Source of the DNA: Tetradesmus obliquus
Taxonomy: Eukaryota > Chlorophyta > Chlorophyceae > Sphaeropleales > Scenedesmaceae
Assembly: GCA_030272155.1 (NCBI GenBank)
Contig: CP126194.1
Location: 4,269,501-4,333,500, forward strand
Length of the DNA: 64,000 bases
Direction: 5' to 3'
The notes under the pieces were generated by a model. That model was given only the letters and a program-made list of their open reading frames with translations, had not been told where the DNA came from and did no database searches. This document shows positions 1-64,000 of this stretch, one piece after another. The stretch's first letter is position 1; each line of letters opens with the position of its first letter. A program made the translations under genes and the position numbers.

Positions 1-2348
1 CGAGCCAAATGTGTAACAGCTGGGGCTGCTGCTGTGACGCCTGCACGCGGCAGCAACACAAATGAGCTTTGCCTAATTCAGCTGACATGGTTCAACGCAA
101 CCAATAATCTGCCATGGCTGCAGGCCTCGCAGCATGTTTGCTGGTAGCGGAGGCTTGAATTGTGTTGGTCGACTGCTGATGATGTGGCGCAGGTGATGAT
201 CTGCTACAGTTGCTGGTACTGCTGCTGCTGCTGCTGCTGCAGTTGCTGTGCTGGGAGCCTGCCACTCACCGCCTGCTCTGCAGCTGGTACTGCACCATGG
301 TCAGCATTGCAAGCGATCCACCTGCGCAGTCAAGTCAAGTTTGTTTTCAAATCCTTGGCTGGCGAGCCATTGAGCAAATTTCAAACAGTGTGGCGTCCTG
401 CGAACTTGCAAACACAGTAATGATGGGCAGTAACAGCTGCCAAGCATGACAACGTGCATTGCCTGCATGTGACATCTAGCTGTAGCACAGGCCCGGGTCA
501 TACAGCAGCAGATGCAGCAGATGCAGCAGCAATAACTGCCCACCCACATCCCTACTATCACTATCTACACGCACCCAGGCTGTGTCCTGCGAAGCAAATG
601 GGCATGCCCACGTCATCGGCTTGGTCAAAGTATGGCCGCAGCTGGTCAAACATTGACTCCGCCAGCTCAGCCACCCCGTCATGTGCCACAAGCGGCACAG
701 CCCCAGCTGCTACTGCTGCTGTCCCTGCTGTGCCCTTGCCATTGCTGCTGCTGCTGCTGCTGCCAGGTGTTGCTGCAGCACTTGACGTGGCTGCATTGCG
801 GGTCTTGGGCTGTATGCGTGGGAAGTGTGCGGGCCACAAGCGCATGAGCGCCTGAGACAGCTTTGTCTGCAGTGGCATTGACACGGGCAGGCGGGCAGCA
901 ACAGTGCAGCAGACACGGGCAGCAGCTGCTCAGCGCACGACACTCTGGCAGCCAGGGTCATTTGAAGGCAGCTTTGCCATGCAGCCTATCCATGAGAAAG
1001 CACTAAACCCAACAGCTGGTCTGAAACCAGATGCGCAGTACAAAACGAGTCAAACAGCATGTTCAACCAACACTTGCTGCAAACCGCGTGCATTGTGCGC
1101 ATGTCAGGTGTGCTGCGGCACAATCTCTGTTTCCTTGCTGCAGCGCCACACCCACCGAGTCAACGTCCTGCGCAGACCACTGCACGCCCCGCATGAAGAT
1201 GAAGCGCTCGCGCCTGCCGCCAGGCACCGCACACGCATCAGCATCATCATCCGAGATGTGCCCGCCTCTGCTGCCGCCGTTGCTGCTGCTCCTGCTGCCA
1301 GCTGCTGTGCGCTGCCTGACTGTTGAGCAGAAGTGTGCATGGGGCACAACACCATCCACAATGAACCTGCAGAACACAAAACAACAGCAGCAGCAGCAGC
1401 AGCAGCAGCATACTAGCAGTGCAGATCAAGCGACAGCTGCTGTGCAATGTATGCGGTCCGCTCTTGCATTTTGGGTTTACTGGCACAAGCATGGCCGGAT
1501 GCCTGCAGCGCTGCTGCACTGCTGTTTGTATGCAGATCACTGTAATTGCTGCTTCCCTTTGAAACTGCTACTGCTGCTGCTGCTGCTGCAGTGCCTGCCG
1601 CTCTTCGCACATCCACATCATGCCTAACCAACAGCTTGTGCACCAAACACTGCACCCACCAGCCGGTGAACGCGTTGCGCCCATGCGCCACCAGCGTCAG
1701 CTGCGCGTGCTGCTGCTGTATGCGGGCTTGCAGCTCATCAGGCATCACATAGCACAGGCCAGACCACGCGGCTATCTGTGCAGCTCGATGCAGCTCCTGC
1801 CAGCTCAGAGCCTGCTTCTGCATGGTGGAAACCTGCTGCTGCTGCTGCTGCTGCTGCTGCGCCTGCTGCTGCTCCCTGCGCTCTTGCTGCAGTGGCTGCT
1901 CGTGGGTTCGGCCTGCTGGGTCAGACTGCTGCTGGTATCCCTGCAGGCGTGTAGTGGCAGGTAGCAGCATGTCAATCAGGAAGTGAGGACGGTATCTCTG
2001 ATCATGTGAAAGGGCCAGGTGCCTGCGTGCAGGCCGCATGCAACGGCACTGATGTTGCACACAATTAGCTGCTGCTGTGTGACAACCAAGTTCCCAACGT
2101 GCATAGCTTGTGCCGTTTTGGCCAACTCACCGACGTCTGGAAGCTGTGGGTAGCACTGTAGGCCTGTGCTGCTGCCAACCGCCTGCCCCAGCATGGTTGC
2201 CTCAGCAGCAGTGCAAGGCTACTGCTGCACATACAAGAAACGGCAGTTTCGGAGCAGCCAGGCCCGCCACGTGTCAGTCAACGACTTCAAAACGAAGAGC
2301 TAAGAGCGACTGTACTTGCTGATGAACTTACCGCGCAGCGGGAGCCAT
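1..2348 (-). CDS. PLIP-like class 3 (GHSLGG) lipase, partial at 3' end
   Basis: Serine lipase of the alpha/beta-hydrolase class 3 family, most like plant plastid lipases (PLIP), which release fatty acids from plastid membrane lipids. Exons read on the minus strand: 2348-2332, 2163-2131, 2022 to about 1651 (donor uncertain), 1366-1156, 866-575, 321-270 and 40-1, continuing off the window. Phases agree at every junction except the uncertain exon 3 donor. Visible motifs are an RFIFMRGVQW block (the family's 'RGT/QGS' strand), the nucleophile elbow GHSLGGSLAML formed exactly across the 575/321 junction, and CYTFGS at the window edge, where the family continues with P. The catalytic Asp and His lie outside the window. 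The N-terminus starts MAPAAR and is basic and Ser/Thr-rich, so plastid targeting is possible. Poly-Gln and poly-Ser inserts interrupt the domain. Family assignment is firm; substrate is inferred. Confidence 0.82.
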
Positions 2349-3662
2349 GCTGCTGCTCACGCGGGCCTGCTTCGCCTGAACGTTGGCAGCGCATGCCAGG
2401 CGCATGGTGCGTTCTGCTAGCGTTATGAGTGAAGTTGTGACTATCGAGACCGATCCGATGTATTGACTGGCGGATGATCAGACGTTTTGGGGTCCGCGCA
2501 GCTGCGGCATCAAATAGCTGATGTGGCTTGGCTGCAGCACTGCAGATACCGCGGTCTCAAGCAATACAATAATATTTTTCTCTAACCTTGTTTGTGCCAG
2601 ACAAGCATTGAGTTGCAACTCTCACGGCAAAACCAAAATGCTTGCGTTACATCCGACTCAGCTGCTGGCGTGGCACAGCAGCAAAATATCTCCACATGAC
2701 AACTCTGGCTTCTCAATGGGTGCACGTGGAACATCGCCTCCTCCAAGCACAACTATTGGAATTCAGCTGACAACATGCAACAGCAAGCCAGGCAACCACA
2801 AACGCTGCGCAACGCACTCAAAGAGGAGCCACTCAACTACCGGCGCCTCGCAACTGCAAACAACTGCACCCACATGCCCTATATGCCGCACATTCTCAAG
2901 TGATCCTCATCCATTTCAGCCTTAAAAACACCAAAGCAGTCTAAAATGTGCAAGTGTGTTGCTGGCAGAACATGCAACAGCACAGGCGCACCCAGTGAGG
3001 GGCCACAGAGCAGTTTGACAGTACAATGCGTAACATACAAGTGCCGTGCACGGGAACCGCTGGTTGCTCTGAACTTCCAACGTACATGCCCCAATAGCCT
3101 ACCAGCACTTGTCAGTCGGCTGTGCATGCTGAGCAGAAGCTTCATGAGAGTCTGCTCCCACCCGGCTCCCTGCAACACACCAACCCCTACCTGCCTCCCT
3201 ACAACGTGCATCTCTAAAGCACACACACCGCACCAACCCATTCCAGCTCTTTCAGCTGCTGACTGCTGCACCTTCTGCCCCACACAACACTGCAGCCCGG
3301 TCCACTCAGCGCTGCCCTTAGGCAACAACCCGAGTTGCGAGTCACCGCATGCACTTGCAGAGGTGTCACCCTGGCGCGTGCAGGCCACAACAGCTGTTTG
3401 TCAGCTAAGCGCAGCCCAGCTCTCATCCTGCCGTGGTAGCATTTCCGCAAGCTGCAGCGCCACCATTAGCGTCCCTTTACTCTTTGCACTTTGCTGCATG
3501 CCAAGACAGGCTCCTGGCGGTTCGGCTGCACAGCCTCTGGCAGCTGCCAACACACACTCACAGAGCTAAAGAAGCATCTGGTGTCTGCTTGCCCTGCACC
3601 ACAAGTAAGATAGATATTTGCAGCCTTGTGCTGTTCGGGGTTTCTCTGCCAACTGCCGCAGC
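2349..3662. other. Intergenic: lipase 5' side and antiporter 3' side
   Basis: No gene recognised. The left end should hold the promoter of the minus-strand lipase, and the right end the 3' UTR of the minus-strand antiporter. Open frames here have no coding-like composition and no splice-consistent extension. Confidence 0.4.
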
Positions 3663-8015
<4,353 letters not shown>

Positions 8016-8828
8016 GATTGACGCCTTCACTGCTGCTCTTCCCGAAAGCTGCTTCCCGAAACTCTGGTCGAGACCCTGCGCCCGACGTGAGCAATAAAAA
8101 GCGTTGATCAGACACTTATAACCGTCAAGATAGCACACGGGAGTTCAGCACATCCCTGTTGGCTCTGCTATGAGCTGCAACCGTTGCGTGGGAAAGCAAA
8201 CTGTGCACTGGAGGCATCTGCTGGCATCACTACGTTGCAGTGCGTAGCTTTAGACTGAAATAACGCTACTCATAAGCCATCCGTCAGGCCACGCTGCTCC
8301 TCAGCTGTCCCAGGTATCTGGTCAAGCGCTCTGAAAGGCCAATCTATGCGTACTCAATATTAAATAACGCACCTCAAACGACGTTTGCTATGTTTGAATG
8401 GTCAAGCCAAGCAGACTACGGATCTGGCTACCGGGTGCTATGACTCTTGCCTCTGGGGAAGAAAGGTTGCACAGCAGCTGGGCAGACTTCTGGTAACAAA
8501 CAATTAGCAGATTTTCCAACATGAACAACGCCTCTGCACGGTAGCCAGCATCTTTGCAACAGCGTTATGTACTGTGGCTTGGGGTTTCGTGAACCAGCCC
8601 AAGGAATTGACCTGGAGCAACCAAGAACGTCTGTAATGCGATGGCTGGCATACCACAGCACCGGTACGCACTTGACGTACACACATGGTGCCAGTTGCCA
8701 CAGAGTTCAGCCTGCCACAGACTGACACAGTGAGCGCATCAGCATACTGATCAGCCGCACAACAGCCAATTGCTCAGCAAAGATTATGACACTGCACCGC
8801 AGCACCGGCTCTCTGCTACACCTACGCT
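8016..8828. other. Intergenic: antiporter promoter and TAN1 3' region
   Basis: About 0.8 kb between two minus-strand genes. No further gene, RNA or repeat of note was recognised. The left part is the likely promoter and 5' UTR of the antiporter. Confidence 0.4.
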
Positions 8829-8975
8829 TCAGCTCTCTGCAGCATTCTCTGCTGCTGCTGGTGCTTCTGCTGCCTCATCCTTCGCCTCTACTGCGGCTGC
8901 TTTCTCCTCTGCGGCTGCTGCACCTGCATCCTGCTTCTCTGCCTGCTCTGCTGCCTCTGCTGCCTTCTCCTGTGG

Positions 8976-9008
<33 letters not shown>

Positions 9009-10160
9009 CTGCTGCTTCTGCTCTGCCTGGCCCTCCAGCTCATCCTCTGCCAGCTTCCTCACATTGAAGCGGGACAGCTCCTTGTAGCTAGGCACCACGC
9101 AGATGCAGCAGACAGTGCGCACCAGCTGCACGATGATGGTCTTCTGCGGCGTGCGCAGGTTGACCCTGCAGGACACACATACAGCAGATACGACAAGCGC
9201 GTCACTTTTGTGTGCCTGTCAAACAATTGATCGAAGGTGCGGCGGAGTTGTGCTGAGATGTTGCATGCCAGTGCTGCGGCACGCGTACACGCCATTGCCA
9301 TGCGCAAGAACGGAGTGTGCAAAAACTCCGGCATTGCACCATTTTTCAAAGCACTCCACGGACAAACGACTGTGTGTTTTCAGGACTGGCAAAACAACAT
9401 GCTGTGTCACGCTGGCGCTGCGGCAGCCGCCGGCTGACTCGTCAAGATCAAGCCTGTACTACAAAATGGGACAATCGAATGCACCAATCAGGCATAGCAA
9501 CATTGCCGTCGGCCGGCTCACTTGTGTGGCGCCTGCACTGCCTTGGCCACAATGTCGATGACCTCCTTGCGGTCCAGCTTGTCGTTCGCGCGGTGCTCAA
9601 ACTCCACCGCAAACTCTATGCTGGCGGCATCGTCGCCTGCAGCCAATAGACAGGTGTTGATACAGGTAAGGACCTCTTTATTGTTATCTAGCAGGCTCTC
9701 CCTTCCGAGCTTGTGCTTCATTGGCATCGTAATCTGGCGCAGACACACACTCGGGAGGTGCTGCTGCGTCAGCAGCTACCCGTCTGCGCACTCAGTGCAG
9801 CAGGGTGCAGCAGGTGGGCAACACACATAGCACCTAAGGGGCAAGCAGACCAGCACATGCTGCTACCCCACCCAGTGCACGCCAAACCAGCACCCAGTAG
9901 ACAATGCTGCAGCTATGGGAGCAGCAGCCAGTCAGCCGCGTACAGCCGCACCTGTGGGGAAGTGCTGCGCCGCCACCTTTGCAGCCATGGCAGTGATCTC
10001 ATCCTTGCTGATGCCGCAGGTGTGAGACACCGGCAGCAGCCGCATCAGGTGCCTGCTGGGCAGCGACTGCGTGGCCTGCACGTGGCGGCAGATGTCCAGC
10101 ACCACCTCCTCAGGGCTGGGGCAATCTGCGGCAGCGGCAGCAGCAGCGGCAGCAGCAGCG

Positions 10161-10194
<34 letters not shown>

Positions 10195-11259
10195 GGGTGC
10201 CATCAGACTGGATCAAGGTTTGTACACCAGCACAGTGCATGGCTGATCATTGCAGCTGTAGGTGGCTGTGGCAGGTATTCCCAGCAAGCGCTACTTGACC
10301 GACAGCCCATGTGCACTGCACAGCTGGCATGACGACTGCCTTTCCGTTCCACACTGAGAACCGGCTTCGCACTCGTTCTGGCGTTGGGCCAGAACTCTCA
10401 ATGCAGGTCAAACTCACCATCTGCTGTTGGGAACTCCACGAACAGCGTGCCACGCACGCCACCCTCGCGCCGCTTGAAGCGGTCCTTGCGCTTGTCCTTG
10501 AGCTGCGCCACCTCCGCAGCCAGCATGTCTGCAATGCTGCTGCCCTTGCTGCTGCCGTCGCCGCCGGCATCTGCTGCTGCTGCTGCTGTGGCGTCGCTGC
10601 GGCCCACGTGGTCCTTGCCCAGGCGGGTGAAGCTCTGCAGTATGAGCGCGATGCAGATGTGGCAAGCAGCAGTCACAGTTGGTTAGTGAAAAGGTGTGGG
10701 GCAAATTATAGGGCAGAACATACCATGGCAGCAACCTGAGCCTTCAGCACAAGCAGCATACTAATTGAGGTGAACCTCGTATGTGAGGGTTCACCATTCA
10801 TAACTGGGCCTGCAACAGCATTGGCTACCAGCAGAGCTGCAACATGGCACCGCTGCACAGCGCACCTCCTCTAGCATTTGGATCAGCTCATCTGTGGCCT
10901 TTTTGTCTTTGCCGTTGTCGCAGGTGGCATAGATGCCAACTGACCCTACAGCGATAGACTGCCCGGAACCCTTGTACTGTGGGAGCACCAGCAGCAGCAG
11001 CAGCAGCAGGAGCAGCAGCAGCGGCGGCGGCGGTGGCAGTCAAAGGAACAGCACTCAAGAGCTGCAGCAGGACAAGCCCTGACTCAAGGCAGCCCGTAAA
11101 CAAGCATAGTATCCCTGCCTTTCAACATGCAGTAAGGCCTGCCTGCACTTATGGCATGCTGACTTGCAGAGCTCTCACCGGACCACCCCAGTGGCCTTTG
11201 GCCTTCTTGTGCTGCCCTCCACCTTCGCGAGGTCCTGATCGCTTTTTGTTGTCCGACAT
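8829..11259 (-). CDS. TAN1: TAN1/THUMPD1 homologue, tRNA acetylation adaptor
   Basis: THUMP-domain protein of the Tan1/THUMPD1 family, the tRNA-binding partner of the Kre33/NAT10 acetyltransferase that makes N4-acetylcytidine in Ser and Leu tRNAs. Six exons join in phase: 11259-11179, 10976-10866, 10634-10418, 10125-9952, 9636-9522, 9165-8829, giving 344 aa. The N-terminus is short and basic (MSDNKKRSGPREGGG). Next comes the family block GIYATCDNGKDKKATDEL, then the THUMP core over about residues 150-265: FAVEFEHRANDKLDRKEVI, then NLRTPQKTIIVQLVRTVCCI and VVPSYKELSRFNVRKL. The last 80 residues are an Ala/Glu/Gln low-complexity tail encoded by GCT/GCA runs, not found in the shorter yeast protein (289 aa from memory). 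It is divergently paired with CCDC124. Family assignment is confident. Confidence 0.9.
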
Positions 11260-11792
11260 GTTTGTATAACTGTATCGAGTCAGGGCAGTGAAGCGCCGCT
11301 GGTAGCAGTCGAGTTCTTGCGGAACAGCAGTTCAGACTCGGCTCCCGAGCTGAGCGTTGCAGCAGAGTCTATACGGCGTTTGCCAAACAAAACTGCATAA
11401 ATTTCTGTATGCGACCAAAGCGTGGGCGTGGTTTGACTGCTTGGGCCTGGGGTGAGGGCTTGTCATGTTTTTGTGCCTGACAACACTAGCAATGCCTGTA
11501 CATCTTGTGGCCTGCGGCAGGCAACACCGTAGTGAGACGACGCTCGCAGTACTACAAAGTCTTACCACGCTTTGGCAATTTCATCCGCCCTTGGTGGCTA
11601 TACGTCAGTACTGTCATCACGACAGCACCCTGCAACGTGTAGAGACAGCCTGGATTTTGCTTCCATCGGGTGTGCAGTGGTGAATTATACATTCACCAAG
11701 CAGACGCTTGGATATTCAGTCATCGTGAACGGACTTGGCATCCACAAGTGACTGCAGCTGCAGCTGCTGCTGACGGCAGCAGGACAGCAGAG
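11260..11792. promoter_or_regulatory. Divergent promoter region, TAN1 / CCDC124
   Basis: 533 bp between two divergent start codons, so both promoters must lie here. No sharp core motif was recognised. Both products act on translation (tRNA modification and ribosome recovery), so joint control is possible but not shown. Confidence 0.5.
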
Positions 11793-13852
11793 ATGGCACC
11801 AAAGAAGAATATGAATGAAAAGGTGGAGGCAGCCAGGTAATGTTGATTGTTGACGTTGTTTTGATGCTGGCAACGCTGGCCATGCACACAGCAAGTGCCT
11901 GCAGCTGCTGCAGTGATGCTCACCAAACGTGCACAGCAGTTGATCCACATTGCTTGCACTGAGGCTCAGCAAAGGCCATAGCAGCAGCAGCAGCAGCAGC
12001 AGAAGCAGCAGCAGCAGAAGCAGCAGCAGCAGCCACAGGAATACCACATCAGCGTCTGCTACGTGCTCTGCAGGGAGCGCAAGGCTGCAGCAAAAGACGC
12101 AGCATCAAAAAAGGCGTCAAAGGATGCAGAAGATGCCTACTGGCGGGAGGCTGGCGAGGGTGCCAAGACAAAGGTATGTGCTGCCCTCTGCTTCACAGGT
12201 GCAGCAGCTGATGATGAAAGTGCAGAACTTCTGCCCTGGCCAGGCGGCAATAGCAATTGGCTGGCAGGGATTAGACAGACATGCAGCAAACATGCCATAC
12301 CTGTGCATGCCGATTCCAAGCACGTGTGCAGTTGCAGAAGGCGACACCATCCGCACCTCTGCATGGACTCGTAGCCAGAATCACATAACTGCTGTGCAGA
12401 GAGCGCCATCTGAAAAGCTGCCGTACATTCCATCAGCCAGACTACTCTGCCCGAAGTTCTAGGGTTGTCATGCTCCCCATTCTCCAACCCTCTGCCGCCT
12501 TCCTTTCCCTGCTTCCAATGCTGCTGCTGCTGCTGCTGCTGCGGCAGGCTCAGGCCAAGCGCGAAGACGAGGAGCGCAAGCGCCAGGAGGCTGCTGCGCG
12601 CAAGGCTGAGCTGAAGCGGCTGCAGGAGCAGGAGGAGGCGGCGCTGGCGAAACCTAAAACCACTCCCAAGGCAAACAGGGTGTCAGGGCCCAAGGTGGGT
12701 TGCCGAGCGTTGACTTTCGTTGGTGAATGGCCTGTGGGCGGCGCTGGCCAAGCCCAAGGCCACAAAGGCCAACAGGGTGTCAGGGCCCAAGGTGGGTTGG
12801 AGGGCGTGCCAAATAAATCTTCTTTAATTATAAAACTGTTGCATCTTGTTGCTGACCAGTCTGTATGGGCACTAGGCAACAGCAACAGATGTGGGAGCGG
12901 CAGGCGAGTAAGACTGCACAGCCTGCCGAGTGGTGTAGGTAGCGCGCCGCAACATGCAGCGCGCACAGGCCGCATTGCTGCGCCGTCGATGGAAGTTGTA
13001 CAGGTGCTTCGTCTGCGTCCAGCTGTCCTGTAGGAGTGTGCTTATCACTGCGGCGGTGGCAAAGAAGCAGGGCAGACATCAAATACATGCACTGTACTGT
13101 ACTGTCTGAGGCAGAGACACCTGCAATCACCTGCTGGCTCGCAGGTCACGCATCATGAACTCGACAAGCTACGCGAGTCGGAGACAGCAGCAAAGGAGGC
13201 GGAGCAGAAGGAGCGAGCCATGGCTGCGAAGCGCGAGGTCAGCTCGCAGAGCTACAGCCGCATGCTGGAGGTGGAGAACACCAACAGGCTGGAGGATGCA
13301 GTGGATGCGCGCAGCATGGAGCAGGCCATTGACGCGCTCAGCAGCCTGGGCGTGGTGGAGACGGCGCCGGCAGACAAGCACCCGGAGAAGTGAGTGCTGC
13401 GCCTGGGTTGGGTCCGGTTGATTGGGGAACAGATGCCCAGTGGGTGATTGGCTGGCTTGAGCTGCCTGCGGTGCGGTGCTGCGGCATCGTGTGCCGCACA
13501 ATCGCTTGAGTGTTGTTTGGTGGCGCGATCAAGCGCTGCTGCTGTTCCCGTCGATAAGTACAACAGCAATGGCAGGGTATTGTGTCTGCAGCAGCTGTTG
13601 TTCCCCCATTGTCGCCGCCTAAATGCATCTCTCCAATGCTGAATGCTCCTTTCGACTGCCGGCCGTCTCTTGTTGTGTGGTTGCTGCTGCGGCAGGCGCA
13701 TGCGTGCCGCGTGGAAGGCGTTTGAGGAGCACAACCTGCCGCTGCTGCGCATGGAGAAGCCCAACCTGAAGCAGGCGCAGTACAAGGACATGCTGTGGAA
13801 GATGTGGCAGAAGAGCCCAGACAACCCGGCCTTCGCGGCGGGCAAGCAGTGA
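11793..13852 (+). CDS. CCDC124: CCDC124 / Lso2-type ribosome-associated coiled-coil protein
   Basis: Homologue of CCDC124 (yeast Lso2), a small protein that sits in the decoding and tRNA sites of idle ribosomes and helps them restart after starvation. Five exons: 11793-11836, 12074-12173, 12548-12694, 13145-13389, 13696-13852, joining in phase to 230 aa, close to the usual ~220. The N-terminus (MAPKKNMNEKVEAARERKA) is basic, followed by the DAEDAYWREA motif and a long charged helix (AKREDEERKRQEAA and on). The conserved C-terminal part has EKRMRAAWKAFEE and SPDNPAFAAGKQ, matching the family's R-AF-AFEE ... SPDNP ending. Intron 3 holds a copy of the exon 3 end. Recognition is strong over the whole length. 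Confidence 0.92.
12729..12796 (+). repeat. Exon-edge echo in CCDC124 intron 3
   Basis: Second, imperfect copy of the exon 3 end plus donor (12637-12700). The string AACAGGGTGTCAGGGCCCAA followed by GGTGGGTTG occurs in both, so a second perfect donor sits about 94 bp downstream of the real one. Confidence 0.9.
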
Positions 13853-14448
13853 CAGCGTGATTGAAGGCTTGGCTGTTGACCAACAGCCACGTGGCAAGCA
13901 GTGATGGCATTTGCTGCCGGCAAGCAGTGGATTTGAAGGCGCGACTGCGGATGCAGGAAGTGCGAGTGTGCGGCTGGCTCCTAGAAAGAGCCAGACCGTA
14001 GCGACATTTGTGCGGCTGCCAGATGTGGGTGGCTGGCATTGATTTGGTGTCTTGCTGGCTGTGTGGCTGTGTGTAGAGTTTTGCCTATTGAGTGTGGGTG
14101 GGTGGGTGCGTGTGCCGGATGTGTGGGGAGTGAGCGTCTGGGGTATGTGGGTGGCGAGCGTTTAGACAATTTCGTTACAGAGCTGCAGGGGATCTGGTGC
14201 TGCTTGTCAAGCAGGGGTTGGCTTCAGAGCGGCTTTTGCCTGGCAGAAGTAGCACCCTGCTCAACTGTGTGTGCTGCGTGTGTTGTGGAACTTGCAGTGC
14301 AAGCGGCTGCTACTTGAGACAGGGCCTGTCTGGTGGCAGTTTCTACTAGTTGAGTTACTTGGACACGCCTGATGCGCTGTGATGCGCTGATGTGTGGTGG
14401 TGTGTCACGCACGCCCGGCCACAATGACACTGGCGAGCGTGCAACAGA

Positions 14449-14453
14449 TGTAA
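14449..14453 (+). promoter_or_regulatory. Possible TGTAA polyadenylation signal for CCDC124
   Basis: TGTAA is the known chlorophyte signal and lies in the right orientation downstream of the stop. A pentamer this short can occur by chance, so support is weak. Confidence 0.3.
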
Positions 14454-15056
14454 AATGACGAATCTATACAAATGATGTTGCACCCCCTGTTCTGTGCTCC
14501 CCGGGCAGCCGCTGCTCTGCGGCAGGTGACTGTAACCCAGCAAACAAGAACATGAGCAGGCCATTGACGTCAAGTCAAGTTGAGTTGACGCATCCGTTAT
14601 TCAGCGGTAGCAGACAACCAGCCGCACTGACGGCATCAGGCGCAATACAACAGCACTGCTCGGCAGCTGAGCAGCGCCATGGTAAGCAGCTGCGGTCCAT
14701 CTCAAGCCTCCAAGGCGGGGCGTTGACCACCGTCATGTTACCAATCAAGCCATAGCACCTCGCAGGCCCCGTTGGTGCACCATCATGGCTGGCAACCATC
14801 AGTGCTGATAGCCCCGCAACAACAACGTGCGCGACTCACAAGGAATGCTTCAGCATGCATCCTCTTGAACCATTTCACGCTGCCAGCGCATGCAATGCAT
14901 GCAAATCGTGTGCAGCAGGCAGCACAAACTGCTCACCATTTGCAGCACATTTGCAGCACAATTGCAGCACCACAATGCCATCAGGATGGACCTGGGTATG
15001 AAGCAAAGCCACTCCCCAGCATTCTACGCTGACTGCTGGTCACGCACTGGCACCGC

Positions 15057-15057
<1 letters not shown>

Positions 15058-15102
<45 letters not shown>
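15058..15102. repeat. (CTG)n run, about 14 units
   Basis: Pure CTG/CAG triplet run directly downstream of the TBCA stop codon (in its transcript it reads CAG). One of the longest of many in the window. Confidence 0.95.
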
Positions 15103-15104
<2 letters not shown>

Positions 15105-15105
15105 C

Positions 15106-16055
15106 TCAGCTGAAGATCCCCTCTACTTCTGCTGCTGCCTCTTTTGCTGCTGCCAGCTCCTCTGTGTCTGCTGCATCCTGTGCATTGTCAGCCTGCGGCA
15201 GCGGGGCATGGAACACAGCGCATCACGCAATTGGTCACAGCGGCAATCTGTTTGTTGGTGTATCAACTCCAGAGCTGGTTGCGCAGGCATATCACTACAT
15301 GCTAGAAGAGAGACGGCCTGGCTGCGATACTGCTGCTGCAGGCATTGCAGCATCCACATAGCATTTTGGCACTTCAAATGCATGTACAGTGCACGTCAAA
15401 CAGAACGTGTAAGGTGAACCCTGCTACAGCGCGGTTCCAGCACTGCTGCTACAGCGCGGTTCCAGCACTGCTGCTGCAGCAATGGATTCATGCAGCTCAC
15501 CACGAATGACTTTAGGTCTGACAGTGCTGCTTCCAGGCGCTGCCGTGTGTCTGGCACCATCATGGCAGACTCAGCCAGCACAGTCTCCTGCAAACGCCAC
15601 AACCTGGTTGATTATTGCAAAATTCGTTCAGAAGCATCCTATGCAGGCATGCTGCGCACCACCTTATTCACACAGGTAGCAGCTGACAGATAGCATTGTG
15701 AAGGCTGCATGCAGCTAACATCTGGTCAGGCGCGGTTACATACAACTGAAGGCACAGTATATTGTGCCACATGAGAAGCTTGAAACTTGTGAGCTGGCCT
15801 CCATTGTGGTAGTTTGATTCTAGCTGCAGTAGATGAAACATTGCTGCTGCCACTGCTGCTGGGGTGCTCTGCCATGCTGTGGCCTCTTCTCACCGCTTGC
15901 CGCAGGTCATGCGGGTCTGCACCAGCTGCCTTCATCGATTCAACTCGTGTCTGCTCCTTCTCCGTCTCCTTTTGGTAGTACACGTACTCTTTGTGTATCC
16001 TCTTCAGTGTACTGGTCTTGATCTTCATGTTCCTTACTATTTCAGCGCTCGACAT
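15106..16055 (-). CDS. TBCA: Tubulin-folding cofactor A
   Basis: Tubulin-binding cofactor A, a small three-helix chaperone that holds beta-tubulin on the route to the alpha/beta dimer. Three exons in phase: 16055-15894, 15587-15501, 15177-15106, giving 106 aa, the normal family size. Family blocks are MKIKTSTLKRIHKEYVYYQK (helix 1), then EKEQTRVESMKAAGADPHDL, then ESAMMVPDTRQRLEAAL (the MMIPD-QRRLEAA signature) and an acidic end EELAAAKEAAAEVEGIFS. The start is the ATG at 16055; the frame is open slightly further upstream without another ATG. Recognition is firm over the whole length. It shares a divergent promoter with RRS1. Confidence 0.93.
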
Positions 16056-16861
16056 GTTGTCCAGCACTTCAGTATTTAATTGCTGTAGTCTCCGAACGGG
16101 CCCGGCGTATTGCAGAGGGGAAAGAAGGACTGGCGGGAGAACCTTGTGCGGCAGAACAGATTATGATTTGGTGTCGATGTATAGGATCTTTCAATAGCAC
16201 GCAGCTTTAAAGGTAGCCCTCAACCGGGAACAGGGTACATAGGCTTGGGCATGCAGGACATAACACTTTTTGGAGGGTTCTGTCCTGCTTCGTGAACTTC
16301 CGGCACTCTTGACTAAGCATCGTCCAGCAGTGGAGCAGCCTGTGTGGCATCAGTCAAGCACATTCACCCACTTAGTACAAGCACACGCTGATATCCTTGC
16401 ACCTTTACAGCAGCAAGTCGCGGTGCTTGGACAAGCTGGTGAGGTGACACTGGCCATCTGGAGTTTGCATGGACATAGTGATGTCACTGCAACTCAGATA
16501 CGTTTTTCATTGTGGTAACCACAACAGGAATCCACTGGAAGGTTACCCTAGCGGCACCAATGCAGAAAGTACGGCACTGACAGTAACATGACAAGCCCTG
16601 GTTCTTTCCAGCACGAAGCTTGAGCACTGCTTGGCAGCTAAAAGTACGGCAGTGTTTTGTTTTGATTATTTTTGCCTCTCACAACTGAACGAATCACTGA
16701 GCAAACAAGTGAGAAATCAAATTCACTGTAGGCTCGATTGTGTTTGTCGTTCCCGAGCAGGACTGTTATATTAAGCTACCTTTGAAGCTTGGGTAAAGTC
16801 CTTTTTTGAAGGAGGGGATAGAGTGGAAGACAGTGCCGGCGGGTGCCGCAAGTGTAGCTAG
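16056..16861. promoter_or_regulatory. Divergent promoter region, TBCA / RRS1
   Basis: About 0.8 kb between divergent starts, AT-richer than its surroundings at 16640-16800. Promoters for both genes are expected here. No specific motif was recognised. Confidence 0.45.
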
Positions 16862-16968
16862 ATGGCTGCAGAGCAGGGCGACGTCGATGCAGCACCCGTC
16901 AAAGTCACAGCAGAACAGCTCGGAATCGTGCAGGGGTGAGCTTCAGTCACAGCAGTAACCTCGCCTGG

Positions 16969-17006
<38 letters not shown>

Positions 17007-19572
17007 CCAGCACCAGCAGTGTACACCTCTATGTTGCCTTCGTCCTGACATGTATGGAACTTGCTGATTGCAGCTGCTCTGCGTCACATGGTCACGCACC
17101 GCAAGCTGGCAGACTATATGCAGCTGCACCGGCTTTCACATGCTGAGGAGCGGCATCCCATGGCAGCATCTTGTCTGCTTCTGAAGTATCCTGCTGTCAT
17201 CAGCTGCTTGTGCCTCTGGTCCTGCAAAGCGTCGCACCGCTGTCCAAGTGATACCATCAGAGCTTACGTGTGTGGTGTGTCTATGGCCTGCAGGAGCGAC
17301 TACAGCGGGCAGCTGGAGTTTGATGTAGGCAACCTGTCAGCATACGACCCCAGCCCCATCAATCAGGCAGAGTATGCGCCGCTGCACCGCGATGCAAAGT
17401 GCCTCGAGGTTGCAACAGCGATGACGCAGGAGCTAGTGGCGCAGCTGTTCAGCCTGCCCAGCGAGGCAGTGCAAGGAGGCAGGCTGGCGCAGCTGCCGCA
17501 GCCGAGCACGCTGCTGCCGCGAGAGAAGCCCATACCAAAGCCCAAGCCACTGACCAAGTGGCAGAAGTTTGCACAGGTTGGTGTGCCTGCTGCTGATAGG
17601 GATTGTCTGCTGTTGGCTGTATTGGTAGCTGGTGGGTAGCAGCAGCTGTGGCCGACCGCCTGGCAGCGCAGCTAAAGAGTGGCGGCCAATCAGGCTATGA
17701 GAACGCAGCAGGCAGCTGGAACGGTTGCTTGCACTGTACAGGGCAAGACCTGTTCAGCCTTGGGCAGAAGTGATGCGGCCGCACACCACTCATTACACTC
17801 TCCATGCCTGCGTGTGCATGCATGCATTTTTGCACACATCGCTTGCTGCCTGCTGCAACACCTGTACGAGAGGGGCATTTGCAAGCGCGAGCGCAGCACG
17901 CTGGAGTATGCAGGAGACCACCTTCACACGTTGTATTTTGTTGTTACACCTGCAGGAGAAGGGCATCCGCAAGCGCAAGCGCAGCAAGCTGGTGTATGAT
18001 GATGAGGCCAAGGAGTGGCGGCGCAGGCACGGCTACAAGCGCGCCAATGATGACAGCGAGGTGCCGGTCATTGAGGCCAAGGCGGGAGACAAGGTGAGAA
18101 GCAGTGCGGCGGATACTGAAGCGTGTTTGGTAGGGCTGTGTGCTTGGCTAGTTACATGTGTGTATGGCTGTGGTTGAGGTGGATGCTGTTGTGGGGCAGG
18201 TGCAATTAAGTAAAGTTTTGACATTGTGGTCAGGGCGCAGCGGTGGGCAGGAGCATGAAAGTTATGCTACCAGTGCAGCTAATGCATGCGCTTTCAGTCA
18301 CCTTGCCCCAGACTTGCACACTGAAACACTCATGTGTGCCCCGCTTGCTGCTGCTGCTTGCCCGTCCCCTCGCCCTCCCTGCCGCAGCCTGGCGAGGACC
18401 CGTTCTCGCTGCTGAAGCAGGAGAAGAAGGAGCGGCTGAGGAAGCAGAACAAGCAGCAGCTGGCCAACGTGAAGCATGCCATGAAGACAGGCGGCGCAGC
18501 AGCGGTGCCTGCCACGCTGCGGCTGGCTGCCACGCTGCCTGACAAGGGCCGGGCCAAGCCCACCAAGCGGCGGGAGCTGCGGGACGAGGTGAGGCGGCTG
18601 CTGCAGCAGCAGCAGCAGCAGCAGTGTGAAGGAGGCAAAGCACAGCAGGCCTCGCGCAAGACAGCAGTGAGCAGGCTGAGACATGAACGCAGCTGGGTGC
18701 CAGCTGCTGTTGTGAGTGTCCGCAGAGCTTTGGCGTGGGTGTGATTTAGAAGCGCAAGGACAGAACAACGGCATGCGAGGAGTCCTGAGCGCTGCTGTGT
18801 GCTGTGTGCTGTGTGCCCGCGCAGATCAAGACCGCGTCGTGGCTGTCTGGCGTGTCCACCGCCTCCATGGGCAAGTTCGACAAGCGGCTGGCTGGTGAGA
18901 AGGAGGGAGAGCGCAAGCTGCCCGGTGAGCTCAGTGGCGTAGCGTGACAACATGGCACACTTGCTGTTGTACTCACTGCTAGCTTAGGTTGCAGAGCTAC
19001 AGTCGCAGGCAGTCTTTCGCTTATGTTGAAGAACCTCTACAGGCTGCATGGGATTTAGCAGGTGGTGCATGCATGGTAGCAGCAGCCAAGCTGGCACATG
19101 CAACAGGCCATGGCATCCCTGATGTCAGCAGCAGGGTGTGCATGCCACATCAGCGTGAATGCTGGCAGCAGGGGCTTGTGAGGCGGGCCGTGCTGCTCCG
19201 GTCACCCAGGGGACGCCTCAGCAGCTGTGTAACCAAACATAGTATATGCCTGTTCTTGTTGGTCGCGACAGGGCTGTCAACTTCCCTGCCATGTGCTCCT
19301 GCGTGTATTTGTCTTTGCTGCTGCGAGAACAGTGCTGAAACCTGCTGTGCCGTGTGTTCAAACCGTCTGTTTCCTGCAGGCAAGCGCCGCAAGTTCCTGC
19401 CAGTCACTGACGCTGCCGCGGAGCGCGCGCTGCTCAGCAAGACCGCAGACCGGCTGCTGCGAGAGAAGTCAGACGACGTGCTGGACATCAACAAGGCCAT
19501 CGGCAAGTTTGAGGCAGAGGCGCGCCAGGCGCGGCACGTGGCCAAGCGCTCGGGCGGCAGTGATGATGAAGA

Positions 19573-19603
<31 letters not shown>

Positions 19604-19789
19604 AGGAGAGGCGGCGGCAGGGGCAGGGGCCGCGGCGGTGGCAGGGGCGGCGGCAGAGGAGGCGGGAGGGGTGGAGGTGGAAGGGGCGGAGGAGGCAAAG
19701 GTGCAGCTGGTGGCAAGGGGATGAAGGCGATGGGAGGCGTGCGGAAGGGTGGGAATCGGGGTGGCAAGGGGGGTAAGGCAAAGCGTTGA
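16862..19789 (+). CDS. RRS1: RRS1, ribosome biogenesis regulatory protein
   Basis: Nucleolar assembly factor that, with Rpf2, brings 5S RNP into the pre-60S particle. Six exons: 16862-16935, 17294-17576, 17956-18093, 18388-18588, 18825-18924, 19380-19789, in phase, giving 401 aa. Conserved blocks: LEFDVGNLSAYDPSPIN, then AQLFSLPSE, then LLPREKPIPKPKPLTKWQKF, which runs across the exon junction into EKGIRKRKRSKLVYDDEAKE and GYKRAND. A Lys/Arg-rich middle follows. The C-terminus (about residues 325-401) is a long Gly/Arg RGG-type tail encoded by GGC-rich DNA at 19571-19780. The family normally has a basic tail, but this Gly-rich stretch is unusually long. The identity is certain; the tail's role (RNA binding or nucleolar retention) is inferred. 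Confidence 0.94.
17860..17925 (+). repeat. Exon-edge echo in RRS1 intron 2 (copy of exon 3 start)
   Basis: Imperfect copy of the first part of exon 3 (17950-18005): GGGCATTTGCAAGCGCGAGC here against GGGCATCCGCAAGCGCAAGC in the exon, with the following GCAGCA..CTGG.GTATG also shared. Confidence 0.8.
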
Positions 19790-20772
19790 TGTGGGAGTGG
19801 CTGAGTCAGCAGCAGGCTGGATGTGCCGCCTTTGCTGCTGGGTGGCAGGTGTTGACGCATATTGTTCGTTATGGGCTGTCTGAATCGTGCTCTGCCAGCC
19901 GGCGTTGTGCAAACCGGACCTGCTCTGGTAAATGGGCCAGCAGGTGGCTCTGCAGTGGTCAGTGTGTAGGCCGACAGGGCTGAGTTACGTGGCACGCCTG
20001 GATACAATTGAACATACGAGTTGTGATAGCGGTTTGAGAAGATTCCGTTCAGGCCACTGAAGCTCATGTTTTGCGTTGTCACCCCGCACCAGAACCCACG
20101 CCTGGCGCTGAGCCCGGTCGAGATGGATGTTTGTAGAAGCGCCACTCACAAAGGCTTTGTCAGTGACCAATGCGTTGATTTTTAGCAGACGTTGATGCGC
20201 GTTTGCGTATCTTCCAGACCACCGCTCTGAAAGCTATACGGACCTAAAAAAGGATATATCTTATCATAAAACATCGATCAATACCTTTGTAGTCCCGAAC
20301 AGCGCCAGTCTGCGCTCTTGTTGAGGAGCCAGCACTTTGGTGGAGTTGCTCTGTGATGGGGGAGTCACAAGCAAAGCTGGTATTTCGAGCAGCTAGACCT
20401 CATGCACTGCCGTTCGCCTCTCTTAGCCAGCAGGTACGTGGGAGCAGCGGCCAGGCCCTGCGCTGCGCTGAAAGGCTGAAGTAGTCGGAGCTGGCCGTGA
20501 TCCGCCAGCCAAATGCCGTTCAAAGTGCAGATCAGCATGTTCAACAGCTATATGTGCGATCCAGCAGCATACCTGAGCCTGTACTGCCCGGCGCAGCAGT
20601 GGAGGCAGGGGGGCACCGTTACAGGGCATCGGGCACAGCAGCGCGGCCCCTGAATGCTCTCAAAGGCCCCAACAGCTGCAGATCGAACGTTATTCGTCAA
20701 TGAGAGCCTGCTACCGCGCTCAGGCCTCATCAGCAGGAGCTCTGACAGCTTGCTGCTGCTGTTATCCTGCAG
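19790..20772. other. Intergenic between RRS1 and the SLC25 carrier
   Basis: RRS1 3' region on the left, and the promoter plus the unresolved first exon of the carrier gene on the right. A 45-codon frame opens at 20515 (MPFKVQISMF...) and another ATG lies at 20654, but neither reads straight into the carrier exon at 20773, because an in-frame TGA at 20743 blocks it. An intron must intervene. Confidence 0.35.
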
Positions 20773-23549
20773 AGCCAAGCCAGCAGGCCAAAGGCCCCAG
20801 ATGCTGGCGTGGGCTCTGGCAGCTCAGGTGCTGCAGCAGCAGCACTTCCGGACAAGCCAGCTCACGATGTAGTGGCTGGGGCGATGGCGCGTGCAGCCAG
20901 CCAGAGCACGATCCACCCGCTGGACACCATGAAAGTGCGCATGCAGGCAGGCAGCATGCCAGGTGCGACAAGCTGGAGCATGGTCTGCCCGCCTGTATGT
21001 TTACAAAACAGTACCAGCGATGCATGCGTGTCGTAGCAACTTGTATCCAGTCTGCAGGACGTGTCAGCTGCTGTGGCTTCCACGCTACGTGAAGCTGCAT
21101 GTCCTGCTGCCTGCTGCGTAGTGAGCCGCAGCTAGCTGCTTCGTCGCTGCTTGGTTTGCTGACAGCAGCGCCCTGTCACATGTGTGCTTACTTTGTACTT
21201 TTATCTACCTTGCAGGCAAGGCATCCCAGCAGGCAGCAGCAGCAAGCAGTGCCAGCAGCGCGTCAAAGCCAGGCAGCAGCAGCATGTCGCTCAACCTTCA
21301 GCGGGGCCTGACAGAGGTTGCCAGCTTGTACAAGGGGGTGGTCAGCGCTGCAACAGGTGCCGGCATCATCATCGGGGCGTACTTTGCTTTCTACAGCACC
21401 AGCAAGCGGTTCTTGAGACAGAACACGGAGTGGAAGGACGGTGAGGAGAGAGAATGGTGTCAGCAGCTGGTGCCTGTGATGAGCAGGCTGTGTCAGCTGC
21501 AACGGTCGTGATCAGCACGCAGTGCACAGATGAGCTGTGTAGACTGGTATGCAGCTGCGAACATGTCACCGCCTGTGCAGCAGCCGCAGTACACACCACA
21601 CAACCAAATCTCATGCTTGTACCCAGCACAGAAGGTCCATGTGCTGGGCAGCAGACGCAAGGAAAAACTGCACATTCTGTGACAGCCTAAACACTTGTTC
21701 AACCACCAACACCATTGCAATCATAGTCATCATCATCATCACCGTCACCATTTGCTCAATGTCAACGTCACCCTGCCACATCTGTTGCTGCCGCTGCAGG
21801 CCAAATAGCGTTCGTGTCGGGCGGCGCCGCTGCCATCGGCAGTGGGGTGGTCAAGGTGCCCATCGCTGTGTGCATCCGCAGCGTACAAGCCGGCGTGTAC
21901 CCCAATGTGGTGCAGGCGGCGCGCAGCATAACCAACGCAGCTGGCGTTCGGGGGCTGTTCACGGTGAGCGTGTGGCTGCGGTGTTCACGCCTGCAGCAGC
22001 ATGACAACACAGCGTCCGGCTAGCGCTTGCGGCTGCTATGATGTGCCACTCCAGCAGCAGCATTACCATTCAGGTACAATGTGCCTTGGTGTCGCATAAG
22101 GATTTGCTGGAATGTTGTTATCTGGGTGTCCCAAAAGTTCTGGGTTAAAGTTCACCAAATAAGCAGCACCAAAACTCAACCTCAAAGCAGCAACCAAATC
22201 TTTTGTATAAAAATAGGGATAAAAGTCAACAAGGTCAGATTGCGCATTAATTCCCAAAGGGTTTGTAGTTGATGTGGTCGTCAGTTGATCAGCTGGTGAT
22301 CAGCTCTATGCAAGTTGAGTTTTTTTTCCACTGCTGTCCCTTCTCAACAGCAAGCTTTGCACTGGTGACTGGTGGCAGCGCCTCGGTCGGTAAGTACCCG
22401 CAAGATGCAGCAATAGTTTTCTCCGCGCTTGCCACGTCACTGTTGACACAGCCTGCTGCACATGGCATCATGCCGACCCAATCTGCCAACTTTTGCGGGC
22501 CCACTTTGCCCCTTCCATCTGCCACACACTCCACTTCTTTGATTTACTCCACTGCCACCCGCTGCCTGTACGCAACACGCGCAGGGCTTCCTGCCAACGC
22601 TGCTGGAAGATGTGCCAGACATGGCCGTCAAATTCGCGGTCTACGAAACGCTGCGCCTCACGCACCGCTCCCTGGCAGCAGACCGGCTGCCCAGCACGCT
22701 GGAAGACCTCGTCATGGGAGGCTTTGCAGGCGCAGCTGCAGCAGCAGCCACCACGCCACTTGATGTGGTCAAAACCCGCATGATGTGTACCGCTAGCAGC
22801 AGGCCGACGCTGCTGGGTGCTGCGCGCAGCGTGCTTGCAGAGGGAGATGGCGCAAAGGCGTTCTTCAGAGGCGTGGGGCCGCGCGCGCTGTCGAATGGGC
22901 TGAACAGCGCGGTGTTCTTCTGCTTTTTCGAGGCGATCCGGCGGGTGAGTCAGGCGTTGTGGCGGCTGCTGGTGTCACTATGCGAGATGGCTTGTGGGCC
23001 TGTGCGTAGCAATGGAGTCTGCTTGGCTGGCTGGCCTGGCTCTGGCTGTGCTGCCCCACCATCTGGCTCTGCTATGGGCCTGCGATGTTGCATGATGTGT
23101 GCTTGCTGGCTCAGAGCTGACTAGCCGCCGCACGGTTCTCCTCGGCTGGTGATTATGGCTGTGCCAGCGCAGCTGCACAGTCCCACTGGACCAGCACAAG
23201 TCGCATTCCTCATGCTTGCCCTGATTATGCTGCCTGCTGCTGCTTGTCATTGCAGGTGCTCATTGCTCGGCAGCAGCAGGCTGCTGAGGAGCAGGCAGTG
23301 CAACTACAGCTGCAGCAGGAGCCGCTGCTGCCACCCGAGCAGAAGCAGCAGCGGGGCAGCTACGTGCAGCAGCAGCAGCAGCACCATCAGCAGCCTGTGC
23401 TGGCTCTGGCTTCTGCAGCAGACAGCAGCGCCAGCAGCAGCATCCATATCGGCAGCAGCAGCAGCAGACAGCAGAGCAGTAGGGGTGGCGGCAAGCTCGC
23501 ATGCTTGTCACTAGCGCTGCCTGTAGGGACAGTGGGGCAGTGGTGGTGA
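20773..23549 (+). CDS. Mitochondrial carrier family (SLC25) protein, S-adenosylmethionine-carrier-like; 5' end unresolved
   Basis: Membrane carrier of the SLC25 family. Exons in phase: 20773-20962, 21216-21440, 21800-21963, 22585-22944, 23256-23549; the first exon was not found. Two of the three expected carrier signatures are clear: STIHPLDTMKVRMQAG (repeat 1) and TTPLDVVKTRMMC (repeat 3). Repeat 2 is degenerate, with VVKVPIAVCIRSVQAG in place of P-x-D/E-x-x-K/R, as in plant S-adenosylmethionine-carrier-like proteins. FLPTLLEDVPDMAVKFAVYE matches that branch too. The last exon adds about 95 residues of Gln/Ser/Ala low complexity after the final helix, unusual for a carrier. The substrate is a guess; SAM is favoured only by overall likeness. 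Intron 3 holds a cytochrome b fragment. Confidence 0.8.
22067..22270 (-). pseudogene. Mitochondrial cytochrome b (cob) fragment in an intron (NUMT)
   Basis: Read on the minus strand, about 65 codons stay open and give a central-to-late segment of cytochrome b: DLVDFYPYFYTKDLVAALR, then PELLGHPDNNIPANPY, then ATPRHIVPEW. In the functional protein HIVPEW continues with YFLP; here the TGG is followed by TAA, so the match stops abruptly. The stretch is clearly AT-richer than its flanks and lies antisense inside intron 3 (21964-22584) of the carrier gene. This is what a nuclear insertion of mitochondrial DNA looks like. The absence of stops and frameshifts suggests recent arrival. It is not expected to be expressed as a protein. 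Confidence 0.88.
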
Positions 23550-25840
23550 GCTGCGCACTGCTGCTGCTGCTGCTGCTGCATCGTGATGTGTGGTTCAAGA
23601 GGTGCAGCCGTTGCAGTGCAGCTGCAGCACAGCTGGCCTAATGCCGATAGGCAGCCCAGGCGTGCTGTATATCACCGCAGGCGGTGACACAGGCCTGTGA
23701 TCGATGCTTCTTGAGGATTTGTGCCGTAGTGTGGCTGTGCTGAGGAAGCAGCTGCAGCAGCCACAGTCAACAGCAATCTTTGCAAGCTAACCGTTGCGAT
23801 GCTTGCACAGGCATGTGCACAAGCTGTTGGGCTGAGTCTTTAGTGCTTGTGTGTGAAGGTGTGTGTAGGGGTGTGTGTGTGTGTGTGTGTCCGTAGGCGT
23901 GTGCCGGTTGAGAGGTGTGTTGGTGTGTCACCATTCTAACGCAGCTGTGTTAGCTGCTGCTTCAGTGATGAAGCGTCTCGTGTTTGTGCTCTGCTGCATG
24001 CGGCTGCAGCAACTGCTGCACCCCGCAGCAACGGCCACAGTTCATTAACCTTTGCATTGACTACCGTAGTGTACAGTTGGGTTGGGCTTGGTCTGGTGTG
24101 TTGTGGTGTGGTGTGGTGTGTGGGTTGTGCATGTGCTATGCTGTGAAGGTGGCAGGCCCTGTGTGATTTGCTGCTATGGTGAGGATGCACCTGCATTTCA
24201 CTGCAGCTGCACTTTCAGCAGTGCCAGCAGCAGCACTTTTACACAATCGCACCGAGTCTGCCAGCCAGGACTAGGCGTGATAGGAAAGTGCAGTCAGCAC
24301 CTGTCATTTCATGCTGCTGTTGCAGCATGTGGCAGCAGCATGACTTGAGTGTGATTGAGGGCGGGGGTAGGGGGCGGGCAGGGCAGGCGATTTGGGATTG
24401 TAGCGTCAGGGGTGGCTAGGGTTTGAACCTGGGTTGCTGTGGAGATGGTGTGCTCAACCACATGGTAGCGGTATAAGCATTGTGCCGCTTGCAAATTGCC
24501 GGTGCCCTGGAGGGTCGGTTTGCAAGTCGGATGGATGGCGCTGCTGCTGCTGCAAGGTGCGGCCTGCAAGCAAGGCTGTAACAGCAGTGTGCTGGGCTGT
24601 GGTAGATTGGCTGAGGGCAGATAGCTGCAGCAACAGTGGCATGCAGCAGGAGAAGTAGCACCTGCAGCTGCATGCACAGCAGCAAGGGTGTGGGGTTCGT
24701 CTCCACTGTTCGGTGACATCACCAGCTGTAGACAGCAGTAGGCAGCAACTGCAGCTGCAAAGCGCGCAGTTTCGGGGCCCAGTGTGTATGGCTGGTGGCC
24801 GCAGCTATCAGTTGGAGCAGATTCAGGCAGGCAGGCTGCAGTGCCGTGAAGCTTGTTTGTGCCTGCTGTGACCTGCCGGGTTCTTTTTCACAAAGTGAAT
24901 GCATTACAGCGGCTGCGAGTGTGGCTGTTGGAGAGTCTGTTTGAAGAGTGCATCTTAGCATTTGATAGCAGGCATGCTATGGTGATAAAGCGTAGTCGCC
25001 TAGAGTCGCTCACTCAGGCAGGCGCCATGGTGTGAAGGTTGTAGCTTGGCAACATGTGTGTGTGCACATGCTTTGATAATATGCAGCACTTGCATGCCAA
25101 AAATGCAGTGTAGCTGCAGGCATGCAGGCAATTAGTGTCGGCCGAAAGGAATGTTGAAGAATTACCTGGCGAGCTGGCGCATCTCAGTTCAGGCTAGCAC
25201 CACGCAATCAAACACAATTGTCATTTGTCAGCCGTCCAGTGACGCACTCTACCGCTGCTGGTGTTCTGCGACACCGCCTGCGCCTGCTGCACTGCAAGCA
25301 GCAGCCCGCAAGCATGGTGGGCACCACGGGCTTTGATGTGGGCTGTGCAAAGGTACATGTGTGGTGCGAAGCAGTGTGCATGTGTCATTATGTCATGTTG
25401 TGCTGGCATGTGTTGTGGCAGCAACAAAACCTGTGCAGCAACATGATGTTGTGTACTACTGTTTGTAGTGCCAAACCGGCATTGCTGCATCCCATGGTCT
25501 GCTGGGAAGCCTTGCCGAGGGCAATTCCCTGCTATGCAGCCGCCGCTGCGGGAAGCGCGGTAACGGCTGCATAAGCATCAGATGTGTCATCAGGCAGCCG
25601 CGCCACCATTTGATTCCGGGCTCCAATGATCCAAGCATTGGCATATTTATCCGCTGAGCTGCTGCAAGTGTTGCCATGTAGCGCTCGAGTGCAACAACTT
25701 GTGTGAAGGTTGTGGGAGGCTGGGGCTGTCTGTAGGCGGAGCCTGCAGGGAGCCACAAGGTAACAAATCCACTGGCAGTGCTGCACATGCTTAAGGGTCT
25801 CGTGCAGCAAAGTAGACCGATCAGGAAAGCCATCCTGCTC
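23550..25840. other. No gene recognised (2.3 kb)
   Basis: Low-complexity GT-rich stretches near 23860-23900 and 24090-24125, and scattered CAG/CTG runs. Open frames are short and lack coding-like composition. A minus-strand frame ending at 25532 has a plausible C-terminal exon (NAWIIGARNQMVARLPDD) but could not be linked to anything. Confidence 0.35.
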
Positions 25841-26160
25841 TCAGCTGCACTGCTTGCTCTGTATACTGCTTGCTCCTTGGTTTGACTCGGGCCTCACGGA
25901 GGTGCCTGCAGTGCACATGATTAGCTGAGATAACACGTGTTACTGCACAGGCTATCTGCTGACATGTCAGAGGGTGCCGATGAGCAGCAAAGCAAAGAGC
26001 ACATACGTTTGCGTCCTTTGAGCAGCCAAACTGGCTCTTGAGCTTGTGCAGCATCAAGGCTTGGTGCTTCCTGCAGCGGGAGGTTCAGCATAACAGCCGC
26101 CTCAACACATTGTTGGGTGTTGCGCTGCCACTTCAGCAGCAGCTATGACAACGATCCTCC
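25841..26160 (-). CDS. Possible C-terminal exons of an unidentified protein
   Basis: Two minus-strand segments splice in phase. One runs from about 26145 to 26017 (LLLKWQRNTQQCVEAAVMLN, then PVWLLKGRKR) and ends in a GTATGT donor. The second runs from about 25907 after a TGCACTGCAG acceptor to a stop at 25841-25843. The composition is protein-like and the end is basic, but I recognise no family and no start. The gene, if real, would be divergent from the KEA-like gene. Coordinates are approximate. Confidence 0.28.
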
Positions 26161-26584
26161 ACTAGACAAAGTTGACTGCGGTAGAATACACCTGCAAGTC
26201 AGTGCACATGTGCTGCTGGCAGTCCCCTAATCCTACAGCTGAGTGTGGTGCAGTGTTAGTCCTAGCTGTGTGCTGATGTGGCCCACAGGGTAACATCACA
26301 CGGTTCACATGATCAACATGCCGCCCCTCGGAACAGTATCTCGCTCACGAAATAGTCCTAGGTGTTCTGTCTGTGAACGCTCGCACACCCGCCTATTCAG
26401 ACGGCAGCAACACCACTCGTTCAACCTCCTCTCCGCATTGGCCGATCACAGCCAAAGGAAACGAATTGTTGTTCGTCACACCATATATTCAGCTTGGTTT
26501 TGCGTTCAAGCGTGAAATTAGTGACCCAACCATCCGCCTATGTGGGCTAACGCAGCACAGTAAAGAATTGGCCACGCACCTAGT
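26161..26584. promoter_or_regulatory. Upstream region of the KEA-like antiporter gene
   Basis: Region before the first exon of the antiporter. AT-richer near 26440-26530. Contains no recognised gene; promoter function is inferred from position. Confidence 0.35.
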
Positions 26585-29500
26585 ATGTATTCCTCCACAG
26601 CAAAGCCTCCTAACTCCGGGAGGCTTACTGGCGAGCGGCAGCAGCGAGTCCTGCAGCAAGCGGGTTGTGGCAGGAACCTGCAGCTGCGACCCAACTTAGC
26701 ACAGCCTAGCAGCTGCCTCAACCGCTCTGCATTGCGATGCACCGCAGTCAGCAGCAGCACAGGCATCCACGGCTTATCCTTCAGGCAGCAATGGCCTCAG
26801 CAGCAGCAGCAGCACCAGCACCAGCAGGCTCAGCTGCTGCTGCAGCAGCAGCAGCGCTGCCACTCCCTGGGCAGTGCTCGCCCCTCTGCTGCCCCTAGGC
26901 TGCCAGCAAGGCGGTTCAAATCCCGCCATGTTGCGTCAGCAGCCATGACGGGCATAATCCCGCTGGGTTATGACTTCCTGACGTTCCTGGCCACCACAGT
27001 TGCTGTGGTGCCCACGTGCAAGTTCCTCAAGGTGTCACCCGTGCTGGGCTTCCTGGCTGCTGGAGTGGCCCTGGAGCAAGCTGGGTGAGGCACTCACTAA
27101 CTATATGCAGTATGATAAACTGTTACTAATCAGCTATGACAACAGAACACATAGAGGATGGTGCACAACAGCACGTTCAGCTTCTTGCAGTGCTGCTGTG
27201 TTGGCAGGTTGCTGCTGTGCGCGCGACCAGTGGGCAGTGCTGCTGTCACTTATGCAAGGCGCAATGGGTGGGGTTTGGAGGCAGAGGGCGCGCATGCGGC
27301 AATGGCAGCAGCGGCAGTGGTGATGTTGGCAGGAGCGCCCAGCAGTGGCAGCTCGTGGTGTAATTGGATGCGATGATCATTGGGGACAGCGGCTGCAGTT
27401 TGCTAGATACAATCATGCGCTCAAGCATCTGCGCTGTTTGAGCACACGAAGCAGCAGCAACAGCAGCCCGGGTGTGCGGTTCATGCTGTGGCGCTACGCC
27501 AACAGCAGCCAGTCTGTGCCTGCGGGCGTCAGCAGCAGGCAGCCATGTGGCAGCAGCAGCAGCAGCTGCAGTGGTGGCAGTGGGGAACAGCAGTGCGATG
27601 TAGCCAGGTGGATGTGCACAGATGCTAAAGCATGTGATTGTTCAGCAGCAGGAACAGCAGCACATGCTGCAGCAGTGGCAGGGCCACAACAGCCACCCCT
27701 GCACAGGCTGCACTGCATAGCAGCGCTGCAAGCAAACCGATTTGGGCTCTATCATCTAGCCCCATCTCAGACCCCTGCTCACTCACTCAAGCACCCACTG
27801 CTGTTGCTGCTGCTGCTTCTCTTGGCTTTATCTCCCCGCAGCATGCTGAAGGACTTGAAGGACATGGAGACGCTGAGCGAGCTGGGCGTGCTGTTCCTGC
27901 TGTACGAGCAGGGCCTGGAGCTGTCCCTGGACAGGCTCAAGGTGGGGCGGGGTGCAGGGTGTGGGGCTCTAGCGGGTTTCTGTTGCAGCAGGGCTTAAGG
28001 CAGCAGGGCTGAGGGCTGCAGGGCGGTGAGCTGGCGCTGGACAGGCTCAAGGTGGGGCGGGGTGCAGGGTGATGGGTTCTAGCGGGTTTCTGTTGCAGCA
28101 GGGCTGAGGGCAGCAGGGCGTCGAGCTGTCACTGGACAGGCTCAAGGTGGGGCGGCAGCGGGGGGGTGCGGTTTCATTGAAGTTGCAGCGGTACAGGGGA
28201 GCAGTGGTTAGGGCCTGGAACTACCGCTGGACAGGCACAAGGTGCGTAGGGCTGAGATGTGTTGCAGCAGGGTTTGGGGCAGCAGGGGTAAGGGCAGCGG
28301 GGTTGAGAGCAGCCAGGTATTTAGGAGCAAGCCAGGAGGTATCGCGGCATCAGGGTGAACTGGGATTTGCAGCGGCGAGGGGATGCTGGGAGCGCTGCAG
28401 GTCTGCAACAACAGCAGACAAAGCAACAGCCTGCTGCAAAGCATGGCCTTGCTTGCCCTCTCTGCTCGCTGCTGCGTCCAATCTTGCCTCACTGCTGCCG
28501 GCTGTGCAAGATCTGACGCCACTCCCTGTGTTGCTGCTGCTGCTGCTGCTGCTGGCGCAGGCGCTGTCCAAGTATGCATTCGGCATGGGCAGCCTGCAGG
28601 TGATCCTGAGCACGCTGCTGTTCACTGCCGTGGCGCTGCCGGTGGGCAGTGGGCTGGGCACGTGGTTCCTGGAGGTGGTGTGCCACGCGCCACCCAGCCT
28701 GGTCAGCATCAGGACCGTGGACGAGGTGAGGGCGTGTGACAATGCAGAAGTACATGGCAGTGGTGGTCTGGTGCTGTGGCATCGCAGGGCACAATTTTCT
28801 GGTGGTTCACTAGAATTCCCAGCCTGGTCATCAGGGCCGTGGACGAGGTGAGAGGTTGCGATGGATACTGCGTACTGGACTGGTACCGGGGTGCTGCATT
28901 GGACGATGTGCGGCAGGCGGGTTTTGGTGTGTGGCTGTGGCGGTGTGCCACGCCCCCCCCCCCCCCCTCCCCCAGCCTGGTCAGCATCAGGACCGTGAAA
29001 GAGGTAAGGTTGTGTGAAGTTCGACGTTTATGGCTGTGCTGGTGTATTGCGCTGGTGCTGCACAGATGTCGGGCATGCACTCTTCCCAACACCTCTTTGT
29101 CTGATCCCTGTCCTTACTTTGCTCTGTCACCGCAGGCCGTGGTCATTGCAGCCGCGCTGTCCATGTCGTCCAGCGCGTTCGTGCTGCAGCTGCTGGCGGA
29201 GCGCGGCGAGGCGCCGACCCGCGTTGGCAGTGCCACGCTTGGTATCTTGCTGTTCCAGGACATTGCTGTGGTGCCCTTCCTGGTGCTGCTGCCGCTGATT
29301 GAGAGCAACGGCGGCATGGAGGGCACCACGCCGCAGACGCTGCTGTCGGTGAGGGCCGGGTTGGAGCTGTTGTGTTCGTTGTTGTCAGATTCATTGATGG
29401 GTCTGAAGTTCAGACTCTGAACAGAGCTGTCTCAAGGTGTGCTCCTTGTGTGATTCTCATGTTCCCATGTTGGCTTGCTGCATCTTCTGCCTCTGACTGG

Positions 29501-29936
29501 CTGCTGCACTGCCGCGCTGCTGCTGCTGCTTCGTCCAGATGCTGGGCCCCACTGCCGCCACCTCGCTGCTGGGCCTGGGTGCGCTGCTGGTGGGAGGCCG
29601 CGTGGTGCTGCGACGCATCTTCGAGGTGGGTTGCAAGGAAAGGAGGCATACATAGTAACAGCACACAGTAGGTGCTTGTTGTACATTCGGATGGGTCTCA
29701 TGGTGGTGCCGCGCCGCATCTTCGAGGTGGGCTGTGAGGTGGCGCAAACCAACACATCACACAGCAGGCATGTGCACCATGTGCTTATGTGCATGATTCA
29801 GAGCATCTCTGCAACACTCAACAAGCGCGTGGCTAGAATCCTGCATACTGGTGTTGCGCTGCAGCAGCTCACAAAGGATCACGCATACTGCTGCATTGCT
29901 CTGCGTGACTGGCAGCAGGATTTGCAGTCACTGACA

Positions 29937-29971
<35 letters not shown>

Positions 29972-30916
29972 CCCCTTAGATCATCGCGGAGTCCCGCAGC
30001 AGCGAGGCGTTTGTGGCGCTGTGCCTGCTCACGGTGGGCGGCAGCGGGCTGCTGACCAAGATGCTGGGCCTGAGCGACACGCTGGGCGCGTTCATCGCGG
30101 GAGTGCTGCTGGCAGAGACCAGCTTCAGGACACAGGTGTGTGCGGGGGATAAGTGCGTGTGACGGCGAGCTTTGGGCAGCGCTGTTGCTGCAGCAGCGCT
30201 GTCTTCAGCAGGTGCTTCGCGGCCTCTGTGTTGCTGCTGGCGTGAAGCATCACAGTGCTTCCCCGGCATCCACCGGTTTGGTCCGGACCTCTCCTTGTTT
30301 CGGTCTTTGCTCAAACATCTGTTGGTATCCTTACAACTGTGCACTCACCCAACTGCTGCCTGCCATCCAACTTGCATCTTCTCTCTCACCAGGTGGAGGC
30401 GGACATCCGGCCCTTCCGTGGTCTGCTCATTGGTCTGTTTTTCATGAGCGTGGGTGGCTCCATCAACATGGGCGTGCTGCGCGACAACTGGGACGTGATC
30501 GCGTGGATGCTGGCGGGACTGGTGTCGCTGAAAGCTGCTGTCAACATCGCGCTGGGGCCGCTGTTTGGACTGAGCAAGTGAGCAGAGTTGCGCTGTTTAA
30601 AATTGTGTTCGGTTTATAGGTTTGTGTACAGGAGTTTGTGGTGTTGAGCGGGGCCGTGACAACTGGGACGTGATTGCGTAGATGGTGACTGGTTTGTTCA
30701 GCTCAAAGCGGTGGTCAACATTGCAATGGGGCCGCTGTTTGGGCTGAGCCAGTCCGTGAGAGGGGCAGCAAGTGACAGTTCTGGCGTAGAGCGTCCTGTT
30801 GTGGTGTGAATCCCAGCAGCTCAGGTTGCTAGGGTGCTCTTTTCCAACGCGTGCAGTATGAAGTGCTGCGTGATCTTGCCACATCACACCTACCATAGCT
30901 TACACTGACGCCTCGT

Positions 30917-30961
<45 letters not shown>

Positions 30962-32147
30962 TCCAGGTCTGAGTCCATCCGCACAGGCTTCCTGCTGAGT
31001 CAGGGAGGCGAGTTTGCCTTTGTGCTGCTGACCCTGGCCTGCCAGCTGCAGCTGCTGCCGGAGGAGCTCAACCAGATCCTCATCATCACAGGTAGGCGTG
31101 GGGCTGGCTCTGTGTTGAAGGGAGCGCGGGAGCAGTTGTGCTTGATGCCCGTGCAGTGTGTGAACCCCCCCCCCCCCCCCCCCCCCCGCTGGCGTATGTG
31201 CTCTTGCCGTGCTCAATACGTGTGTACTCTGTGCTGCTGCTGCCGCAGTGGTGTTCTCCATGGCGCTGACGCCTGCTCTGGCTGAGCTGGGCAGCAGGCT
31301 GGGGGCGGCGGTGGAGGCTGCGGAGGGCGGCAACACAAGCGATGATGAGGCGCCACCGCCAATCCTGGAGGTGCGGGCTGAAAACCTTTCAGCAGCCTGC
31401 GTTGAAGCCTGTTGTTGGGTGCTGATGTGTACGGGTGCAGCTGCGCTGCCTGCTTCTGGAGCATGCACGTCTGTGTGGCTGTTGGGCGAGAGTTGAAGGG
31501 GTGCGCGGCAGCTGCAGCTGCAGCTCATTGCGCCGCCCCTGTGGTCATTCTGGGCTTTGGCCCTCAGGGCCAGATGCTGGTTCAGTGTCTGCACACTGCC
31601 TGATGAACAAAAATACTGAAACCCATATGCACCAACCGTACCAAACTGCTGTTTCAATGCTGCAGGTGGAGAACCCCGTGGTCATTCTGGGCTTTGGGCC
31701 GCAGGGCCAGATGCTGGCCAACATGCTGGCCTCTCCACTGGCCCAAAACAACAACAAGGCGCGGGCCTATATTGGCTTCGACTTGGACCACGCGCGCGTG
31801 ACAGCCAGCAGGCGCGCTGGCTTCAACGTGGCGTATGGCAACGGCGGGCGGCCCGGCGTGCTCAAGGCAGCAGGTGCGTTTAGGGTTTAGGTTTTGGGTT
31901 CTAACAAACCTTCTAAATACTAAACCACCCTAAACCCCAAGGCATGCAGTTCGACTCAACTGTCGCTGAATCCTAGGCAGTCAGGGCTGTCGTGCTGCTG
32001 CTTCCTGTAGCGGCTGACACAGCATGCTTTGGCGGCATGCATGTAAGTGCAGCCCAGCACGGCTGATGGGCTCCCGTGGTAGCTTGGTGTCACTACAAGT
32101 TGCAAATTAGCTCAGGGTATGCAGCACGCTGACGAGTGCCGTAAGCA

Positions 32148-32195
<48 letters not shown>

Positions 32196-33249
32196 AGGTG
32201 TGAAGAAGCCGAGCGCCATCGTGGTGTGCCACAGCGGGGAGGAGGCGGCCCTCAAGGCGGTGGAGGGCCTGCGCTCGGAGTACCGCGGCGTGCCCATCTA
32301 CGCCTGCGCACAGAACTTCAAGTGAGAAGTGAATTTCAACATATGCTGTTTGGCTTCATGCAGTGGTGGTCGCTGTTCGACTTTGCTTAGAAGAAGAGCA
32401 CCTGTAGCGCGGTGTGGTGTGACAGACGCATGTTGCTGCAGTGCCGGCAGGGTGGGCGGAGCTGCACGCAGCGTCCAGGCAAACAGTACGCAACCGCACC
32501 TACCCACAGCACGCCAGCTGCGTGCTGCTGCTTGCACACTCACAACATTTTTCATCATCATGCTTGCAACAAAGCATATATCGCCGTAAGACAACCCCGC
32601 CGCTGCGCTGTTTGGTCATCACTGCAGGCATGCTGCGGAGCTTCGCGCGGCAGGCGCAGACAAGCTGTGCATTGTCAACAGCGAGGCAGGACTCAACCTT
32701 GGTGCCCAACTCCTGGCTGACCTCGGCAGCAGCGAGACCAGCGTGTCTCTGCTGCGGCGCGGCATTAATGAGGCCCTGGCAGTGCGCACAGCAGCAGACA
32801 ACTCCACGCGCAACACAGCAGCCGCAGCTGAGGAAGCGCCAGCCGTTGCATATGCTGCAGCGAAGAACGGCGCTGCCGCTGCTGCTGAGAAGAAGAAGAA
32901 GAAGCAGAAGCAGGTAGAGCTGTTTGTGTTGGATGGCAAGCATGCGTATGGGCTGCGGGCCGAGGCGCTGGCTCGTGCGGTGACGCCTGACCTGCCGTGC
33001 ACGGAGTGTCCGTTGGTGCGGCAGCAGCAGGAGCTTGACATCCTGAGCAGCCTCGATGAGTCGCTGATGCCAACAGGCATGCTGAGCAGCAGCAGCAGCA
33101 GCAGTGCGGCGTCTGTGGTGGATGTGGATGCGGCAGCAGTGCCTGCTGCTGGGCTGAACGGCAGCAGCAGCAAGGGCGCAGCAGCAGCAGCAGCGGCAGT
33201 GAATGCCAGTGTGGGCAGTAGCACACCTGGCGGGCCCGGATCTGTGTAA
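26585..33249 (+). CDS. KEA3-like plastid K+/H+ antiporter (CPA2, KefB/C type with RCK domain)
   Basis: Cation/proton antiporter of the CPA2/KEA family. KEA3 exchanges K+ for H+ across thylakoids and tunes the proton gradient after light changes. Twelve phase-consistent exons: 26585-27084, 27842-27941, 28561-28725, 29136-29348, 29539-29625, 29980-30135, 30393-30577, 30967-31091, 31249-31370, 31666-31873, 32198-32321, 32628-33249, giving 868 aa. Residues 1 to about 120 form a Ser/Gln/Arg-rich transit-like leader. The exchanger domain begins at SPVLGFLAAGVALEQ, followed by ELGVLFLLYEQGLEL, GILLFQDIAVVPFLVLLPL (the family's Q-D motif) and GAFIAGVLLAETSFR. The RCK/TrkA-N domain starts near residue 555 with the nucleotide-binding GFGPQGQ and FDLD. 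The last ~200 residues are Ala/Ser/Lys low complexity. Most introns contain echoes of exon edges. Thylakoid location is inferred. Confidence 0.93.
28013..28245 (+). repeat. Serial exon-edge echoes in KEA intron 2
   Basis: Copies of the exon 2 end and donor (about 27920-27960) recur near 28028-28075, 28125-28155 and 28225-28245. The string TGGACAGGCTCAAGGTGGGG appears intact in the first two echoes and decayed in the third. The following CTAGCGGGTTTCTGTTGCAG is duplicated as well, so the duplicated unit spans exon end and early intron. Confidence 0.9.
28815..29008 (+). repeat. Two exon-edge echoes in KEA intron 3
   Basis: Exon 3 ends CAGCCTGGTCAGCATCAGGA-CCGTGGACGAG with donor GTGAG (28696-28730). 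Copies lie at about 28819-28852 and 28973-29007, both with a usable-looking donor (GTGAG and GTAAG). The second is preceded by a C15 run. Confidence 0.9.
28953..28967. repeat. C15 homopolymer
   Basis: Run of 15 C immediately before an exon-edge echo in KEA intron 3. Confidence 0.95.
30642..30755 (+). repeat. Exon-edge echo in KEA intron 7
   Basis: Degraded copy of the last ~110 bp of exon 7 (30470-30585): GACAACTGGGACGTGAT, then GTCAACATTGCAATGGGGCC and CTGTTTGG.CTGAGC recur in the same order, with internal deletions. Confidence 0.88.
31165..31187. repeat. C23 homopolymer
   Basis: Run of 23 C in KEA intron 8, the longest homopolymer seen in the window. Confidence 0.95.
31533..31590 (+). repeat. 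Exon-edge echo in KEA intron 9 (copy of exon 10 start)
   Basis: Copy of the first part of exon 10 (31670-31715), which encodes the nucleotide-binding GFGPQGQ loop. GTGGTCATTCTGGGCTTTGG and CAGGGCCAGATGCTGG are both repeated. Confidence 0.9.
31879..31940 (+). repeat. Telomere-like TTTAGGG motif with inverted partner in KEA intron 10
   Basis: Directly after the donor comes TTTAGGGTTTAGG, and about 35 bp later CCACCCTAAACCCC on the same strand, its near reverse complement. Confidence 0.8.
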
Positions 33250-35829
33250 GTGGCCGGCGGCTGCAACAGCTGCTGCTGCTGCTGCCACAAGTTGCAGCTT
33301 TGAGTCTGGTGCTTGTGCTGGTACCATGTGATGTGCGCTGTCATGTGCGCTGTTGGTCATCTCTTTTTGTGCTCCATCATGCACTCTGTAGAGCTGAAAA
33401 GCTGGGTGGCGGCTGCATGGCTGTTCTGCTGAGGCAGCAGTGTTACTTCTGCTGCAGTGGTCTGTGTTGTTCTGTTTCTGGTCCTGTGGTGCTGGCTGGC
33501 TTCCTTTTTGGCTTCGCAATGGCTGGCCAAAGGCCTGAGTGGAGACGTAGGCTCACCAACACACGCCGCATTTCACACGTGAGTTCGTGCATGTGCACAG
33601 CTCGTCAACTGGCGTGCTAGCTGCACTTGGCTGTTCGTGTATTAGCACGGGAGGGTGTCAGGGCAGGTCAGGCAGGAGGGTTTTGAGGTCAGCAGCCCGC
33701 CACCGATTGCTGCTTTGATATTAGGGGCTTTGAATTCGAATGAAAAGATGCAGTCAGGTCACTGGGTGCAGTGGAATGGGGGTGCAGTGCAAGAACCAAG
33801 CATGCATTCATGCATTGCGTGTGGCGTGTTGTGTGACTGCATGGTGCCTGTGGTGTGTCTGGTGGCCTGATTGCACATGTGCATTGAGCAATGCACTGCA
33901 GTTTGAGTAAACAGCGCCTGCACTTACGATCGTGAGAGCTGCCATGGCTGCCCTGCAGAGCTATTACAAGGCTCGCAGGTGTGTCGCCTGTACTGTACAG
34001 AGGGGAGGAACGCTGTGTGTCCAGCTGTTCAGCACTTGCAGGGCTTTGTCCACCAAACCCTGGAGTGTTGTTTGGCTGCGGTGTACCACACATGTAGTTT
34101 AGTGTGACCGAGTGAGAGATCTGTGCCGCTGCATGTGCAGTGTCTGTGCAGCTGTGGCAGTGTTTTGTACTGCGGCAGCTGCACAGCTGCACAGCTGCTG
34201 CATGGCACCTGTATGCTGCCTAGTTGCCAGCAGCTGCGCTGGCAGCTGGAAGCTGTCGGCCGCATAAGAACTGGATTTTCTTTTAAGGCATTCTATGATA
34301 CTACCTAGTCGGAGCATGGCAATGTAGTAGCACACATGCTGCCGCCTGTGTTGTGCAGCTCAGTTTTGCGAGGCAGCTGCCGCCGGTTTGTGACGTCATC
34401 TGAGTCGTTTGATTACAAACAGCTGTAGCAGCATCTCAACAGTGTCCTGACTGTGTCATACATAGGCATATCGTCACGGCGTCAACCTGGGATTAAAGCT
34501 CTTGCTGTTGCCTCAACACAACATCATCGGAGAAGAGGCACGGTTCGGGGGGTTGCCAGGGCTTGTGCCAGGGGCAGACAGTTTTGTGCTGGCGTGGTTG
34601 TACATGGTGAAGTTTCATTCGCAACATGCAGCTGGACAACACAACGGTTGCTTGTGGCGACGGCACTGCGGCAGCAAGCACTTCTGCCAGTTTTGCAGCT
34701 GCTTTTTGAGTTGCTTCTTTTGGGTTGACACCGGCACTCGGGTGCTGTGCCTGTCACACACAATGCAATCCCTGTACAGCTGGCGCTGCACTGCAGTTGC
34801 TTTGCAAGCCCTGTACGGGCTTAAGCTTGTGTGCTGGAGCTTCAGTGCAGCCACTTGCAGTGCAGCGTACCATGGTGGCACTAGTAATGATGTTGTTGGT
34901 ATGCCTGCAGGGCTTTGGAGCACGCTGAACCGCTATGTGTACACTGAGCTGGGTGTTGCTGTTGTGCGAAAGGCCTCGCTGCAGGATCTCTGGCTGTCGA
35001 GCGCCGCTTGTCAGGGCAGCGTGTTATCACTGGTTTGCTGATCTGGCACTGACTGTTTTGTGCACAAGTCTGGGGTAGTTTGGAAGGCCCAGCAAGATTG
35101 GAGCACATGTGCTGTGTCAGTATGTTGCGCCGTCATCTGGCTGTGTAGGTACGCTTTACGGCATACGGATGTGGACAGCTGCAACCACCGCCATCGGGCA
35201 TGTTGCTGGGCCACGTGTGCACAGGCTTGCGTTGAACTATGGGCGACGCCGCTACATGTTTTGGTGGGACGGCAGCCTCCCGTGATGTGAACCTTTGAGT
35301 GCGTCGGGCGGTGCTGCAGATGGGCAGGCCAGTGTCAACCTGTTGGGGTGGCAGGGCGTGGAAACCTGTTAGTAACATGTTAGTAACATGGGGAATCACG
35401 AATGTGCAGCTGATGCATCTGATCCACCTGTGTAGGTTTGCAAGGCCATGCAATTTCATGTGGGAGGCAAACCCGCCACGCCTACATGCTGCAAACATGG
35501 CACCTGCAAGGGCGCTGCAGATCATGGACGCGTGCAGGCCTGCAAATCCAAGGGCGCAAGCTCTTGCTTTGAACAGCATCTAGCGAGCACCACAGCTCAT
35601 AACGTGCAGCACAGGCTGCTCCTGCTGCACACCTGCCACCATGCCTACACATAACAACACCGCACGACTTAACTCAACTTGCCTGCCTCTAGTTGGTTGC
35701 TATGGAACCAGTGCTAAACAAAATGCTTGGTAACGTCTGCTCGTTGCAGAGTTGTTGACCTGATGCACATGCAAGATGAATAAGATCTCAATCAACATAG
35801 TGCAATCGCAGCCTGCCAGTGATGGTCCT
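33250..35829. other. Convergent intergenic region (2.6 kb), no gene recognised
   Basis: Lies between the stops of the KEA-like gene (plus) and XRCC4 (minus). It should hold both 3' UTRs. A duplicated GTTAGTAACATG lies near 35370. Open frames are Cys/Trp-rich and not protein-like. Confidence 0.4.
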
Positions 35830-36313
35830 TCACCGCCTCCTCTTGAAGGCTTTCGGCTTGCGCTGTGCAGCCTCTGCTGGACCATCTTGCGGCTGCTGCT
35901 GCTGCTGCTGCTGTAGAGCAGTGGCAGCCGCGCTGCTGCCGCCTGCACCCAGTGCTGCTGGCGCTTCCGGCGCTGCAGCCACACCCGCACCATCAGTCAA
36001 TCCCTGCGCTGCTTGAGCAGAAGCTGGCCCTGGTATGCTGCCGCCAGCTTGCTGCCGCTGCTGCTGCTGCTGCTGCTGCTGCTGCAGGTACTGCTGCCGC
36101 TGCAGCTCCAATGCTTCTTGAGCCTCGTTGTCAAGCAGCTGTGTAGCTTGATCTAGGTCCATGGCATCAACAGGTTCTGCTGCTGCTGCTGCTACTGCTG
36201 CTGGCTGATCTGGATCAAGCTTTGGTGCTGCACCCAAAGCTGGCCCCAGTTGCTGCAGCTGCTGCGGCGGCTGCTGGCTGATTGGCAACTGCTCCTGCTT
36301 TACAGAAGGCAGC

Positions 36314-36346
<33 letters not shown>

Positions 36347-37258
36347 GGCTGCTGCTCGTTGCCGTGCTGCTGCAGCTGTGCTGGCTCGTCTGACTCGTCG
36401 TCTTCTGTCTCTGCGCCGTATGCTGCTGCCAGCGCCTCATCATCAGTGTTGTGCTCCTCCTCACCCTGGGAGCAGCAGCAGCAGCAGCAGCAGCATCGTG
36501 GTCACAGCAGGTGCAGTGTCAGCAGCTGCAGCAGTTGCCAGCCAAACACCAAGCCGTGTTGCCGCACAAGCTGTTGTACTTGGACACACAGCGGCAGCCA
36601 TAGCTTGCTGCTTGTTGCTGCAAACTCTGTCTGTTGCAATGTCTGTCTGTTGCAGTGTTGCCTTTCTGCAAGCAGTGACCGGCTGGTGGCTGCTGCTGCT
36701 GGTGGTGACATTCACTGCTGCTGCTGCTGCTGCTGGCAGCAGAGTGCCGCCCCACCTGCAGCTGCTCCAGCTGCCGGGCCTGCTGCTGCACAGCATCAGT
36801 GAGCGCTTGGATGCGCTCTGACTTCTTGTTCAGCAGCATGGCAAACTGCAGTACAAGACAGCCAAGCAGCAGCAGCAGCAGGGGCAACGGGCATGAAAGC
36901 AGTTGCTTGTGCATTGGTTGCCGCTGTTGCGCACTGTCACAAAGCACCTTGCCGGCGCACCACCCAATCTGACAATCACCCGCGCGCCAAGCACTTTACT
37001 GCTGCTTGTCATCCGCATCACAAGAGGAACACATGTTGGTATGCATGTTTAGGAGTGCCATGTTGCACAGCTTCAAGCAGCAGGCAGCATCATAGGTGTT
37101 GATGACGTGCAGCAGGCATCAGCAGGCACCAATCACCTTGGTAAACAGCGCCTGCTCCTTGCCCTGCCACTCCTGCGTCTTCTGCTGCAGCTGCTGCTGC
37201 CTGTCGCTCAGGGAGCGCTCTAGCAGCAGCTGCGCCTTGCGGGACTCATCCATGGCAG

Positions 37259-37289
<31 letters not shown>

Positions 37290-38534
37290 ACACATGTCGT
37301 TATGATGGTCACTGCTAGTGGGTGCGGTAAACTGTCGCATGATAAACTGCAACACACTGCAGGACTGCCAATCACCGTGCCAAATTGGAGCAGGTCCTGG
37401 CAGCAGTGGAGCCTTGTGATGTTGCAGCAAGTTCCCGAGGAGTTGCTTATACATACACTGCAAGCAAGAGGCAGCTGTCTGCCTCACCTTCATCGCACTG
37501 TATGAGGTCATGACGTGCGCCATGATGAGCCGTATGGCGCTGCTGCTGTCCTGCTGCTGCTGCTGCTGCAACGGCGGCGTGACGCGCATCATCTCCCGCA
37601 CATGGCTGTTGCTGCGCTGCCAGGACCACGTCAGCTGCACACAGGCAGAGGCGGGTGCAAGGGGTGTGTATGTTAAAGAGTAAGCATCGGAATGTTTGAT
37701 ACATCAGGTGTCAAGCAAATACATTTGTGCTTGTGAGCGTTGCGCTGTGAAGCTGGCTGTGGCAGCCACGACTGGCACGTCACAAGTGGCGCACAAAGGG
37801 TTTGACAGAGCAGCAACCGGCTGCGCAGGCTCGGCGGCATGCACATGCATGAGCAGTGTGGAAGTCATCACGGGATTCAAGTTTCAGAGTGACTGGCATT
37901 GTGTGCACGAGAGACCACGGTGCTAACGCAAGGTGTGGGTGCCAGTGTGTGCTGCATACCTCTAGCTGCTGCTCAGGGCCGCGTGGGGGCTGGCGAACGC
38001 TGTAAGTGTATTGGGTGGCTGCTGCTGCTGCATCCGCAAGCGCCTCTTTTGCCCTCTTCCATGCTGCGTCAGCGTCCATTGCCTGGTAGGCGACAGTGCA
38101 GCCTGCAGGTACCATGCAGGCAGGCGACATGCTTGAAGCACACACTATCAGCATGACAAGCTGTTACTCGTGCACCTGTTGCATGCTGTTTGCTTGTAAT
38201 GAGAAAGGATGCCGTACGGCATTGTGTACGCAGAGTGCAAGCATGCTTGTGCACGTAGCAAGCATACTGCCTCAGGTGATCACAGCCAGACTTGAACATC
38301 AGCCGACAGGCTGCGCAAGCGCAAAGGTGTACCTCAAACCAGCTAGAACTGTTGCATACTGGACAGCTCCCAACCTGTTGCGCTCCAAGCATCGCTGCAG
38401 TCTGTGAGCCAGATGTCAAACTGTCTGCTGTTGTCATGCCAGTGCACCAGCACAAACAGTGGACCTGCAGGTCCCTTGCTGTCAGCATTATCAAGCGTCC
38501 TGCAGAATGCTGACAAGGCAGCTTCAGTAGTCAT
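35830..38534 (-). CDS. XRCC4: XRCC4 homologue, non-homologous end-joining factor
   Basis: Scaffold for DNA ligase IV in end joining of double-strand breaks. Six exons in phase: 38534-38375, 38102-37960, 37634-37488, 37259-37137, 36845-36756, 36465-35830, giving 432 aa. The head domain contains FVLVHWHDNSRQFDIWLTDC then SDAW (family: VSW...ITLTDG.SAW). An AWKRAKEALAD helix follows, then LTWSWQRS (the family's LSWTFEK strand). The coiled coil over about residues 150-220 includes SLSDRQQQLQQKTQEWQ and FAMLLNKKSERIQALTD, which match the FLSVLNAKKAKLRALRD signature. The tail (221-432) is acidic, then poly-Gln and Ala-rich, and ends KPKAFKRRR, a likely nuclear localisation signal. The conserved head Gly (TDG) is Cys here. 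It is divergent from TRM5. Confidence 0.87.
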
Positions 38535-38953
38535 AAATGGGGTTCCACCAGTGTGCTGCTGGCGAGAAAAGGAAGTGAATCACTGTGACGAGAGCTGTAC
38601 AGCACAGCCCTGAGGAATACTGCATTATTCAGACAGGTGCCTCAACTCCAAGAATAACGATGCCTTTCGAGATGAATGTGTTTGCGATCGGGCTGCCTAA
38701 GCATGGTTATGCGCCAGAAGGAGACGTTGCTTCAAACAAAGCCCTGGTGACGCATGACACCTGCTCAAATCAGACGGCCCCACTTCCCGCTGTGTCTTGT
38801 TTACTTTGAAACTAAACTTGTACGGTTTTGACCAACGCTGAACATAGTCACCAGCTCACCGACACCTGCTGCACCGGCGGCATGCAGCAGTAAAACTGCT
38901 CCCACTTCTCCGACCTGTGGATGCTCATCTGCAGGAGAGCTCTGTGCATAGCT
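38535..38953. promoter_or_regulatory. Divergent promoter region, XRCC4 / TRM5
   Basis: 419 bp separate the two start codons, so both promoters and 5' UTRs fit in a compact shared region. No core element was identified by eye. Confidence 0.5.
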
Positions 38954-39065
38954 ATGGCCCAGCAGCCGGTGGTTGATAGGTCAGCCTTCAAGCAGGTCAT
39001 CAAGCTGCCTGCGCTGAGGGTGCCCACCAAGGCATGCAATGACCTGATGCGCAAGCTGCGCGGGT

Positions 39066-39104
<39 letters not shown>

Positions 39105-42003
39105 CGGCAGCAGCGAAAGGATAAGGTTACTGTGGGGATATAGTGTGCTTGTAAATCTGTAACAGATACAGTTCTAGGCAATTGGTATATACTCTGCAAT
39201 GGTGGCCCAGCTGGGCAATCGCAAGTCACAACTGCATCGCATGCTGCTCCTCTGAAAGGATGGCTTTCAGCTAATCCTGCAAGCAGGCTGCAAGCCAGCA
39301 CTATGCTGTCTGACACGGCTGGCCCCCTGCTGTGTTGTTGTGTTGACCGCAGCAGGTTCACCTTTGACCTGCCAAAGACCAAGTGCATCGTGCATGACGG
39401 CGACAGGCAGGATGTGCGGCTGCTGCTGCTCAGCCAGGAGGTGGACCCACAGGGTGAGCAGCAGCAGCAGCAGCAGCTGCAGCATCACTGTCGGCGGCAG
39501 CGGGGCTAATGCACCTGACAATATTGCAGTGCGGTGAATCGGAAGCAGCAGCTGCACACAGCAGTGACATGACATGTGTCAAGTCCTGGAGGAAAGCAGT
39601 GACATGACATGTGTCAAGTCCTGGAGGTGTTCCTCAATCATAGCGGCGACTGTAGCTTGCACCTGCCTTTGCCCTGCGCAAGTTCATGCTTACACCTGGC
39701 CAGCCATGCAATGCAGGCACAACAGCACTTTGCTTCCTGCTGGTGAACAGGCAAAGTTCCAAACAGGAAAATACGGACCCCCTCCTGCTGAGCACAAGGC
39801 GTGTGCTGCTGTTCAAACACGAACTGTGCATGCGCATCCACCCCCCTGCTCTGACCTGCCCTGCCATACCACACCTGCCTGCCTGCAGCGTTCAGCCCTG
39901 ACCTGCAGGCGCTGCTGCAGCCAGTGGAGGGCTGGGAGCTGACCAGCCACGACATGACGCTGGAGTACCAGCACTTCACCGCAGACGCGGTGCTGCGGGT
40001 GAGCTGGCAATGCAGTGACAAGCAGTATGTGTTTGACAGTATGTGATTTGATGTGATGTGGTGTGATGTGATGCAGTGTGTGATGTTTTGCAATTAGCAG
40101 ATGCTTTCTGGCACAGCAGCAGCCTTACAAATGTGTGTACAGAATGTGGCGCAGATGGCGTGGACAAGCGGCAGATGCCGTGCTACAGGCGACAGCTTTT
40201 AGCAGTGCCGCAGGCAGTCACTGTGTCCAGCAGCAGCCGCAGTGTGCAGCGCGAGCCTGCTCCCATCAGGGAGCGCGCGCCGTACTGCTGCCATCATGTG
40301 CAGTAGATCTGTTCCACAAAGCACGTCGGCTACTTTCAGTGCAAGCGCCTCCTCTGCGCACTGCCTCACCGCATGCTGCCCTGCTTCTCTAACAACAGAT
40401 GCAAAAGCTGCTGCCTGAGGTAGGCGAGGAACTCATCTCCTTGCAGACTCATCTGGGAGCTGCTGCTGCTGCTGCTGCTGCTGCTACTGCTTGAATCATG
40501 CGCAGAAGCTGCTGCCCGAGGGAGTCGAGGTGCCCACCTCCTTTGAGTCCATCGGCCACATCGCGCACCTCAACCTGCGCCCCGAGCAGCTGCCGCACAA
40601 GGCGCTCATAGGCCAGGTCATACTGGACAAGAACCCCACGCTGCGCACAGTGGTCAACAAGGTGCGGCGGCTGGCTGGGCAGCAACCATGATCATAATTA
40701 AAATCAGCATGTTGTCAGCAAGCCACATGAATGACGTCATCCATCCAGCATCCCAAAGTGTGTGGCCAACAAGGTACTGCCCACGTGCGGCTGGCAGTTG
40801 CGCTGCCCGTGCAGCAGCATGCTGCGATTGCTGAGCCAGCTGGCGCATAACACCCTGTGCCAGAGTGTTGTGTGTGCTGCTGCCTGCTGCTCAACGAAAC
40901 TCTTGCCGATGCTAGCTGCACCTTGTCATGCTGCCAACATACCTTGCTGCTGCTGCTGCTGCTGCCGCAGCTGGGCAGCATAGAGAACGAGTACCGCGTG
41001 TTTGACATGGAGGTCATCGCTGGGGAGCAGGCCTTTGAGACGGAGGTGTCACAGCACGGCGTGCGCTTCAGGCTGGACTTCTCCAAGGTGAGAAATGCTG
41101 CGGTCCGGTGCAACATGTAGTAGTTTAGCAGCGTTTTAGCTGAACATGAAGTATGTGTGCATGTTGCCATGAGGCCAGGTGCAGTCAGAAAGTGATGAAG
41201 TACAGCGGCAGCAGAGGGGTGCTGGGCTTGCAGCCAGCGCAGCGCCAGCACGCATTTGTTAGCAATCAGCAAACATACAGCACAGCTCCGGCAGCTCACA
41301 CGCCGTGCATACCGGTGCCATTACTTCACCGCAAGGCACCTATACATTCCTTCAACCGGCTTGATTTGACTGGGCATAACTCAGAGTTCACTGTGATTTC
41401 CACACACTGCAGGTGTACTGGAACTCGCGGCTAGAAACTGAGCACAAGCGGCTGGTAGCCAGCTTCCAGCCCGGGGAGGTGGTGGCTGACATCATGGCAG
41501 GCATAGGGCCCTTTGCGGTGCCAGCTGGCAAGCACGGCTGCAAGGTGAGGGGGCTGCCGGCACCTTCTGCAGCAGCAGCAGCAGCACTAGCACCAGCACC
41601 AGCCGCTGACGCTGTCATGTCAGGACAAGCCGCAATATTGGTATCTGGCAGCCTTGCAGCCGATTAGCAAACCCGATGTTGCATAGCTTCGAGCTGACAC
41701 GGTCATGCTGTCACATTGCACAGGTGTATGCCAACGACCTCAACCCGGAGAGCGCCAAGTACCTGGCGCTCAACGTGCAGCTCAACCGCGTGGGTGCCCA
41801 AGTGACGCCCTTTAACATGGACGGCCGCCAGTTTGTGCGGCTGCTGCTGGCCACACCTGGCGGGCCAGTAGACCAGCTGCCACTACCAGCAGCAGCAGCA
41901 GGGCAGGCAGCAGAGCAGGCAGCAGCACCTCAGCAACCTCAGCAGCAGCAATCACAGCAGCAGCCCCAGCAGCAAGAAGCAGGTGCCACAAACCAGCAGC
42001 CAA

Positions 42004-42046
<43 letters not shown>

Positions 42047-42777
42047 AAAGCGCAAGCTGGTGGCTGAAGTACCGCCTGCAATCCCTCCAGGCTGGAGGCC
42101 ACCCCCTGGCGGCTTGCACTTCCAGCATGCGGTGATGAACCTGCCTGCCTCAGCGGTTGAGTTCCTGGATGCATTCAGGGGCGCCTTTGATCCTGCCAGC
42201 TGGGCTGGGCAGGCGCTGCCGCTGGTGCATGTGTACACCTTCATGAAGAACGAGAGCGAAGCAGGTGAGACGGGAAATTGACTTGTTGCTGAGCTAGTGA
42301 CATGATGACCGTGCCTGTATCCGTGTATCACCTCTATCAAAACAAACAGCTGGGTTGCAAGTCCTGCGAATGAATGGCGCATGCCAGGCGTCGCAACTTG
42401 CACGCCAGCTGTGCATCACAGCACAGCTGCACACCAGGGCAGTGTTTCTGCTGTGGCACAACACGGCAGCACTCTGTGGATGTATTTTAGGGAACACGAC
42501 TGCCCTGCCCCACCTTCACATGTGCCAAGGTCCCTGACATCCCTGTATGTGTGCTGTGCTACCTGCAGATGTCATCGCGCGCGTGGAGGCAGCTCTTGGG
42601 GGCAAGCTGGAGGAGGCCCCCAGCATACACACGGTGCGCGATGTGGCGCCAAACAAGCTGATGCTGTGCGTGACGTTCAGGGTGCCACAGGCCGTGGCGT
42701 TTGCTGGCAGGCAGCCGAGCGAGCAGCAGCAGCAGCAACAGGTGGAGCAGCAGCCAGCAGCAGCAGCAGCAGCAACT

Positions 42778-42822
<45 letters not shown>

Positions 42823-42870
42823 AATGGCACGACAGAAGGCAGCCCAGCAGCAAAGAAGCCACGCACTTGA
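38954..42870 (+). CDS. TRM5: TRM5, tRNA (guanine37-N1)-methyltransferase
   Basis: SAM-dependent enzyme that methylates G37 next to the anticodon to prevent frameshifting. Eight exons in phase: 38954-39063, 39353-39453, 39889-39998, 40506-40661, 40971-41087, 41413-41544, 41724-42264, 42569-42870, giving 522 aa. Family blocks: [18 protein letters not shown] (the D2 domain GHIAHLNLR), [32 protein letters not shown], the SAM loop [20 protein letters not shown] (about 221-240), [17 protein letters not shown], and the NLP motif in [19 protein letters not shown] (381-383). A Gln/Ala/Pro insertion of about 60 residues (291-350) interrupts the catalytic domain, and the last ~60 residues are Gln then Ala runs ending KKPRT. 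Which compartment (nucleus, cytosol or organelle) is not clear. Confidence 0.94.
40399..40440 (+). repeat. Exon-edge echo in TRM5 intron 3 (copy of exon 4 start)
   Basis: AACAGATGCAAAAGCTGCTG then CCTGAGGTAGGCGAGG copies the acceptor and start of exon 4 (40498-40545: CAGAAGCTGCTGCCCGAGGG then AGTCGAGG). The copy has a usable-looking AG acceptor. Confidence 0.82.
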
Positions 42871-44262
42871 AGGTCGCAGCAGCTGCTGCCAGGTGCTTTA
42901 CTGATATGAATAAGACAATTCTAAGCATGGTGTGCACAGCAGCAGCCCAGGCATCAAGATGCGCAGCTGTGCATGACCAGCGTACTTCGGTATCCTGGCT
43001 TTGTATGAAATTCGTTATTTTGCATCAAGGGATCCACTGGCAGCTGGTGCAGTGGTGGGGCTGCAGGCGGCACAGCAAGCATGCCTGGCACAGCTCAGCC
43101 ACTGGCTGCGCTGCTGCTGCTGGCAGATGGTAACAGTGATGTCAAGGCGTGAACTGCGGTGTTGTGGGGTCCCACAGGATTGGAGTGCGCTTGTTGCAGC
43201 GCACGGGCAGCTGCTGCAGCTTGTTCAGTCTCTTCTTGCGGTGTCATAAGGCAAGAGAAGCCCCCTGCCAAAGGCACTTGAGCAAACCCTGCTGTAGAGC
43301 CCCCATGTGCCATACTCTCCTTACCGCAAGCTTGCCTCAAAACAGTCACTTGAGGCCTCTAGGGGTCCTATTGGATCTTGAAAAACCTTTGCAGTGTCTC
43401 GGCAATCCACTCGTGGCTGTTCAGATTCACCTGTGCGAGGCCTTGTCTATGCAATCCAGTTTCAGTCTCTACAATGCAAAATGCCGTCTGCACAATTAAC
43501 TTTGACTAGAATAGACACAGTCCTTTCTACAGCGAGCAATCCCTAGGGCAGACAGGGGCACGGGCAGAATCTTAATAACCACTTGCCATGTCCTGCTGCC
43601 GCAGCAGATAGCGGCTATCTGCTGCTGTGGGGTGCACACAGTTTGTTGACAGCAGCTAGTGCACACACAATGTCATGAAATCATCAAATCATCAATATGT
43701 TGGGAATGGTTGTTGCTGGTAACTTAGTGACTTAGCGCCTGTGCTGCAGTGGAAGTATCTGCCTGCAGCTGCAGCACTCCTGCATGTGTGCCTGACAACC
43801 ACGTAGCAATGCAGAGGCTGAAACGTTCCATGAGTGCTGTCACTTACTCATCATTTGACTGTGAAAGCCGTTGGCGGGTTGCTCCAGGTTGCTTCACCGA
43901 GCTTCGGCAGTGCAAGGTCAACGGACAGCTGCTGCGGAGTGTCTGGAGTCGCAGCTGCGGCGTGCATGGCTGCTTTAACTTACTTGAAATGCTTATCGTG
44001 AAGCGTTGAGTTGATTAGCGAGCGGCTACTGCTGTATTGAGCGAGCGGGGTTCAGTTTCCCGGGTCCGGGACCCGGGAGCAAAGGGACTCCGGAGATTTG
44101 ATGTTCAGCAGTCGCTCGTTACTTGGAGTTCACTGAGCAATCCTTCTCCAAAAAACAGGACGCATATTAACCAGTGGAAAGCAACATCATATCTGATCGT
44201 TCATCGCACCTGTTGCCTTGATCAAAAAGCAACAAACTTGGGTGGTTGAGAAGTCGAGCATC
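42871..44262. other. Intergenic between TRM5 and the sulfatase gene
   Basis: TRM5 3' UTR and the sulfatase promoter. No gene recognised. A short GC-rich palindromic segment (TTTCCCGGGTCCGGGACCCGGGAG) lies at 44054-44078, about 190 bp before the sulfatase start. Confidence 0.4.
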
Positions 44263-47200
44263 ATGCGCTACTTGCTATGCTTGCTCCTTGTGCTTTGTGC
44301 ATTGGTAACAACCGTATTCGCGGATACTGTCCCTGCGCATGGCAACAAGGGGCGCGACCACAAGAGCAAGGGCATGTTCAAGGGCAAGAACGTGGTGATG
44401 TTTCTGAGCGATCAGGTGGGTGATTTGGTTGTTGACATGCCTCTTACATGAAACACAACATACTTACAACATGACTAATCGACATAGACCAGTGCACAGC
44501 TTGTTGTTGTTACTGCAACAAGCTGTACAGCTGGTCCATGGGTGATCAGGTAGATCAGCCATGGCTGTGCCTGCTGCTTGCTGGTCTACCTGCTCATTGC
44601 TGTTGACAACAACAAGCACTGTACTGGTCCATGGCTGAATGGGTGGACCAGCAATGATTATTCCAGCAGCAGGCCTGCTAGCAGAACCAGCGTAACCAGC
44701 TCTGGCTAGCTCAGGTATCAGCAACAACAGTGCAAGGTGGAATGCAACCACACGCGGTTGGTGGCATATGCCACCGGCTGGCGTGTGAGTTCATGGTTTG
44801 ACCTGAGCTTGCCCGGCAGGCATCATCACGGGCAGGCAGCACCCCTGCAGCTGTGCACACCCCCACACCACACACGTGCTCACCCCCTAACCACGTGCAC
44901 GCTGCTGCTGCTGCTCACCCCCTCAATCACCCCCTCCCACCCCCAGGAGCGTGCCCCTCAAGATTGGCCCACCGGTTGGGTCGAGAAGAACCTGCCCGGG
45001 CTCACACGCCTGCAGCGCAATGGGCTCACATTTAAGCGCGCCTACACCAATGCCTGCATGTGCACCTCCGCGCGCGCTGCGCTGTTCACGGGGTACTTCA
45101 ATCCACAGCACAATGCACGCTATGTGCTAGAGCAGGACATGCCGTCATCCCTGTACCCACAGGTGGGTGCTTGTTTGTGTTTGCTTTGATTGTGTTTTGT
45201 GTGTTGTGTGCAGTGCCATGGCCTGGTGGCAGAGAAAAGTATGGCTGGCTTGCAGGAGTGGCAGCACGCAGCAGGTGCACTTGGCATGTGATCAATGAAT
45301 GGGGTGGTGCAAAGGGCTTTTCTGATAAGGGTTTGGGGTGAAGGGGTTTACGGTGATGTAGGGTTCAGGTTGCCCTGGTTAGGTGAATATGTGAAAAGGT
45401 GTTGTGGCTGATGGGTGGAGAGGTGAAACAGCGAGCACGCAGGTGCCGTGCACGTGGGTGGGTTGAATTGAGTGGTAAAACAGCTAGCATGTGCAGTGCG
45501 TGGGTGGGGTGGAGTGGTGAGGCAGCAAGCAGGTGCAGTGGGTGGGTGGGGAAATGAGTCTCAGGCATTTTAACGCAAATCAGAGTGAACAAGGGGTTAT
45601 GCTGCTACACCTCAAAGGTTAAAATGCGTGTGGGCTGCAGCAGAAGCAGCTGTGTGGTTTCTAAAGTCAGCACTTTGCAGCAGTGGAGATGAGCATTACA
45701 CTTGCACCATTCCAACCATCCAACCACGCCACAACCTGCCCTGCCTTCCCTGCCCCTACTGCTCCCCCCCAGGTGAACACCCCCAACAACCTCCGCAACC
45801 TGGCCACAGCAGCAAGGGATGCAGGCTACTCGGTGGTCTACAAGGGCAAGATGCATGTGAGCACGCCTGCCACTTCGTTTTTGAACTTTTTTGATTTTTA
45901 TTTAATTATGCCCAAGAGAGCACCTCCGGAGATGTAAAAATATATAAATGTAGACTGCCTGTCATGGTTTTGGTCAGGCTGCTGGTCTATTCTCCCTTAT
46001 CACCCTCTCTCACTTTTCATGTTGTTCTTGTTTGCGAGTTCTTGTTTGCTTTGCTTATGTGATCCTGTGCCGGCCACTTGTCCATTCTTCTTTGTACAGC
46101 TGCCGCGAGCTGATCACTCACGTTGCACCTTTAGGGCCTGAGTTCAAACTCCTGCTGATCATACCGTCATGTAACACGTCACATGACACATCCATATATC
46201 ATCTGCTGCTGCCAGGCTTGCCACTGGGCAACCTTGCTGCCCTCATCTCCTGCCTCACCCTGTGCATGCCAAGATACCGAAGCCACAAAGCCTAAACCAT
46301 AGTCCCTCACCACACTCTTGTTGCCCCCCTGCAGCTGTCCAAGCCCCTCAACCCTGACTACACCTGGAGCAGCGCCGACGCACTGCAATACGGTGGGTGG
46401 CTGCACAGCAGCGCGGTGGCAGTACAGCAGCAACAATGCATAGCAATACGCTGGGCAGCGGTACAGCAGTACGGTGGCAGTACAGCAGCTCCAACGCACA
46501 GCAATACGGTGGGTGGCTGTACAGCAGTGCGGTGGCGGTACAGCAGCAACAATGCATAGCAATACGGTGGGCAGCGGTACAGCAGTACGGTGGCAGTACA
46601 GCAGCTCCAATGCACAGCAATACGGTGGGTGGCTGTACAGCAGTGCAGTGGCGGTACAGCAGGTACAATGCACAGCAGGACGGTGGCCAGCGGTGCAGCA
46701 GGACGGTGGCAGTACAGCAGCTCCAATGCACAGCAGGACGGTGGGTGACAGCCTTAGTGCTGCGACATTACGTACGTACGTGCTAGTCACAGGCTGTGAT
46801 CATGCTGCATTGATTATTACACATGCACACAGATGCAGATCCCCCTTTAAAAAACGTCACACACACAACACAACAGCACAAATAAATGTTCACATGCCCG
46901 CTGCACCTACACAATCCCACCTCTCTGTTCTTCCTTTTGGAACACAACAACTTTTCCCACCTTGAGCGCGTCACTTGCTTTTGATACCCCCCTTAACACA
47001 CATGTGTACACACACTGCCCTCCCTGCAGGTTGGACACGCTGGAACTACCCCGATGCCGGTGCCAACCAGTCCCTGGCAGAATCAGGTGGCAGCCCATCA
47101 TTCAACGACAGGTGGGGCGACATCTCCTAATTATCTCAGGGTTTAGGCACCTCCTAATTATCCAAACCCTGCCAAGTACAATTTAAACCCTGCTGAGCCC

Positions 47201-50200
47201 AACCCTAGGTGCATGTATTGGTGCATGCTGAAGCTGGTGCTGTCCAGCGCTTGACAACAGTCATCCTGCTTGTGACAATACCCTGGGATTTCAATGGCAT
47301 TCGCTTCCTTTCACATCATGTGGTATGTTGAACTTGGTACGGACAGCAGGGATAACGAGATAGGCAAGATAACTATCCATCCAACAAGCCGGGTGAGGAC
47401 GGGGTTCATATCCTTTTTTGCTGCAACCCACACCCTGCCCAATATCAACAAACCCACAACGTATTGGTGTACAATAATGTATTGTATTTGTTGCAACAGG
47501 AGGTTCATGGAGAGTGAGGGGCCAGTTGAGAAGGGTGAAGAGGGCGCTCTGCAGTGGATCCTGCAGCAGGCGGTGCGCAGCCAGCCCTTCTTCCTGGTCA
47601 TATCACTCGTCAACCCACGTGAGTGCGCACTGCAGCATGCTGGGGGTTGTGGGGAATCACACCAGTATGTTTGTCTACACGGGGGGTGGGAGAGCAGATT
47701 TAGTGCATGGGTTGGCCGCGTGTGTAGGTGGGTCGATGGCTGCTGTGTGGTGTTGCTGATTGCACAAGAGCGTGGCGTTGGAGCCACTGCTGCTGTTGCA
47801 CCGCAGTATTGAGCAAGAGCTGTTCAGTGTCTGCTGCCTCAGTACACTCCCCATCTGCTAGCTGCAGTGGCAGCGACGGCGGCAATCAGAGTATACCCAC
47901 CAGCAGCAACACTCCTAAGCTGGCATACACTGCGAGACAACGGCAGCTGTTCTGCCAATATGCACATACAGACAGCAACACCACAAATCACACAATCATC
48001 CATTTTCAGACGCTTTGTCACTTGCCCACTCTTGCCGTCTTTATTCTTCCTGCAGACGACGTGTTGTTCTACCCTGCCCAGTTCAATGCATCTGGCTACT
48101 CTCCTGACCTGCTGAAGGGTGACATACAGCTGCCACCAACCGTCAATGAGTCACTCATCACAAAGGTGAGCCGGCCAGTCCCTACCTAGCATGCAACATA
48201 CAACAGACACAAGTAGAATGTGTGGGGGGGGGAGGGAGGGGGCGGCGTTCACAAGTCCTGCCATGGTTGTGGTCAGTGGTGGCGTGACATGGCATCCTGT
48301 GCAGTTCCCAGGCTCTGGGCTGAACTGACAGCACCCCTTGTGACTCACAATGATAATGATATGAGGCTAGCGCGAGAGAAGGACAGAGTGCAGATTTAGC
48401 CTTAACTGTGTGAGTGTGTTTTTTTGGGGGGGGGGGAAGCGTACACATGCTCACACACAAGTTCACCGCAAACAGTGAGTCCCACACCACACACCCCAGA
48501 CGACCCCTAACACCCCAATCCCTGACTCACACACACACCCCTGCCCCGCGCACACCCTCTACCCCACTTCTGTCCTGTGCAGCCCTCTGCGCAGCGTGAA
48601 TTCCGTGTGTTGGGAGCAGGTGGCCTGTCACCAAGCGGTCCGGAGCAGCAGACAGCGTACGTCAACTTTTACGCCAACCTCATCAAACAGGTGTGCTGGG
48701 AGCTAGGCTTTGGTGTCTGTGCTCCAATTTGATCAATTAAATAACCAATTAATCAATTGTCAGTGCGGTGTTGGTCTCTTTTATGTATTTGACCAGGTCC
48801 ATCATGATGAACATGTGCTAGGCTGTTCTTGGCTGTTCCAGCATGCCATGCATCAGCAAACAACTGCGCGCGCACATCAAAAATACAAAACATTTTAATT
48901 CCATTTCCTGCTGTGCTGCCTGCATGGACCAGACTGATGCCGTCCTAGTCAATGCGCTTGACGCCCTGGACAGGGTGGGGCTGACACGCAAGACAGTAGT
49001 GGTGAAAACAGCAGACCATGGAGAGGTGAGGGGCAGGCACAGTAGGGTTTAGGGTTCAGAGGTTGGCGCAGTAGGGTTTAGGGTTCAGAGGTTGGGTCAA
49101 AACTAAACCCTCAACCTTAGCTGTACCTACCACCTTTGTTGGCGGCATCTGCGCCTACTGCTGCCAGCACAAGGGATTGCAGAAGCAGGAGCTCACAAGC
49201 AGCAGAAGCAGCAGCAGCAGCGCCGATGTTGTCAGGGGTACCATAGAGTGCGTCCGCACCACACACAAAAACCTGCACCCCTCACATCAAACAACCACAC
49301 CACACCCTTAATCCTGTTGTACTGCCCGTTCTGTACTGCTGCCCTGCACTGTACTGCACCTTCAGATGGGCACCAGCCACGGCGGCCAAATCCAAAAGAA
49401 CTTCATGATGTACGAACAGGCCACCCGTATACCACTGGTCTTCTCAAACCCCGAGCTGTACCCCACACCCCTCGAGACCGACGCCCTCGTGTCACATGCG
49501 GACTTCACCCCCACCATTGCAAGCCTGCTCGGCACACCAAAACCCGCGCGCGCGTCGTGGCCGGGTGTGGATTACTCATCGGTGGTTATGAATCCGCGCC
49601 GCGCAAAGCCGCCCCAGGATTACGTGATCTTCACTTTCGATGACTTTCAGTCGGGTCAGGCGCAGAGCAACACCACAAACCCAGTCTATGTGCAGGCGCC
49701 GTGCAATGTGCGGGCCATCATAGAGTCCCGCTACAAGTTTGCAGAGTGAGTGATAGGGGGTGGTGGTGGCTGCGTCACACCAAGCTACGCAAAACACTAT
49801 CCAGGAGCTGCATCCTACTACTGCCGTATGATGCGTGCTGCACTTTGTTGCCGGCTGCTTTCGCCGTCATACCGCCATGAATTGCATGTGTACTGCCTGA
49901 TGTTCACGCACTGCTTCTTTCTCTTTCTGCAGGTACTATGATGCCAATGCCCAAAAGCCCTCCCAGTGGGAGATGTACGACCTGGCAACCGACCCGCAGG
50001 AGAGAATCAACCTCGCATGGGACGGCCACACGCGCACACCACAGCAACAGGCACGTTGTTTGTCCATCTGCAGTTTTTCATGCTGCGTTTTGTCCCTGTT
50101 ATTCAACCTAACTGACTGCCACAACCACAAGGAGCCATAAACAAAATAAATAAATAAAAAATAAAAAGACAGTCAGGCTGTGTGCACCTGTGCGTACCTC

Positions 50201-51053
50201 AGCCAACAAACAGCGGGCTTTGTGTGTGTGTGTGTGTAACTCTGCGTGCAGGTGCAATACGACCGTCTCAAGTCTAAGCTGGCATGGGTGACTGCCACAC
50301 GACTGGCGCCGCTGAGGGGACAGACAGTGGCAATCAACCTCACCTGTGAAACGGCCCGGCAGACAGCCACACAGGACCAGGTGTGCGCTGGGGGGTGTGA
50401 CGTGTGTGGTGTTGGGTTTGTCATATTTCAGACTGCTGCCTGGCTTGAGACTTAGAGGCTAAACCTCAAATGCTAACAGGCCTGTTCTAAAACCTGTTCT
50501 AACTGTTTAAAAACCTCAAATGCTGAACATGCCTGTTCCCTAGGGCTGAGGTCTTTGCAAAAAACATTGATGTACCAGGCAGCTGCTGCTGCCTCCACCC
50601 TCTCGTATGTTGTGTTTATGCCACCCCTCACTCACCTAGGGGCACCTCTATCACAGCTGCTGCTGCTGCCACTCATCCACTGCTGCTGCTGCCAATGCAC
50701 TGCTGCTGCTGCACACCCACACACACCACCCGCAGGGCAACGTCACCGGCCAGCCTGTTGGCGGTTGGCCATCCAACATCGCCAACTCCACGGTTGCCCC
50801 AGGAGCCACAATCACGCTCAACTACACCAGCAGCGGCACCAATGTGGCATGGCGCATTTTCAGTGGCTCTGGGAGCCTCTATGGCACTGCATCTGCTCCG
50901 GCTGGCGGCAGTACAATGAGTGGTGTTGCGCAGATCTCGGGCGGTACAGGTGCGTATCGTGGACTCAAGGCGGCTAACTTGATGTTCAAAGCAACCAATG
51001 CACAAGGCAGCAGTGGAAAAGTGACGATCAGCGGCACGGCAGCGTACCAGTGA
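44263..51053 (+). CDS. Secreted sulfatase (arylsulfatase / choline-sulfatase-like)
   Basis: Type I sulfatase that hydrolyses sulfate esters, probably outside the cell for sulfur supply. Thirteen exons in phase: 44263-44415, 44947-45162, 45773-45856, 46335-46392, 47030-47111, 47500-47618, 48056-48165, 48583-48690, 48933-49025, 49366-49745, 49933-50050, 50252-50380, 50736-51053, giving 655 aa. Residues 1-20 (MRYLLCLLLVLCALVTTVFA) form a signal peptide. Metal and active-site blocks: VVMFLSDQ; the sulfatase signature as ACMCTSARAALFTG with Cys90 as formylglycine candidate; VVVKTADHGE-MGTSHGG, then YEQATRIPLVF. The Pro after the Cys-X is Ser here. Residues from about 550 on form a separate Gly/Ser/Thr-rich beta-type domain ending GGTGAYRGLKAA and GKVTISGTAAYQ. 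The intron after exon 11 appears to start with GC rather than GT. Confidence 0.9.
45421..45550 (+). repeat. Minisatellite of about three units in sulfatase intron 2
   Basis: Three diverged units share the order GGT(G/A)AAACAGC(G/T)AGCA..., then CAGGTGC.GTG, then GTGGGTGGG. They begin near 45421, 45471 and 45514. Confidence 0.75.
46390..46745 (+). repeat. Minisatellite built from the exon 4 splice donor in sulfatase intron 4
   Basis: A tandem repeat with a main period near 116 bp and shorter subunits. The subunit GCAATACGGTGGG is the end of exon 4 plus its donor (46385-46398) and recurs at about 46500 and 46617, and with one or two changes near 46443 and 46559. The array is rich in GTACAGCAG and GCGGTGGC steps. 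It begins at the real donor, so the intron grew from the splice junction itself. Confidence 0.9.
49042..49116 (+). repeat. Telomere-like TTTAGGG repeats with inverted partner in sulfatase intron 9
   Basis: GTAGGGTTTAGGGTTCAGAG occurs twice in tandem (about 29-bp period), then ACTAAACCCTCAACC follows as an inverted partner, so the intron RNA can fold into a hairpin near its 5' end. Confidence 0.8.
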
Positions 51054-51998
51054 GCGGTACTGCATACCTTAGCCCTCCCAGCCAAGGGGTTTTGGAGCAT
51101 GGTGTTGATTTGCGCGGTGATGTGTCGATACACATTGAGTGTGCTGTGTGCTGGCTTCAAGTGCTGAGCTGTCCCTGACGGTCATGGTTTACAAATGTTC
51201 AATGCCGACTCTGGTTTGTGTGCAAGAACATGCTTTGCTGGCTGTTCTTGCTGTGTGCGTTTGGAGGCTGGTGGGTCATGGCTTGCTGCCTGCCCACCCC
51301 AGCTGCAGGAACATCGGGTGTGTGCAAGGATATGTGTGCAAGGATATGTTCTGTTGGAGAGCAATGCCAAATTGAGAGAAAAGCTGTGCAGCCACCCTGA
51401 TGAAATGGGTGGCGAGCAGGCTGAATAGGGGCACTTTGAAACACAGTATGGCCTTTGAATTCTACTGCCCCAGCCGTTGGAGCTGCTGTGTGTCGTATGA
51501 TTACTGACATTGTTGGTAGGTCACAGCCAGCTCCGAGTCGGGTGTGGTCACGCAAGTGTGTTATGGCAGCGCCTGCATGACTGCACTGCACTCTCTACTG
51601 GCAGAGGGGCCCTTTTGCTAGACCCTAATTGCAGTGGGCTGGGCCTGCTAGACCCCTGCCCTAGCTAGCTATAGCAGTGGTTATGGCGAGACAGAGCAGA
51701 CCCCTAGCTACCCTAGCCAGGTGGCACCCTAGCCCGGCCAAGCTGGGGGCTAGCAGCGGGCCTAGCTGGCGACCTAGCAGGGTCTAGTTGCAACTTGCTT
51801 GTTGACGTTCACAATTTGCGTTTGCTGCATTGGTCAAGCTGGGCAGACCGGCTGGCGCCCCAACGAACGACTCTTCCGTGACGTCATCACCACTGCCATC
51901 AATGATGTTGTTTACGATAGCACATGCACCTGAACCTACAGCAACATTAGCGACGCTGCTTGGCAGCCCCGATGCCTCGCAGACCCTAGGGCGCGCTG
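51054..51998. other. Spacer between the sulfatase gene and the tandem array; CTAG-rich segment
   Basis: No gene recognised. 51617-51790 holds about a dozen CTAG tetramers, most within GCTAGACCC or CCCTAGC contexts, far above chance. 51830-51998 is open in one frame up to the array edge, but without an ATG. Confidence 0.6.
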
Positions 51999-52000
51999 CT

Positions 52001-52025
52001 CAGCTAGGTATGGTACAAACGTAGC
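52001..52025 (+). repeat. Inverted repeat, left arm
   Basis: CAGCTAGGTATGGTACAAAC then GTAGC. Its reverse complement recurs at 52697-52721 with two changes (GCTACGTTTGTACCAT then GCCCAGCTG). In units 2 and 3 four more outer bases (GTCT) also pair. The outer edge coincides with the left edge of the array. Confidence 0.85.
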
Positions 52026-52696
52026 ATCTGCATTTTGCAACAAATCAACACAGCTTGCAAGCAGACAGCCATGCTGGCATAGCAACCTGCTGTATGTGGC
52101 AGGCACAGTAAGGCACAGCTGCCAGTGCTGCTGCTTTGGTTTGCTTGCATCCCAGTTGCACAGCAGGGCCCTCACCTGCCAGCAGCAGCAGCTCCAAACT
52201 GCTAGTGATTTTGAGCTCCAGAATTCGCCTTGATCACACAGCATGGATGTTTGCAGGAAACTGTGTAGAATACTAGTACTCAACAAACTCTGTGCAGCCA
52301 CACTAGCTGCACGCGCGCAGCAGCTGCCGGTGGGCCTGAAGCGGTGTTGAGCAGTATGTAACAGATATGACAGTTGAAATGGCATGTGCAGCGCACAGCG
52401 CAAAGCAGCAGAGCGCAACCGCAGCGGCAGGGCACTTGGCACACCAGAACTGCAGTGCCTGATCAGCCAGCAAGGGAAGGCCAGAAGTATTACAATACAC
52501 ATCAAAACACGTTGCAGGCAGCAGCACCCACAGCAACACTCTACAGCGCAAGTTAACATATGTAACAGCCGAGTCGGGGCACTTCAGGGCAACGTGTTTT
52601 CAGCACTTTTCTTGCAGCACACTGTGCCACTGCTAACAGCTCAAATTGATTTAGATTCGTCGTTGAAAGCTTGACATTTATATGTAGGCCACTTGT

Positions 52697-52721
52697 TCGC
52701 TACGTTTGTACCATGCCCAGC
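52697..52721 (-). repeat. Inverted repeat, right arm
   Basis: Partner of 52001-52025. It is followed by a separate perfect 8-bp stem, GGTCAAAC (52727) pairing with GTTTGACC (52758), just upstream of the transposase frame. Confidence 0.8.
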
Positions 52722-52831
52722 TGAGACCGGTCAAACTCCATGATGCTGCATGCTGTTGTTTGACCTGACCAGTTACTTCTGTTCACACTGCCGCTAGAAG
52801 CACAGCTAACATATCCATATGTTTTGGATTC

Positions 52832-55035
52832 ATGCCTGCAGGGGGGCTGTCCATGGTGCGCAGGCACCCTTCGGGATGGAAGAGCAACCGCAGTACCACG
52901 GCCATGAGGGTGGCGGCGGTGGTGTGTGTGATAATGGCTTTGACCACCGCTGACGAAAAGATTACCCCCGCATACTATTACAGAGAGCAGTACCCTGACT
53001 ACGCCAAGGAGGTACACGGGGACCTGAACCGGTTCTGCAGACTTCATCACAAGAACTTCACAGCAAACGGCACAGTGGCTACACCCAAGCATGGCGGCAG
53101 GCCCTCAAATGTCCCACATGCTGTCGCCTTCCATGCCAGCACAATATTCAAGGCTGGCAAGGTGGTAAAGGCCTACCCATCTGCAGATTCAAAGAGAAAG
53201 GTTGATGTGCACGTGTGGTGGACTTCAATCGAAGTCGCATGTCAGGAAAATGACACACTGCGCCAGCTGTGCACTGACTACAACATCACACCCAAGAGAC
53301 TGCTGAAGTACATGAAATGGGCTGACCCCGACCTGGTGCGCAGGAGAATAGATGTGAAGCTGGACTTGACAAAGATACAGAAACAAAGGCGAAAGGCAGC
53401 AGCTGCGGCACTGTGGCAGAAGTACCAAAGTGACCCCGACATGCTGCAGCGCATATATTTCATTGATGAGTGCAAATTCTGGATGTCAGACCTGGCAGGC
53501 GGCTCCGTCAAAGTCTATTGTGATGCACACGATGAAAACGTGCATGCTGTGCTGCCATGCAAATGGATGCGCAAGGGCAAGGACGCAGAGCCGGTCAAGT
53601 TGCACTTTGTCTGCGCCGTCAACGCTGTGCACGGGCCCGTCTACTGCACGTTTGTCACCGGCACAACAGACAACAAGGACCATGCTGGCAACCTCAATGT
53701 ACCGTACATGGTGAGTGTGCGCTGCTACTGCGCAGGCGCCTGCCATTGAAAGACATGCCAGCCCTGCTGTACTATGTAGTAACAGTCCCGCAGTGCTTTT
53801 TTTAGTGCTGTAGTGAAGCTGCAGCGCTGCCCGTCCTCTGCTGTGAACATAACAGCAGAGTAACTTGGTGACAGTACAATGACACCACCTGCAGCAGCAA
53901 GCTGGAAACCAATGTGCAAGGATTGGTGCATGTCACATCCGCGCGTGCTCACGCGCAGCACACTGCCCCCTGGCTGCAGCCAGTTGTCATATGCTGCAGC
54001 GCAGAACTCAAAGTCGCGCTCCAGCACCTGCTGCCTGCTGCTGCTGTAATAACCCTTGTCATGACATGAGCCATCAGCTTGAATCAGCATGTTGTGCTGT
54101 GCATGGATGAAATCAATCCGCCCATCCCACCAGTCCACTGCTACCTGAGCACACATACTGCTGCTGATGCCTAACCAGTACAGCATGTGCACCAGCTGCT
54201 CCTCGCTTGTGTGCATGTAGCCCATGCATGTGCCAACCATATCAGCCAGCACACATGCACACATCTTGCACTGAAGCGCTGCTGCTGTGGCGACTGCACG
54301 CGGCGCGCAGAACTTGAAGTGCTGCACACCTGGCAAGCAGCCAGTCAAGCCCCAGAACAATCTCTGCCCCCTCATAGACTTGGTGATGTATCTGACCTTG
54401 TCTGCACTGAGCCTGATGTAGAAGCGTCCCATCGCATCCATCCACACCGCTGCGTTGCGCTCCTGCGCTGCTAACAAGGCTGCGCGCTGCCAATCCGGCA
54501 ATTCTTGCACCTGCAGTTGAAGGACAAACCAACCCAGCAGGCCAAGAGCATGACTCAGCTGGAGTTTGTTCACTGCATGATTGAGATCAAAGACATAGCC
54601 AACCAACAGCAGGCGCAGCGCGGCACTACGCCGCTGTACATCTTTGACAACCCAAGTGTTCACCTGGGGAAGGATGGCCTACAGATGTTAGTTGCAGGCG
54701 GCATCAATGAAGATCAACTGCTGCACATTGCACCCTACTCCCCAGATTTCAACAAGCCCATTGAACATGCATTTGGCAGCCTCAAAGCAGCCTTCCGCAA
54801 CTACTTGTATAACAGCTGCCAGCTGGGTGGTGCTGATGTGAAGCCGCGAGACCTGCAGCACGGCCTGAACAACACCTTCATGAAGATCACAGCTGCATCT
54901 GTCATGGCTGATGTATTGAAGCTGCCAGATTTGTGGAATATGGTGCGCAGTCGCAAGAGGAGTCTTTGTGTGTGCCGAGACGGGAAGCAGCGCAGCGGCA
55001 CTGCTGGTGACTACCCCAGGAAGGACCAACGCTGA
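52832..55035 (+). CDS. Tc1/mariner-type DDE transposase (unit 1), split by an 806-bp intron
   Basis: Cut-and-paste transposase of the Tc1/mariner superfamily. Exon 1 52832-53710 and exon 2 54517-55035 join in phase 0 to 465 aa. The N-terminal half is basic and suits DNA binding. The catalytic triad reads D212 in IYFIDECKFWM, D337 in YIFDNPSVHLG, and E376 in APYSPDFNKPIEHAFGSLK, the standard 'PYSPDLNPIEH' motif. The second Asp and the Glu are 38 residues apart (DD38E). The intron (53711-54516) starts GTGAGT and ends TTGCACCTGCAG. The C-terminal tail is basic (SRKRSLCVC, then YPRKDQR). The start is uncertain: the ATG overlaps a possible acceptor (TGCCTGCAG), so an upstream exon may exist. All residues needed for activity appear present. 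Confidence 0.9.
53725..54441 (-). CDS. Vsr/EDxHD-like nuclease, candidate homing endonuclease, inside the transposase intron (unit 1)
   Basis: A 238-aa frame on the strand opposite the transposase that fills most of its intron; the stop lies 14 bp from the intron edge. Counting from the ATG at 54441: a helix with E80/E81 (HTSEEQLVHMLYWLG), D110 in DGRIDFI, D123 and H127 in LIQADGSCHDKG, D143 in LERDFEFCAAAYD, and R163 in GGSVLRVSTR. This E..D..DGxxH..D..R order is that of Vsr-related PD-(D/E)XK nucleases (EDxHD type), known as homing enzymes in phage introns. C45, C58, C61 and C63 might bind zinc. The frame stays open upstream into antisense of exon 2, so the true start is uncertain; 54441 keeps the gene inside the intron. 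Function is inferred from this motif order and location only. Confidence 0.65.
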   Translation of the reverse strand: MDAMGRFYIRLSADKVRYITKSMRGQRLFWGLTGCLPGVQHFKFCAPRAVATAAALQCKMCACVLADMVGTCMGYMHTSEEQLVHMLYWLGISSSMCAQVAVDWWDGRIDFIHAQHNMLIQADGSCHDKGYYSSSRQQVLERDFEFCAAAYDNWLQPGGSVLRVSTRGCDMHQSLHIGFQLAAAGGVIVLSPSYSAVMFTAEDGQRCSFTTALKKALRDCYYIVQQGWHVFQWQAPAQ

Positions 55036-56128
55036 GTCTGCTGTTGTGCTGCTGCATGGCATGTTGTGCATGTGGCTGTCAGCTGCATGCAAGATGGCTG
55101 GCAGCAGTGCACAGGCTGACTTTCAGAGAGCCCTTGAGCTCACCTGTTTGAAGGCACCTGCGCTTGCCGCCGTCCTGCATGTTCGCACCGCCCGGGGCTT
55201 GGGAGGTGCTGGCACCATGCTGCTGTAGGGTGGTTACTTCCTGGTGTTCACCTGAGAGCGAGTGTGGGAAGGAAATGGCATGTTCAGAAGCTTATTGTAT
55301 GAGTAAAATATATTTGGATGTTGAGCTTTGGTGCTTAGACTTGTCAGGAGTGGTTTCTGCTTTGAACGACTGCTGCCAGGCAGCAAGGCACTTGGTGGCC
55401 ATTTCACATACAGGCATTTGCAGTCATGCTGAATTGCCGATTGTAATGGTAAAACGATTGGTATAATTCAATTACGCTCGTAGCTATGGAACATGGCTCC
55501 TGCTGCTGTCACTCGCGTTGGTTGTGACAACTGTTGGCCTGCCAAGCGATATGCACGGAGCCTGCAAGAAACATTGCGGTTGATTTTTTTCTATATTTGA
55601 CGATTGCTTTAAGCATGGCGTGAGCCGAAATAAGCTGCGGTATGGTGAAGAACTTCAAGACGGAATGTGCCGTGAAACAAGCCTGCTCCAGGCCACACAG
55701 CTTCCACGCTGCTCACTAATTAACGTCGACACATTATGTAACGTACCTTTGGTTGAGGTAGAAAACCAACTGCGAAGGGCCCTCGCAAGCCCACCGTGCA
55801 GGTGAGCCTGACGGGTCAACACGGATGTCCAGAGCACTGCAGCTCGATCGTGTTGCTGCAGCACCTGCAAACAATTGGTATTGAACATTAAACGACGTTA
55901 AACACAGCGCTGTGCCGAAAGCCTTCGCCAATAAATTTGGTGGCAGCAGTGAGGCACCTGCTGGCACATGCTGCTGCTGTCACGCCCACCAACGACTGCA
56001 GTTGAAAAACACATGCCACCGTGATTCAAAGCACACATAGCTGTAACGTTTCCTGCTGTTTGCTGCTGCTGCTGCTCCTGCCCAGGCAGATATCATGTAT
56101 TGCAAACAGCACTACTGCCGCAGAAAAA
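55036..56128. other. Transposase 3' region of unit 1, no gene recognised
   Basis: TGTAA occurs at 55442-55446, about 400 bp after the transposase stop, and could serve as its polyadenylation signal. AT-rich around 55290-55320 and 55570-55615. The equivalent regions of unit 2 (59316-60408) and unit 3 (63596-64000) are the same. Confidence 0.4.
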
Positions 56129-56839
56129 TCAGCTGCATACCCAGCAGCAGCAGGAGCACATCAGCCATAGCATAAAAAGGTAGGTGTGCACTTCAGGCAC
56201 CAAGTCCAGGAACAGCAACAGAAGGGATGCAGTGCAGGCTAAGAACTGCTGCAGCAAAGGCTGGCATGCATTGACAGTCTCAGCTAGGTATGGTACAAAC
56301 GTAGCATCTGCATTTTGCAACAAATCAACACAGCTTGCAAGCAGACAGCCATGCTGGCATAGCAACCTGCTGTATGTGGCAGGCACAGTAAGGCACAGCT
56401 GCCAGTGCTGCTGCTTTGGTTTGCTTGCATCCCAGTTGCACAGCAGGGCCCTCACCTGCCAGCAGCAGCAGCTCCAAACTGCTAGTGATTTTGAGCTCCA
56501 GAATTCGCCTTGATCACACAGCATGGATGTTTGCAGGAAACTGTGTAGAATACTAGTACTCAACAAACTCTGTGCAGCCACACTAGCTGCACGCGCGCAG
56601 CAGCTGCCGGTGGGCCTGAAGCGGTGTTGAGCAGTATGTAACAGATATGACAGTTGAAATGGCATGTGCAGCGCACAGCGCAAAGCAGCAGAGCGCAACC
56701 GCAGCGGCAGGGCACTTGGCACACCAGAACTGCAGTGCCTGATCAGCCAGCAAGGGAAGGCCAGAAGTATTACAATACACATCAAAACACGTTGCAGGCA
56801 GCAGCACCCACAGCAACACTCTACAGCGCAAGTTAACAT
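56129..56839 (-). CDS. Unidentified 236-aa open frame of the tandem unit (low support)
   Basis: Starts with ATG at 56839 and spans the unit junction. The first half is Cys/Leu-rich and may be spurious. The second half, after a possible acceptor (CTGCTGGCAG, near 56460), reads like part of a helical-repeat protein (LLCNWDASKPKQQHWQLCL, then TYSRLLCQHGCLLASCVDLL). In unit 1 the frame is broken at the array edge (52000). A repeat of it lies at 60409-61119. Could be a captured host exon. I recognise no family. Confidence 0.25.
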   Translation of the reverse strand: MLTCAVECCCGCCCLQRVLMCIVILLAFPCWLIRHCSSGVPSALPLRLRSAALRCALHMPFQLSYLLHTAQHRFRPTGSCCARAASVAAQSLLSTSILHSFLQTSMLCDQGEFWSSKSLAVWSCCCWQVRALLCNWDASKPKQQHWQLCLTVPATYSRLLCQHGCLLASCVDLLQNADATFVPYLAETVNACQPLLQQFLACTASLLLLFLDLVPEVHTYLFMLWLMCSCCCWVCS

Positions 56840-57111
56840 ATGTAACAGCCGAGTCGGGGCACTTCAGGGCAACGTGTTTTCAGCACTTTTCTTGCAGCAC
56901 ACTGTGCCACTGCTAACAGCTCAAATTGATTTAGATTCGTCGTTGAAAGCTTGACATTTATATGTAGGCCACTTGTTCGCTACGTTTGTACCATGCCCAG
57001 CTGAGACCGGTCAAACTCCATGATGCTGCATGCTGTTGTTTGACCTGACCAGTTACTTCTGTTCACACTGCCGCTAGAAGCACAGCTAACATATCCATAT
57101 GTTTTGGATTC

Positions 57112-59315
57112 ATGCCTGCAGGGGGGCTGTCCATGGTGCGCAGGCACCCTTCGGGATGGAAGAGCAACCGCAGTACCACGGCCATGAGGGTGGCGGCGGT
57201 GGTGTGTGTGATAATGGCTTTGACCACCGCTGACGAAAAGATTACCCCCGCATACTATTACAGAGAGCAGTACCCTGACTACGCCAAGGAGGTACACGGG
57301 GACCTGAACCGGTTCTGCAGACTTCATCACAAGAACTTCACAGCAAACGGCACAGTGGCTACACCCAAGCATGGCGGCAGGCCCTCAAATGTCCCACATG
57401 CTGTCGCCTTCCATGCCAGCACAATATTCAAGGCTGGCAAGGTGGTAAAGGCCTACCCATCTGCAGATTCAAAGAGAAAGGTTGATGTGCACGTGTGGTG
57501 GACTTCAATCGAAGTCGCATGTCAGGAAAATGACACACTGCGCCAGCTGTGCACTGACTACAACATCACACCCAAGAGACTGCTGAAGTACATGAAATGG
57601 GCTGACCCCGACCTGGTGCGCAGGAGAATAGATGTGAAGCTGGACTTGACAAAGATACAGAAACAAAGGCGAAAGGCAGCAGCTGCGGCACTGTGGCAGA
57701 AGTACCAAAGTGACCCCGACATGCTGCAGCGCATATATTTCATTGATGAGTGCAAATTCTGGATGTCAGACCTGGCAGGCGGCTCCGTCAAAGTCTATTG
57801 TGATGCACACGATGAAAACGTGCATGCTGTGCTGCCATGCAAATGGATGCGCAAGGGCAAGGACGCAGAGCCGGTCAAGTTGCACTTTGTCTGCGCCGTC
57901 AACGCTGTGCACGGGCCCGTCTACTGCACGTTTGTCACCGGCACAACAGACAACAAGGACCATGCTGGCAACCTCAATGTACCGTACATGGTGAGTGTGC
58001 GCTGCTACTGCGCAGGCGCCTGCCATTGAAAGACATGCCAGCCCTGCTGTACTATGTAGTAACAGTCCCGCAGTGCTTTTTTTAGTGCTGTAGTGAAGCT
58101 GCAGCGCTGCCCGTCCTCTGCTGTGAACATAACAGCAGAGTAACTTGGTGACAGTACAATGACACCACCTGCAGCAGCAAGCTGGAAACCAATGTGCAAG
58201 GATTGGTGCATGTCACATCCGCGCGTGCTCACGCGCAGCACACTGCCCCCTGGCTGCAGCCAGTTGTCATATGCTGCAGCGCAGAACTCAAAGTCGCGCT
58301 CCAGCACCTGCTGCCTGCTGCTGCTGTAATAACCCTTGTCATGACATGAGCCATCAGCTTGAATCAGCATGTTGTGCTGTGCATGGATGAAATCAATCCG
58401 CCCATCCCACCAGTCCACTGCTACCTGAGCACACATACTGCTGCTGATGCCTAACCAGTACAGCATGTGCACCAGCTGCTCCTCGCTTGTGTGCATGTAG
58501 CCCATGCATGTGCCAACCATATCAGCCAGCACACATGCACACATCTTGCACTGAAGCGCTGCTGCTGTGGCGACTGCACGCGGCGCGCAGAACTTGAAGT
58601 GCTGCACACCTGGCAAGCAGCCAGTCAAGCCCCAGAACAATCTCTGCCCCCTCATAGACTTGGTGATGTATCTGACCTTGTCTGCACTGAGCCTGATGTA
58701 GAAGCGTCCCATCGCATCCATCCACACCGCTGCGTTGCGCTCCTGCGCTGCTAACAAGGCTGCGCGCTGCCAATCCGGCAATTCTTGCACCTGCAGTTGA
58801 AGGACAAACCAACCCAGCAGGCCAAGAGCATGACTCAGCTGGAGTTTGTTCACTGCATGATTGAGATCAAAGACATAGCCAACCAACAGCAGGCGCAGCG
58901 CGGCACTACGCCGCTGTACATCTTTGACAACCCAAGTGTTCACCTGGGGAAGGATGGCCTACAGATGTTAGTTGCAGGCGGCATCAATGAAGATCAACTG
59001 CTGCACATTGCACCCTACTCCCCAGATTTCAACAAGCCCATTGAACATGCATTTGGCAGCCTCAAAGCAGCCTTCCGCAACTACTTGTATAACAGCTGCC
59101 AGCTGGGTGGTGCTGATGTGAAGCCGCGAGACCTGCAGCACGGCCTGAACAACACCTTCATGAAGATCACAGCTGCATCTGTCATGGCTGATGTATTGAA
59201 GCTGCCAGATTTGTGGAATATGGTGCGCAGTCGCAAGAGGAGTCTTTGTGTGTGCCGAGACGGGAAGCAGCGCAGCGGCACTGCTGGTGACTACCCCAGG
59301 AAGGACCAACGCTGA
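57112..59315 (+). CDS. DDE transposase, unit 2
   Basis: Exons 57112-57990 and 58797-59315; identical translation to the unit 1 copy, with the same triad and intron phase. Confidence 0.9.
58005..58721 (-). CDS. Vsr/EDxHD-like nuclease, unit 2
   Basis: Identical translation to the unit 1 copy, in the intron 57991-58796. All motif residues are kept. Confidence 0.65.
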   Translation of the reverse strand: MDAMGRFYIRLSADKVRYITKSMRGQRLFWGLTGCLPGVQHFKFCAPRAVATAAALQCKMCACVLADMVGTCMGYMHTSEEQLVHMLYWLGISSSMCAQVAVDWWDGRIDFIHAQHNMLIQADGSCHDKGYYSSSRQQVLERDFEFCAAAYDNWLQPGGSVLRVSTRGCDMHQSLHIGFQLAAAGGVIVLSPSYSAVMFTAEDGQRCSFTTALKKALRDCYYIVQQGWHVFQWQAPAQ

Positions 59316-61391
59316 GTCTGCTGTTGTGCTGCTGCATGGCATGTTGTGCATGTGGCTGTCAGCTGCATGCAAGATGGCTGGCAGCAGTGCACAGGCTGAC
59401 TTTCAGAGAGCCCTTGAGCTCACCTGTTTGAAGGCACCTGCGCTTGCCGCCGTCCTGCATGTTCGCACCGCCCGGGGCTTGGGAGGTGCTGGCACCATGC
59501 TGCTGTAGGGTGGTTACTTCCTGGTGTTCACCTGAGAGCGAGTGTGGGAAGGAAATGGCATGTTCAGAAGCTTATTGTATGAGTAAAATATATTTGGATG
59601 TTGAGCTTTGGTGCTTAGACTTGTCAGGAGTGGTTTCTGCTTTGAACGACTGCTGCCAGGCAGCAAGGCACTTGGTGGCCATTTCACATACAGGCATTTG
59701 CAGTCATGCTGAATTGCCGATTGTAATGGTAAAACGATTGGTATAATTCAATTACGCTCGTAGCTATGGAACATGGCTCCTGCTGCTGTCACTCGCGTTG
59801 GTTGTGACAACTGTTGGCCTGCCAAGCGATATGCACGGAGCCTGCAAGAAACATTGCGGTTGATTTTTTTCTATATTTGACGATTGCTTTAAGCATGGCG
59901 TGAGCCGAAATAAGCTGCGGTATGGTGAAGAACTTCAAGACGGAATGTGCCGTGAAACAAGCCTGCTCCAGGCCACACAGCTTCCACGCTGCTCACTAAT
60001 TAACGTCGACACATTATGTAACGTACCTTTGGTTGAGGTAGAAAACCAACTGCGAAGGGCCCTCGCAAGCCCACCGTGCAGGTGAGCCTGACGGGTCAAC
60101 ACGGATGTCCAGAGCACTGCAGCTCGATCGTGTTGCTGCAGCACCTGCAAACAATTGGTATTGAACATTAAACGACGTTAAACACAGCGCTGTGCCGAAA
60201 GCCTTCGCCAATAAATTTGGTGGCAGCAGTGAGGCACCTGCTGGCACATGCTGCTGCTGTCACGCCCACCAACGACTGCAGTTGAAAAACACATGCCACC
60301 GTGATTCAAAGCACACATAGCTGTAACGTTTCCTGCTGTTTGCTGCTGCTGCTGCTCCTGCCCAGGCAGATATCATGTATTGCAAACAGCACTACTGCCG
60401 CAGAAAAATCAGCTGCATACCCAGCAGCAGCAGGAGCACATCAGCCATAGCATAAAAAGGTAGGTGTGCACTTCAGGCACCAAGTCCAGGAACAGCAACA
60501 GAAGGGATGCAGTGCAGGCTAAGAACTGCTGCAGCAAAGGCTGGCATGCATTGACAGTCTCAGCTAGGTATGGTACAAACGTAGCATCTGCATTTTGCAA
60601 CAAATCAACACAGCTTGCAAGCAGACAGCCATGCTGGCATAGCAACCTGCTGTATGTGGCAGGCACAGTAAGGCACAGCTGCCAGTGCTGCTGCTTTGGT
60701 TTGCTTGCATCCCAGTTGCACAGCAGGGCCCTCACCTGCCAGCAGCAGCAGCTCCAAACTGCTAGTGATTTTGAGCTCCAGAATTCGCCTTGATCACACA
60801 GCATGGATGTTTGCAGGAAACTGTGTAGAATACTAGTACTCAACAAACTCTGTGCAGCCACACTAGCTGCACGCGCGCAGCAGCTGCCGGTGGGCCTGAA
60901 GCGGTGTTGAGCAGTATGTAACAGATATGACAGTTGAAATGGCATGTGCAGCGCACAGCGCAAAGCAGCAGAGCGCAACCGCAGCGGCAGGGCACTTGGC
61001 ACACCAGAACTGCAGTGCCTGATCAGCCAGCAAGGGAAGGCCAGAAGTATTACAATACACATCAAAACACGTTGCAGGCAGCAGCACCCACAGCAACACT
61101 CTACAGCGCAAGTTAACATATGTAACAGCCGAGTCGGGGCACTTCAGGGCAACGTGTTTTCAGCACTTTTCTTGCAGCACACTGTGCCACTGCTAACAGC
61201 TCAAATTGATTTAGATTCGTCGTTGAAAGCTTGACATTTATATGTAGGCCACTTGTTCGCTACGTTTGTACCATGCCCAGCTGAGACCGGTCAAACTCCA
61301 TGATGCTGCATGCTGTTGTTTGACCTGACCAGTTACTTCTGTTCACACTGCCGCTAGAAGCACAGCTAACATATCCATATGTTTTGGATTC

Positions 61392-63595
61392 ATGCCTGCA
61401 GGGGGGCTGTCCATGGTGCGCAGGCACCCTTCGGGATGGAAGAGCAACCGCAGTACCACGGCCATGAGGGTGGCGGCGGTGGTGTGTGTGATAATGGCTT
61501 TGACCACCGCTGACGAAAAGATTACCCCCGCATACTATTACAGAGAGCAGTACCCTGACTACGCCAAGGAGGTACACGGGGACCTGAACCGGTTCTGCAG
61601 ACTTCATCACAAGAACTTCACAGCAAACGGCACAGTGGCTACACCCAAGCATGGCGGCAGGCCCTCAAATGTCCCACATGCTGTCGCCTTCCATGCCAGC
61701 ACAATATTCAAGGCTGGCAAGGTGGTAAAGGCCTACCCATCTGCAGATTCAAAGAGAAAGGTTGATGTGCACGTGTGGTGGACTTCAATCGAAGTCGCAT
61801 GTCAGGAAAATGACACACTGCGCCAGCTGTGCACTGACTACAACATCACACCCAAGAGACTGCTGAAGTACATGAAATGGGCTGACCCCGACCTGGTGCG
61901 CAGGAGAATAGATGTGAAGCTGGACTTGACAAAGATACAGAAACAAAGGCGAAAGGCAGCAGCTGCGGCACTGTGGCAGAAGTACCAAAGTGACCCCGAC
62001 ATGCTGCAGCGCATATATTTCATTGATGAGTGCAAATTCTGGATGTCAGACCTGGCAGGCGGCTCCGTCAAAGTCTATTGTGATGCACACGATGAAAACG
62101 TGCATGCTGTGCTGCCATGCAAATGGATGCGCAAGGGCAAGGACGCAGAGCCGGTCAAGTTGCACTTTGTCTGCGCCGTCAACGCTGTGCACGGGCCCGT
62201 CTACTGCACGTTTGTCACCGGCACAACAGACAACAAGGACCATGCTGGCAACCTCAATGTACCGTACATGGTGAGTGTGCGCTGCTACTGCGCAGGCGCC
62301 TGCCATTGAAAGACATGCCAGCCCTGCTGTACTATGTAGTAACAGTCCCGCAGTGCTTTTTTTAGTGCTGTAGTGAAGCTGCAGCGCTGCCCGTCCTCTG
62401 CTGTGAACATAACAGCAGAGTAACTTGGTGACAGTACAATGACACCACCTGCAGCAGCAAGCTGGAAACCAATGTGCAAGGATTGGTGCATGTCACATCC
62501 GCGCGTGCTCACGCGCAGCACACTGCCCCCTGGCTGCAGCCAGTTGTCATATGCTGCAGCGCAGAACTCAAAGTCGCGCTCCAGCACCTGCTGCCTGCTG
62601 CTGCTGTAATAACCCTTGTCATGACATGAGCCATCAGCTTGAATCAGCATGTTGTGCTGTGCATGGATGAAATCAATCCGCCCATCCCACCAGTCCACTG
62701 CTACCTGAGCACACATACTGCTGCTGATGCCTAACCAGTACAGCATGTGCACCAGCTGCTCCTCGCTTGTGTGCATGTAGCCCATGCATGTGCCAACCAT
62801 ATCAGCCAGCACACATGCACACATCTTGCACTGAAGCGCTGCTGCTGTGGCGACTGCACGCGGCGCGCAGAACTTGAAGTGCTGCACACCTGGCAAGCAG
62901 CCAGTCAAGCCCCAGAACAATCTCTGCCCCCTCATAGACTTGGTGATGTATCTGACCTTGTCTGCACTGAGCCTGATGTAGAAGCGTCCCATCGCATCCA
63001 TCCACACCGCTGCGTTGCGCTCCTGCGCTGCTAACAAGGCTGCGCGCTGCCAATCCGGCAATTCTTGCACCTGCAGTTGAAGGACAAACCAACCCAGCAG
63101 GCCAAGAGCATGACTCAGCTGGAGTTTGTTCACTGCATGATTGAGATCAAAGACATAGCCAACCAACAGCAGGCGCAGCGCGGCACTACGCCGCTGTACA
63201 TCTTTGACAACCCAAGTGTTCACCTGGGGAAGGATGGCCTACAGATGTTAGTTGCAGGCGGCATCAATGAAGATCAACTGCTGCACATTGCACCCTACTC
63301 CCCAGATTTCAACAAGCCCATTGAACATGCATTTGGCAGCCTCAAAGCAGCCTTCCGCAACTACTTGTATAACAGCTGCCAGCTGGGTGGTGCTGATGTG
63401 AAGCCGCGAGACCTGCAGCACGGCCTGAACAACACCTTCATGAAGATCACAGCTGCATCTGTCATGGCTGATGTATTGAAGCTGCCAGATTTGTGGAATA
63501 TGGTGCGCAGTCGCAAGAGGAGTCTTTGTGTGTGCCGAGACGGGAAGCAGCGCAGCGGCACTGCTGGTGACTACCCCAGGAAGGACCAACGCTGA
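61392..63595 (+). CDS. DDE transposase, unit 3
   Basis: Exons 61392-62270 and 63077-63595; identical translation to units 1 and 2. Confidence 0.9.
62285..63001 (-). CDS. Vsr/EDxHD-like nuclease, unit 3
   Basis: Identical translation to units 1 and 2, in the intron 62271-63076. Confidence 0.65.
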   Translation of the reverse strand: MDAMGRFYIRLSADKVRYITKSMRGQRLFWGLTGCLPGVQHFKFCAPRAVATAAALQCKMCACVLADMVGTCMGYMHTSEEQLVHMLYWLGISSSMCAQVAVDWWDGRIDFIHAQHNMLIQADGSCHDKGYYSSSRQQVLERDFEFCAAAYDNWLQPGGSVLRVSTRGCDMHQSLHIGFQLAAAGGVIVLSPSYSAVMFTAEDGQRCSFTTALKKALRDCYYIVQQGWHVFQWQAPAQ

Positions 63596-64000
63596 GTCTG
63601 CTGTTGTGCTGCTGCATGGCATGTTGTGCATGTGGCTGTCAGCTGCATGCAAGATGGCTGGCAGCAGTGCACAGGCTGACTTTCAGAGAGCCCTTGAGCT
63701 CACCTGTTTGAAGGCACCTGCGCTTGCCGCCGTCCTGCATGTTCGCACCGCCCGGGGCTTGGGAGGTGCTGGCACCATGCTGCTGTAGGGTGGTTACTTC
63801 CTGGTGTTCACCTGAGAGCGAGTGTGGGAAGGAAATGGCATGTTCAGAAGCTTATTGTATGAGTAAAATATATTTGGATGTTGAGCTTTGGTGCTTAGAC
63901 TTGTCAGGAGTGGTTTCTGCTTTGAACGACTGCTGCCAGGCAGCAAGGCACTTGGTGGCCATTTCACATACAGGCATTTGCAGTCATGCTGAATTGCCGA

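Follow-up and report, generated by a model that had tools for sequence, protein, structure and literature searches.

The window analysed here, a 64,000-nucleotide stretch of the Tetradesmus obliquus genome, holds a DDE transposase frame broken by a segment of 806 bp whose opposite strand is also open. The question is whether this antisense frame is a gene and, if so, what it does for the element that carries it. An earlier note had taken it for a homing endonuclease gene that could spread its intron among intronless copies of the transposase.

The transposase gene and its intron

Exon 1 of the transposase (52832..53710, + strand) contains the first catalytic aspartate, D1 (residue 212), in the motif IYFIDE, and exon 2 (54517..55035, + strand, stop included) contains D2 (residue 337) in IFDNPSVH and the glutamate in KPIEHAF. 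By count, the catalytic spacing is DD38E. The intervening segment (53711..54516, + strand) has the ends GTGAGT...CACCTGCAG, lies in phase 0 between D1 and D2 and closes with CTGCAG; its length, ends, phase and position had been described in the earlier note and were confirmed. The segment looks like a spliceosomal intron that would be removed from the transposase transcript, and it includes a branch-point-like TGCTAAC (54469..54475, + strand).

Copies of the element were sought in the assembly, which comprises 104.66 Mb in 17 contigs. A search with the antisense protein (150 scored of 279 candidates) returned sequences that were all 96–100% identical, here called subfamily A, and a degenerate exon-2 pattern built to exclude A marked 106 places. 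A second subfamily, B, was defined from six loci of one array (L041-L046). At these loci the transposase is 71–73% and the antisense protein about 57% identical to its counterpart in A, the range for the transposase exons being 70–74%, and the position of the intron and the antisense orientation are unchanged. The start methionine of the transposase is also present in B, and TGCTAAC is identical in A and B. Within loci L001-L063, a set that includes many near-identical array copies and overlapping loci, the acceptor and branch-point-like strings CTTCAACTGCAGGTGCA and GCTGCTAACAAGGC are present in all 47 loci holding the acceptor region, and donors were counted 48 times (37 of A form and 11 of B form).

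The Pfam family DDE_3 matches the transposase within exon 2, with 22.7 bits in A, below the cut-off of 28.6, and 30.3 bits, above it, in the joined partial protein of B, whose scan returned besides this one chance-level UBact match. Five other DDE_3 matches in the genome (L036-L040) have no significant similarity to the transposase, the best E being 0.97. At that chance level, L036 and L039 can be aligned with it at the end of exon 1, where their frames continue without this intron; this agrees with the presence of an intron in the studied gene but proves nothing. At L037 and L038 (C17:1.097 and 1.107 Mb), a DDE_3 transposase frame of 391 codons occurs in two uninterrupted copies. The frames next to the DDE_3 frame of L036 (C6:5906000-5911000) resemble, as judged by eye, a LINE with an apurinic-type endonuclease. 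Exon 1 of the transposase found no relative in viral contigs.

A conserved frame on the opposite strand

The antisense frame (53725..54510, - strand) encodes an N-terminal region, a CxxCxC motif and a DUF559-like core, and its stop codon (53725-53727) lies 14 bp from the transposase donor, as had been noted before. Between A and B the frame shows 224 nucleotide differences over 262 codons and no stop, against 6.9 stops predicted by a simple neutral simulation (the probability of finding none being 0.0016). The amino-acid identity is 57.6%, versus 47.1 +/- 2.0% simulated, a value matched in 0 of 5000 runs, and the frame is more than a product of chance. Over the same codons dS is 0.58, dN 0.31 and omega 0.53, with the remaining five frames of the alignment at omega 0.66–1.05; in the transposase exons, compared over 147 and 171 codons, dS is 0.63 and omega 0.28 and 0.35. 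These comparisons indicate that the antisense frame is a conserved protein gene.

The residues that had been proposed as a nuclease signature were followed in an alignment (A1) of 9 of the 12 translations, the three omitted being L032 with N at D110, L054 with a late stop and L056 with a frameshift. Six of them, E80, D110, D123, G124, H127 and R163, are invariant in all nine sequences. The list stands in its greater part only, as D143 is kept in eight of the nine (N in L041 of subfamily B, D in L052-L054) and D110 is replaced in L032, outside the alignment.

Among recent A copies the nuclease gives no sign of purifying selection. Ten distinct A sequences have 20 nonsynonymous and 4 synonymous changes and 2 stops in the nuclease, against 24 nonsynonymous and 20 synonymous changes in their transposase exons (Fisher p 0.02), and two of the four B haplotypes, of equal length, differ in the nuclease by 31 nonsynonymous and 13 synonymous changes, close to the neutral ratio of 2.8. 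Damaged copies occur in both subfamilies, L056 (A) being frameshifted and L054 (B) ending in a late stop; the nuclease frames of L052 and L053 have gaps relative to L041 and are still open. The absence of stops and the omega of 0.53 between A and B, yet with weak recent constraint, point to a nuclease gene under long-run selection that may be drifting at present.

Identity of the antisense protein

DUF559 is the sole Pfam family that matches the antisense protein, and it does so in all nine members of A1, with a best E of 0.048 and 13.7 bits against a cut-off of 20.6. A DUF559 profile was built from 65 sequences (YcjD and relatives; 16 of 81 were outside the length limits), and the hhalign comparison with it gave a score of 33.7 (Prob 56%) across 34 columns spanning VDF...DGxxHD, compared with 24.0 for the best of 60 column shuffles and 17.8 for the reversed alignment. 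As judged by eye, the motifs E-helix, VDF, DGxxHD and VLR follow one another in the order seen in E. coli YcjD (DUF559, PF04480). In comparison to that family, the studied protein scores below the Pfam cut-off, has Q in all nine aligned sequences for the E of the YcjD motif ELDG, and is elaborated with the N-terminal CxxCxC and additional C-terminal parts. The likeness to Vsr drawn in the earlier note found no profile support: a profile of seven Vsr sequences scored 15.9, within the range of the shuffles, and membership of Vsr was rejected. The DUF559 signal appears weak but specific, and there is moderate support for a DUF559-like (PD-(D/E)XK-like) nuclease.

Two AlphaFold models of the protein are of low confidence (pLDDT 45.5 and 44.7). 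Comparison with PDB sequences returned nothing useful (best E 0.78), PHROGs yielded unnamed or unrelated families only (best E 0.05) and NCBIfam none. No relatives were detected by tblastn among pattern matches in viral contigs or prokaryote genomes. For free-standing relatives in the genome, a degenerate motif gave 5 matches versus 3 in a reversed control and none was recognized by eye in translated frames, while all 6 weak matches from a DUF559 family search of the genome are at copies of the element. Likewise, no nuclease copy outside the element was present among the candidates scored with the A query (150 of 279) or the B query (150 of 273).

A proposed first exon and a possible interlocked gene pair

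The conserved nuclease frame reaches the acceptor side of the transposase intron, and the first methionines of A and B are at different places. Further upstream on the nuclease strand, past the transposase stop, an ATG followed by 25 indel-free open codons and a GTGAGC donor in the phase of the nuclease is common to A and both B sequences. This proposed exon 1 (MVPAPPKPRAVRTCRTAASAGAFKQ; 55144..55218, - strand) would be joined to the conserved frame by removal of a 633-bp intron (54511..55143, - strand) that encloses transposase exon 2, and the two-exon protein would have 286 residues. The candidate is the only ATG-ORF-GTRAG arrangement that occupies the same alignment columns in all three sequences, with 25 codons in each; A and the B array copy have no other candidate of the kind, and the other B copy has one more. 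The donor is intact in 16 of 17 A loci, the region being absent in L031. A candidate of this kind arises in 56% of shuffles of A alone, and the A–B identity of the exon is 60–68%, compared to 52–56% in the upstream and 63–65% in the downstream flank. Taken together, the nuclease gene is probably itself spliced and extends outside the transposase intron, its proposed first exon lying approximately 630 bp beyond it.

With this exon included, nuclease exon 2 (53725-54510) and transposase exon 2 (54517-55035) are parted by the palindrome CTGCAG (54511-54516, both strands) alone, which would form the end of the 3' splice site for both genes. The hexamer is not rare, occurring 178 times in the window. 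There is fair support from the sequence for a reciprocal interleaving of the two genes in which one palindromic CTGCAG acceptor serves both strands. If the genes are indeed interlocked, transcription of either one across the other could make their expression mutually exclusive. Such a pair would show in very compact form how antisense coding and splicing constrain a mobile element, and the shared palindromic splice site leads to a clear prediction at the RNA level.

Structure and copies of the element

The two genes are part of a repeated unit, of which the window contains three in tandem, identical as far as covered and spaced at 4280 bp. The first is composed of a 723-bp long terminal direct repeat (LTDR; 52001..52723, + strand), which has inverted ends of its own of about 25 bp (CAGCTAGG...CCCAGCTG) and recurs at 56281-57003 and 60561-61283, and an internal region (INT; 52724..56280, + strand). 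An identical second LTDR-INT unit follows (56281..60560, + strand), and the third (60561..64000, + strand) is cut by the window end, beyond which the array closes with an LTDR (L035). The whole array is flanked by a 3-bp target-site duplication (TSD), GCT, with the left copy at 51998..52000 and the right copy after the last LTDR, past the window end.

Complete A monomers are about 5 kb in length, consisting of the 723-bp LTDR, an INT of about 3.56 kb and a second LTDR, and the ends of the element are CAG...CTG. All three complete monomers examined have 3-bp TSDs (L032 AAT, L033 AAC, L034 GGT), as do two of three solo LTDRs (L061 GTG, L062 TAT; none in L063). No TSD is found at the ends of L031, a rearranged A copy in which the second LTDR is inverted. 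Some array units are spaced at 3.56 kb and are devoid of the LTDR, and 3 bp of the LTDR end are left in each of three A junctions read (CAG in L057, CTG in L059 and L060); these joints look like the outcome of cut-and-paste excision of single LTDRs. In the B copy L052 (C6:5537500-5543500), the match to the B array stops inside transposase exon 1, and the LTDR is opposite to the orientation of the body compared with A. Together with L031, this copy suggests that the orientation of the LTDR may be free to flip.

The density of variable sites among A copies is 0.027 in exon 1, 0.030 in the intron, 0.038 in the 5' leader, 0.041 in exon 2, 0.059 in the LTDR and 0.044–0.166 in the 3' region. Variation is by far the highest at unit positions 3425-3960 (55423-55958 of the window), where 16.6% of the sites vary, a pattern that recombination between two divergent versions might produce.

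Arrays of 27 and 38 units were found on C5 and C4, and the units within each score alike. Very long tandem arrays, each of roughly 20 to 50 near-identical units, are located at C4:127-273 kb, C5:1.16-1.27 Mb, C12:3.95-4.04 Mb and C13:1.05-1.27 Mb. Several contigs contain more than one array, for which reason the idea that the arrays mark centromeres was dropped. A search with the B protein (150 scored of 273 candidates) gave, as counted by eye, 103 rows at 97–100% identity, 45 A copies and two further rows, one of 88% identity and one of 96% that contains a stop. In the search with the A protein, eleven rows on C17 share a TGA at codon 257 of 263 of the nuclease; these copies have evidently multiplied after that mutation, so that amplification there was independent of an intact nuclease in cis.

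The role of the nuclease

At the sequence level one sees LTDRs that carry inverted ends of their own, solo LTDRs, 3-bp duplications, excision footprints, arrays, a DDE transposase and an antisense gene that occupies the same intron in both of the diverged subfamilies. To the reading that combines them, a two-gene composite-like DNA transposon of the form LTDR-INT-LTDR with interleaved genes, a DUF559-like nuclease and multiplication of the kind proposed for KolobokP of animals (Kojima and Bao 2022, PMC9587614), we give an even chance. By analogy to KolobokP, the transposase would move LTDR-ended units by cut-and-paste, the nuclease would break the DNA of the element, given the presumed cleavage activity, and the breaks would drive unequal repair between sister chromatids, by which LTDR-INT units are added in place. 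In this manner the nuclease may promote multimerisation.

A chance frame that makes no protein is a very remote prospect, even though G+C- and CAG-rich DNA has many long open frames; the A–B omega and simulation, the residue conservation in A1 and the DUF559 profile match bring it close to refutation. It is less improbable, while still rather unlikely, that a former nuclease persists as drifting passenger sequence. The excess of nonsynonymous changes within A (20:4, set against 24:20 in the transposase exons) and the 31:13 in B would fit such decay, as would the stops or frameshift in some copies, the change of D110 to N in L032 and of D143 to N in one B lineage, and the Q for E throughout the alignment. 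The omega of 0.53 and the lack of stops over 262 codons between A and B speak against it, and so do L052 and L053, where gaps relative to L041 have kept the frame open.

The nuclease could instead be an accessory of transposition itself, processing ends or cutting a strand beside the DDE enzyme, much as TnsA works beside TnsB. We consider this unlikely, though the least so of the rival readings. The 3-bp footprints resemble those of ordinary mariner-type excision, a helper-independent process, and neither a fusion nor a shared domain is seen; on the other hand, both genes have been together since before the split of A and B, and KolobokE has a PD-(D/E)XK exonuclease-like domain with its transposase (PMC9587614). 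Intron homing, with cleavage of intronless transposase genes by the nuclease and subsequent copying of the intron into them, has a precedent in the spliceosomal homing introns (shintrons) of mirusviruses, including 16 VSR-like cases (PMC12768974). Conversion could also explain why the intron, whose codons look unconstrained, has diverged among A copies about as little as the exons have. The genome itself argues otherwise: intronless junction patterns, with up to 3 mismatches allowed, had 0 matches for A, versus 163 for the intron-containing donor junction of A, and 0 for B (the positive control being for A only), and of 538 candidates for a peptide query across the spliced junction, the 150 that were scored included no match spanning it. 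The similar dS of nuclease and transposase (0.58 versus 0.63) gives no sign of independent spread, and since the proposed first coding exon is outside the intron, the intron alone would not carry the complete gene. Homing as put forward in the earlier note was accordingly set aside as the main reading, and we regard it as improbable. The preferred reading remains that of a two-gene composite-like transposon.

Comparison with known systems

Transposons of the IS630/Tc1/mariner kind duplicate a TA target. The studied transposase resembles this kind through its DDE_3 match, above the cut-off in B, whereas the element is flanked by 3-bp TSDs. Mirusvirus shintrons are GT-AG spliceosomal introns that contain an endonuclease gene, in some cases a VSR-like one (PMC12768974). 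The likeness lies in an endonuclease-like gene within a GT-AG intron of spliceosomal type; the studied intron differs in belonging to a cellular transposon, in a gene that probably extends past it and in that no empty site was found in its own genome. Antisense homing endonuclease genes with spliceosomal introns are described from group I introns of nuclear rDNA (PMC9548176). They resemble the present case in having an antisense nuclease gene, itself spliced (as proposed here), within an intron, although in the rDNA case the host is a group I intron that splices itself.

The closest match in organization is KolobokP, which is likewise composite-like, with a DDE transposase on one strand and a homing-type endonuclease on the complementary strand (PMC9587614). 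Common to both are the arrangement LTDR-INT-LTDR, LTDRs with their own short inverted ends, solo LTDRs, (LTDR-INT)n-LTDR arrays, LTDR-less INT-INT joints and LTDR excision (PMC9587614). The studied element also differs from KolobokP in several respects (PMC9587614). By its Pfam match the studied transposase is probably of the DDE_3 (IS630/Tc1/mariner) kind, which would set it apart from the Kolobok DDD/E enzyme. The TSDs are AAT, AAC, GGT, GCT, GTG and TAT and the ends CAG...CTG, in contrast to a TTAA-type target and RR...YY termini. In Pfam scans the antisense protein matched DUF559 only, whereas KolobokP has a His-Me finger nuclease. The KolobokP nuclease is described as downstream of the transposase, whereas the studied one appears to be threaded through the transposase intron. 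With target duplication and termini differing, and transposase kind and nuclease differing by their Pfam matches, the studied element is probably a convergent counterpart of KolobokP, not a member.

Searches of the open-licence PubMed Central literature brought up no account of the studied element, none of transposon genes that interlock and, apart from KolobokP, none of a DNA transposon with LTDRs. The authors of KolobokP propose nuclease-induced unequal crossover, and by their account this role of the nuclease in the multiplication of elements still awaits experimental validation (PMC9587614). In our estimate the chances are balanced that two genes on opposite strands are interlocked here, each with its second exon in the other's intron and with one palindromic hexamer as 3' splice site, and that the composite-plus-nuclease design has evolved anew from a transposase and a nuclease that are both unrelated to those of KolobokP. 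If the combination of direct-repeat ends, transposase and endonuclease did evolve more than once, this would argue for a real role of the nuclease in multiplying such elements.
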